Shown here piece by piece: positions 1 to 43,802 of a stretch of DNA of 43,802 nt. The DNA comes from Akkermansiaceae bacterium (GTDB lineage Bacteria; Verrucomicrobiota; Verrucomicrobiia; Verrucomicrobiales; Akkermansiaceae), in contig JARWZU010000014.1 in the NCBI GenBank assembly GCA_029866215.1, forward strand, positions 1 through 43,802. The letters are read 5' to 3'. Positions within the stretch are counted from its first letter, which is position 1, and every line of letters begins with the position of its first letter. The notes below the pieces were generated by a model, which did not search any database, was not told the origin of the DNA, and worked only from the letters and a program-made list of their open reading frames with translations. A program made the position numbers and the translations under genes.

Positions 1-554
1 CTTCCAGTGAGCGCACCATCCGCACCGTCGCTCCAAGCTGCAGCTTTGCGACCATTGAGGGTCACCGTGGTCCCACCGCCCTTCGGCTTCGGCACAACTT
101 TTTCATCGTAGTCGCAGTCCAGCATGACCTTGTAAGTAACACCCCATGGGTCAAAAAGTCCCGTTACCGTCGTTCCTGTAGAATTGTAAATCAGCCCGTT
201 TTTGTTCGCCATGCCTTCTTTTGCGGAGACTAACTTGATTGCACGGGTATTCAACGGAGCCGACGCAGTTTCAAGGCCAAGAACTACGTTGAGGAAATCG
301 GTGATGTTGAGCTTGGTATCCACTGCCGTGTCAATCGTCAGCGTTGTCGGCATGCTGCCATACTCAGTGCTGAAGTTATTCACCGCCGATTCCAAGGCGA
401 CACAGGTGGCGAGCGCCGTGGTCTTCTTGGCTTTCTGGATTGCGGCATTGCCTGCGGCAAATCCGGCTCCGGCAAGCACCGCGATGATCGCGATGACGAC
501 GAGAAGTTCTACGAGGGTAAATCCGCTCTCGCGGCGAGACAATTGGGTTTTCAT
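1..554 (-). CDS. type II secretion/type IV pilus-like pseudopilin, 3' end outside window
   Basis: I found this by translating the minus strand from the ATG at 552-554. The frame stays open for 184 codons and runs off the window start. The N-terminus is a classic prepilin leader: a short basic stretch (KTQLSRRES), Gly11, then Phe12 and the hydrophobic FTLVELLVVIAII helix with the conserved Glu at mature position 5 (Glu16). Prepilin peptidase should cut after Gly11 and methylate Phe12. The segment near the window edge contains the motif WSDGADG, close to the WSxGxDG end of many GspG-like pseudopilins, so little is probably missing. The protein likely sits in the inner membrane before assembly into a pseudopilus. 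No secretion ATPase or platform gene is nearby. There is no Shine-Dalgarno sequence before the start. Confidence 0.85.
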   Translation of the reverse strand, partial: MKTQLSRRESGFTLVELLVVIAIIAVLAGAGFAAGNAAIQKAKKTTALATCVALESAVNNFSTEYGSMPTTLTIDTAVDTKLNITDFLNVVLGLETASAPLNTRAIKLVSAKEGMANKNGLIYNSTGTTVTGLFDPWGVTYKVMLDCDYDEKVVPKPKGGGTTVTLNGRKAAAWSDGADGALTG

Positions 555-632
555 GGCTGGGTTGAAGTTCAAGTTCACGGGTTGAGAGCAAATAGAAGGA
601 TTTTACGACTGACAACCTTTCAATCGAATTCG

Positions 633-660
633 AATCTATATCGTACATACTTTATTTCAA
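633..660 (-). promoter_or_regulatory. candidate sigma-70-type promoter for the pseudopilin gene
   Basis: On the minus strand, TTGAAA (655-660) and TAGATT (633-638) are separated by 16 bases in an AT-rich stretch about 80 bases upstream of the pseudopilin start. The match is to the general bacterial consensus (5/6 and 4/6). The rest of 555-840 holds nothing else I recognise. Confidence 0.35.
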
Positions 661-840
661 TTTTTATTTGAGAAAACCCATTTGCATCCATCGACCATCG
701 CCAATTCATCGCCCTGAGACCCACCGAACGACCCCACAACCGACCCACTCAGCAGCCACTTGCATCCAAATCCCCCAAGAACATCGGGTCGCCCACCCTT
801 TCCCGTTGCGAAACGAAAGATCTAGCGGCAAACTTCGCAC

Positions 841-3192
841 ATGTCCGGCAATCCTCTGCGAGATTCCATTCTCGATGCCCTCCGCTCCGCAAATGGGCTT
901 CCTTTGTCGAAGTCCCAACTCGCCCGAGGCCTTAAACTCCCCGGCACCCGAGTGACCGAGCTCCGCAACACGCTCGAAGCGCTCACCAAGGAGGGCCTCA
1001 CCCGCGAAGGGAAAAAGAACTGCTACCACCTCGCTGGAACCCCGAAAAACCAACTCACCGGCGTCCTCAAGTTCCACCCAAAGGGCCACGCATTCTTCTT
1101 CCCCGAAATCACCGACGACCAAAACATCGCCACCGGCATCGACTTCACCCTGCACTCCCGCATCCTCGTCGACCGACGCAATGTCTCGACCTCTCTGGAT
1201 GGCGACCGCGTGCTGGTTTCTCTCATCAAACCCGTCGCCCGCCCCTTCCGCACCCGCAGCGAACTCCTCCCCGAACCAAGCGATGAACTCCGCGGCAAGG
1301 TGGAAAAAGTGCTCGCACGCCGGTCTGGCCGACTCGTCGGAATCTTCCGTAAAAAAGCGAATTTCGGCTGGGTCGATTGCGACGACAAGGCGATCGAAGG
1401 CAAGGTCGATGTGATCGGCGAAACCACCGCAATGCCAGGCCAATTGGTCGTGGTGGATCTCACCGATTGGACCGACCGCAACGCCACCCCGCGTGGCAGG
1501 ATCATCGAGGTCCTCGGTTGGCCCGGTGACCCAGGAGTCGACATGATTTCCGTAATCCACCGCTACGGCTTGCGCACGTCGTTCCCAGACCCTGTTTTGG
1601 CAGAGGCGCGCGCCGTGCCTGAAGAACCGACTGCTACGGAAATCGCACGCCGCAAGGATTGGCGGGACAAGCTAGTGATCACCATCGACCCCGCAGATGC
1701 CAAGGATCATGATGACGCAATCTGGTTAGAAAAAACCGCCAAGGGCTGGTCACTTGCCGTCCACATCGCGGATGTCTCGCACTACATCAAACCGGGCAGC
1801 CCGATGGATCAGGAAGCCATCGAACGCGGCAACTCGACCTACCTCGTCGACCGAGTTTTGCCGATGTTGCCCACGGAGCTGAGCAATGGCATTTGCTCGC
1901 TCGTCCCCAACGTAGATCGTCTCACCAAATGCGCGCTGTTAGAAATCTCCAAAGACGGCGAGATCACCAAGGCGAAATTCATCGATGCCGTCATCCACAG
2001 CCGAGCCAAGCTATCCTACGAACAAGCGCAGGCGATTCTCGATGGAAAGCCAGCTCCAACCGGGTCCGACCCACAACTCGCCGAAATGGTCAAAGAGGGC
2101 TGGAAACTCGCCTCCGCCATGCGCACCCGCCGGTTTACTCAAGGCGCGCTCGACTTGGAAATGCCGGAAATTAAAATCCGCCTCGACTCCGATGGCCGTG
2201 CCGAAGTCGCAGAACCGGTGGTTCACACCGAAAGCCACCAACTCGTCGAGGAATGCATGCTCGCCGCGAACGAAGCCGTCGCAAAGATCCTGAAAGACCG
2301 CATGAAGCCTGCGATCTATCGAATCCACGAAGATCCCGATCCATCTCGTTTGTTGGATTACACCGAGACCGCCAAGGCTCACGGCTACCGACCCGGCGAT
2401 CTAACCAACCGCGCGCACATCCAAAATTTGCTAGATGAATCAAAGGGCAGCCCAGAAGAGCATGTGATCAAACTCGGCCTACTCAAAAGCCTCAAACGAG
2501 CTGCGTACTCCGCAGAACCGATCGGGCACTATGGACTTGCCAAAGGCGACTACTGCCACTTCACCAGCCCGATCCGCCGCTACGCGGACCTCATCGTCCA
2601 CCGCGCACTGCAACCCCTCCTCGAAAACCCACCAAAACCCCACGACCGAACACCCTCGCAAGCCGACCTGCGCGAAATTTCCCGCCATATTTCTGACACC
2701 GAACGCACGTCGTCCGACGCAGAAAGCGAAACCAAGCAAATCAAGCTGCTAGAATATCTCGATCGCGTGGCCAGCTCGGATGAGCCACCATTGTTCGACG
2801 GTCTGATCACCGACGTGCGGCCGATGGGACTCATGGTCGAGATCCCAGCCATGGGAGTTCGTGGCGTGGTGAAGCGCGAAGACCTGCCCGATGGACGCTG
2901 GCGCTTCGAGGCCCACCGGATGGCATGGGTATCGATGGACGGTAAAGTCATCCAACTCGGGATGCGCATCCCACTGCGCGTGATTCACATCGACTTCGAC
3001 AAACGCTTTGTGGACTTCGCCGTCGCAGGCAAACCCACCAGCGAGGGCACCCACGTAACAACCACGCGCCTCCCAACTGCGGGGAAAAAAGGCAAACCAC
3101 ATTCCAAGCCGGCAGCAAATCTCGGACCTCAAAAACGAGGAAAATTTAAGCCAGACGCTAAGAAATCCGCCAAACGCCACAAGCGGAAATAG
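841..3192 (+). CDS. rnr: ribonuclease R (3'-5' exoribonuclease)
   Basis: A 783-residue RNase II/RNB-superfamily enzyme that degrades structured RNA from the 3' end in the cytoplasm. Order of domains: an N-terminal winged-helix region (about residues 5-65), cold-shock domains (about 70-250), the RNB catalytic domain from about 270, an S1 domain (about 647-730) and a Lys/Arg-rich tail. The metal-binding motif TIDPADAKDHDDAI is at residues 281-294, with Asp283, Asp289, Asp291 and Asp292 matching the catalytic Asp set of RNase R/II. The winged helix and basic tail favour RNase R over RNase II. The start at 841 leaves the full winged helix intact. The next gene follows after 46 bases on the same strand, so the two may be co-transcribed. 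Confidence 0.97.
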   Translation: MSGNPLRDSILDALRSANGLPLSKSQLARGLKLPGTRVTELRNTLEALTKEGLTREGKKNCYHLAGTPKNQLTGVLKFHPKGHAFFFPEITDDQNIATGIDFTLHSRILVDRRNVSTSLDGDRVLVSLIKPVARPFRTRSELLPEPSDELRGKVEKVLARRSGRLVGIFRKKANFGWVDCDDKAIEGKVDVIGETTAMPGQLVVVDLTDWTDRNATPRGRIIEVLGWPGDPGVDMISVIHRYGLRTSFPDPVLAEARAVPEEPTATEIARRKDWRDKLVITIDPADAKDHDDAIWLEKTAKGWSLAVHIADVSHYIKPGSPMDQEAIERGNSTYLVDRVLPMLPTELSNGICSLVPNVDRLTKCALLEISKDGEITKAKFIDAVIHSRAKLSYEQAQAILDGKPAPTGSDPQLAEMVKEGWKLASAMRTRRFTQGALDLEMPEIKIRLDSDGRAEVAEPVVHTESHQLVEECMLAANEAVAKILKDRMKPAIYRIHEDPDPSRLLDYTETAKAHGYRPGDLTNRAHIQNLLDESKGSPEEHVIKLGLLKSLKRAAYSAEPIGHYGLAKGDYCHFTSPIRRYADLIVHRALQPLLENPPKPHDRTPSQADLREISRHISDTERTSSDAESETKQIKLLEYLDRVASSDEPPLFDGLITDVRPMGLMVEIPAMGVRGVVKREDLPDGRWRFEAHRMAWVSMDGKVIQLGMRIPLRVIHIDFDKRFVDFAVAGKPTSEGTHVTTTRLPTAGKKGKPHSKPAANLGPQKRGKFKPDAKKSAKRHKRK

Positions 3193-3238
3193 TCTCAATC
3201 GCCTTGCCACCCAACAGCTCAATGATTCAATCACCTCC

Positions 3239-4318
3239 ATGAAAAAAGAAGACCGCGAGTTCCTATTCCATTTATTAGAAACCCCAAGCCCCACCGGCTT
3301 TGAAATGCGCGGCCAACACGTTTGGGCGGACTGGATCAAAAGCCACGGACTTGAGGTGGCCTGCGATGCCTACGGATCCACATGGGCCACTTTCCCTGGG
3401 AAATCCGAGCGCATCATTATGCTAGAAGCCCACGCCGATGAAATTGGGTACATGATCAAACACATCGATGATCGGGGGTTTCTCCGATTGGACCGCGTCG
3501 GCGGCTCGGATGCAGCCACAGCTCGCGGGCGCAGGCTCACGATCCTCGGCGACAAGGGATCCGTCTCCGGCATCATTGGCAACACGGCGATCCACCTCCG
3601 CCGCGATGAAACAGGCGCTGAAAAAGCCCCAAATGTCCACGATCTCTGGGTGGATATTGGCGCTTCTAACAGAACCGAAGTCGCAGAACTTGGTATCCGG
3701 GTCGGTCACCCAGCGGTCTATCAGGATGGACCGCTCGAAATCGCTCACCAACGACTGATCGGCCGCGCCTTGGACAATCGAATCGGCAGCTACATCATCG
3801 CCCAAGTGATCAAACGCATCTCCACCCACAAGAAAAAACCTGCACTCACCGTGATCTGCCTCAATGCCGTCCAAGAGGAAATCGGCGGCCATGGAGCGAT
3901 GATGGCAACTCATCGACTTAAGCCCGATCTTTGCGTCTGCCTCGATGTCACCCACGCAACCGATACCCCAGGACTCGATCCCGCAAAACACGGCAGCGTA
4001 AAACTGGGCGGAGGACCAACCCTGACCCACGGAACCTCAAACCACCCGATCGTCGTTCAGCGTCTGTTAGATGTCGCACACAAAGCCAAAATCCCAATTC
4101 AGCACGAGGCCAGCAGCCGCTTCACTGGCACCGACACCGACAAGATTTTCCATTCCCGCGACGGCGTGCCTTCCGCACTCGTTTCGTTGCCACTACGCTG
4201 CATGCACTCGGTCGTCGAAACGGCCCACCTCGCCGATATCGAAAAGACCATCGAACTCCTCACCCAGTTCGTGCTTTCCGTCTCGGAAAAGGAGCAATTC
4301 AGCCAGTCAATCGACTGA
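3239..4318 (+). CDS. M42 family metallopeptidase (glutamyl aminopeptidase/PepA-like)
   Basis: A 359-residue protein of the M42 family, which forms large tetrahedral aminopeptidases that trim peptides in the cytoplasm. The two-metal site can be traced: His65 and Asp67 (EAHADE), bridging Asp179 (ALDNR), catalytic Glu213 and Glu214 (QEEIGG), Asp236 (LDVTHA) and His323 (MHSVVE). All expected ligands are present, so it should be active. Older annotations of this family as endoglucanase or cellulase are not supported by its fold. The length is normal. The ATG at 3239 has no Shine-Dalgarno sequence. It may be co-transcribed with rnr. The substrate preference cannot be read from sequence. Confidence 0.93.
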   Translation: MKKEDREFLFHLLETPSPTGFEMRGQHVWADWIKSHGLEVACDAYGSTWATFPGKSERIIMLEAHADEIGYMIKHIDDRGFLRLDRVGGSDAATARGRRLTILGDKGSVSGIIGNTAIHLRRDETGAEKAPNVHDLWVDIGASNRTEVAELGIRVGHPAVYQDGPLEIAHQRLIGRALDNRIGSYIIAQVIKRISTHKKKPALTVICLNAVQEEIGGHGAMMATHRLKPDLCVCLDVTHATDTPGLDPAKHGSVKLGGGPTLTHGTSNHPIVVQRLLDVAHKAKIPIQHEASSRFTGTDTDKIFHSRDGVPSALVSLPLRCMHSVVETAHLADIEKTIELLTQFVLSVSEKEQFSQSID

Positions 4319-4334
4319 CAAAATCATTCTGCTA

Positions 4335-4377
4335 GAAAACGAAGAATCGGCGACTAACTGAAGTTGGCCGCCGATTC
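4335..4377 (-). terminator. intrinsic terminator of the hsp20 gene
   Basis: A perfect 9-bp inverted repeat (4344-4352 with 4369-4377) lies 17 bases past the hsp20 stop. On the minus strand it is followed by the T-rich run TTCGTTTTC. The plus-strand side lacks a T tract, so it mainly serves the minus-strand gene, though it could also help end the convergent peptidase transcript. Confidence 0.7.
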
Positions 4378-4393
4378 AAAATCGCCAACATCT

Positions 4394-4843
4394 CTAGTGA
4401 ATCTTCACTTCGATTTGCTTGGATTTGACCTCTTTGTTTTTCGGAACGTGCACGGTGAGCATTCCATCTTCATATTCCGCAGTCATTCCCTCGGGCTTTG
4501 AGGATTCGGGTAGCGTGAAGGTTCGTTCAAACGACCCATAGGACCGCTCAATCCGATGGTACTTCTTGCCCTTCTCTTCCTTCTCGAACTTCCGGTGCCC
4601 ACTAATCTGCAAGACACCATTGTCGATCAAGACTTTCACATCCTCTTTTTTGACCTCCGGAAGCTCCGCCTTGATTAAGAACTCCTTCTCATCCTCAGTC
4701 ACATCAACTAGGGGGGTCCAATCAGAAAATCCATGGTCCCCCTCGCCTTCAATGCGTTTGGATGGGTGCCCAAGCAAGGTTGTAAGCCGATTCTGCATTT
4801 CGTTCAGTTCGCTGAACGGATTCCATTTTGCGAGTGTATTCAT
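4394..4843 (-). CDS. small heat-shock protein, Hsp20/alpha-crystallin family
   Basis: A 149-residue ATP-independent holdase chaperone. It starts with the WNPFSELNEMQNRL segment typical of bacterial class A Hsp20 proteins. The alpha-crystallin domain covers about residues 43-145, with the LPEVKKEDVKV segment and the C-terminal signature GMLTVHVPK (the G-x-L-x-x-x-x-P motif). The short tail contains an IEV motif that can dock between dimers. The gene has its own terminator just downstream and a possible heat-shock promoter just upstream (4857-4884), so it is probably monocistronic. Confidence 0.95.
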   Translation of the reverse strand: MNTLAKWNPFSELNEMQNRLTTLLGHPSKRIEGEGDHGFSDWTPLVDVTEDEKEFLIKAELPEVKKEDVKVLIDNGVLQISGHRKFEKEEKGKKYHRIERSYGSFERTFTLPESSKPEGMTAEYEDGMLTVHVPKNKEVKSKQIEVKIH

Positions 4844-4856
4844 AATTATGTTTTGG

Positions 4857-4884
4857 TGATCCGGCAGTTATTTATTGATTCAAG
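4857..4884 (-). promoter_or_regulatory. candidate sigma-32-like heat-shock promoter for hsp20
   Basis: On the minus strand, CTTGAA (4879-4884) is followed after 14 bases by CCGGATCA (4857-4864). The RpoH consensus known from proteobacteria is CTTGAA, 13-15 bases, CCCCATnT. The -35 part is exact and the -10 part is partial. Its place 14 bases before an Hsp20 start supports the reading, but one partial match can arise by chance. Confidence 0.3.
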
Positions 4885-5065
4885 ATCGCCCGCCAGATCG
4901 AGCACGCCTTGAAAGGAATTCCGTCAACATGCCAGCGATGGCAAATATCCGAGCCTCCCTGTTTCACTATCGCAGACATCTCTTTGAATTGCTTTGCAGT
5001 TCTTGCCGAAAACATTGCACATCTTGCTTCCATGCGGTGCGCAGCGTCGATTCGTTCAGATTCAC

Positions 5066-6022
5066 TCAATTTCGAGCATGCTTACCACCATGCACTTGCA
5101 ATAGCCCCACACGAAATTCCCTCGGTGAGCAGCCTACAATTCTTCTGAAAGTTCGATTGAAATGAGCGATCGAACTGAAACCGGATTCACATGCAACCTC
5201 TGAAACCTGTACACGAGGCGTCCTCAATCGCTCCTTTGCCCCATCAATGCGAACACGATTTACATACTCCGTAAAAGTTAAACTCGTGCATTCCTTGAAC
5301 TTCCTACAAAAATAATAGCTGCTCATATTTGCAACTTTTGCAACTTCACCCAGTGTCAGCGCCTCTTCTCGATGCTCCATCACGTACTGACATGCTCGCC
5401 TGATGTTAGGAATCTCCGATGATCGGAACCGAAGGATCAGATCCTTCGCAGGCAAAACCAACTGACTTGCGAAGAATTCTAACAGAATAATAATTGAACC
5501 CTGCGTCAGTGGATCGCTTACCTTCAAGTCGAAGTAACCTGAGCGAGCCACCCGCTCGTCAAATCTCGTAGGATGTTCGGTGAGATGCCGCATGATTTTC
5601 TCAAATTTTTCATGGCTTGGCGCCTCAAAAAGAATACCACTTGGCCTAAGAAAAATTGGAATGTCCTCGCCCAGCGGGATGGCAACACAACTTTCACAAA
5701 GATCAGTAAAACAAGTCATTGTGCGTGATGACCCATCACAACCAGCTGTGTCCGCCTCACATCGAAGTTTACAGCATTCGCATGCCTCTCGATGACGAAT
5801 GATTGATTGATAGAATGGATTTTCTGCTGACCAGCCTCCCTCCGAGCACCACCACGAATCTCCCACTGCGATCCCGAGGGGTAACCCCGTAACCTGCCGA
5901 AATGCAGATGCATAGTTCCTAAACATTGCGGAACTCTCCAATTGCCCAGCGATGAACAGGGCCTCTGCCGAACCACCAGATTTTTGCGAAGAAGCCAGAC
6001 AGTTCATAGGGATATCGACCAT
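5066..6022 (-). CDS. AraC family regulator with PocR sensory domain
   Basis: A 318-residue transcription factor. The N-terminal half (about residues 25-175) resembles the PocR ligand-binding domain, a PAS-related sensor with conserved cysteines. Here they cluster as CECCKLRC, then AGC, then TCFTDLCESC. The C-terminal 100 residues (about 210-310) carry two AraC-type helix-turn-helix motifs: LGEVAKVANMSSYYFCRKFK and VSEVACESGFSSIAHFNRTFRR. PocR domains in other bacteria respond to small molecules such as propanediol-pathway or hydrocarbon compounds, but the ligand here is unknown. The gene is visibly less G+C-rich than rnr or ribBA, which hints at a different history. No obvious target operon is adjacent. 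The start at 6022 precedes the full sensory domain. Confidence 0.88.
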   Translation of the reverse strand: MVDIPMNCLASSQKSGGSAEALFIAGQLESSAMFRNYASAFRQVTGLPLGIAVGDSWWCSEGGWSAENPFYQSIIRHREACECCKLRCEADTAGCDGSSRTMTCFTDLCESCVAIPLGEDIPIFLRPSGILFEAPSHEKFEKIMRHLTEHPTRFDERVARSGYFDLKVSDPLTQGSIIILLEFFASQLVLPAKDLILRFRSSEIPNIRRACQYVMEHREEALTLGEVAKVANMSSYYFCRKFKECTSLTFTEYVNRVRIDGAKERLRTPRVQVSEVACESGFSSIAHFNRTFRRIVGCSPREFRVGLLQVHGGKHARN

Positions 6023-6335
6023 GTAACATCATGCCAATTGATTCACCTGAGACAATTCAAAACCACAACCCGCGCCAAGCACGCCGCATGAGTAACGTTA
6101 AGATCATCAAAAAGCCTCATGAGACCATCGGCAAATCCAAAGCAATTTGCATCTTCCGAGCCGCTGCAATCCTCACTTTGCAGAGGTGAGCACTTTGGCT
6201 CGATCGTTGAATAAAACTCCAGCAGCTTCCTTCCCGCCGCCATTGGAAAACTCAGGGGAAAGCATAATCTGCGCAAGATTATAACGGCAGATCGTCGTGG
6301 GCTTAAACGCTCGTTTCCCGTGAAATTGCTTTCCG
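6023..6335. other. 313-bp intergenic stretch, no recognised gene
   Basis: The only sizeable frame (6043-6276, minus, 77 codons) shows no known domain, no signal peptide and no Shine-Dalgarno sequence. The promoter of the PocR/AraC gene should lie in the low-coordinate part of this stretch, but I could not pick a convincing one. Confidence 0.5.
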
Positions 6336-7187
6336 TCAGGGAATCAAAAAATCTCGAACCACTGCCATGTGCTGCATGTTTGGAACCCCACTATCTCCTA
6401 CCAGAATCGGCGGCACTGCATGGAGCGGCGTAAACGTGCGACTATCAAAAACCAACCCATGCAGAAACTTTTGGCCCGCAACAATGGTCGGGATTTCTAC
6501 CTTCGTCAGAGGGGCACTGGTTAAGACCCAGTCGTAAGGACGGTTGCGGTTTGCGTTGGTCATGTTCACGCCTTGCTGGTCAGTGGGAGGATTTTCGGGA
6601 ATGTTTACGATGGCTGACAATTCTTGGAGACCCTTTTCGCGAATGCTGGCTGTATTCAAATCTCCACCGATGATCAACATTGCATCTTTCGGAATATATT
6701 TGATTACATTGCCCACCAGCGCTTTAGCTTGAGTCGCTCGCGAAGCCTCGCCTTTTGAATGAAAGTGCACGCTGATCACCCACAAATCTTTATTCCCCGG
6801 CAGCCGCAGATGTGCCCAGACAAACTCTCGGTTGTTGAGCACAGGATCATCCCAAACCCCTGACTCAAGCATCGGGAAGCGGCTGATGATCCCATTGGGG
6901 ATTTGCATCCCATCTTCGCTAATGAAACAAAATCCTTCCCCAAACGTCTCGTTGACCCACTGGCGCTTGGGAATCGTCGTGTTGAACTCTTGGATCATCA
7001 CGATGTCAGGTTTCAGCCCTTTTAAAATACGCGCACCCGCACCTTCTGGATTGCTATGGTTGCCGTTGTCTGGCGAATACGATTGTTTGTTTTCGGACGT
7101 GAGGTTGGCAGCGATCGCCCTGACGCTAACCGGCTCGGCGCTTGCAAGTCCGAGAATGAGCCAACTCACCATCAAAGATCGAATCAT
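6336..7187 (-). CDS. secreted endonuclease/exonuclease/phosphatase-family protein
   Basis: A protein of about 283 residues with the EEP (DNase I-like) fold. Visible signatures are the metal-binding Glu in IQEF, the VISVHFHSKG strand, the GGDLNTA motif with its conserved Asp and Asn, and a C-terminal His in NMQHMAVVRDF at the place of the usual catalytic SDH. I chose the ATG at 7187 because it gives a clean signal peptide (MIRSLMVSWLILGLASA); the ATG at 7208 adds seven residues. It is therefore probably exported and acts on nucleic acid, phospholipid or a phosphoester outside the cytoplasm. The substrate cannot be told from sequence. It is divergent from yqgE across about 120 bases. Confidence 0.85.
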   Translation of the reverse strand: MIRSLMVSWLILGLASAEPVSVRAIAANLTSENKQSYSPDNGNHSNPEGAGARILKGLKPDIVMIQEFNTTIPKRQWVNETFGEGFCFISEDGMQIPNGIISRFPMLESGVWDDPVLNNREFVWAHLRLPGNKDLWVISVHFHSKGEASRATQAKALVGNVIKYIPKDAMLIIGGDLNTASIREKGLQELSAIVNIPENPPTDQQGVNMTNANRNRPYDWVLTSAPLTKVEIPTIVAGQKFLHGLVFDSRTFTPLHAVPPILVGDSGVPNMQHMAVVRDFLIP

Positions 7188-7307
7188 GGCCGAAATGCTG
7201 CCGTGCATCCTCAGTCACATCCAGCAAATTTGGGAATGTTTGAGGAATCTTGAATCTTGCTTAATCCGCGGTTGGCGAACGCTTCGGGCAGGTTTATCGT
7301 CTGACTC

Positions 7308-7874
7308 GTGGCCGAGAATCCGACTCCTCATGACCGTCCGATCCAACTCCAAGGGCAACTGCTCTTGGCCGATCCTTCGTTGCGAGGCAGTTGCTTCCAC
7401 CGGTCCGTGGTCCTCGTCGCTGAGCATGCCGTAGACCAGGGTGCGTTTGGCCTCATTTTTAATCACCCTCTCGGCAAATCAGTCGGCGATTTCCTGGAGG
7501 GGGGGGAATTCACCCCGTTGCAAAAGCTTGAGGTGTTTGATGGTGGCCCCGTTGGGCACGACCAGCTGACATTTTCCTCGTTCTGGTGGCATCAACATCA
7601 CGGCCTTCGGTGGGCACTCCGGCTTTCGGTCGATGACGCAATCGATCACGCGCACCGCTCTGGCCGAGTGGTCCGTGCCTTTATCGGTCATTCGGGTTGG
7701 ACCGCGGGACAACTGGAGCATGAACTGCAGAGAAATTCTTGGGTCACGGTCCCACCATCGGCCGAGCTGCTCGGATACAATCATGACCTCAGTCTTTGGG
7801 CAAACTTGATGCGTGAGGTTTCGCCGCTGCACCGCATCCTTGCCATTTCACCTGAAGACCCGACCCTCAATTGA
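7308..7874 (+). CDS. YqgE/AlgH family protein (UPF0301)
   Basis: A 188-residue protein of the YqgE/AlgH family. Family signatures are the N-terminal LQGQLLLADPSLRGSCFHRS segment, the FGLIFNHPLG strand, the FDGGPVGHDQLTF motif and the RAFIGHSGWTAGQLEHEL motif near the C-terminus. The start is a GTG at 7308, because no in-frame ATG precedes the conserved N-terminus. AlgH was linked to alginate regulation in Pseudomonas, but the biochemical role of the family is not established. RibBA follows after 34 bases on the same strand. Confidence 0.93.
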   Translation: MAENPTPHDRPIQLQGQLLLADPSLRGSCFHRSVVLVAEHAVDQGAFGLIFNHPLGKSVGDFLEGGEFTPLQKLEVFDGGPVGHDQLTFSSFWWHQHHGLRWALRLSVDDAIDHAHRSGRVVRAFIGHSGWTAGQLEHELQRNSWVTVPPSAELLGYNHDLSLWANLMREVSPLHRILAISPEDPTLN

Positions 7875-7908
7875 ACCTCTCCTCTTCGCACCTTTTTATC
7901 ACCAATCC

Positions 7909-9114
7909 ATGTCTGACACCTTTCTCCAATTCAGTAGCATTCCGGAAATTATCACCGAACTCGCCGCCGGCCGGTTGGTGATTGTTTCTGATGACCCATC
8001 GCGAGAAAACGAAGCCGACCTGGTCGGGGCGGCATCTCTTTGCACCCCAGAAATGGTCAACTTCATGGCGGTTTACGCTCGCGGTCTCATCTGTGCACCC
8101 ATCAGTGCCGCGCGCGCGGAGGAACTCGACTTGCAACAGATGGCCCGCCGAAATCGCGAGGGACATCAAACTGCATTCACAGTAAGTGTCGATGCCGCCA
8201 AGGGCGTGACCACTGGAATTTCGGCAGCCGACCGGGCGCTCGCGATTCAGTTGCTAGCAGACCCCCAAGCCACAGCCGATGACTTTGTGCAACCAGGCCA
8301 CATTTTCCCTCTGCAAGGTGTGCAAGATGGCGTGCTTCGGCGCGCTGGTCATACCGAGGCAGCACTCGACCTCGCAGGTCTTGCTGGCCTGCCAAGAGCT
8401 GCGGTGATTTGCGAAATCATGAACGACGACGGCACGATGGCTCGGGTCGGCCAACTCGGAGACTATCAAAAGCATCACAACCTCAAAGCATGCACCATTG
8501 CCCAATTGATCGAATATCGCCGGCGCTCAGAGAAACTCGTCGCCCGCGAACAAACGATCAAAATGCCCACGGATTTCGGCGAGTTTGATTGCCATCTTTA
8601 CCGGATGTCCACCGATGCGAGCCACCACCTCGCATTGACGAAAGGGCCGATCGACCCGGACAGGCCGATGCTCGTCCGAGTTCACTCGGAATGCTTAACT
8701 GGCGATGTTTTCCAGTCGCAGCGCTGCGACTGTGGCGGCCAACTTTCGGCGGCTCTTGAACGCATCTCAATTGAAGGTGGTATCCTCCTCTACCTCCGAC
8801 AAGAAGGGCGCGGTATCGGCCTGCCCGCAAAAATCCACGCCTACAAACTCCAGGAAGAAGGCCTAGACACGATCGAGGCGAATGAAAAACTTGGATTCAG
8901 CTCGGATCTTCGCGACTACGGCATGGGAGCCCAAATCCTCTACGATCTTGGCGTCCGCAAAATGCGCTTACTCACGAACAACCCGAAGAAAGTCATCGGC
9001 CTGGAAGGCTACGGGCTTGAAATCGTCGAGCAACTGCCCATCCGCCAACCCTCAAACCCTCACAACGAAAAATACCTCGAAACCAAACGAACGCGCATGG
9101 GCCACACGCTTTGA
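7909..9114 (+). CDS. ribBA: bifunctional DHBP synthase/GTP cyclohydrolase II
   Basis: A 401-residue two-domain riboflavin enzyme. The N-terminal half makes 3,4-dihydroxy-2-butanone 4-phosphate from ribulose 5-phosphate; it has the acidic DDPSRENEADL loop and the RAGHTEAALDLAGLAGL motif. The C-terminal half (about residues 205-401) opens GTP to start the pyrimidine branch. It has the zinc cysteines in ECLTGDVFQSQRCDCGG and the RQEGRGIGL catalytic segment, so both activities look intact. In some bacteria one half has decayed, but not here. I chose the ATG at 7909; the open frame extends to 7813 but that part overlaps yqgE and is not conserved. No FMN riboswitch was recognised upstream. Confidence 0.96.
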   Translation: MSDTFLQFSSIPEIITELAAGRLVIVSDDPSRENEADLVGAASLCTPEMVNFMAVYARGLICAPISAARAEELDLQQMARRNREGHQTAFTVSVDAAKGVTTGISAADRALAIQLLADPQATADDFVQPGHIFPLQGVQDGVLRRAGHTEAALDLAGLAGLPRAAVICEIMNDDGTMARVGQLGDYQKHHNLKACTIAQLIEYRRRSEKLVAREQTIKMPTDFGEFDCHLYRMSTDASHHLALTKGPIDPDRPMLVRVHSECLTGDVFQSQRCDCGGQLSAALERISIEGGILLYLRQEGRGIGLPAKIHAYKLQEEGLDTIEANEKLGFSSDLRDYGMGAQILYDLGVRKMRLLTNNPKKVIGLEGYGLEIVEQLPIRQPSNPHNEKYLETKRTRMGHTL

Positions 9115-9191
9115 GCCCACGTCCGATTTTGAGGAACCTATTGAAATACCGTTGACCCATTTGTCAGATTCTGACAAGGATGAGGAACCCT

Positions 9192-9737
9192 ATGAAATCG
9201 CTGTTACCTTTTGTCGGTCCGTTCTTGCTTGCCCTTGTTGGATGCAGCACTTCGCCTATCCGAACCGATGACGAAAGCTTCAACCCACTAGAACAGCCCG
9301 GCAACTACAGACGCCCAGCCATCACCCAGGCTAAAGGTTTTCCTGCAGGTCAATTCGTGCAAGCGGCCGTGGACAACACCGCATTTTTCAAAACCAACCC
9401 TGACAGCAGCACCACCGCCGACAAGCTTCTCAGGCAAGGAACTTCAATGAAGGTGATCTCCAGCGATTCAGCGAACGCGAAGGTCGAACTCGACAGTGGC
9501 GAAATCGGGTACGTTCCAGCGGTTATGTTGTTCAATCCAAACTCTGCGCCGCAGCCCCCTGAAACCATCACCCCCGGATATCCACCACTGCCAACCAATG
9601 GCAACGGCAATGGCGAACCTCTGCCAGTCATCGACCCATCCGAACAACCTCCAAACAACGCGACCCCCACCACTGCAAACCCGAGCGCCCAAAAAACTGG
9701 GGCACCTGTGCCGCCTGTCACGGCACCGACCCAGTGA
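9192..9737 (+). CDS. predicted lipoprotein with SH3-like segment
   Basis: A protein of about 181 residues. The N-terminus is a lipoprotein signal ending in the lipobox LVGC, so it should be lipidated and anchored in a membrane facing the periplasm. Residues about 45-115 (from FVQAAVDNTAFF to GYVPAVMLF) read like a small bacterial SH3 domain: a strand, TSMKVIS, then a GEIGYVP ending. The rest is a Pro/Asn/Thr-rich tail that is probably disordered. I prefer the ATG at 9192 because GAGGA lies five bases before it; the ATG at 9180 adds four residues. I do not recognise a named family. It is co-directional with ribBA (77 bases away) and with the next lipoprotein. Confidence 0.75.
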   Translation: MKSLLPFVGPFLLALVGCSTSPIRTDDESFNPLEQPGNYRRPAITQAKGFPAGQFVQAAVDNTAFFKTNPDSSTTADKLLRQGTSMKVISSDSANAKVELDSGEIGYVPAVMLFNPNSAPQPPETITPGYPPLPTNGNGNGEPLPVIDPSEQPPNNATPTTANPSAQKTGAPVPPVTAPTQ

Positions 9738-9816
9738 TTCCGCCCACACCCGTACCCACCTTCTATCCAAATTCTTGCTTCTTGAATTGGTAGCGCCATC
9801 CGCCTTAACTCATGGC

Positions 9817-10275
9817 GTGATTCGTTATTTCAGTCTTTTCGCAATCGGGCTTTTGGCTGGATGCTCCGGACCTCACCAGGCACTCACCGTCCAGCAATTC
9901 CAACTTCTCGACCAAAACACGCTGATCACGGATGAACCGATGGTTGCGATGGAGAAGCAGCGGCGTTTGCACGGAGCGGTGAGCATGGCCGAACGCCAGA
10001 ACCGACTGGGATCTTACTACTCGATGTACTGGAACGATGCCGCTGGAAAGGACACCGGCGAGGTCGAACTAACCTTCGAATTCCAGCAAGGAGCCACCGC
10101 AAGCGAAATCAAAAAAATCACTCGCAAGTTTCCCTCCTCGGATGCCAGCGGTACCGCAGAATTTTCCATCATTGGCGAAAATTATTCCAAGAACGGCAAA
10201 GTTCTCGCATGGAAGGCGACACTCCAACGCGGCAACCGAGTGATTTCCAGCCAAAAGTCGTTTCTTTGGCGCTGA
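9817..10275 (+). CDS. small predicted lipoprotein of unknown function
   Basis: A protein of 152 residues if it starts at the GTG at 9817. From there the sequence is a compact lipoprotein signal (IRYFSLFAIGLLAGC), which is why I prefer this start over the long upstream frame reaching 9496; that part shadows the previous gene. The ATG at 9812 is out of frame and stops at once. The mature part is hydrophilic, with alternating strands (GEVELTFEFQQG, KVLAWKATLQRG) suggesting a small beta-rich domain. No known family is recognised. It lies 79 bases after the preceding lipoprotein gene, in the same direction. Confidence 0.65.
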   Translation: MIRYFSLFAIGLLAGCSGPHQALTVQQFQLLDQNTLITDEPMVAMEKQRRLHGAVSMAERQNRLGSYYSMYWNDAAGKDTGEVELTFEFQQGATASEIKKITRKFPSSDASGTAEFSIIGENYSKNGKVLAWKATLQRGNRVISSQKSFLWR

Positions 10276-10367
10276 CTTAATGAATTTTTCGATGGATGGT
10301 TGACCTAAGTGCTCTGCGATTTTATACTCGTGGAGCACTTGCCGTACAATTGACGGCTCTTTCACCT

Positions 10368-10904
10368 GTGAGCGCGCAATGCCCCATTTTTGTCGGAATC
10401 TTCGAGGAATTCACTTGGATTCGTTGTGAAGGGAAGGGATCGTTTATGAACAGTCCTGCCATCAAGGAATTTGGCATGGGACGCATCGCTGCGGGGGAAA
10501 AACGAATCGTATTCGATCTGGGAGCATGCATTGGGATGGATTCTACTTTCATGGGAACTCTTGCCGGTCTAGCAGGCCGCTTGCCAACGCAAGCAGAAAG
10601 CGGCATCCAAGTCGCGGACGCTGGCGATCGCAACCGCCGCTCACTCGAAGACTTGGGGCTAGACTTCCTCATGGAAATCGACCCGCCGGAGGCAAAGTGG
10701 TTGCAGACCGTCAATTCGATTCGAACCAATCTCACTCGGCTTGATCCTCTCCCACCACCAACCCAATTTCAACAAACCCGACACGTGCTTGATGCGCACC
10801 AAATTCTCTCAAAAACCAACGAGAAAAATACCCGCGCTTTTGCAAATGTCGTCACGTTGTTAGAATCCGAGCTAGCAGAGAAACCAGAATCACCAAACAA
10901 ATGA
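10368..10904 (+). CDS. STAS-domain protein, likely anti-anti-sigma factor
   Basis: The frame is open from 10296, but the GTG at 10368 gives a protein of 178 residues that begins right at the STAS domain. With that start the conserved phospho-acceptor is Ser59 in the motif GMDSTFMGTL, next to the position of Ser58 in SpoIIAA (DSSGLG). STAS proteins of this type bind anti-sigma kinases when unphosphorylated. Residues after about 100 form a charged C-terminal extension that is longer than in stand-alone SpoIIAA and has no recognised domain. A PP2C phosphatase gene follows after 41 bases, the standard partner. No RsbW-like kinase is in the window. Confidence 0.8.
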   Translation: MSAQCPIFVGIFEEFTWIRCEGKGSFMNSPAIKEFGMGRIAAGEKRIVFDLGACIGMDSTFMGTLAGLAGRLPTQAESGIQVADAGDRNRRSLEDLGLDFLMEIDPPEAKWLQTVNSIRTNLTRLDPLPPPTQFQQTRHVLDAHQILSKTNEKNTRAFANVVTLLESELAEKPESPNK

Positions 10905-10945
10905 TCCGCCGCGCGATCATGCATCTGACTCACTGACTTCCGGCG

Positions 10946-12388
10946 ATGCAAGATCCCACTGCCATTTTATTCACTGCCTTTACGTTGCTAATCATTGCTT
11001 TGTCGCTCGCCTTGCAAAACCAACGGCGCAAGGCCCAAAAAATCCGCCAACGATTCGGCGACCTCGAACGCGGCGAACAACGGATGTTTGCCTTCCTCCA
11101 TGACTTGGGGCTAGCAATCGAAAATGAACCCGAACCCTCGGTGATCTCACGCATCATCGTGGAAGGTGTGGATAAAGTCGTCAGCGCTCGCGGCGGAGCG
11201 ATTTATTTCGTCAATGCCGATGGTAATTTCCTCAACCCAGCCTACATCTCGGACGAATGCCCACCCTTGATCGGCATCCCAATGGAAATCCGCAACCGCG
11301 CCAAACGAGATCCACGCGCGCTCGAGAGCCACCTTCGCTTGTCCCGACTCTCGATCGATGAAGGGATCCTTGGCCACTGCCTGAGCGTGGGGGAGCCGAT
11401 CCATGTGCCAGACATCAAGAACCACCCGGCATTTCGCGATGCCTTCATCGGCTACACCGACGATGTTTCCGCACTCGTATCTCCCCTTCGCCATGCGAAC
11501 AAAGACATGGGCGTCCTCGTGGTCGCACGCCGCCACACCGATGGAAATTTCACGAACAACGACTTCGCAGTCTTTCGCTCGATCGCCGAACAGTCGTCAT
11601 TTGCCATCGGCAATGCTCGCATCCACCGAGAAGCTCACGAAAAACGCGCCATCGAAGGCGAACTCAACAACGCACGCGAAGTCCAACGCGTCTTGCTTCC
11701 CCAAGAAGATCCTCTGATCCATGGATTTAAAATCAGTGGAACCAACGTCCCCGCGCGCATCATCAGCGGCGACTATTATGACTACATCGACCTAGGCGAC
11801 CAAAAATTCGGCGTTGCCATAGCAGACGTCTCAGGCAAGGGCGTTCCGGCTGGCTTGTTGATGGCGATGTGCCGAAGCTCGCTCCGATCCTTTGCCTCAA
11901 GTGATGCATCCCCCTCCAGTGTCATGGCCGCAGTCAACCGGCAGCTCTTCCCAGACATTCGCGAAGACATGTTCATCAGCATGTCCTACGGCATCCTCAA
12001 CACAGCAAACGACACGCTCACCCTCTCACGGGCAGGCCATGAACCCGCATTGCTCTTCCGGCGAGAAACCGGTAAAGTCGAACTCCTCAGATCACCTGGC
12101 CTCGCGCTCGGCATCGATAGTGGCTCCGTGTTCGAACGCGTCACCCGAGACCAGGAAGTCGCACTGAAAACCGGCGACTGCGTGCTGTTCTACACGGACG
12201 GCGTTAAGGAAGCCATCGACAAGGAAGAAGAGGAATTTGGGATGGAGCGGATGTGCGAATCGTTCAGAATGGCAGCCCCACTCGGTGCGGAGGCCATTCT
12301 CAGTCGAATGCAGGAAGAACTCGCTCAGTTCACTGGAGACGGCCCACAAATGGACGACATCACCCTCGTCGCAATCGAGAAACGTTAG
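10946..12388 (+). CDS. membrane-anchored GAF-PP2C (SpoIIE/RsbU-type) phosphatase
   Basis: A 480-residue signalling phosphatase. Residues about 7-25 form one membrane helix. A GAF domain follows (about 60-225), preceded by a short charged linker. A coiled linker (about 228-250, EKRAIEGELNNAREVQRVLLP) leads to the PP2C/SpoIIE catalytic domain (about 255-480). Metal-site motifs are present: ISGDYYDY, IADVSGKGVPAGLLM, and QMDDITLVAI near the C-terminus. Such enzymes dephosphorylate STAS proteins, so its likely substrate is the protein encoded directly upstream. The GAF domain should sense the trigger; its ligand is unknown. Confidence 0.93.
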   Translation: MQDPTAILFTAFTLLIIALSLALQNQRRKAQKIRQRFGDLERGEQRMFAFLHDLGLAIENEPEPSVISRIIVEGVDKVVSARGGAIYFVNADGNFLNPAYISDECPPLIGIPMEIRNRAKRDPRALESHLRLSRLSIDEGILGHCLSVGEPIHVPDIKNHPAFRDAFIGYTDDVSALVSPLRHANKDMGVLVVARRHTDGNFTNNDFAVFRSIAEQSSFAIGNARIHREAHEKRAIEGELNNAREVQRVLLPQEDPLIHGFKISGTNVPARIISGDYYDYIDLGDQKFGVAIADVSGKGVPAGLLMAMCRSSLRSFASSDASPSSVMAAVNRQLFPDIREDMFISMSYGILNTANDTLTLSRAGHEPALLFRRETGKVELLRSPGLALGIDSGSVFERVTRDQEVALKTGDCVLFYTDGVKEAIDKEEEEFGMERMCESFRMAAPLGAEAILSRMQEELAQFTGDGPQMDDITLVAIEKR

Positions 12389-12406
12389 CCTCTCGCCTCT
12401 CCAAAA

Positions 12407-13384
12407 TCACCAATGCGTCGTGGCCCGAAAATTCTCGATCCGTGCCTGCAACTCATTCGCATTCAGAGTCTCCATCCGACGGGTCGAAAATGCTTCGCAA
12501 GTGAAAGATGCTAACATCGATCCATGAATGATCGCCTGGCGCAACGCAGGCGTCTCATACGGTGGATGACCTTGCGACGCCAAATAACCAGCCATCCCAC
12601 CCAAGAACGTGTCACCGGCACCCGTCGGATCGGCCACAGCATCTAACGGATAGGCAGAGCAGCGGAAGATTTCACCATTTTTGGAAAACAACATGGCTCC
12701 AAACTCGCCCAGCTTGACCACCACATGGCGCGGCCCTTTTTCTAGCAGAATTTTTCCAGCTTTCACTAGATTCGATGTACCCGCAAGCGTGCGAGCTTCC
12801 CCTTCATTCAACACAAACAAATCGAGTCGTGGCAAAACCTGATGGAGACGCTCATTGGCAATGTCGATCCAGAGATCCATCGTGTCAGCAATCACAAAGC
12901 CATGACCCTCCGCAGCATCAGAACCGCCAACACCGCACTGGTCGAGCATTTCAAGCTGGTTATCCGGAGACATGTTAGCCAACACCACGATCGGAGATTC
13001 TGCAGAGGCCGCAGGAACCTTGACCTTCCAACTCTCTAATACATTGAGTCCCACATGGTGGGTCGTGCGCTCGTTCATGTTGGCGTGATACTCACCTGCC
13101 CAAGTGAAGGACTCGCTTTCAGAACGTTCCACCCCATCCAGCGTGACGCCCCTACCCTCCAACATGTCGAGATGCTCTTGCGGGAAATCATGACCGATGA
13201 TCCCCACAAGGTCGATAGGACGACTGAAAAAGGATGCCGCAAGTGCTGCATAGGCCGCAGACCCACCCAAGAGGTTGCTTGCCTCCGCATCCGGAGTTTT
13301 GACGTGATCGATTGCAATGGTGCCGCCAATAACGACACGGGGTGAGGACTGAGGACTGGACATGATGATTGAAAGATCCGGCAA
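12407..13384 (-). CDS. PfkB-family carbohydrate/nucleoside kinase
   Basis: A 325-residue kinase of the ribokinase superfamily. The glycine-rich N-terminal motif (GGSAAYAALAASFF) and the C-terminal anion-hole and catalytic-base motif DPTGAGDTFLGGM are both intact, with the catalytic Asp in GAGD. FVLNEGEARTL is also typical of the family. The start could equally be the ATG at 13363, seven codons in. The substrate is not clear from sequence: the family includes ribose, fructose, adenosine and sugar-acid kinases. It converges with the phosphatase gene (18 bases apart) and is divergent from folC. Confidence 0.9.
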   Translation of the reverse strand: MPDLSIIMSSPQSSPRVVIGGTIAIDHVKTPDAEASNLLGGSAAYAALAASFFSRPIDLVGIIGHDFPQEHLDMLEGRGVTLDGVERSESESFTWAGEYHANMNERTTHHVGLNVLESWKVKVPAASAESPIVVLANMSPDNQLEMLDQCGVGGSDAAEGHGFVIADTMDLWIDIANERLHQVLPRLDLFVLNEGEARTLAGTSNLVKAGKILLEKGPRHVVVKLGEFGAMLFSKNGEIFRCSAYPLDAVADPTGAGDTFLGGMAGYLASQGHPPYETPALRQAIIHGSMLASFTCEAFSTRRMETLNANELQARIENFRATTHW

Positions 13385-13562
13385 GCGGCGATCCGGATTT
13401 GATCGCTTAACGCCGTTTCAAGCAAGCCACAATGCATCCAGAATACCGACATCCGCCTCCTTGCCCGACCTCCAGAGCCGTCCGCCAAACGCATTTCATC
13501 CGCCCTTGTCAAAATCACGGCTTGGCAGAACCACAAATCCGAGTGATGGATGGAGGTAGACC

Positions 13563-14774
13563 ATGGACTACCCAGACGCATTGGATTGGCTATTTTCCAC
13601 CCAGATGTTCGGCATCAAGCTGAGCCTCGATGGCTCCCGCCAACTTCTCAAAGAGTTTCTCGCCTACCCATCCCACGGCGTGAAGGTGATCCATGTGGCC
13701 GGCACCAATGGCAAAGGCAGTACCTGCGCGATGATCGACAGCATCGCACGTGCCTGTGGCCAACGCTGCGGGCTATTCACCTCGCCACACCTCATTGACT
13801 ACCGCGAACGCATCAAAGTAAGCGGCGAAGAGATCCCCGAGGAACCATGCGCTGCGATGCTAACCGAATTGCGCACCCTGTGCGAATCGATGGAGCACCA
13901 TCCGACGTTTTTTGAAATCACCATGGTTCTAGCGATGCGTTGGTTCCGCATGCGGGAGTGCGAAATCATCATTTTGGAAACCGGCATGGGCGGCAGGTTG
14001 GATGCCACGACCGCCGTGCCCGCTGACGTCTGCGTGATCACACCGATCGGCCTAGACCACATGCAATGGCTGGGAAACTCATTGGAGGAAATTGCCAAGG
14101 AGAAGGCCGGAATCTTCGTCTGCGGGAAACCTGTAATTTCAGCACCCCAAGCAAAATCCGTGCAGCGTGTATTGGAACAAGAAGCCAACGAAAGCCGGTC
14201 GCCTTTGGAGTTTCTCACAGAACCTCTGCTCGGTTATCCCATGGCACTGGCTGGAGATCATCAGATTTGGAATGCCGCACTCGCCGTTGCAGCGCTTCAT
14301 CGCGCCGGGATTGCTCTTAGCTCAGACAGCGTCCGATACGGTCTCAGCCATGTGAAATGGCCGGGGAGATTTGAAAGGATCCAGCCGAACATCGTGCTCG
14401 ACGGCGCTCACAATACCCAATCCGCAGAGGCCCTGCGAGCCACCTGGGAATCGACTTTTCCCGGCGAGAAAGCCGCACTCGTTTTCAGCGCGGTGGAGGG
14501 CAAGGATATTCCAAGTATCCTTGCGATTCTCGCTCCACTCGCATCTACCCTTTTTCTTTGCCCTATCAACACTCCGCGAGCTTGCGGGGTCGATGAGCTC
14601 GCTCGCTCCCTGCCGGCGGATGCCCCTCCATATGAAACATTCAGCTGCCTAAAGGACGCCATCGCTGCCGCAACACTGCATAGCGATAAGATCCTCGTGG
14701 CTGGCTCCCTTTTCCTCGTGGGCGAGGCACGGGCAATTCTCACCTCGGGACGCTTCCAGAGTAGTTCGCAGTGA
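13563..14774 (+). CDS. folC: dihydrofolate/folylpolyglutamate synthase
   Basis: A 403-residue Mur-ligase-like enzyme that adds glutamate to dihydropteroate and folates. The P-loop is HVAGTNGKGSTCAMI (about residues 43-57), followed by GLFTSPHLIDYRERI, the folate-binding loop. ETGMGGRLDATT and ITPIGLDHMQWLG are standard motifs, and VLDGAHNTQSAEALR marks the C-terminal domain. The ATG at 13563 has a good Shine-Dalgarno sequence, GGAGG, six bases upstream, which is unusual in this window and fixes the start. pabB and folP are elsewhere in the window, not in this operon. Confidence 0.96.
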   Translation: MDYPDALDWLFSTQMFGIKLSLDGSRQLLKEFLAYPSHGVKVIHVAGTNGKGSTCAMIDSIARACGQRCGLFTSPHLIDYRERIKVSGEEIPEEPCAAMLTELRTLCESMEHHPTFFEITMVLAMRWFRMRECEIIILETGMGGRLDATTAVPADVCVITPIGLDHMQWLGNSLEEIAKEKAGIFVCGKPVISAPQAKSVQRVLEQEANESRSPLEFLTEPLLGYPMALAGDHQIWNAALAVAALHRAGIALSSDSVRYGLSHVKWPGRFERIQPNIVLDGAHNTQSAEALRATWESTFPGEKAALVFSAVEGKDIPSILAILAPLASTLFLCPINTPRACGVDELARSLPADAPPYETFSCLKDAIAAATLHSDKILVAGSLFLVGEARAILTSGRFQSSSQ

Positions 14775-14782
14775 CTTGAAAC

Positions 14783-14818
14783 AAAAAACGACCAGCCTTT
14801 GATCACAAAGACTGGTCG
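14783..14818 (-). terminator. intrinsic terminator of the RRM protein gene
   Basis: A 13-bp stem with one mismatch (14789-14801 with 14806-14818) and a 4-base loop. On the minus strand it is followed directly by six T residues (complement of 14783-14788). It lies between convergent folC and the RRM gene. The plus-strand side lacks a T run, so it serves mainly the minus-strand gene. Confidence 0.85.
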
Positions 14819-14853
14819 CTTGAAATTAAAACGTTTTGGAAGATGGCTAAGGA

Positions 14854-15330
14854 TTAATCCCAACCGCCACCACCGCCGCCGCCTTTGTAGCCGCCGCCAC
14901 CACCCTTGTAGCCACCGCCGCCACCGCGACGATCACCACCACCACCACCGTAGCCGCCACCGCCACCGCCACGACGTTCACCGCCATAGCCGCCGCCACC
15001 GCCGCCACCGCCGCCGCCACGACGTTCACCGCCATAGCCGCCGCCACCGCCGCCGCCGCCACTCGGACGGAAACCACCGGGACGTGCTTCTTTCGGCTCA
15101 GAGGCATTCACGCGAAGCGCACGGCCCTGATAGTCGTAGCCATTGAGCGCCTCGATTGAGGCATTCAGTTGACTCTGATCGCCGAGTGTCACGAATGCAA
15201 ATCCCTTGGATCGGCCCGTTTCACGGTCGGTGATGATTTTAACCCGTTCAACGGGTCCATATGCGGCGAAGAGTCCTGTAACGTCTTCTTCAGTAGCGGA
15301 GTAGGGCAAGTTGCCCACGTAGATGTCCAT
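14854..15330 (-). CDS. RRM RNA-binding protein with glycine-rich tail
   Basis: A 158-residue protein. Residues 1-80 are one RNA recognition motif with both RNP boxes: IYVGNL (RNP2, residues 3-8) and KGFAFVTL (RNP1, about 42-49). The rest is a low-complexity tail of Gly with Tyr, Arg and Lys (YGGERR, YKGGGGG units) ending in WD. This layout matches the cold-induced RNA-binding proteins of cyanobacteria and other bacteria, and plant GRP proteins. The tail may bind RNA nonspecifically or drive condensation. It has its own terminator and is not in an operon. Induction by cold is known for relatives but not shown here. Confidence 0.93.
   Translation of the reverse strand: MDIYVGNLPYSATEEDVTGLFAAYGPVERVKIITDRETGRSKGFAFVTLGDQSQLNASIEALNGYDYQGRALRVNASEPKEARPGGFRPSGGGGGGGGYGGERRGGGGGGGGGGYGGERRGGGGGGYGGGGGDRRGGGGGYKGGGGGYKGGGGGGGWD
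14968..15063 (-). repeat. two tandem 48-bp repeats within the RRM gene
   Basis: Two near-identical 48-bp units (14968-15015 and 15016-15063) each encode a 16-residue YGGERR plus poly-Gly unit. They are in frame with the gene. They sit in a longer stretch rich in the triplets GCC and ACC on the plus strand, so slippage could change tail length without a frameshift. Confidence 0.8.
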
Positions 15331-15622
15331 TTTTGTCTATTCGTATCACGCCATCACATTCAACACTTCCCGAGACCATGGCGTAAAAGACCGGACAAAG
15401 TGCGCTCATTTGCGAATTTGCAAAATGAACGCCCTGTCTTTAGCTACTGAAAAATGACTTGGCAAGAATTGATTTTCGCCAAAAATTTACCCCCCCAGCC
15501 TCCAATTCGATCGGAAACTTCACCTTTGTCTGGGATATTCCAATCGAAATCTTGAGTTAGAAAACGACCACCTGCCACTATCGCATTGACCTAGGCATGG
15601 TCGGCAGAAACCATCGCAGCTG

Positions 15623-16687
15623 ATGCTCAGTACAGGCAGCCGCATACCGTATTTTTCAGACAAAAATCGTGTTTTCTGGCTAATACAATCGCTGGGCTGG
15701 TTACTGATGACGCTGGTGGCATTGGGTATTTTGCGGACCCAAAATACAAGCTTGGCACCGTTTATTTTGTTCCGATCGATTTTCGGATTCTTGGTCACCG
15801 CTTTTCTGCTGCGGCCCATCCTGCGCCTCTTGCGCGGGCGATATTCGGCCACACCCGTGTTGCTGGTTTCCTCACTGATTGGATCGGTGATCGTATTTGG
15901 CTTGGCTGATGCCTATGGCACCTTGTGGATCTTCAATTTGGTTTCCAATCTGCAGGCCAATGACGCCACCAGCCAAATGTTCCTCAATTCCAGTCTGACC
16001 CTGCGCTGTGGGATTTACGCCTTTTGGGTCAGCCTCTACCTAGGCATCAATCACTACATCGACTCCTCTCGTGAGCAGCTGCGCCTTGCCCAGCTCGAGA
16101 GCGATAAACGCGATAGCGAGCTGCGGTTGCTGCGTGCCCAAGTCAATCCACATTTTCTCTTCAATGCGCTCAATGCCATCCTCGCCGAAGCTGAGAACCC
16201 AGATCGCGTCACCAAGATCACTCATTCCCTCGCCGACTACCTGCGCTTTTCACTCGAGCAAACCGCCGACCTTTATCCGCTCGGCGACGAACTTAACGCT
16301 CTGGAAAATTACCTGCGGGTCGAAAAAATCCGTTTCGAAGAGCGCCTCGAATACACCCTGGAGGCCGACGATGCCGCTCGCGGTCGACTGATCCCCGGCG
16401 CATTGATCCAGCCACTTTTAGAAAACGCCATCAAATACGGTCAGCGCACCAGCCCGCCACCGCTACGGCTGGCCATCCGCGTGCAAAGCCACGCCAATGG
16501 CTCGCTCTCTCTGGTCGTTGAAAACAGCGGCCAATGGGTCGAGCCGGGCGCCAGCAACTCCACCAGCATGGGCCTTAACAACCTGCGCCGACGCCTCGAA
16601 CTGGACTACCGTGGCAAAGCCTCTCTCACCACCGAAGCCGCCGCAGGCATCGTCCGGGTGCGGGTGGAACTGCCCGCACCGATCTAA
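15623..16687 (+). CDS. LytS-type sensor histidine kinase
   Basis: A 354-residue membrane kinase of the LytS/YehU class (His_kinase family). The first 145 residues hold about four hydrophobic segments with no large periplasmic domain. The phospho-acceptor is His177 in the motif QVNPHFLFNALNAI. The ATPase part has the N box ALIQPLLENAIKYG and the GLNNLRRRL segment. The sensor has no recognised extracellular domain, so the signal may be within or near the membrane. The response-regulator gene follows after 6 bases, and a PEP-CTERM gene lies beyond it. Confidence 0.93.
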   Translation: MLSTGSRIPYFSDKNRVFWLIQSLGWLLMTLVALGILRTQNTSLAPFILFRSIFGFLVTAFLLRPILRLLRGRYSATPVLLVSSLIGSVIVFGLADAYGTLWIFNLVSNLQANDATSQMFLNSSLTLRCGIYAFWVSLYLGINHYIDSSREQLRLAQLESDKRDSELRLLRAQVNPHFLFNALNAILAEAENPDRVTKITHSLADYLRFSLEQTADLYPLGDELNALENYLRVEKIRFEERLEYTLEADDAARGRLIPGALIQPLLENAIKYGQRTSPPPLRLAIRVQSHANGSLSLVVENSGQWVEPGASNSTSMGLNNLRRRLELDYRGKASLTTEAAAGIVRVRVELPAPI

Positions 16688-16693
16688 TCTGCC

Positions 16694-17401
16694 ATGAACC
16701 GCCTCCGCGTCATCCTCGTCGACGACGAGCGCCTCGCCCGTCAGCAACTCAGCAAGCTCCTGCACCAGCAAACAGGCATCCACCTCGTAGGCGAGGCCGC
16801 CAATCTAGCCGAAGCCATCACACTCTTGGCCGGCGAACCGCCCGACGTCGTGTTCCTCGACATCTCGATGCCGCCGGAAAACGGCTTCGACCTGCTGCCC
16901 CATGTTCCGCCCGCCACTCAAGTCGTTTTCGTCACCGCCCATTCCGAACACGCGATCCGCGCCTTCGAATCCAAGGCTCTCGATTACCTGCTCAAACCCG
17001 TCCTGCCGGAACGCCTCACGCAAACGATCGAGCGCTTGCAGGAGATCGCATCGTTGAAACGCACCACTGCAAGCGTCGTGTTAGGCGACCAACGCAACTG
17101 GGAAAAGATCCCCGTCGAAGCGATCTCCGCGGTCATTGGCGATGACAACTACAGCCACGTCCATACCCTAACCGGCAGCAATTTTTTCGTCCGCCGCCCC
17201 ATGCGCGACTGGGAGAAACTCCTCTCTGCCGCGGGCTTTGTCGTGCTCAGCCGCTCGCTAGTGGTCAATCCCGCTGCGTTCGTTCGCCTAGAAGTCGTCC
17301 GCCGCGAGGAAGCCATTCTTCATCTCATTGGCCTTCCCGAGCCGATTCAACTCGGCCGCACCGCCTCGCTCCGCGCTCGCCGCCAACTCGTATCGGCTTA
17401 G
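16694..17401 (+). CDS. LytTR-family response regulator
   Basis: A 235-residue regulator. The receiver domain (residues 1-120) has the acidic pair in VDDE, phospho-acceptor Asp56 in VVFLDISMP, Thr in FVTAHSE and Lys in LLKPV. A LytTR DNA-binding domain fills about residues 135-235 (SAVIGDDNYSHVHT, FFVRRPMRDWEKLL, FVVLSRSLVVNP). It is co-transcribed with the upstream kinase. LytTR proteins bind paired imperfect direct repeats. A short inverted repeat (GACA-GCT-TGTC) lies at 17422-17432, between this gene and the PEP-CTERM gene, but it does not look like a LytTR site. Confidence 0.94.
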   Translation: MNRLRVILVDDERLARQQLSKLLHQQTGIHLVGEAANLAEAITLLAGEPPDVVFLDISMPPENGFDLLPHVPPATQVVFVTAHSEHAIRAFESKALDYLLKPVLPERLTQTIERLQEIASLKRTTASVVLGDQRNWEKIPVEAISAVIGDDNYSHVHTLTGSNFFVRRPMRDWEKLLSAAGFVVLSRSLVVNPAAFVRLEVVRREEAILHLIGLPEPIQLGRTASLRARRQLVSA

Positions 17402-17617
17402 GCAACCTTGGCATCCCGTTAGGACAGCTTGTCTTAAAACCAACCCCTATTGGAACTGGGCATCTGACCCAGCATCTCATCGCTTAGGCAGATTCGTAAC
17501 ATTTATGGGCGGATTCGTCCCATTGTCGTTTTCCTCAGTCAGATTTCAGTAAAGACAACGACGCCCAAATACCTTCAGGCAAAATAAATCATCATCCAAC
17601 CCTAGAAAAAACACTCC

Positions 17618-18226
17618 ATGATCACCAAACATCGTCCCATCGTTCAAAAAACCATGCTCGCTCTTGCCGTTGCCGCAGGACTTGCCTCATTCGCTGGATC
17701 TGCGAAAGCCGCAATTGTTTATAGCGATATTCCAATGAACTCAACAAACTGGGCTGGTAAGTTATGGAGCATTGGGGGTTTTACAAATATTTTTAATGTT
17801 GGAGCATATCCAGGACGTCTGGACGATATGTCAGGCATGCCAGGTATGGGGGGTGGCCAACCAGGATCTGCCTACATATATGGAGGGGGAGATACCGATG
17901 CTAAGTTTGTTGAATCAGATTTTGATGACGTTATTTCCATGGCGACTACTGGATTAAGTAGCTTTAATTCATTAGCTAATGGCAATTATTATCGTGGTTT
18001 TTCTTTCAATAATAATGGTACAACTGATTATGGGTGGCTGGCATTAAGTGTCAGCGGAGTTGGCGAATATGGAGACACAAGCGTTAACATATTATCTTAT
18101 GCTTATGATAATACTGGGTCATCAATCAAAGTTGGTCAGACCGCTGCAGTCCCTGAGCCCTCCACCTACGCCCTCTTCGGCATAGGAGTATTGGCGCTGT
18201 TTGCTCGCCGCCGGAAGGTCGCTTAA
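17618..18226 (+). CDS. PEP-CTERM sorting domain protein, AT-rich middle
   Basis: A 202-residue exported protein. Residues 1-32 are a Sec signal peptide (MLALAVAAGLASFAGSAKA core). The C-terminus is a complete PEP-CTERM signal: VPEP at about residues 178-181, a hydrophobic helix (YALFGIGVLALFA) and a basic RRRK end. Exosortase should cut there, so the protein probably ends up at the cell surface or in extracellular matrix. The passenger is rich in Gly, Ser, Asn and Tyr, with no recognised domain. The coding DNA of the passenger is much more AT-rich than the two ends. No exosortase gene is in the window. It lies 216 bases after the LytTR gene and has its own terminator. Confidence 0.88.
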   Translation: MITKHRPIVQKTMLALAVAAGLASFAGSAKAAIVYSDIPMNSTNWAGKLWSIGGFTNIFNVGAYPGRLDDMSGMPGMGGGQPGSAYIYGGGDTDAKFVESDFDDVISMATTGLSSFNSLANGNYYRGFSFNNNGTTDYGWLALSVSGVGEYGDTSVNILSYAYDNTGSSIKVGQTAAVPEPSTYALFGIGVLALFARRRKVA

Positions 18227-18254
18227 TCGATTTCCAATCGTTCATAGAATCTCG

Positions 18255-18287
18255 AATCACCCTGCATGCCGCAGGGTGATTTCGTTT
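18255..18287 (+). terminator. intrinsic terminator after the PEP-CTERM gene
   Basis: A perfect 11-bp stem (18255-18265 with 18271-18281), a 5-base loop, then the short T-rich run TTCGTTT. It lies 29 bases past the stop codon. Confidence 0.75.
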
Positions 18288-18394
18288 AAAGCAGGTGAGA
18301 ATGAAAGCGAGGCTGGAATCCTCCAGTGGCTAGAATTGCAAACCTTCCCGTTTCATCCTTGCATTCGGTCTCTGCCCCCGCGAAATTTTGCGCC

Positions 18395-18766
18395 ATGCCA
18401 ACACTAGCAATTGTTTTTGGAATCATCTTGGTCGCGATGGGCTTCGGTGCCTACGTGGCCTCCGGCGCTCCCACCTCTCTGATTCCAGCTGGATTCGGGA
18501 CGCTCATTTTCTTGTCCGGGCTGATCTCGGCGTTGATGCCTAAGATCCGGATGCATCTGATGCACGTGGCCGCGTTGGTGGGCTTGCTCGGAACGCTTGG
18601 AGGGCTCGGCATGGGTCTTCCAAAACTCGGAGCACTGATTTCAGGTACGGCGGCACGTCCACTCGCATCTTCGATCCAGATCGCCATGGGCGTGGTCTGC
18701 CTCGTTTTTCTCGTGCTTTGCGTGAAGTCGTTCATCGCTGCACGCCGCGCCCGCAAGTCCGCTTAG
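18395..18766 (+). CDS. small integral membrane protein, unknown function
   Basis: A 123-residue protein. I chose the ATG at 18395 because the protein then begins directly with a membrane helix; the open frame continues back to 18326 without support. Four hydrophobic segments cover about residues 3-22, 31-48, 56-80 and 92-113, and the end is basic (RRARKS), which suggests a cytoplasmic C-terminus. No catalytic motif or known family is recognised. Confidence 0.7.
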   Translation: MPTLAIVFGIILVAMGFGAYVASGAPTSLIPAGFGTLIFLSGLISALMPKIRMHLMHVAALVGLLGTLGGLGMGLPKLGALISGTAARPLASSIQIAMGVVCLVFLVLCVKSFIAARRARKSA

Positions 18767-18908
18767 CCTGCAATTCACCAAGCGAGCCTCACCAGAAAAC
18801 ACCGGCGCAAATTGTCAGAATCTCACCTCCGCCAGTGGATGAAAGAGATCTGAATTTCAAATTCCCTCCTGTAAAGGGGTAATCCTACCTCACTCGTGAT
18901 AGGGTACC

Positions 18909-19012
18909 GCACATGCATTTTCTCCCAGCGCACATGCGTTTTTTCCAGCGCACATGCCTTTCCCCCCGGAGCACATGCATTTTCCCCCAGGGCACATGCA
19001 TTTCCCCCTCCG
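18909..19012. repeat. five tandem ~21-bp repeats with core GCACATGC
   Basis: Copies of GCACATGC begin at 18909, 18930, 18950, 18971 and 18992, giving spacings of 21, 20, 21 and 21 bases. Each core is followed by a pyrimidine-rich spacer such as ATTTTCCCCCAG. The array lies in the 306-base gap between two convergent genes (the small membrane protein and pabB), so it is at the 3' end of both. The period is about two turns of B-DNA. There is no long open frame through it. The rest of the gap (18767-18908 and 19013-19072) shows nothing recognisable. Confidence 0.85.
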
Positions 19013-19072
19013 TAACCGACGCTTAAGCCTCCGTAATCACCATTTCAGCTTTCAGCTTTCCAAATTTCCGCT

Positions 19073-20359
19073 TTACCAAATCACTTGATTTTGCGCGCCG
19101 ACCGCTGCCACCGCCATTCGGATTCCCGCAGCCTTGTGAAGGGTCTCTTCATATTCCTTTTCGGGGTCAGAATCGGCGACGATTCCTGCACCCACGTGAT
19201 AGGTTAATGCATCACCCTGCCGGACGAGCGTCCGAATCGCGATGCTCAGCGAACTCTCACCGTGATAGCCTAGCCAGCCGATCGCCCCGCAATAAATCCC
19301 ACGCGGCCCTTGCTCAAGCTCATGGATGATCTCCATCGCCCGCCTTTTCGGCGCACCCGTGATGCTTCCTCCGGGAAAACAAGCGGCAAGCGCCGCAAGT
19401 GCATCGACATCGGACCTCAATGTCCCAACCACGGTGGAAACCAAATGATGCACTTGAGCAAGCGATTCAAGCTGCAGCATTTCCGTCACCTCGACGCTCC
19501 CGAACTCACAGACCTGACCGAGGTCATTCCTCAAAAGATCCGTGATCATCACCAACTCGGCGATTTCCTTGGCCGATGTCTGGAGTTCATAGGCAGAACG
19601 CCGATCTTCATCTGGATCCGCAAAGCGCGGACGAGTCCCTTTGATGGGCCGCGTCTCAATCCGACGACCCGAGATTTTCAAAAATGTCTCCGGTGAAGAG
19701 CTCAATATCTCGCGACCATCCAGCGCGAGATACGCCGCCATCGGCGCGGGAGAAGCTTCACGCAGCGCCTCATAGAGTCCGAACAAATCCCCTTGGACAT
19801 TCGCCACGAATGCTTGTGATAGATTTGCCTGATAGATGTGACCCGCCGCAATCCATTCCTTAACTCGCTCAACTCCCTCAATGAATCGTCCCGGCGGATG
19901 TACCGGACGGAATGGTGAAATCTCCGCAGATCCGGTGGCCGCTTGAAGCTGTTCTGAAAGCCCGCCAACTTCCCACCATACTTGGTCACTGTGACTGTAA
20001 ACCAGCATTTCGCGATAATCGCCAAACACGAAGTCCCCCTCATAATCCACCCACCCACAAAGCCCGCCTAACGGAAAACCCGAGTCCCCCGCAGCATCGG
20101 CGCCGTCTGCTAGGGCATCTCGCAGGCATGCCAGATCGCTAGGCACCCCGATATTTCCTCGCAGCACTCTTGCTGGGTTTGCGGCGATCACGGAGATGGG
20201 CAGCGACCCACCCATGGGGAAATTTCCAACCGTATCAAAAAACACAAGACCCGCGAGGTGCTTCAAGCAGCCTGCCACCTCCACAGGAGCCAGTCCATCA
20301 AGCCGGACGGGGCTCGTCATGGGTCGCATCAAGGATTCAGCCATCGCTAAAGAAGCCAA
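19073..20359 (-). CDS. pabB: aminodeoxychorismate synthase component I
   Basis: A protein of up to 428 residues of the chorismate-utilising TrpE/PabB family. The motif PIKGTRPR, with Lys, is the PabB form (TrpE has PIxGTRRR with a different residue), so it should make 4-amino-4-deoxychorismate for p-aminobenzoate and folate. FPGGSITGAPKRRAMEII and the metal/chorismate segment GAGIVADSDPEKEYEET are intact. The start is uncertain: ATGs at 20359, 20344, 20329 and 20320 are in frame, and the conserved part begins after the last. The glutamine amidotransferase PabA is not in the window. It lies 72 bases after the ABC-F gene on the same strand. Confidence 0.93.
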   Translation of the reverse strand: MASLAMAESLMRPMTSPVRLDGLAPVEVAGCLKHLAGLVFFDTVGNFPMGGSLPISVIAANPARVLRGNIGVPSDLACLRDALADGADAAGDSGFPLGGLCGWVDYEGDFVFGDYREMLVYSHSDQVWWEVGGLSEQLQAATGSAEISPFRPVHPPGRFIEGVERVKEWIAAGHIYQANLSQAFVANVQGDLFGLYEALREASPAPMAAYLALDGREILSSSPETFLKISGRRIETRPIKGTRPRFADPDEDRRSAYELQTSAKEIAELVMITDLLRNDLGQVCEFGSVEVTEMLQLESLAQVHHLVSTVVGTLRSDVDALAALAACFPGGSITGAPKRRAMEIIHELEQGPRGIYCGAIGWLGYHGESSLSIAIRTLVRQGDALTYHVGAGIVADSDPEKEYEETLHKAAGIRMAVAAVGAQNQVIW

Positions 20360-20431
20360 CGCCCGACGACCCGATGAAGCAAGCCGGAAACATCGCCCAA
20401 CTGGCCGCGCTGCAAATTCGACCCACGAAAA

Positions 20432-22342
20432 TCAAGACTCCGCCGCGGCCCGGATGTCCTCCAGTTCCTCCCAACGGGCGTAAAGCCGAGCGATTCGTGC
20501 CTTCGTCGCATCGAGCGTTTCAACCATGCGAGGGATCTCCATAAGATTTTTCGCCTGGAACTCCGGATCCTGCAGCTGCGCCTCGAGGCCTACCGCCTCT
20601 TCTTCTGCCGCAAGAATGACCGACTCCATCGACTCAAGCTCGCTTTTTTCGTTGAAGCTCAACTTGCGGCCCTTCTTTGCAGCGGGGGCACTGGCGGTTG
20701 TTTTCTGACGAGCGGCGGCCTCACGGGCGGCGACCTGCGCCTGCATCCGCTGGGCAGCCTCGCGTGCTTGGCGCTTTTCCAAATAGTATGAATAATTTCC
20801 AGCCTGCACCGCGATCCCGTCGTCCTCGAAGGCGATGATTTGATCGCAAATCCGATCAAGGAAATAACGGTCATGGGAAACCACGATTACCGACCCATCA
20901 AAAACCGCCAGAGCCTCTTCTAACATCCGAAGCGACGGCAAATCGAGATCGTTGGTCGGCTCGTCAAGGACGATGACGTTTCCGCCGTTTTTCAAAACCT
21001 TAGCGAGCATCAACCGCGCCCGCTCACCACCCGAAAGCAAATCGACGCGCTCATTGATGCGCTTGTCGTCGAACAAAAACCGCCGGAGATAATTCCGCGC
21101 GCCGAGCGTTTCGTTTCCGAACATCAATTTCTCGTTACCATTAGAAATTTCATCCAGCAACGATCCGGTCCCATCCAGCTGCATGCGCGTCTGGTCGATG
21201 TAGTTCACCTTCACCCGCTTCCCCGTGACCGCGCTGCCCTCGGTCGGCTCGATCTGACCGAGACAGAGTTTGAGCAGGGTCGTCTTTCCAACGCCATTGC
21301 GTCCAACAATGCCGGTACATTGTCCGGGTCGCAGGCTCAAGGTGAGGTGGCGGAACAACCACCTCGGGAATTTTTCCGAACCTACATTCACTCCCGCACC
21401 TTCCAACTCGACGACGATATTTCCCAAGTCCGGCGGAGGGGGAATCAAGAGATCCATTTCGCGCTCCTCTGGCGGAGCCTCCATTCCCTCGACTTCGTAA
21501 AACTTATCCAAGCGACTGCGTGACTTGGTGCCGCGCGCCTTCACTCCCGAACGCACCCATTCGAGCTCCTCCCTCAAAAACCGCTGACGACGACGCTCGG
21601 TTTGACCGGCGATCTGCTGCCGAATCGCTTTGGACTCAAGGAATGCGGTGTAGTTGCCCGGATGAGAAAACGCGCGCCCTTGGTCGATCTCGATGATGCG
21701 CGTGGCAATGACGTCGAGGAAATACCGATCGTGGGTAACGAAGATCACAGCCCCAGGAAATCCCTTGAGGTAATCTTCTAACCAACGAATCGACTCGGCA
21801 TCGAGATGGTTAGTCGGCTCGTCTAATAGCAACAAGTCGGGTTGGCAAGCTAGGGCGCGACAAAGCGCGACCCGCCGTTTCTCGCCACCCGAAAGCGGCC
21901 CAACGATGGCGTCTAGCGGAGGCGTCCCCAACGCAGTGGATGCGGCTTTGATTCGAGCATCGAGATTCCATCCATCGGCATGATCGATGAGATGCAGAAG
22001 ATCATTGAGCTCCGCGTCACTGCCTTCACCATTTTCGTATCGCCGAATCGCCTCCACCACATCCGCTGCTCCTGACGCAATGTTCTCATGAACGGTCAGG
22101 CCAGCATCGAGCTCAAATTCTTGCGGCAGGTAACCGACACGCAGAGCGCGCCGTAGCGAAATCTCGCCCGAATCGGCCATTTGTTGTCCCGTGAGAATCT
22201 TCAGCAGCGAGGTTTTCCCACAGCCATTGCGGCCGACCATCCCGGTTTTTTCCCCTGCGGAAACCGCAAGAGTCACCCCGTCGAGCAGGGTTTGATAACC
22301 GTAGGTGAGGCGAATTTCATTGGCAGAAAGCAAAGCGGACAT
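20432..22342 (-). CDS. ABC-F family ATPase (Uup/EttA-like)
   Basis: A 636-residue cytoplasmic protein with two ABC domains and no membrane segment. The first domain has Walker A GRNGCGKTS, signature LSGGEKRR and Walker B LLLDEPTNHLD. The second has GRNGVGKTT, LSGGERARL and VIVLDEPTNDLD. A charged linker of the ABC-F type (about residues 235-320) joins them. The C-terminus adds an Ala/Lys/Glu-rich segment and a coiled coil (about 560-636), as in the Uup subgroup. ABC-F proteins act on ribosomes. I prefer the ATG at 22342, since the 11 upstream codons from 22375 are not conserved-looking. Confidence 0.93.
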   Translation of the reverse strand: MSALLSANEIRLTYGYQTLLDGVTLAVSAGEKTGMVGRNGCGKTSLLKILTGQQMADSGEISLRRALRVGYLPQEFELDAGLTVHENIASGAADVVEAIRRYENGEGSDAELNDLLHLIDHADGWNLDARIKAASTALGTPPLDAIVGPLSGGEKRRVALCRALACQPDLLLLDEPTNHLDAESIRWLEDYLKGFPGAVIFVTHDRYFLDVIATRIIEIDQGRAFSHPGNYTAFLESKAIRQQIAGQTERRRQRFLREELEWVRSGVKARGTKSRSRLDKFYEVEGMEAPPEEREMDLLIPPPPDLGNIVVELEGAGVNVGSEKFPRWLFRHLTLSLRPGQCTGIVGRNGVGKTTLLKLCLGQIEPTEGSAVTGKRVKVNYIDQTRMQLDGTGSLLDEISNGNEKLMFGNETLGARNYLRRFLFDDKRINERVDLLSGGERARLMLAKVLKNGGNVIVLDEPTNDLDLPSLRMLEEALAVFDGSVIVVSHDRYFLDRICDQIIAFEDDGIAVQAGNYSYYLEKRQAREAAQRMQAQVAAREAAARQKTTASAPAAKKGRKLSFNEKSELESMESVILAAEEEAVGLEAQLQDPEFQAKNLMEIPRMVETLDATKARIARLYARWEELEDIRAAAES

Positions 22343-22860
22343 AGAGCGGCCGCGAGATTCCTGCACTCCACCCACTAAAACAACTCATATCCTAAAAATC
22401 AAACTTTCGAGCTTTTCAAAAAAACCCAAGAATCGCTCATCCGAATCGTTTCATCCAGACCATGACATCAAGCTGCCCCATCTGTGTTGCAGGAGCGGCG
22501 GCTCCGCTTCAGCAACGCCCGAGTGTCCATCTGAAGAGATCCACAACAGTGACACTGGCGACTCGACGTAAGACAAGTTCGCGGTGGAACTTCGCTACGT
22601 GTTTGCAAATGGGGAGGTCTTACCAACCCCTAGCTCAATGCGGAATGCTGGCTCATTTTCGGCTTCGATTTTGGAAAAGGCTCCAAAGGCGGATACCAAC
22701 CGGCCTCGGTCGGAGGACTTCAAAAGAATCCAGCCACCGCATCGAACTCCTCACCCATTGCATTTTCCGTGCAGTGAGTGATTTTGTAAAAACCACCCGC
22801 GAAATGATCAGCCGTATGGATTGCGAATCCCGCAGGCTATGTTCAGAATCTCCCGTATAG
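22343..22860. other. 518-bp stretch with no recognised gene
   Basis: The longest frame (22462-22860, plus, 132 codons) has an Arg-, Ser- and Thr-rich translation unlike a folded protein, no known domain and no Shine-Dalgarno sequence. A second frame (22584-22781) overlaps it. The promoters of the divergent ABC-F and tonB genes must be here. It could contain a decayed gene, but I could not identify a parent. Confidence 0.5.
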
Positions 22861-23520
22861 ATGGCTCGTCTCAATCACGCTCTCAACATCAGCACGCTGG
22901 CAGCTTGGCTCAGTGTGGCCGTGGTTGCCTCGGTGGGCTTGTGCGTGCCTGACCAATCCTCAGCAACGCCTCACCAACCCGCACCTCCCGCGTTGGCGGA
23001 ACCTCTGGAGTTCGCCCTTTCGGATTCAGCAAGCGCCTCCGCCAGTGAAATCAGCTCCAGGCCGGCATCGCAAGCAGAGGTGGCAGCGAACAATCCTCCT
23101 CCTTTGCCGGATTTATCTCCTCAAAACCCACTGCCAGAAATCCCAGATCAAATCACTCCTTCGTTGCATCCGCAACCCACCCAACAGGCCACCGCGTCAC
23201 AGAAGAGACCCGCTCGATCGAACAACCACTTCGCTCGCGACCTTCAAATAAGCTCTACGCAATCCGAAGCCGCCCGCATCGCCGCAGGCAACATGCCGAA
23301 ACCCATCTACCCACCCGCAGCAAAACGCCAGAAACAAACAGGCACCGTGGTCGTTCAATTCACCGTCAACCCCAGCGGCCAAGTGACCGCAGCATTCGCA
23401 AAGTCTCCATCCAACTGGCCATTGCTCGACGCAGAAGCCCTGCGCACCGTCCAAACTTGGACATTCCCCAAAGGAGGCGTGATGACGAAAACTCAGCCGA
23501 TCATCTTCAAACTCGAATAA
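22861..23520 (+). CDS. TonB-family energy transducer
   Basis: A 219-residue protein with the TonB layout. One N-terminal membrane helix (about residues 10-29), a long Pro-, Ala- and Ser-rich periplasmic spacer (about 30-135), then a C-terminal TonB domain (about 138-219). The domain shows the YPPAAKRQKQTGTVVVQF segment, VNPSGQV, and EALRTVQTWTF near the end. It should couple the ExbB/ExbD proton channel encoded next to outer-membrane receptors. The ATG directly follows an upstream TAG and lacks a Shine-Dalgarno sequence. No TonB-dependent receptor gene is in the window. Confidence 0.9.
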   Translation: MARLNHALNISTLAAWLSVAVVASVGLCVPDQSSATPHQPAPPALAEPLEFALSDSASASASEISSRPASQAEVAANNPPPLPDLSPQNPLPEIPDQITPSLHPQPTQQATASQKRPARSNNHFARDLQISSTQSEAARIAAGNMPKPIYPPAAKRQKQTGTVVVQFTVNPSGQVTAAFAKSPSNWPLLDAEALRTVQTWTFPKGGVMTKTQPIIFKLE

Positions 23521-23526
23521 CCTACC

Positions 23527-24186
23527 GTGCTCGCAAACCTCGTTTTCGAAACCATTCTCAAAGGCGGATGGGTCATGTGGCCGATCATCGCCACGTTTTT
23601 TCTCGCGCTGTGCGTGATCCTCGATCGTGCCGTCTGGTGGCTTCGCTACCAAAACACCCTCGATCCCACGAATCAAGAAAAGGCCCGCAATGCCATCGGC
23701 AACGGCGACTTTGCAACCGCTTGGAAACTCGGTAAAAACACCACCGATCCATTTCTAATCAATTTAGCCGAGGGCATCACCCACGCCCGCACCTCGATGC
23801 TCGCGGCAATGCAGCTCCATGCCACCCATCTCATCGAGCAATCGGAATCGCGCATGTGGGTCATCAACACGCTCATCACCCTCGCACCTTTGCTGGGTCT
23901 ATTCGGCACCGTGATGGGGATCATGGGTTCTTTCTCGTTTATCGGCGACGAACAACTGGCCGCCAGCAAGGTATCAGGGGGAATCGGTGAGGCACTCATC
24001 GCCACCGCCTGCGGCATCGGCATCGCCATCCTTTGCCTACTTCCTTACAACTTCTTTCGTAAGCGGGTTTCAGTCCTGCGTAGCTCGCTGGAGCGCTGGA
24101 TCAATCACACCGAGTTGCTCGTGCACTCCGCAAAGGAACATGGCCATGACCTAGAAACCTTCGCTGCTAACCCACCGCTACCCTAA
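23527..24186 (+). CDS. exbB: ExbB/TolQ/MotA-family proton channel subunit
   Basis: A 219-residue inner-membrane protein with the three-helix ExbB layout: helix 1 near residues 15-35, then a cytoplasmic loop, helix 2 (about 115-140, with LAPLLGLFGTVMGIMGSF) and helix 3 (about 155-185, with GGIGEALIATACGIGIAI). The start is a GTG six bases after the tonB stop. Its stop overlaps the next start (TAATG at 24184-24188). The TonB neighbour makes ExbB more likely than TolQ or MotA. Confidence 0.93.
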   Translation: MLANLVFETILKGGWVMWPIIATFFLALCVILDRAVWWLRYQNTLDPTNQEKARNAIGNGDFATAWKLGKNTTDPFLINLAEGITHARTSMLAAMQLHATHLIEQSESRMWVINTLITLAPLLGLFGTVMGIMGSFSFIGDEQLAASKVSGGIGEALIATACGIGIAILCLLPYNFFRKRVSVLRSSLERWINHTELLVHSAKEHGHDLETFAANPPLP

Positions 24187-24608
24187 TGCCTGTTCGACTT
24201 CAAAGCACATCTGGCGACGAGGGCGATGATGCGCGGATCGAAATCATTCCTCTCATTGATATCATGTTTTTCCTGCTCGCCGCATTCATGCTGGTGAGCC
24301 TCAGCATGACTCAACTGCACCGAGTCCCCGTCTCCATTCCTGAGGCATCCACGGGCATTCCAGATACCGCCTCCACGACCATCGTGATCGCAATCGACGC
24401 AAACGGCTTAATCACGTTGAATCAAAAAATCATCACACTTTCAGAAATCACCACCCATCTCAAAGATTGTAAAGAACCCAAAAAATCCAGCGTACTCATT
24501 TCTGCTGATGCTGAAGCACGCCACAAACAAGTCCTTGGTGTGCTCAACTCGATCCGCGAGGCTGGCGTTGAAAAAGTCAGCTTTGAGTCTGCAAAAAACC
24601 ATTCCTAA
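24186..24608 (+). CDS. exbD: ExbD/TolR-family protein
   Basis: A 140-residue protein with one N-terminal membrane helix (about residues 22-44) and a periplasmic domain. Asp25 in the helix motif PLIDIMFFLLAAFML is at the position of the proton-carrying Asp25 of E. coli ExbD. The periplasmic part (TTIVIAIDANGLITLN and VLISADAEARHKQVLGVLNSIREAG) matches the ExbD/TolR fold. Translation is coupled to exbB by a one-base overlap. Confidence 0.94.
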   Translation: MPVRLQSTSGDEGDDARIEIIPLIDIMFFLLAAFMLVSLSMTQLHRVPVSIPEASTGIPDTASTTIVIAIDANGLITLNQKIITLSEITTHLKDCKEPKKSSVLISADAEARHKQVLGVLNSIREAGVEKVSFESAKNHS

Positions 24609-24614
24609 CACCTG

Positions 24615-25055
24615 ATGTCCCGTGCACTGCCGATTCTCAACGCCCTCGGCTGCCTAATTCTAACAGGCTTGGTCATTCTGCAGTGGAACAAAGAACGCAG
24701 GCTAAACACCACCCTCGACGAAGTTAAGACCGAACTCAGCAACTCCATCGAACAAGCCACCACCGAGTCCAAACGCGGCAAAATGCTAGATCAAGACATC
24801 GCCGTCCTCAAGGAATCCCTAGAAATCACCCAACAGGCAAACGATGCGACCACTCGTTCTCTGCAATCCAAGGAAACGCTGGCAAACGAGCTTGAGTCAA
24901 AGCTCGCTGCGGCCAATGCTCAGCTAGAATTGTGGCGAACAGCAATCGATACTCGGGATGAAAAACTTCGCGCGCTCAACCAAGAGCTCACTGCCACTCG
25001 TGCTCGACTCGATGATGCAATCGCCAAGCTCAAAGCCTCCGCCGCGAAAGAATGA
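24615..25055 (+). CDS. membrane-anchored coiled-coil protein, unknown function
   Basis: A 146-residue protein. One membrane helix (about residues 5-22) is followed by a nearly continuous heptad-like helix from about residue 28 to the end, rich in Glu, Lys, Leu and Ala. No known family is recognised. It lies 6 bases after exbD and overlaps the next gene by four bases (ATGA), so it belongs to the operon. A periplasmic or cytoplasmic scaffold for the TonB system is a guess from context only. Confidence 0.75.
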   Translation: MSRALPILNALGCLILTGLVILQWNKERRLNTTLDEVKTELSNSIEQATTESKRGKMLDQDIAVLKESLEITQQANDATTRSLQSKETLANELESKLAAANAQLELWRTAIDTRDEKLRALNQELTATRARLDDAIAKLKASAAKE

Positions 25056-26365
25056 ATTTGTCCATCTCAGCGCCAAAGATTCCAGCGTGGTTAAACAGGT
25101 ACCGGAATCTGCCAAAGTGCGTCGTCCAATTTGTGACTGCCCAGTTCCTCGTCAATCTCATCAATTCTTCACAGTTTCTCCTCCTCAATCTTTTTCTAAA
25201 AGAACGCGGGCTCAGCGACCCTTCCATCGCCGCACTAACATCCCAACGCTTTCTCGCCACGCTCGCCCTCTCCATTCCTGCTGGACTTTGGCTACGTGGC
25301 AAGCCCCTGCGAAAACCGTTAATCATCGGTTCCATTTTATTCCCCATCACGGCGCTCGCGGCGCTCGAATGCGTCCAATGCGGTGCCATTTCCATGGCAT
25401 CTTCTTGCTTTGTCGCCATGGGATTCGCGGGCCTCATCCTCAATGTCGCTGGCCTTCCGATGATGCTTCGGATCGCGCCACCCGAGCAGGCCAGCGAGGC
25501 ACTCAGCATGCTATTTGCGACATGGGCTGCAGCCAGCATCTGCGCTGGAGTCTTAGCAAGCATCCTGCAAAGCATCGGCCATTTGGATTTGGGGGGGACC
25601 CACTTGATTCTGAACGAGTACTCAACGCTTTTTATTCTTACCCTCTGTGGCCTTGGGGCACCCTTTCTGTATGCGAGGCTACCCGACCCCATTCCTAGCA
25701 AAAGAAACAATCATCACTGGCTACACATCCACCGCGAGGACGTGCCAGTGCTACTGCGCGCATTGATCCCCACTCTCTGCATCTCGACTGGCGCAGGACT
25801 AAGCATCCAATTCCTCAACCTGTTCTTCAGCAGCGTTTATCACCTCAAATCTGCAACCTACTCCGCATTCAGCTCAGTGAGCTACATCTTGGTTTTCATC
25901 ACTGGGTTAATCGTTCCAGAAGTGCAGCGTCGCTTCGGCTGGCGAGGCGCAATCATCGGGGTACAATCGGCAGCGGTCGTCCTTTTGGCGGTCATGGGCC
26001 TAACCGAAATTTGGGCAGGATCGTTCTGGGCGCTTCCCATCGCCTTGGCATGCTTGGTGGTACGCCAGCCATTGATGAACATGGCCGGCCCATCCACCAG
26101 CGAGCTTTCCATGTCGTTCGTGGGAGAGCGGAATCGTGAACTCATGAGTGCTTGCAGTGGTGCAATCTGGAGCGGCTCATGGTGGCTGGCAGCAAGGGTT
26201 TTCGAATTCCTTAGAGGGCACCATCTTCCCTATTGGCAGGTCTTCCTCACCACTTCGGCACTTTATCTGTTAGGAACGATTTCCTATACGGGCTTAATTC
26301 GTGAGGTTGAACGTCGAGGTTCCGAGAAAACAGACCCGAGCGAACCGATCACTTCTCAATTCTGA
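25052..26365 (+). CDS. major facilitator superfamily transporter
   Basis: A 437-residue protein with about twelve hydrophobic segments. The loop after helix 2 (ALSIPAGLWLRGKPLRKPLI) resembles the MFS motif A position. The substrate is unknown. The start overlaps the coiled-coil gene stop by ATGA at 25052-25055. Its 3' end overlaps the convergent acylphosphatase gene by 17 bases (26349-26365). Placed behind tonB-exbB-exbD, a role in nutrient or siderophore movement across the inner membrane is possible but unproven. Confidence 0.8.
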   Translation: MNLSISAPKIPAWLNRYRNLPKCVVQFVTAQFLVNLINSSQFLLLNLFLKERGLSDPSIAALTSQRFLATLALSIPAGLWLRGKPLRKPLIIGSILFPITALAALECVQCGAISMASSCFVAMGFAGLILNVAGLPMMLRIAPPEQASEALSMLFATWAAASICAGVLASILQSIGHLDLGGTHLILNEYSTLFILTLCGLGAPFLYARLPDPIPSKRNNHHWLHIHREDVPVLLRALIPTLCISTGAGLSIQFLNLFFSSVYHLKSATYSAFSSVSYILVFITGLIVPEVQRRFGWRGAIIGVQSAAVVLLAVMGLTEIWAGSFWALPIALACLVVRQPLMNMAGPSTSELSMSFVGERNRELMSACSGAIWSGSWWLAARVFEFLRGHHLPYWQVFLTTSALYLLGTISYTGLIREVERRGSEKTDPSEPITSQF

Positions 26366-26624
26366 AACCACTGCAATTCTCTAGCAGCGGAATGGTTTCC
26401 GCTCTTAAGTTCCGGATTCCATGGGCGACGACTGACTCCTCAGCAATCTCTTCGATGAAGGACTCGACTTCTTCACGCTCTCCCATCACCTGAAGCTCGA
26501 CGCTGCCATCTGGCAAGTTTTTGACCCATCCACAAACTTCAAAGCCGCGGGCGAGATCCTTGACCGTGTATCGGAAACCCACTCCTTGGACCCTCCCTTC
26601 AAAAATGATACACTTTGCAATCAT
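26349..26624 (-). CDS. acyP: acylphosphatase
   Basis: A 91-residue protein that hydrolyses acyl phosphates. The family motif EGRVQGVGFRYTV holds catalytic Arg18, and GWVKNLPDGSVE holds catalytic Asn36. The length is typical and the whole ferredoxin-like fold is covered. The 3' end overlaps the convergent MFS gene by 17 bases. Confidence 0.95.
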   Translation of the reverse strand: MIAKCIIFEGRVQGVGFRYTVKDLARGFEVCGWVKNLPDGSVELQVMGEREEVESFIEEIAEESVVAHGIRNLRAETIPLLENCSGFRIEK

Positions 26625-26702
26625 GGAAATCGAATAAAGCGGAACTCAAACAAGCCCATCCACGATTATATCAGAAACCAAAAAAGTTAAGGATTTCCGA
26701 TT

Positions 26703-27230
26703 TCAAAATGGGTTTGTTTCCAACGCAGATGACTTAATCCCAAAGACCTGCTCAAAGGTCTTCCCGGGGAGTAGATTGTACACAATCGGAGCACTGCGCT
26801 TACCCTCAGCATCGTATAAATACACCACCTTTTGCACCGGCAACTCCTTCCCATTCGCAGGATTGAGCCGCCGAACCCGCGAGTCATACATGAGTTCTTC
26901 GACCAATTGTCCAGTCACCTTGTGATAGCCATAACTGACCTTAAACAACTCCTGATTTTGCCCATCGCGAATCTTGCATCCAAGGGGATTCGCATTGGCA
27001 TCCATCTTGTAGGTTGTCACCATTAGGAGCGTGCCATTCTTCGAAAAGGTTTTTTTGGTGAGCGTGCGGCTATCTGGGCTACGAATGAAAACCGCACGCG
27101 AGCCGTCCTCCAACTTCATGCATCGAACGTTCGGCCCATCAACCTGCTCAACCTCACTCGCACGGCAGGGCGAAAAAACGCACAGGATCGCCAGAACGAT
27201 CACACTTTTCCATGTTGCCAGCAGCTTCAT
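26703..27230 (-). CDS. exported protein of unknown function
   Basis: A 175-residue protein. I chose the ATG at 27230 because it gives a clean Sec signal peptide (MKLLATWKSVIVLAILCVF, then a likely cut after CRA). The ATG at 27239 adds three residues. The mature part reads as a series of beta strands with charged turns (KTFSKNGTLLMVTTYKMDAN, VVYLYDAEGKRSAPIVYN), a style seen in periplasmic repeat-like domains. No named family is recognised. Upstream of acyP on the same strand (78 bases). Confidence 0.65.
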   Translation of the reverse strand: MKLLATWKSVIVLAILCVFSPCRASEVEQVDGPNVRCMKLEDGSRAVFIRSPDSRTLTKKTFSKNGTLLMVTTYKMDANANPLGCKIRDGQNQELFKVSYGYHKVTGQLVEELMYDSRVRRLNPANGKELPVQKVVYLYDAEGKRSAPIVYNLLPGKTFEQVFGIKSSALETNPF

Positions 27231-27278
27231 TGCGCACAAACTAGGCCCCGCAACCTAACCCTGCAAGCCACCAATTTC

Positions 27279-28127
27279 ATGACCATCTGGAAGACCCGAC
27301 GGGATTCGATAGACCTCACTCACCACGCTCAAGTGATGGGAATCTTGAATGCCACCCCAGATTCATTCTCCGACGGGGGTCAGCACTTTAGCGTGCCAGC
27401 CGCACTAATGCATGCTCGCCAGATGATTTCAGATGGGGCCACCATCATCGACATCGGCGGAGAATCGACCCGCCCAGGCGCCCAGCCAGTTTCCACAGCC
27501 GACGAAATCGCTCGCTCGATTCCAGTGATCACCGCCCTCCGCGCTGAATGGAACGGACTGATTTCAATCGACACCACAAAAGCGGCCGTAGCGGAGGCTG
27601 CAATCGAAGCTGGCGCTGACATCGTCAACGACATCAGCGGACTGACTGCCGATCCAGCGATGGTTGAAATTTGCGCAACCCGCTCCTGTGGTGTGGTGGT
27701 GATGCACCGCCAGGGGGGGCCACAAACTATGCAGCTGGCCCCAGCCTACTCCGACGTCGTTACGGAAGTCCGCGATTTCTTTGCAGAACGATTCACCACG
27801 CTCACCCGCAGTGGCATTGATCCCATGGCGCTCGTTTTTGATCCAGGGATTGGGTTTGGGAAAACCTTGGAGCATCACCTCCAGCTACTCCGTGCACTGG
27901 CTCAGCTCACCGTCGCAGAGCGCCCCCTCTTGCTCGGAGTGTCACGAAAATCCGTGATCGGAAAAATTCTAGATATTCACGACCTTAGCTGCCGTGAATG
28001 GCCGACTGTAGCCCTTACCGCTTACGCAAGGGAGCATGGCGTCATGCTTCACAGGGTTCACTCGGTGAAACCCAACCTCGAAGCACTTCGCATGAGCGAG
28101 GCCATCCTCGGCGTATCAAGTTCGTGA
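27279..28127 (+). CDS. folP: dihydropteroate synthase
   Basis: A 282-residue TIM-barrel enzyme that joins p-aminobenzoate to dihydropterin pyrophosphate. Motifs in order are GILNATPDSFSDGG, IIDIGGESTRPGAQPV, ADIVNDISG, VFDPGIGFGKTLEHH and LLGVSRKSVIG, with HRVHSVKPN at the end. All the usual substrate-binding residues are present. It is divergent from the unknown exported protein, and pabB and folC lie within 15 kb. Confidence 0.96.
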   Translation: MTIWKTRRDSIDLTHHAQVMGILNATPDSFSDGGQHFSVPAALMHARQMISDGATIIDIGGESTRPGAQPVSTADEIARSIPVITALRAEWNGLISIDTTKAAVAEAAIEAGADIVNDISGLTADPAMVEICATRSCGVVVMHRQGGPQTMQLAPAYSDVVTEVRDFFAERFTTLTRSGIDPMALVFDPGIGFGKTLEHHLQLLRALAQLTVAERPLLLGVSRKSVIGKILDIHDLSCREWPTVALTAYAREHGVMLHRVHSVKPNLEALRMSEAILGVSSS

Positions 28128-28223
28128 CTTGCTAATGGGAAGACTACCAAACATTGTTCTTAGCACCCAAGACTCCGACTCTCAGTGAGTGAATCACAAG
28201 CCTGAAGATCAGGCAGATTGGAA

Positions 28224-28793
28224 TTATCGGCCGAACATGTCTTTCTCAGGCACGTTGATGGCATCATTGGGTTGGACCGCAGTATCCATAAATTTGCCGC
28301 TGGATAAGTCGTAAACAACCTGTTTCCCATCACGAAATAGCGTCACTCGACGCATGCTTCCAAACTCTGTGGGGCCACCGGCGCCCTGAACCGCCTGCCA
28401 AAGTGTCAAACCCTTCGTGAAAGGCCTAGGGCCGGGCGCGCGAACCTGACCGCCGATCACAACCTTCTGCTCGTTGATCGTATTGCCGCTATTAGAAATA
28501 ACCTGGATGGTGGCGTTCGTGTAAATTCCAGCTTCTTTGTACCGCGCCTGCAATGAAAGCGCGAGGCCTTCGTTCCGCAAACCCGCAGCCTTCACCCGGC
28601 CAATGAAAGACATGTTGATAAATCCGTCTTCAGAAACTGGATAAGCACCATCGATCCGCGATTTCTCCTCTACGGGCACCCCCGAGATGGTGATCTGCAC
28701 CGCCTGCCCAGACTCGATCTGAGCCACCAGCGGAGAAACAAATCCAACCAAAGTGATAAGGAAAAAAAGAATTTTTTTGAGGTCCATGAACAT
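28224..28793 (-). CDS. polysaccharide export protein (Wza-like, SLBB domain)
   Basis: A 189-residue exported protein. A signal peptide covers about residues 1-24 (FFLITLVGFVSPLVA). Residues about 25-105 match the Poly_export domain (YPVSEDGFINMSFIGRVKAAG), and 110-185 form one SLBB-type soluble-ligand-binding beta-grasp domain (VVIGGQVRAPG to NDAINVPEKD). It is much shorter than full-length Wza (about 380 residues) and no lipobox is seen, so how it reaches or spans the outer membrane is unclear. Last gene of the export locus, 17 bases after the autokinase gene. Confidence 0.88.
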   Translation of the reverse strand: MFMDLKKILFFLITLVGFVSPLVAQIESGQAVQITISGVPVEEKSRIDGAYPVSEDGFINMSFIGRVKAAGLRNEGLALSLQARYKEAGIYTNATIQVISNSGNTINEQKVVIGGQVRAPGPRPFTKGLTLWQAVQGAGGPTEFGSMRRVTLFRDGKQVVYDLSSGKFMDTAVQPNDAINVPEKDMFGR

Positions 28794-28810
28794 GATTTGT
28801 TAGAAAGAAT

Positions 28811-30979
28811 TCAATACAGCTCCGAGGAATTGCCGTCGCGCGCAGCCACAGCTTGAGCCTTAGAAGCAACCGGCCCGACACTGATGTTTGGACCAATCTG
28901 GGATTCGGCAGGGGCATAATAAGTGTAGTAGCTGGTGTAGTACTGATACTGACTATCACTCCGCACATCGACGTTATTGAGCACTACCCCAAGGACAGTC
29001 CCCCCCACATTCTCGACAGAGGTCTTGACGCGCATCAGCATATTTCTTGGCAGTTTGCGGTGCTGAACGACAATCATGGTTAAATCAACTTCACTCGCCA
29101 AAACTGATGCATCACTGACGCCCAGAATCGGAGGACTATCCACCAACACCAGATCGAAGCGTTGCTTGACGTCTTGGATGAGCTCGGACATCCGGCGTGA
29201 ATTCAAAATCCCTGCAGCATCCGCTGGCAAAATACCAGAAGGCATAAAAAACAGGTTGTCCACTGGAGTCTGAAGAATCACATCTTCTAACATCAGATCC
29301 GTGGTGAGGTAGTTTGTCAGACCTACCGCGTTGTTGATATCAAAGAACGTATGCAACCGCGGTCTGCGTAAGTCCGCATCGATCATCAGGGTGGTGTAAC
29401 CACCCTGAGCGCAAATGTAGGCCAAGTTGACAAGCGTTGTCGATTTACCCTCACCCGCCCCACCTGAGACCACCGTGATCGAGTTATCTTCAGGGTTCTT
29501 CCGATTGAACTCAATGTTCGTTCTTAGAATCCGATATGCCTCGGAATCGGGACTAATTCCATTCTGCTTGTGAAGAATCGAAATGTCTTTAGGAATCACT
29601 GCAAGCACTGGAACTTGCAAGTAGCGCTCAACATCCTCGAGGGTTTTTACCGATGTGTCGAGGTACTCAAGGAAGAACGCAATGCCTATTCCAAAGACTA
29701 ACCCCACCACGGCACCAAGCGCGAGGTTGAGCGTGACGTTAGGGCTCACGGGGGCCTGAGAAATCAATGGTTCTTCGTGGATTACGATTCCCTCGTCAGG
29801 CATCTTGCGATTGATACTCTCGGAAATCTGCTTAAGCTTTAGATTCTGGAGTAACTGCTGATCAGTCTCAAAGTCACGCTTAGCATCCACATAGTCTTGA
29901 GCATCCAGGCCCCGCTTGATCGCCTCCTCGTGGGAATCATCCTTCATGATCTCGGCGTTTTTAAGCCGATCTGTTACCATGTCTCTCTGAGCCGCCAAGG
30001 TTTGCCTCAAGTTAACAACTCCATCGTCCAGCTGGCGCTTCATCGCCTTGATCTGATCTGCTGCGGCCAATACCGTCGGATGGTTGCCACCCAGCCCACT
30101 GATTTTAAGGGAATCCAGGTGACGAGTCACCTCAAGGTACTGAGGGTACATATTCTTGATAATGTTATCAGGAAGATCGAGGCCCGCCGCATAAACCATG
30201 AGTTGATCACTGTCATACTTCAGCAGGCTGTTGATCTGGCTCTCCAACTGCATCTTCTCTTGCTCAAGCCTGTTGAATGCCTCCAACGCAGACCGTGCGC
30301 CCTGATCCTCATCGACTCCAGACTGCCCATAAAATGAATCAGTTCCTTTATAGATAATTCCTTTAGTCCTCACAATGTTTGCAAGCACCTTGCGCCGCTC
30401 CTCCACCTTATCTTCTTGATCTCTAACGGCTTTGTTCAATTCTGCCAAGCCTTTGTCAGCCTCGCGGGTCTCAATTTCGATCCGATACGCTTTGTATGAG
30501 TTTGCGACCTCGGATGTGATATCCTTCGCATCTTCCTTATTCTCATGGCGCACACTGATGGTAATCAAATCAGTACCTCGGATGTTTTGGGTATTCACGA
30601 TTCCCTTCAGGACACGAATCACGGATTCGCGATCCATCGACCACTTATTGAGAAGCTCGAGGCTGTCAATCACCTTGTTGAGCGAGTTTGTACTCTTGAT
30701 CTTTTCAAACTCAGTTCCGAAAAACTGAGGTGTGATTTGACTCATTCGAGAGGACTGACCCAAGTCACCCGCCAGGGGTGACATTCCCGGCGACCTCGGC
30801 TTGACCTCGATTTCTGCGGTGCTTTCGTATTTCTTTGGCATTACATAAGTAATGACCGCAGCCGTCATGAAAACCAAAAGAAGGGTCAGAAGAATGATAC
30901 CGTAGCGGTTTTTAATAACCTGCCAGTAGTCAACCGCGTGAAGTGCGGCTTCATTTTGTTGGGGTGCTGAAAGACTCAT
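28811..30979 (-). CDS. polysaccharide co-polymerase with tyrosine autokinase domain (Wzc-like)
   Basis: A 722-residue inner-membrane protein. An N-terminal Wzz domain begins with helix 1 (about residues 28-48); a large coiled periplasmic region follows, with helix 2 near 412-432. The C-terminal BY-kinase domain has Walker A SGGAGEGKST (about 502-511), Walker A' TLMIDADLRRPRL and Walker B LVLVDSPPILG. A tyrosine cluster (QYQYYTSYYTYY) near residues 676-687 is the expected autophosphorylation site. The wzz and kinase parts are fused, as in proteobacterial Wzc. It should control chain length or assembly of an exopolysaccharide. The gene is less G+C-rich than its housekeeping neighbours. Confidence 0.95.
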   Translation of the reverse strand: MSLSAPQQNEAALHAVDYWQVIKNRYGIILLTLLLVFMTAAVITYVMPKKYESTAEIEVKPRSPGMSPLAGDLGQSSRMSQITPQFFGTEFEKIKSTNSLNKVIDSLELLNKWSMDRESVIRVLKGIVNTQNIRGTDLITISVRHENKEDAKDITSEVANSYKAYRIEIETREADKGLAELNKAVRDQEDKVEERRKVLANIVRTKGIIYKGTDSFYGQSGVDEDQGARSALEAFNRLEQEKMQLESQINSLLKYDSDQLMVYAAGLDLPDNIIKNMYPQYLEVTRHLDSLKISGLGGNHPTVLAAADQIKAMKRQLDDGVVNLRQTLAAQRDMVTDRLKNAEIMKDDSHEEAIKRGLDAQDYVDAKRDFETDQQLLQNLKLKQISESINRKMPDEGIVIHEEPLISQAPVSPNVTLNLALGAVVGLVFGIGIAFFLEYLDTSVKTLEDVERYLQVPVLAVIPKDISILHKQNGISPDSEAYRILRTNIEFNRKNPEDNSITVVSGGAGEGKSTTLVNLAYICAQGGYTTLMIDADLRRPRLHTFFDINNAVGLTNYLTTDLMLEDVILQTPVDNLFFMPSGILPADAAGILNSRRMSELIQDVKQRFDLVLVDSPPILGVSDASVLASEVDLTMIVVQHRKLPRNMLMRVKTSVENVGGTVLGVVLNNVDVRSDSQYQYYTSYYTYYAPAESQIGPNISVGPVASKAQAVAARDGNSSELY

Positions 30980-31019
30980 TGGAGTTAAGATTTCACAAAT
31001 TCAAACAAGATCCAGTGAA

Positions 31020-31054
31020 AATAAAAACTCCCGCAATGAAAAACATTGTGGGAG
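31020..31054 (-). terminator. intrinsic terminator between the beta-barrel and autokinase genes
   Basis: An 11-bp stem with one G-T pair (31028-31038 with 31044-31054) and a 5-base loop. On the minus strand it is followed by TTTTTATTTT. It lies 50 bases past the beta-barrel stop. It implies that the autokinase gene has either its own promoter or read-through from upstream. Confidence 0.8.
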
Positions 31055-31105
31055 CTTAAATTGACCCTGTAATATTTTCAAAAAACCGATTGAAAGAGAA
31101 GCAAC

Positions 31106-32368
31106 TCAGAAATTTACATTCAGTCCAAGACTGACACGGCTTCGGTTGTAGGTTTGCGTACGCCCAAGCGCATCGGTCAGATCCGAAACATTGTTGACGT
31201 AAGTGTATGAAAGTGAACCAGTCATGAAATCACTAAACTTCATTTTGAGCGTCACATAGGAGGAGACAAGTGTTTCGCTGAGGTCATCACTCGCAATTCC
31301 AGTATTCCTATTCACGCCTCCCATGAAGGTACCCGGCATGTAATCAAGTCCGTTGATAACAGACATCTTTGGAGAAATCGTCCATTCGTTGGTGACGCCC
31401 CAGCGAAGCATCCGGCGCTCAGCGAAGACGATGTTATTTTGGTTTAAGCTATCGGACTCAGCACTGTACCGAAGGAAGCTTTTCACATTGAAATGCTTAT
31501 TCATCCTCGCATTCAGCGATGACTCCAAATAAGGATTCGTCGTCGAGGCATCTTGTGAAGCCGTTCCAGTGGTGGTTTCGTGAAACTGAGCACCCGCTTG
31601 GGCGATCCCGATCACGGTAGGCGTGAAACGATACTCACCACCGACGGTAAGGTAATGATCCGCGATGTCCGCTCCATCTCCTTGGCTTGAGCTTTCGCCA
31701 AACCGGTAACTTGAAGTTAGCACCGACTGTTCACCCATTTGGAAGCGGAACTGATTGGAAAGCTGATATGTGTTACGATCGTTGTCTTCCGATTCCGCCT
31801 CGGGGTACTGAGTAGCACTAAGCCTGAGCCCCGTCACCGTTCCCAGTCGCTTCGTCCAGCGGTACGAAGCAGAGTTGTCGGTCGACATCGAAACATATTC
31901 CCCTTTGCCTGCATGACTTGAAGCCACACCATAGGAATAATCTGGCTCTCTCTCCCGAGAAATCATGTTGTAACTTGAGAGCGTCAACTGATCATTCAGC
32001 TTGTGCGTCAGGCTTGCGCTGAGGTTCGACTGATTCGACAAATCATCGATAGGAGTGCCTTCGACCGATGGGGCGTCTGGGAAATAAATGACCCCGAGCA
32101 TGCCGGAAACGTTCCAAGTGGTTTGACCCGAACTCTGAACGACGCTAAGCCCAACGTAAGGATTGTAGGAGAGCGCGCTTTCTTTGAGGCCATCTTCCGA
32201 GTTTCCGGATGACACGTTGTCGTCGTAGATCGCATTGAGTCCAGCATTCCATTTGAATGGAAGCGGAGTATCTTCGAGAGCCTTGTTGGACGCTTGGTAC
32301 AAGCCCTGCCCTGAAACTGACCCAACGAAAAGTGAGCTAGTGAAAAGAAGAAGTAAGTGATTTTTCAT
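31106..32368 (-). CDS. outer-membrane beta-barrel protein of the export locus
   Basis: A 420-residue protein with a signal peptide (MKNHLLLLFTSSLFVGSVSG). The mature part is a long series of short amphipathic strands with Asn/Ser/Thr-rich turns, and the last residue is Phe after alternating hydrophobics (SLGLNVNF), the usual outer-membrane barrel insertion signal. It resembles the large barrel proteins found in exosortase/PEP-CTERM-linked exopolysaccharide loci, but I cannot name a family. It may be the outer-membrane exit pore, which would fit the short Wza-like protein. Confidence 0.8.
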   Translation of the reverse strand: MKNHLLLLFTSSLFVGSVSGQGLYQASNKALEDTPLPFKWNAGLNAIYDDNVSSGNSEDGLKESALSYNPYVGLSVVQSSGQTTWNVSGMLGVIYFPDAPSVEGTPIDDLSNQSNLSASLTHKLNDQLTLSSYNMISREREPDYSYGVASSHAGKGEYVSMSTDNSASYRWTKRLGTVTGLRLSATQYPEAESEDNDRNTYQLSNQFRFQMGEQSVLTSSYRFGESSSQGDGADIADHYLTVGGEYRFTPTVIGIAQAGAQFHETTTGTASQDASTTNPYLESSLNARMNKHFNVKSFLRYSAESDSLNQNNIVFAERRMLRWGVTNEWTISPKMSVINGLDYMPGTFMGGVNRNTGIASDDLSETLVSSYVTLKMKFSDFMTGSLSYTYVNNVSDLTDALGRTQTYNRSRVSLGLNVNF

Positions 32369-32405
32369 ATTTCAATGATTGAATAAAAGTTCAAACTGAA
32401 GCGGA

Positions 32406-33830
32406 TTATCCGTTGACCGCAGTGGTAGGCGGAGGATCGACAACGCCGTCGTTGTCGCCATTATTGCCCACCTGAGTGCCCTCAGCTGAGGCTGCAGCGA
32501 TCAGCGCTGCTGCATCAGCGGCCGCCTGGTCGGCTGCCGCTCGTGCTGCCGCCGCCGCCTCTGCTGCGGTTGCACCTGCCGCGATGGCATCGGCCTCTGC
32601 TTGTGCAGCGGCTTCACTTGCAACAGTGTTCGATGCAGAACTCGAGACTCCTGAGGCGATCGCTGCCGCATTTGGCTCATCCGCAGTTGCAGCGGTAACC
32701 CCTGCAACGATGTAATAAACTTGGGTGTTGTCGGCGCCAGCACTGGAAATTGCAGCTGATGTAATCTCCGATGCTTGGGAAGGTGCCGCGTCAGCTGCTG
32801 CAGATGCTACCGCAGCTGCCTGTGTTGGGGCAGATTCAACCACCGCCGCCGTAATCACTGACGCTTGAGCGTCCGACGAATTATCGATAGCCGCTGTGGT
32901 GATCGCTGCAGCCTGTGCGGGGGCAGCTTCCGTCGCGGCAGATGCGATACTTGCAGCCTGTTCGGGGGCAGCACCCGTGGCTGCTGCCGTGATCGCCGCA
33001 GCTTGCCCGTCAGAGGAGTTACTGATCGCTGCTGAAGTGTACTTAACGGCACTCTCTGGATCCGCTTTTACTGCCTGCGTCACCAATTCGGCCAACGCCT
33101 CTGGAGTAATAGTGTTGTCAATGAGTTGAACCTGCGGGGTCACAACCGCGGCACCATTGCCCCCTAGGGCATCACCCGCTTCAGCCGTAGCGTTTGGAGA
33201 AGCGACCATGGTGGCCGCCTGCGAAACAACGGCCGTTTGAATCGCGGTCATCGCAGCCGGAGCAGCTTCGACGGCCGCTGCTTGAATCACGGTGGCTTGT
33301 GAAGGCGCCGCCGCCACCGCGGCCACTGCCACCGCCACCGCAACGTCAGAACTTTTCCCTTCGCCGATGGCCGCTGTGACGATCGCCGCTGCATCTGCGG
33401 GTTGCGCAGAGACCGCGGCGGTCACCACGGCAACCACCTGAGCGGAGCTACTTCCGTCCCCGACTGCAGCTTTGACAATGCTCGTCGTCATCGAGGGCTG
33501 TGAGGCCACCGCTGCGGTGACCACCGCAGCGGAAACTGTAGGAGAGTTCCCACCACCACTCACGGCAGCCGTGACGATGGCTGACACCGATTCAACTCCG
33601 CCGCCAGATGCTGCGATCGCTGCGGTGACAATTTCTGCAGCGGCACCCGGATTCGCCCTGACTGCTGCAGCGAGGAGCGCCATCGCAGCCGCTTTTTCCG
33701 CTGGGGTCTTCGCAGCCTTAACCGCCGTGCTGACCGAGCTCGCCGTGGGGGTGGATGTTGCCGTTTGACCGCTGGCAGTGGCCAAGCCAAGAGCCGCAGT
33801 TACAAGGATGAGTGAAACGTTTTTTTTCAT
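32406..33830 (-). CDS. secreted alanine-rich helical-repeat protein
   Basis: A 474-residue protein from the ATG at 33830; the frame reaches 33851 but this start gives a clean signal peptide (MKKNVSLILVTAALGLATASG). Nearly half the residues are Ala. About twenty units of 14-18 residues follow the pattern P-x-x-A-x-x-I-V-T-A-A-V/I-x-x-x. A break of about 50 residues near position 215-265 separates two blocks of repeats. The end is a long Ala/Glu helix-like stretch, then an acidic Pro-rich tail. No known family is recognised. It is the first gene of the export locus, 37 bases before the barrel gene, so a structural or matrix role is a reasonable guess. Confidence 0.8.
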   Translation of the reverse strand: MKKNVSLILVTAALGLATASGQTATSTPTASSVSTAVKAAKTPAEKAAAMALLAAAVRANPGAAAEIVTAAIAASGGGVESVSAIVTAAVSGGGNSPTVSAAVVTAAVASQPSMTTSIVKAAVGDGSSSAQVVAVVTAAVSAQPADAAAIVTAAIGEGKSSDVAVAVAVAAVAAAPSQATVIQAAAVEAAPAAMTAIQTAVVSQAATMVASPNATAEAGDALGGNGAAVVTPQVQLIDNTITPEALAELVTQAVKADPESAVKYTSAAISNSSDGQAAAITAAATGAAPEQAASIASAATEAAPAQAAAITTAAIDNSSDAQASVITAAVVESAPTQAAAVASAAADAAPSQASEITSAAISSAGADNTQVYYIVAGVTAATADEPNAAAIASGVSSSASNTVASEAAAQAEADAIAAGATAAEAAAAARAAADQAAADAAALIAAASAEGTQVGNNGDNDGVVDPPPTTAVNG

Positions 33831-33883
33831 TTGATTTGGTGTTTGTACCATCTGATTTTAGGGGGGGTTACTGAAATTGTGAT

Positions 33884-33957
33884 TGGAGCGGGCAGCGGGA
33901 ATCGAACCCGCATGTCTAACTTGGAAGGATAGCGCTTTACCACTAAGCTATGCCCGC
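33884..33957 (-). tRNA. tRNA-Gly (anticodon TCC)
   Basis: On the minus strand the sequence folds as a full cloverleaf: 7-bp acceptor stem (33951-33957 with 33888-33894), D-arm with AGTGGTAA, anticodon loop CTTCCAA with TCC at positions 34-36, and a T-arm with GGTTCGATTCC. The 3' CCA is encoded at 33884-33886. The acceptor and T-arm match E. coli tRNA-Gly(UCC). The anticodon stem has one T-T mismatch. It would read GGA and GGG. Confidence 0.95.
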
Positions 33958-34080
33958 TTTGTTCGACGCAAGATTGCTGGAATGCAAAGACCAGGCAAGA
34001 CTTTTCTGATCTTTTAGCGAAATATTTATGACCCGCCGCTTCCGACCTCTGAGGTCGAAATTCTTGCGGTGAATGCCACG

Positions 34081-34836
34081 TCAGAGGCCCGATGGGTGGT
34101 CAATGAAGGCCCATGGCAGCCCGCGCTGGCTGGCGAGGTTTCGCGAGATCGCCTTCACCCCGAAGGTCTCCGTCGCGTAGTGTCCGGCATAAAATAAATT
34201 GACCCCAAGCTCTTCGGCGAGGGGGTAGCTCCAATGCGGACCCTCGCCCGTGATGAAACAATCCACGCCTGCTGCCGCAACCTTGGCAACTTCACTGCCC
34301 GCTCCACCCGTGATAACTCCCACGCTTTCAATGGCTTCGGCACCACCCGGACAGAGATGTACCGGCCCTCCGACCGCCTTTGCGAGGGCGTCAGAGAGTC
34401 CTTGGCGGGTTCCCTCCCAAGTGCCTTGGATGCCCATGGAAACTCCCTTGTGATTCAGAAATGGCTGGGGGTTCTGGAGCCCGATTGCGCCCGCAAGGAG
34501 AATGTTATTGCCAAAAATGGGGTGAATATCGAGCGGAAGGTGCGATGAGTAGATGGCCAAGCCTGCGTCCATTGCGATTTTCAATTTTCGGTAAAATACA
34601 CCGGTAACTGCCTGAGCACCTTGCCAGAACATCCCATGATGGACGATCAAAAGCCCTGGCCCGCCCGCTGCTGCAGCTTGAATCACGGGCAATGAAGCGT
34701 CGACCGCCGCCACGATGCGCTCGACTTGCCCGCCGTTGGCCAGCTGCAAGCCGTTCATGGCACCGGGATAGTCTGAAATCGAAGACGTTTTCAGCTCCTC
34801 GTCGAGAAATGCGACCAATTCATCAAGTGAAACCAT
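34081..34836 (-). CDS. Nif3-like dinuclear metal-centre protein
   Basis: A 251-residue protein of the NIF3/YbgI/YqfO family, which forms toroidal hexamers with a two-metal site. Metal-ligand motifs are present: VHHGMFW near residue 65, SSHLPLDIHP near residue 97 and YAGHYATETFG near residue 215. The family's true substrate is unsettled. It starts 8 bases after the rluA-type gene stops, on the same strand, so the two are probably co-transcribed. Confidence 0.92.
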   Translation of the reverse strand: MVSLDELVAFLDEELKTSSISDYPGAMNGLQLANGGQVERIVAAVDASLPVIQAAAAGGPGLLIVHHGMFWQGAQAVTGVFYRKLKIAMDAGLAIYSSHLPLDIHPIFGNNILLAGAIGLQNPQPFLNHKGVSMGIQGTWEGTRQGLSDALAKAVGGPVHLCPGGAEAIESVGVITGGAGSEVAKVAAAGVDCFITGEGPHWSYPLAEELGVNLFYAGHYATETFGVKAISRNLASQRGLPWAFIDHPSGL

Positions 34837-34844
34837 GTGCGAGC

Positions 34845-35642
34845 TTAGTCATGCCGACTCCAAATGACAACATCCGGCATTTCGCGGATTTCACCGCCAT
34901 CGCAGAACTGCCCGAGTTCACGTGCCAAATCTGCACGCCAACCGACCGTGCCCCCATGCCACGGAATTTCCAAAACTGAAGCGTGAAGCGCATGGCGCGG
35001 CAGAATCAGACGCTTTGCCAGCGCATCCGACCAGCCGTACGCCATCCATTCCAAGTAATCCGAGCCGTCGCCCGAGTAGAGCTTGTCTCCGAGAATCGGA
35101 AAACCGCCACTCGCCAAATGCACCCGGATCTGATGCATCCTACCCGTTTCTGGAATGCAGCGAACCAGCGAAAATGGGCGTCCATCTCGCTCAAAACGCC
35201 GCTCGACCTGAAACCGTGTCTTGCAATCCCGCCCCAGTGGGCTGACCACTTGCCTCACCCAAATCTCCGATGGCCCCAGCTCACCGGCCCGGATAATCGG
35301 TTCCGCGCACTCCCACGAGTCGGCCTCTGGCCAACCAATCACAATCGCATGGTACTCCTTGTGCGCTTGACGCCTCTCAAAAATCCACCCGAGCTCCCTC
35401 GCCGCAGCGGTCGTCTTGGCCACCAGCACGATCCCGCTGGTTTCACGATCCAATCGCGTCACAATCCCAAGATTCGCCCCATTTTCGATTTCGTACGAGA
35501 GGAGCTTTTCCAATCCACCGAGAAGCGTCGGCTCCGGCTTGCGATTCGCCGGATGGACGATCAACGGCGCGGGTTTATCCACCACGATCCAGTCATCCGA
35601 CTCGTCGATCACGCGGAAATTGACGACCACTTGCAGGCTCAT
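34845..35642 (-). CDS. RluA-family pseudouridine synthase
   Basis: A 265-residue enzyme that converts uridine to pseudouridine in rRNA or tRNA. The catalytic motif RLDRETSGIVLVAK contains the essential Asp. KEYHAIVIG, GRMHQIRVHLASGGFPILGD and LPRHALHA are standard for the family. There is no N-terminal S4 domain, which fits RluA- or TruC-type members more than RluC/D. Which uridine it modifies cannot be read here. Confidence 0.94.
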   Translation of the reverse strand: MSLQVVVNFRVIDESDDWIVVDKPAPLIVHPANRKPEPTLLGGLEKLLSYEIENGANLGIVTRLDRETSGIVLVAKTTAAARELGWIFERRQAHKEYHAIVIGWPEADSWECAEPIIRAGELGPSEIWVRQVVSPLGRDCKTRFQVERRFERDGRPFSLVRCIPETGRMHQIRVHLASGGFPILGDKLYSGDGSDYLEWMAYGWSDALAKRLILPRHALHASVLEIPWHGGTVGWRADLARELGQFCDGGEIREMPDVVIWSRHD

Positions 35643-35728
35643 GATCCGACGATGACCTCAACCCACGAAAAAAGCCAGAGAGCCCACGACGAGCCTCTGG
35701 CGATTTAGCGAAAGATCAATCCCAGTGA

Positions 35729-35833
35729 CTAGGACTTGTAGCGGAGACGCTTTTTATGGCGGTTCTGCTTCATGCGCTTTTTGCGCTTGTGCTTATTGAT
35801 CTTCGTTTTACGGCGTTTCTTGATGGAGCCCAT
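35729..35833 (-). CDS. 34-residue basic ribosomal-type protein (AURKAIP1/COX24 domain, bS22-like)
   Basis: A very short gene, read on the minus strand from ATG at 35831-35833 to TAG at 35729-35731. The product begins MGSIKKRRKTKINKHKRKKR and continues with more Lys, Arg and His. This matches the start and composition of the AURKAIP1/COX24-domain small proteins, whose mycobacterial member is ribosomal protein bS22 and whose mitochondrial relative is mS38. It likely sits in the small ribosomal subunit. It lies 36 bases after hisG and 86 bases before the pseudouridine synthase gene, all on the same strand. Confidence 0.88.
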   Translation of the reverse strand: MGSIKKRRKTKINKHKRKKRMKQNRHKKRLRYKS

Positions 35834-35869
35834 GGCAGTTGCAGTCGGGGTTAGTTAATGGTGAATGAA

Positions 35870-36754
35870 TTACGGGACGATTTTATTGAGAGAATATTCG
35901 ATGATGCCCTCAGCCCCAAGGCGCTTCAGGTCTGGGATCATGTCTCTGACGACGATTTCGTCAATCACTGTCTCAACAGCGACCCAACCTTCTTCCGAGA
36001 GCTGGGAAATCGTCGGGCGGCGGAGCGAAGGGAGCTTTTCGAGAAGCTGCGGCAGATTGGCACTTGGGAAATTCATCTTGATACCAACCTTGCCACGTGC
36101 ACTGAGAGCAGCTTTCAGAAGCAACGCAATGCGCTCCATCTTTTCCATTTTCCATGGATCGGCTGCAGCGCCAGGGCTCGCGTAAAAGTGAGGAAATGAA
36201 GTCAGCAGCGTGTCAACAATCCGGAGGTGGTTTGCCTTGATCGAGGAGCCGGTCTCGGTCACATCGACGATGGCATCCACCAAATCAGGCACCTTTACCT
36301 CGGTCGCTCCCCAAGAAAATTCGACCTCAGCATTGATTCCCCGCTCAGCAAGGTAGCGCTGAGTGATCCCCACCCCTTCGGTCGCGATGCGTTTTCCTTC
36401 GAGGTCCTCAGGCTTACGAATCGGCGAGTCTTCTGGGACTACCAGCACCCACCGCGTCGGCAACGTCGTGGCGCGCGAATACGGCAGCTCGGCAAGATCC
36501 ACGAGATCCACCCCATTTTCATAGGCCCAGTCGTAACCCGTGATCCCGCAATCGATGAATCCCTGTCCGAGATATCGCCCGATTTCCTGAGCGCGGATCA
36601 TGTAAAGATCGAGCTCGGGGTCATTCGAACTGGGCCGTAAGCCACGCGACGAAACGTAAATCTCGTAGCCAGCCTTGGCCAAGAGTTCGATGGTCGGCTC
36701 TTGCAGGCTGCCTTTCGGGATCGCGACTTTGAGAATTCTGGAAGAGTCCGACAT
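35870..36754 (-). CDS. hisG: ATP phosphoribosyltransferase, long form
   Basis: A 294-residue first enzyme of histidine biosynthesis. Motifs include IPKGSLQEPTIELLAKAGY at the N-terminus, RAQEIGRYLGQGFIDCGITG, and the PRPP loop IVDVTETGSSIKANHLRIV. The C-terminal 90 residues match the regulatory ACT-like domain of the long form, which does not need HisZ and is inhibited by histidine. No other his gene is nearby. Confidence 0.96.
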   Translation of the reverse strand: MSDSSRILKVAIPKGSLQEPTIELLAKAGYEIYVSSRGLRPSSNDPELDLYMIRAQEIGRYLGQGFIDCGITGYDWAYENGVDLVDLAELPYSRATTLPTRWVLVVPEDSPIRKPEDLEGKRIATEGVGITQRYLAERGINAEVEFSWGATEVKVPDLVDAIVDVTETGSSIKANHLRIVDTLLTSFPHFYASPGAAADPWKMEKMERIALLLKAALSARGKVGIKMNFPSANLPQLLEKLPSLRRPTISQLSEEGWVAVETVIDEIVVRDMIPDLKRLGAEGIIEYSLNKIVP

Positions 36755-36893
36755 GCAGGGGCGGCGTTTTTAGCGTGGAAAACCATGGAATCAAGCCAAG
36801 TTTGCACAATTCTCACAAAATTAAACCTTAGCCCCCTGATTCACGTCGTTCTTGATCCTTGAACCCCACCCTCCAAACCCTGATGCTCCGCCC

Positions 36894-37751
36894 ATGCCAC
36901 GCCTTGCTTTACTCCAGTCCAAAACCTTCGCCACGAAGACGGAATCGCTCGAACACCACGAACAATTGATCCGCGATGCAGCCGCCGGCGGCGCGAACAT
37001 CATCGTCACTCAAGAGCTTTTTCTGACGCCCTACTTCTGCACGCTTGAGGACCCAAGCCTTTTCGATCTCGCCGATCCCCTCCCCGGCCCGATCACCGAC
37101 CGCCTCGGCAAGCTCGCGGGCGAACTCGGCATCGTCTTGATTTCCTCACTCTTCGAGCACCGCGGCCCGGGCTTGTACCACAACACCGCCGCCATTCATG
37201 ATGCCGATGGTTCGCTGATGGGCCTCTACCGCAAGTCCCACATCCCGCAAGACCCTGGCTTTGAGGAGAAATTCTACTTCACCCCCGGTGACAGCGGTTG
37301 GCCGGTCTGGGACACGAAGTTCGGGAAAATCGGCGTCTTGATCTGCTGGGACCAATGGTACCCAGAAGCCGCTCGCTTGATGGCGCTGGGCGGCGCACAA
37401 CTCCTCGTTTACCCGACGGCCATCGGTTGGCTTACCGCAGAAAAACCAAGCCTCGGCGATGCCCAGCATTGCGCATGGGAAACCGTCCAGCGAGGCCACG
37501 CGGTCGCAAACGGCTGCTACCTCGCTGCGGTCAATCGCACCGGCCATCAAGACGACACCGAGTTCTGGGGCCGTTCGTTCATTGCAAATCCATACGGCGA
37601 AGTCGTCGCCAAGGCATCCACCGAAAACGAGGAAATCCTCTACCACGACATCGACCTGCAAGCCGTCGAAGATTTCCGCCGCATCTGGCCATTCTTCCGC
37701 GACCGCCGCATCGATGCCTATGGCGATCTCACCCAGCGCTGGCGATCGTGA
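36894..37751 (+). CDS. nitrilase-superfamily hydrolase, N-carbamoylputrescine amidase-like
   Basis: A 285-residue carbon-nitrogen hydrolase. The catalytic triad is visible: Glu in TQELF, Lys in YRKSHIP and Cys in LICWDQWYPEAARL. HIPQDPGFEEKFYFTPGDSG is characteristic of the AguB type, which turns N-carbamoylputrescine into putrescine. I chose the ATG at 36894; the upstream TTG at 36852 adds 14 unconserved residues. The usual partner agmatine deiminase is not in the window, so the polyamine role rests on the sequence motif. Confidence 0.9.
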   Translation: MPRLALLQSKTFATKTESLEHHEQLIRDAAAGGANIIVTQELFLTPYFCTLEDPSLFDLADPLPGPITDRLGKLAGELGIVLISSLFEHRGPGLYHNTAAIHDADGSLMGLYRKSHIPQDPGFEEKFYFTPGDSGWPVWDTKFGKIGVLICWDQWYPEAARLMALGGAQLLVYPTAIGWLTAEKPSLGDAQHCAWETVQRGHAVANGCYLAAVNRTGHQDDTEFWGRSFIANPYGEVVAKASTENEEILYHDIDLQAVEDFRRIWPFFRDRRIDAYGDLTQRWRS

Positions 37752-37813
37752 TCCGCGTGTCATCATCGGCGAGCAACCTTGCACCGCGCCACTTCCTTTG
37801 GCATCTTGAGCCC

Positions 37814-39235
37814 ATGAACCGACTGACTCTTTTCCTTTTCTCCTGCCTGCTTTGCGTCAGTTCCTCCGCTCAGTCCTTTGCACCCAGCAATGACCGGCCA
37901 CCCGCCCTTGCCCGAGAATTCCGCGGGGCGTGGATCGCGTGCATTTATAACCTCGACTGGCCCAGTAGCACAGGCCTGAGCGCAAGCGCACAACAAGCGG
38001 AAATGCGAGCGATGCTCGACAAACTCGCCGCCCTCAAAATTAACGCAGTGATCTTCCAAGTCCGCCCCGAGTGCGATGCAGTTTATGCGTCGTCCATGGA
38101 GCCGTGGAGCTCGTGGCTCACCGGCAGCATGGGGCGCTCGCCCGGCTATGACCCCCTCGCTTATTGTATCCAACAAGCCCACGCCCGCGGCATCGAGGTC
38201 CACGCATGGTTCAATCCCTTCCGCGCACTTTCAAACAACTCTAGATCCATCGCATCCTCCCACGTCTGCCGAGTGGCCCCACAAACCACTCGCAAATTCG
38301 GCACGGTGACGTGGTGCGATCCAGCCAGCCAGACGACACGCGGACGCACGCTCCAGGTGATTCTCGATGTGGTCCGGCGCTACGATGTCGATGGCGTGCA
38401 TCTGGACGATTATTTCTATCCATACCCCTCGGGAAGCCTCCGCTTTGCTGATGGAAAAACCCCCGCGGAACGCCGAAACTACGTCGATGGCTTCGTCAGC
38501 AGTCTTTACACTTCGGTGAAAAACCAAAAACCATGGGTCCGCGTCGGCATCAGCCCGTTCGGAATTTGGCGGCCCGGCGTCCCCGCAGGCATCGAGGCTG
38601 GAATCGACAGCTACGAACAACTCGCCGGAGACTCACGCAAATGGCTCAAAAATGGCTGGCTCGACTACCTTGCGCCCCAACTCTACTGGCGCGATTCACC
38701 CCAGAAACAAAGTTTCTCCACGCTGCTCAGCTGGTGGCGCCAGCAAGGATCGCGCCCCGTCTGGCCCGGCATCGCAACTGCCCGCATCAATTCATCCGAA
38801 GACCCCGGCCGACCCGCATCGGAAATCACCCACCAAATCGACGTCAGCCGCAAGCTCATCAAAAATTGGAACGGCCACATCCATTGGAGCGCCAAAAGTC
38901 TGATGCGCAACCAAGGCGGCATCGCCACCAAACTCGCTGCGACCTACACGCAACCTGCGGTGATCCCGCCGATGCCGTGGCTCAGCAACACCGCCCCTCC
39001 AGCACCCGGCGTCAGCGCGTCACCTGCTGGCTCTAACACAGCCATCCGCTGGGTCCCTGGCCCCAACACCTCAAAAATCGCCATCCAAGCGAAAATCAGC
39101 GGCACATGGCGCACGATCAAGGTAGTCGCCAGCAGTCAAAAAACGACGACGATTCCACGCGCAACGGCCATCGCGGTGACCGCGCTCGACCGCTTCGGCA
39201 ACGCCAGCACACCGAAGGTTCTCGCGCTCCAGTAA
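37814..39235 (+). CDS. secreted GHL10-family glycoside hydrolase-like protein
   Basis: A 473-residue protein with a signal peptide (MNRLTLFLFSCLLCVSSSAQ). The catalytic domain (about residues 35-340) begins with EFRGAWIACIYNLDWPS and contains FQVRPECDAVY, HAWFNPFRAL, VHLDDYFYPYP and ISPFGIWRPG, all typical of the GHL10 (YngK/DUF187) family. The Asp residues in LDDYFYP are likely active-site residues. The C-terminal 90 residues look like a fibronectin-III-like beta domain. I chose the ATG at 37814; the open frame starts at 37298, but that upstream part shadows the preceding gene. A role in peptidoglycan or polysaccharide breakdown is inferred. Confidence 0.88.
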   Translation: MNRLTLFLFSCLLCVSSSAQSFAPSNDRPPALAREFRGAWIACIYNLDWPSSTGLSASAQQAEMRAMLDKLAALKINAVIFQVRPECDAVYASSMEPWSSWLTGSMGRSPGYDPLAYCIQQAHARGIEVHAWFNPFRALSNNSRSIASSHVCRVAPQTTRKFGTVTWCDPASQTTRGRTLQVILDVVRRYDVDGVHLDDYFYPYPSGSLRFADGKTPAERRNYVDGFVSSLYTSVKNQKPWVRVGISPFGIWRPGVPAGIEAGIDSYEQLAGDSRKWLKNGWLDYLAPQLYWRDSPQKQSFSTLLSWWRQQGSRPVWPGIATARINSSEDPGRPASEITHQIDVSRKLIKNWNGHIHWSAKSLMRNQGGIATKLAATYTQPAVIPPMPWLSNTAPPAPGVSASPAGSNTAIRWVPGPNTSKIAIQAKISGTWRTIKVVASSQKTTTIPRATAIAVTALDRFGNASTPKVLALQ

Positions 39236-39255
39236 TCCTACATCGAACCCATCAT

Positions 39256-39873
39256 TTGAAAATCCACCCGAACGCGCTCCTTCTAGCGGCAATGACTCCG
39301 GTCATGGCGTGGTCGGCTTGGCATCCCTACGATCGCGCCACTTGGTGGATGGAGGTGGCCCCAGTGTTTTTAGGCTTCATCGCCCTATTCACTGCCCAAC
39401 GTAAAGGCTGGCGCTTCTCCAATCTCGCCCTCGGATGGATCGGATTTCACATGATCCTGCTGCTGATCGGCGGCCATTACACCTACGCCTTGGTGCCCCT
39501 CGGAAGGTGGGTGGGTGATCTTTGCGGATTCGCCCGCAACCACTACGATCGTTTAGGTCACCTCGCTCAAGGATGGGTGCCTGCCATCATTTGCCGCGAA
39601 ATTTTCGTAAGGTCTGGCGTGCTGGCCCAACGCCAGTGGCTTGCATTCTGCGTGGTCTCGTTCTGCCTGGCTCTGAGCGCGTCCTACGAACTGGTGGAAT
39701 GGGCCGCAGCATCGATCTCGGCCGACGGTTCGCAGGCGTTTCTCGGGACTCAAGGAGACGCTTGGGACTCCCAATGGGACATGTTCATGGCCGGCATCGG
39801 GTCGATCTGCGCCCTGAGCCTGCTGTCACGCACACACGATCGGTCGATGCAGAAGCTGACATTCGCCGCCTAG
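39256..39873 (+). CDS. YjdF-family (DUF2238) inner-membrane protein
   Basis: A protein of 205 residues if it starts at the TTG at 39256, or 193 from the ATG at 39292. I prefer the TTG because it places the whole first membrane helix behind the start. About six hydrophobic segments are visible. The family motifs YDRLGHLAQGWVPAIICREI and SASYELVEWA match the E. coli YjdF family. The function is not known. It starts 20 bases after the hydrolase gene on the same strand. Confidence 0.82.
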   Translation: MKIHPNALLLAAMTPVMAWSAWHPYDRATWWMEVAPVFLGFIALFTAQRKGWRFSNLALGWIGFHMILLLIGGHYTYALVPLGRWVGDLCGFARNHYDRLGHLAQGWVPAIICREIFVRSGVLAQRQWLAFCVVSFCLALSASYELVEWAAASISADGSQAFLGTQGDAWDSQWDMFMAGIGSICALSLLSRTHDRSMQKLTFAA

Positions 39874-39947
39874 CGTGCTTTTTCGCTTCTCCGCCCTTGC
39901 CATCCCCCTCGCGACCGCATTGACTTTGCACCCATCCCATTTTCACC

Positions 39948-40448
39948 GTGAAAGCCCACGAACTTTACTCCGCCGTCGATCCTGCCATTATCACTCAAAT
40001 CCTCGATTGGTTCCGCACCAACGATCGGAATGTCTACAAGTCCGCCGTCGCCACCCTTGCCGACAACCGCAAGCTCCGCCCTATCTTTGTGCAGAAAAAA
40101 TCCATGGCCGAGCAATACGCATGGATTCATAAAACTCTCAAACTCAAGGCCTGCGACACCATCGGCGAGCACCTGCTCCAGGCCTACCTGATGTCCGGCC
40201 AGCAGTCGCTCCTCGCGATGTTCTGCGACGGCATGGGAATCCCACACGACGGCAAAGGCTCGGTCGTCGGCGACCTCCCGAAGAAGCTCGATCCCGAGCG
40301 CCTCTCCACCACGATCGACCGCTTGGTCGACGTCTTCGATCCGAAGCTCTTCACCGTCTACCTCCATTGCTTCAACATGCAGGTCGCCGGGGGTTGGCCC
40401 GAACTCAACGAAAAACTCGAATCCGACGCGCGCCTCACGCTCGCGTAA
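39948..40448 (+). CDS. soluble protein of unknown function
   Basis: A 166-residue protein starting at a GTG. It appears mostly helical with no signal peptide or membrane segment. Sequence features are an N-terminal helical pair, the GMGIPHDGKGSVVGDLP loop near residues 95-111, and a C-terminal LFTVYLHCFNMQ segment. The codon use and length fit a real gene. I do not recognise a family. It precedes miaB by 79 bases on the same strand. Confidence 0.7.
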   Translation: MKAHELYSAVDPAIITQILDWFRTNDRNVYKSAVATLADNRKLRPIFVQKKSMAEQYAWIHKTLKLKACDTIGEHLLQAYLMSGQQSLLAMFCDGMGIPHDGKGSVVGDLPKKLDPERLSTTIDRLVDVFDPKLFTVYLHCFNMQVAGGWPELNEKLESDARLTLA

Positions 40449-40527
40449 AAAGCTCGACTGGCGCGCTGGAATTCTCCCGCTGGGGAGCAATGCCCACGCC
40501 GACTTTTCGCCCACCACCCCACCACGA

Positions 40528-41907
40528 ATGCCCAAGGTCTACGTCAAAACCTACGGCTGCCAGATGAACGAGCGCGACTCCGAGCAAGTCGCCAAGATGT
40601 TCAGTGAGGGCGGCTACACGGTCACCCACGAGGAAAACGAGGCCGATGCGGTGCTCATCAATACCTGCTCCGTGCGTGATCAAGCGGAGCAAAAGGCCCT
40701 CGGGAAAATGGGAAACCTGATCCACAAAGGCCGCGACCGCAAACACGTGGTTTATGGCTTCATGGGCTGCATGGCACAATCCCGCGGCGAGGAGCTCTTC
40801 AAAACCGTGCCAAACCTCGACGTGGTAGTCGGCACCCAAAAATACCACAAGGTTTTCGAATACGTGGATGGCATCCTCAAACGCCGACTCGAGGCACGGA
40901 TGGACGACCCATCATTTTCCCTCCGAGGCACCAGCGTCTGCGACACCGCCGAGGAAGAAGGCTCGCAAAACACCATCCGCGACCACGTGCCAAAGGCTCA
41001 TGAGGCCTCTGCATTCGTCTCGATCATGCAAGGATGCAACATGCGTTGCTCGTTCTGCATCGTCCCCGACACCCGTGGCAAGGAACGCGGCCGCCCGATC
41101 GATCAGATCGTTGCCGAAGTCAGCCAACTCGCCTCTCACGGGGTGAAAGAAGTCACCCTGCTCGGCCAAATCGTCAACCTCTACGGCCGGACGGAATTCG
41201 CAAAGGTCGATGGCAAATCGCCCTTCGTTCAGTTATTAGAGGCCGTGCATGAGGTCGATGGCATCGAGCGCATCCGCTTCACCTCGCCCCACCCGATCGG
41301 TTATCGGGACGATCTCGTTGCCGCTTTCACCTACTTGCCCAAGCTTTGCTCGCACATCCATTTCCCGATGCAGAGCGGCTCCGACCGCATCCTCCGAGAA
41401 ATGCGCCGGCCGTACAAAAACGCAAAGTTCGTCGAGATCTGCGAGAAAATGAAGGCCGCCCGCCCCGGCGTCGCGATCACCACCGACATCATCGTCGGAT
41501 TTCCCGGTGAGACCGAGGAGGACTTCCAAGCTACGATCGACACCGTCGAGCGGCTGAAATTCGACAACGCCTTCGTGTTTCGTTACTCCAAGCGCCGCAA
41601 CACCCCGGCTGCCGAAATGGAGGGCCAACTCGACGAGTCCGTCAAAGAAGAGCGCAACCAACGTCTGCTCGCCGTGGTCGATCGCCTCGCAATCGCGAGC
41701 AACGCAGCGATCGTCGGAACTCGCCAGCGGGTGCTCTGCGAAGGCCCATCAAAAAACAACGCCGCACGCCTCACCGGCCGCACGCCACAAAACAAGATCG
41801 TGATTTTCGATGGCGACCCCGCACGCCTCACCGGACAATTCCTCGACATCGACATCGAGGAATCAACTGGCTTCACGGTCTTCGGCACGGCTTGCCTTGA
41901 GGGCTGA
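40528..41907 (+). CDS. miaB: tRNA-2-methylthio-N6-dimethylallyladenosine synthase
   Basis: A 459-residue radical-SAM methylthiotransferase that modifies A37 of tRNAs reading UNN codons. The N-terminal MTTase domain starts with VKTYGCQMNERDSE and holds further cluster cysteines in INTCSVRDQAE and FMGCMAQSRGEE. The radical-SAM cluster is Cys170, Cys174 and Cys177 in GCNMRCSFC. A TRAM domain fills about residues 385-455. All six cluster cysteines are present, and the QMNERDSE form favours MiaB over RimO or MtaB. Confidence 0.96.
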   Translation: MPKVYVKTYGCQMNERDSEQVAKMFSEGGYTVTHEENEADAVLINTCSVRDQAEQKALGKMGNLIHKGRDRKHVVYGFMGCMAQSRGEELFKTVPNLDVVVGTQKYHKVFEYVDGILKRRLEARMDDPSFSLRGTSVCDTAEEEGSQNTIRDHVPKAHEASAFVSIMQGCNMRCSFCIVPDTRGKERGRPIDQIVAEVSQLASHGVKEVTLLGQIVNLYGRTEFAKVDGKSPFVQLLEAVHEVDGIERIRFTSPHPIGYRDDLVAAFTYLPKLCSHIHFPMQSGSDRILREMRRPYKNAKFVEICEKMKAARPGVAITTDIIVGFPGETEEDFQATIDTVERLKFDNAFVFRYSKRRNTPAAEMEGQLDESVKEERNQRLLAVVDRLAIASNAAIVGTRQRVLCEGPSKNNAARLTGRTPQNKIVIFDGDPARLTGQFLDIDIEESTGFTVFGTACLEG

Positions 41908-41934
41908 GGAGATATTTCCCGCGAGGAAATACTC
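41905..41934. other. hairpin between convergent miaB and serS
   Basis: A stem of about ten base pairs with one bulged base (41909-41919 with 41925-41934), loop CGCGA. There is no T tract on either strand, so it is not a standard intrinsic terminator. It overlaps the end of miaB by three bases and may protect or end both transcripts. Confidence 0.4.
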
Positions 41935-41947
41935 AGGACCGCTGGGA

Positions 41948-43225
41948 TCAAAGGACCGCCGCGCCAAAATACGGCACCAGCGCCTCGGGAATCCGGATCG
42001 ATCCATCGGGTAGCTGGCATTGCTCCAACAAGGCCACGTACAAGCGAGGCAGCGCCGTGCCCGAGCCATTCAGCGTGTGAGGAAAACGGTTTTTGCCCTC
42101 GGCGTCTTTGAACCGGAGTTTCATCCGACGCGCTTGGTAGTCGCCAAAACACGAACAACTGGAGACCTCAAGGTACTTGCCATGCCCCGGCGCCCACACC
42201 TCGATGTCGTAGGTCTTCGCCGAGGAAAACCCGATATCACCGGTGCAAAGCTCGATGGTCCGGTAATGGAGTCCCAGCTTTTGCAGGATGGACTCGGCAT
42301 GGGCCGTGAGTTCCTCGAGCATCTCGAATCCCTTGTCGGGATGGACGATTTGCACGAGTTCCACCTTGTCAAATTGATGCATGCGAATGATCCCCTTGTT
42401 GTCGCGCCCCGCCGAGCCTGCCTCGCGGCGGAAGCAAGGGGTGTAGGCGACCATTTTTACCGGAAGATCGGCTTCGCCTAGCAAGGTGTCACGATAGAGA
42501 TTAGTCACTGGAACTTCTGCTGTGGGCGCAAGAAATAGGCTGTTGACGCCATTTTCATCCGCGTCGGTCCCATACATGTCGTCCTCAAACTTCGGCAACT
42601 GACCGGTGCCTTCCATGCACTCGCGTTTGACGAGATGCGGCACATTGACTTCCTCGTAGCCGTTCGCCGTTTGCGTATCGAGCAGGAAATTGATCAGTGC
42701 CCTTTCGAGTCGAGCACCCTTCCCACGATAGACGACAAACCCCGAACCCGCCGTGCGAATGCCGTCATCCCAGCTGATCAATCCGTGCTGCAGCGCGAGA
42801 TCGACATGATCCTTGGGATCCACCAGCGCGGGCTTCGTCCCCCACTCGCGGACGACCGGGTTGGCCGCCTCGTCGCTACCGACCGGGCAGGCCTCGTGAG
42901 TGAGATTTGGAATATTCAGTAACAACTCGTTTTGGCGAGCGGCGGCATTTTCGGACTCCGTGTCCAATGCAAGAATCTGATCGTTGATGCCACGCACCTC
43001 GGCCTCGATCGCCGACGTGTCCTGACCCTGGCCTTTCAGCATGCCGATCTGCTTGGAAATCGTCTTGCGGGAATTTTGCAACTGCTGCTTGGAAGTTTCG
43101 GCAGCGCGGCGGGACTCGTCACATGCGAGCACGTCGTCGACAAGTTTCCAGTGATCGCCGCCCCGGGCTTTAAGGCGATCTTGAACGGCGGTGGAGTTTT
43201 CGCGGATGACGCGGATATCGAGCAT
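41948..43225 (-). CDS. serS: seryl-tRNA synthetase
   Basis: A 425-residue class II synthetase. The N-terminal tRNA-binding coiled coil covers about residues 25-110 (MLDIRVIRENSTAVQDRLKA start). Class II motifs are visible: TAEVPVTNLYRD, FRREAGSAGRDNKGIIRMHQ (motif 2) and NGSGTALPRLYVALLEQ (motif 3). I chose the ATG at 43225; the frame opens to 43342, but the 39 upstream residues do not belong to the family. Gene order with convergent miaB. Confidence 0.97.
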   Translation of the reverse strand: MLDIRVIRENSTAVQDRLKARGGDHWKLVDDVLACDESRRAAETSKQQLQNSRKTISKQIGMLKGQGQDTSAIEAEVRGINDQILALDTESENAAARQNELLLNIPNLTHEACPVGSDEAANPVVREWGTKPALVDPKDHVDLALQHGLISWDDGIRTAGSGFVVYRGKGARLERALINFLLDTQTANGYEEVNVPHLVKRECMEGTGQLPKFEDDMYGTDADENGVNSLFLAPTAEVPVTNLYRDTLLGEADLPVKMVAYTPCFRREAGSAGRDNKGIIRMHQFDKVELVQIVHPDKGFEMLEELTAHAESILQKLGLHYRTIELCTGDIGFSSAKTYDIEVWAPGHGKYLEVSSCSCFGDYQARRMKLRFKDAEGKNRFPHTLNGSGTALPRLYVALLEQCQLPDGSIRIPEALVPYFGAAVL

Positions 43226-43391
43226 GGCGGCAAGACTTTCATGGGCGATGGGGTAGAGAATCAACGCGAATTTTAGGGAATCGGCGATAATCTCCGAATT
43301 CTGGCCGATACCACCCCCGCAAACCACGGATGTCCTACCCACAACGTTTTTGCATCGACTTCATTCGTCAATTGGTTTTCCAAAGGACCCG

Positions 43392-43802
43392 ATGCAACGA
43401 CACGTGGAATCGCCCGAAGCGATGGAACTGCTGGGCCACCAAGCGGCAGCTCATGCCTTGCCAGGCTCGGTGATCGCCCTTGTCGGTGGACTCGGCGCCG
43501 GCAAAACCCACTGGACGAAGGGATTCGTCGCGGGAATGGGCTCCGTGGCGGATGTCACCAGCCCCACCTTCGGCCTGCTCCACGAATACCCAGGCGGCAG
43601 GCTCCATGTGTTCCATCTCGATTTCTACCGCTTGGACTCGGCCTCAGAACTGGTCGCGCTCGGCTGGGATGAGTTATTAGACCAAGAGGGCGTGATCATC
43701 GCAGAGTGGGGCGACAAATTCCCAGAGTTGCTCCCACCGGACACGCAGTGGTTGCATTTCACCGTGGAGCCCGATGGCAGCCGAACGCTGCGCGAAGGAC
43801 CA
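43392..43802 (+). CDS. tsaE: tRNA threonylcarbamoyladenosine biosynthesis ATPase TsaE, 3' end outside window
   Basis: The frame is open from 43392 through the window end, 137 codons. The P-loop GGLGAGKTHWTKG lies at about residues 33-45. DVTSPTFGLLHEY, FHLDFYRLDS and IIAEWGDKFPELLP are the TsaE family motifs. The ATG is preceded by AAAGGA at about five bases. TsaE works with TsaB and TsaD to make t6A37 in tRNAs. The protein is nearly complete; only a short C-terminus is lost. It is divergent from serS across about 165 bases. Confidence 0.93.
   Translation, partial: MQRHVESPEAMELLGHQAAAHALPGSVIALVGGLGAGKTHWTKGFVAGMGSVADVTSPTFGLLHEYPGGRLHVFHLDFYRLDSASELVALGWDELLDQEGVIIAEWGDKFPELLPPDTQWLHFTVEPDGSRTLREGP

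Follow-up and report, generated by a model that had tools for sequence, protein, structure and literature searches.

Our analysis suggests that the helical-repeat protein encoded at positions 32406–33830 of the window (the whole stretch of DNA analysed, 43,802 nucleotides, which is one entire contig of a 3.0 Mb genome) is an undescribed accessory part of a sugar-polymer export machine. Judged by profile comparison, the protein is an expanded, cysteine-free relative of a widespread four-cysteine protein, and its gene heads an operon whose genes are, as far as sequence can tell, those of a composite OPX/beta-barrel polysaccharide translocon. It is followed on the same strand by genes for a beta-barrel, then a Wzz/Wzc-type kinase and last a short OPX protein, in agreement with the original prediction, which had placed it first before an outer-membrane barrel, a Wzc-like and a Wza-like gene. 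The operon and its surroundings comprise the following features.

33884..33957, minus strand: tRNA-Gly(TCC), directly upstream of the operon
32406..33830, minus strand: gene of the helical-repeat protein, 474 aa (open reading frame; second open start at 33851)
31106..32368, minus strand: gene of the putative outer-membrane beta-barrel, 420 aa (family members match Pfam BBP2_2)
28811..30979, minus strand: gene of the Wzc-type co-polymerase/tyrosine autokinase, 722 aa (Wzz, GNVR, P-loop, 8 Tyr in the last 45 residues)
28224..28793, minus strand: gene of the short OPX (Wza-like) protein, 189 aa (Poly_export and SLBB; no Cys for lipidation)

Pfam BBP2_2 was matched at E ≤ 0.1 by 22 of 23 aligned barrel members, the best at 4.4e-14. 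The window's own barrel had no Pfam match at E ≤ 0.1 (OMP_b-brl appeared at E 0.6), is 38–45% identical to several aligned members and ends in Phe; its AlphaFold prediction from three rows reached a pLDDT of 24.3. The Wzc-type protein scored 32.9 bits for Wzz and 176.3 bits for tyrosine autokinase TIGR01007, with about 370 residues separating its two membrane segments. Composite-translocon OPX proteins were defined here by a length of at most 280 aa, Poly_export plus SLBB and the lack of a C-terminal membrane helix, and the 189-residue protein of the window showed this combination (Poly_export 37.2 bits, cut-off 28; SLBB 30.7 bits, cut-off 27; C-terminal hydrophobic helix absent by eye). A second Poly_export gene lies outside the operon in the same genome (G000:C3:14376-14588). 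In several relatives, a tRNA-like open reading frame (..VVKRYPSKLDMRVRFPLPAP..) precedes or joins the gene of the helical protein. From this recurrence, the junction between tRNA and operon looks old.

The product of the first gene is built from a signal peptide, two blocks of short helices, a long alanine-rich segment and a short tail, which map to the DNA as follows.

33765..33830, minus strand: signal peptide, about residues 1–22 (by eye; aligned to the N-terminal end of the 51-relative profile)
33201..33704, minus strand: first block, 10 short helices, residues 43–210 (AlphaFold model; aligns with the four-cysteine core)
33105..33200, minus strand: inter-block stretch, mostly of low confidence, residues 211–242 (AlphaFold model)
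32688..33104, minus strand: second block, 9 short helices, residues 243–381 (AlphaFold model; about four units absent in L019)
32463..32669, minus strand: two long Ala-rich helices, residues 388–456 (AlphaFold model and composition)
32409..32462, minus strand: tail with the end VDPPPTTAVNG, like the PPxVTxVNP-type tails of relatives (alignment and listing)

The open reading frame claimed at 32406–33830 is present on the minus strand, where the ATG at 33830 begins 474 aa; the relatives L083 and L084 share its MKKN start, and the plus-strand reading of the same interval contains 10 stops. The N-terminus looks signal-like by eye and no Cys was counted, both as had been claimed. Alanine, put beforehand at nearly half of the residues, accounts for 33.8% of the whole chain and 34.5% of the mature chain, reaching 51% only in residues 388–456. 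The tail had been described as acidic and Pro-rich; it is indeed Pro-rich and short, whereas the acidity (36 D+E, 9 K+R) is distributed along the chain and not confined to it. Aromatic FWYH residues make up 0.7% of the mature chain, the median across the cores of 51 relatives being 0.9%. A regular expression recovered 19 repeat units, and the periodicity exceeded that expected from composition (lag-15 identity, z 4.4; lag-32, z 3.4; 500 shuffles, in which the 95% level for the best lag was z 3.18). The repeat array is almost invisible in the DNA: the window gene contained no direct-repeat family of at least 24 bases, and TRF returned four low-scoring rows, the best being a 45-bp unit in 2.3 copies.

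Structural modeling of the window protein with AlphaFold from a three-row alignment yielded five models with pLDDT from 80.5 to 49.7 (the second, 76.9), the best of which was confident over most of the chain (pTM 0.73) and of low confidence at residues 1–25, 214–238 and 453–474. Short helices were predicted at residues 43–210 (10) and 243–381 (9) and long ones at 388–417 and 422–456, in line with the claimed 14–18-residue units in two blocks; the interval between the blocks, claimed to be about 50 residues, came to about 32 (211–242). The model would describe a solenoid-like chain with one helix per unit, matching the thin solenoid that had been offered. Foldseek against the PDB found nothing at E ≤ 0.001 with this model. 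The best VIA-align match was a designed repeat protein (8cws_A; Z 14.1; rmsd 4.2; 265 aligned), followed by a second designed repeat protein (Z 13.0) and by PP2A and importin-alpha chains of the HEAT/ARM type (Z about 6–8); Z values of this level are common among helical repeats, so kinship is not implied.

The view that no named family has this pattern held in searches of Pfam, NCBIfam and the PDB. No Pfam family matched the window protein at E ≤ 1, so there was no TPR match, and no NCBIfam family did at E ≤ 1, a PEP-CTERM/exosortase-type end being absent from its tail; PADLOC and PDB sequence searches likewise returned no family. A few relatives tried against Pfam, NCBIfam, PADLOC and the PDB gave matches far below the cut-offs only. 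No relatives were found in the viral contigs searched, and the search of assembled-genome contigs returned three loci from two close MAGs. As a single query, the window protein matched 13 of 59 genomes, one of them its own; because the family is hidden from single-sequence search, the gene upstream of each barrel was read instead. Elsewhere in the window, positions 17618–18226 encode a secreted protein with the end VPEPSTYALFGIGVLALFARRRKVA, PEP-CTERM-like by eye, and an exosortase match lies elsewhere in the genome, at G000:C4:169927-170646.

Eighty barrel loci were fetched and the upstream gene was read in each, the open reading frames being chosen by a composition score with some loci corrected by hand. 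Nine loci with an absent or different upstream gene were dropped (L134, L142–L145, L149, L150, L157 and L159), three were kept though incomplete-looking (L082, L089 and L102), and with the window 72 proteins of about 144 to 474 aa were compared. The usual relative at this spot is secreted and typically about 180–220 aa long; its helices are similar, it contains four Cys, and its tail is PPxVTxVNP-like. Beyond residue 20, 42 of the 72 proteins have exactly four Cys and 16 have none; the window protein is an atypical member of a family in which four are typical. The consensus of the 51 Cys-bearing proteins runs from a signal peptide through DC, CaCEiVKAAI, VaaIVetA, QCAvAvAPDAl and NPLDFPG to a Pro/Gly tail, and two of the four Cys make a CxC that is nearly invariant over 26 aligned members.

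The first block of the window protein aligns with the four-cysteine core. Profiles of the 51 Cys-bearing relatives, taken without signal peptides, matched the window protein at E 2.7e-7 (mature) and 1.8e-9 (core), the best among 1050 shuffles being E 3.0 and 5.7, respectively, and none of the 72 reversed proteins matched the mature profile at E ≤ 10. With signal peptides included, the A3 profile (26 members, mostly four-cysteine forms, one of them unlinked to a barrel) found the window protein in its own genome at 2.4e-10, and a profile–profile comparison gave 99.8%. The mature profile also reached 16 of the 21 Cys-poor upstream proteins below E 0.01; the other five were L138 (0.38), L139 (1.0) and L082, L135 and L140 (no match up to 10). 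A regular expression for the tail matched 48 of the 72 proteins, yet 31% of shuffled tails as well, so it is the alignments that carry the tail similarity. Variants were also seen at the same position. Two four-cysteine members of 281 aa (L109:5503-6345 and L115:2907-3749) have an insertion of about 100 residues before the NPLNFPG tail, located after the helical core and resembling a separate small domain. In L134 (genome G084, which has two weak family matches), a 1151-aa frame of Thr-rich, Ig-like-looking repeats replaces the helical protein and shares about 37 bases with the start of the barrel gene.

The barrel was found in 90 of 118 genomes, including the window's own. The A3 profile matched 172 of 239 genomes of the order and, in a sample of the phylum, 16 of 288 genomes, all 16 within the order. 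Among the matches listed, the family gene lay directly upstream of the barrel on the same strand in 115 of the 126 genomes with both, at a median gap of 107 bp between the two matches, in counts that rest on at least 151 and at least 150 match places. Across the 239 genomes, 144 had both, 28 the family only, 28 the barrel only and 39 neither (Fisher p = 5e-10, a statistic that ignores relatedness). The predicted tie of the homologues to export loci was recovered, whereas the expectation that they would always stand beside Wzc/Wza failed, as 34 of 151 family matches did not adjoin a listed barrel among the matches listed, a few at contig ends and others by unrelated genes. Genus code g24, which includes Akkermansia muciniphila, accounted for 22 of the 28 barrel-only genomes. 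Among the remaining six, G081 has a member that the profile missed, in G105, G114 and G193 the barrel is found at the start of a contig, and G171 and G292 bear a barrel with no member detected and without such an explanation. There are also genomes, such as G038, G100 and G103, in which no such gene precedes the barrel and a copy is located elsewhere. Twenty stretches around unlinked members, compared by blastp with the window's own proteins, yielded no barrel and no OPX protein and one faint Wzc-like match. Given the dispersed copies and the 28 family-only genomes, the domain is not used only at the export operon. Unlinked members of about 300–365 aa (L192–L199) carry an additional N-terminal segment before the Cys-bearing core, most of them with a similar Pro-rich end.

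Gene order, the linkage in 115/126 genomes and the 144 joint genomes were counted for an export accessory, and the reading that we tentatively put first is a dedicated envelope accessory of the composite OPX/beta-barrel polysaccharide export machine in this order, perhaps acting as a periplasmic scaffold or spacer. In its usual form, the protein would be a small helical bundle, with five or six short helices (counted by eye), almost no aromatic residues in them and four Cys, probably forming two disulphides; a flexible tail rich in Pro and Gly, whose end recurs, would follow. In several lineages, that of the window among them, the Cys would have been lost and the helical unit multiplied into a predicted long, thin alpha-solenoid. 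The most likely location would be the periplasm or the inner face of the outer membrane, where the protein may serve passively to link the short OPX protein or Wzc to the barrel, much like the TPR proteins of synthase-dependent export. The FWYH content of 0.7% favours a spacer over a sugar-binding surface, and the length range of the family makes a strict molecular ruler unlikely. In the literature, short OPX proteins are said to leave the periplasmic distance unexplained, which is called a dilemma (PMC9603273), and synthase pathways to use a TPR protein together with a barrel (PMC9601211); the proposal that a long co-polymerase spans the gap by itself (PMC9601211) counts against an accessory scaffold. 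Also weighing against the leading reading are the dispersed copies, the 28 family-only genomes, the barrels of G171 and G292, the first protein of the g24 loci described below and the five Cys-poor proteins that the mature profile did not reach below E 0.01. A conserved extra gene heading short-OPX operons provides a concrete candidate for the question of how the periplasm is crossed.

Comparison of close relatives bears on two other explanations. L019, the nearest relative of the window gene, lacks 64 residues, about four units, of block 2, which bears out the predicted change of repeat number between close relatives. Differences between the window gene and that of L019 fall 34/26/127 by codon position, and the changed codons are 101 synonymous and 61 non-synonymous; this third-position and synonymous excess indicates selection on the protein. 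Non-synonymous codons numbered 61/408 in the helical protein, 43/420 in the barrel and 7/722 in Wzc. Such fast change, together with a very simple composition, could be expected of a secreted, low-complexity protein that is under loose selection, lacks a specific export role and is retained by operon structure, but the synonymous excess, the conservation of Cys and tail over the order, and the co-occurrence and linkage make this highly improbable. The main rival to a periplasmic accessory is a matrix or surface protein that is exported or displayed alongside the polysaccharide and lends the matrix stiffness or anchorage, its repeat number tuning its reach, as in other surface repeat proteins. 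Secretion, faster evolution than the neighbouring genes, differing repeat number, the Ala-rich composition, the large repetitive frame at this spot in G084 and the dispersed copies are all consistent with such a role. We consider it possible but rather unlikely, as there is no lipid-anchor Cys and no PEP-CTERM or other sorting domain in the NCBIfam/Pfam matches, the four-cysteine form is a small protein, conserved across several families of the order, and the gene stands first in the operon.

To describe the history of the Cys and of the repeats, labels were placed on a Wzc and barrel tree made by a quick method (73 rows, 65 labelled). The Cys label required eight changes by count, and nine by CxC motif, seven of them forced by starred branches, against about 16–17 for shuffled labels, and the high-Ala label five at thresholds of 25, 28 and 30% and six at 22%. 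High-Ala arrays occurred in four separate places (window/L083/L084; L132; L099 and L130; L133/L135/L139/L140), and all ten have 0 or 1 Cys; L110, L120 and L124 are Cys-poor yet not expanded. In L119 (283 aa), three Cys lie within repeat units (ACKSAP etc.), away from the usual places, and the count stays at eight after relabelling. Long Cys-poor arrays probably arose repeatedly, and loss of Cys before expansion fits, the parsimony counts being blind to gain versus loss; we infer that expansion is the derived state. The scattered four-cysteine and long Cys-poor forms make up a natural series on the origin of helical-repeat proteins. The same tree weighs on the idea that the protein acts in the periplasm as a chaperone of the barrel or OPX protein or helps it to mature, with a CxC that is redox-active or structural and with Cys that later became dispensable. 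Near-invariance of the CxC in the 26 aligned members, a gene directly before the barrel and the presence of a member even where unlinked to it (e.g., G038, G100 and G103) point in this direction. Absence of the CxC from 20 of the 65 labelled rows, with its nine changes, argues that a redox function is not essential throughout, and the repeat expansion would be unexpected, leaving this idea improbable.

The barrel-only genus was considered separately. Four g24 genomes have a secreted Ala-rich (20–22%) protein of 224–225 aa before the barrel and Wzc after it; in the two whose loci were read further, Wzc is followed by an OPX frame of 209 codons. The Wzc frame of G131 has 735 aa from its Met with a G9 tract, and the other OPX gene of this genome (Poly_export at 2526857–2527144) lies inside the published amuc_2077 coordinates; on these grounds, the locus was identified as amuc_1411–amuc_1414. 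Matching G9-tract Wzc features are described for Amuc_1413 (PMC13055324). By gene order only, the first gene of the g24 locus is Amuc_1411. The G9 tract was noted in the Wzc frame of L186, in one Akkermansia genome, the other three g24 loci having no G/C run of at least 8. A literature search for Amuc_1411 returned PMC13343947 only, which calls amuc_1411–amuc_1414 a predicted exopolysaccharide biosynthesis locus. Mucin binding is described as strongly reduced in strains whose Wzc-like Amuc_1413 is truncated (PMC13055324), which makes this type of export locus relevant in Akkermansia too.

The Akkermansia locus amuc_1411–amuc_1414 (PMC13343947, PMC13055324) shares with the window the order of a secreted Ala-rich protein (224 aa), barrel, Wzc and short OPX protein, whereas for its first protein HMM searches detected no kinship to the family and hhalign gave probabilities of 1.3% and 24.8%. 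Designed tandem-repeat proteins and HEAT/ARM solenoids resemble the window protein in fold only, as regular helical repeats, and the window model differs from them in having no Foldseek match at E ≤ 0.001. The TPR is a 34-residue, two-helix repeat, whereas the window units have 14–18 residues and one helix, are almost aromatic-free and gave no TPR match at E ≤ 1. With the AlgK/PgaA/BcsC-type TPR scaffolds (PMC9734138, PMC9601211), the window has in common a helical repeat protein and an export barrel, an analogy of role only. The string 'Verrucomicrobi' does not occur in the main texts of PMC9601211 and PMC9603273, nor 'accessory' in the main text of PMC9601211. The systems described there, EpsX/EpsY with EpsV of Myxococcus xanthus and VpsM/VpsN (PMC9601211, PMC9603273), share with the window a short OPX protein without an outer-membrane helix, a coupled barrel gene and a Wzz/Wzc-type co-polymerase, and the window operon differs from them by an extra secreted helical protein placed first.
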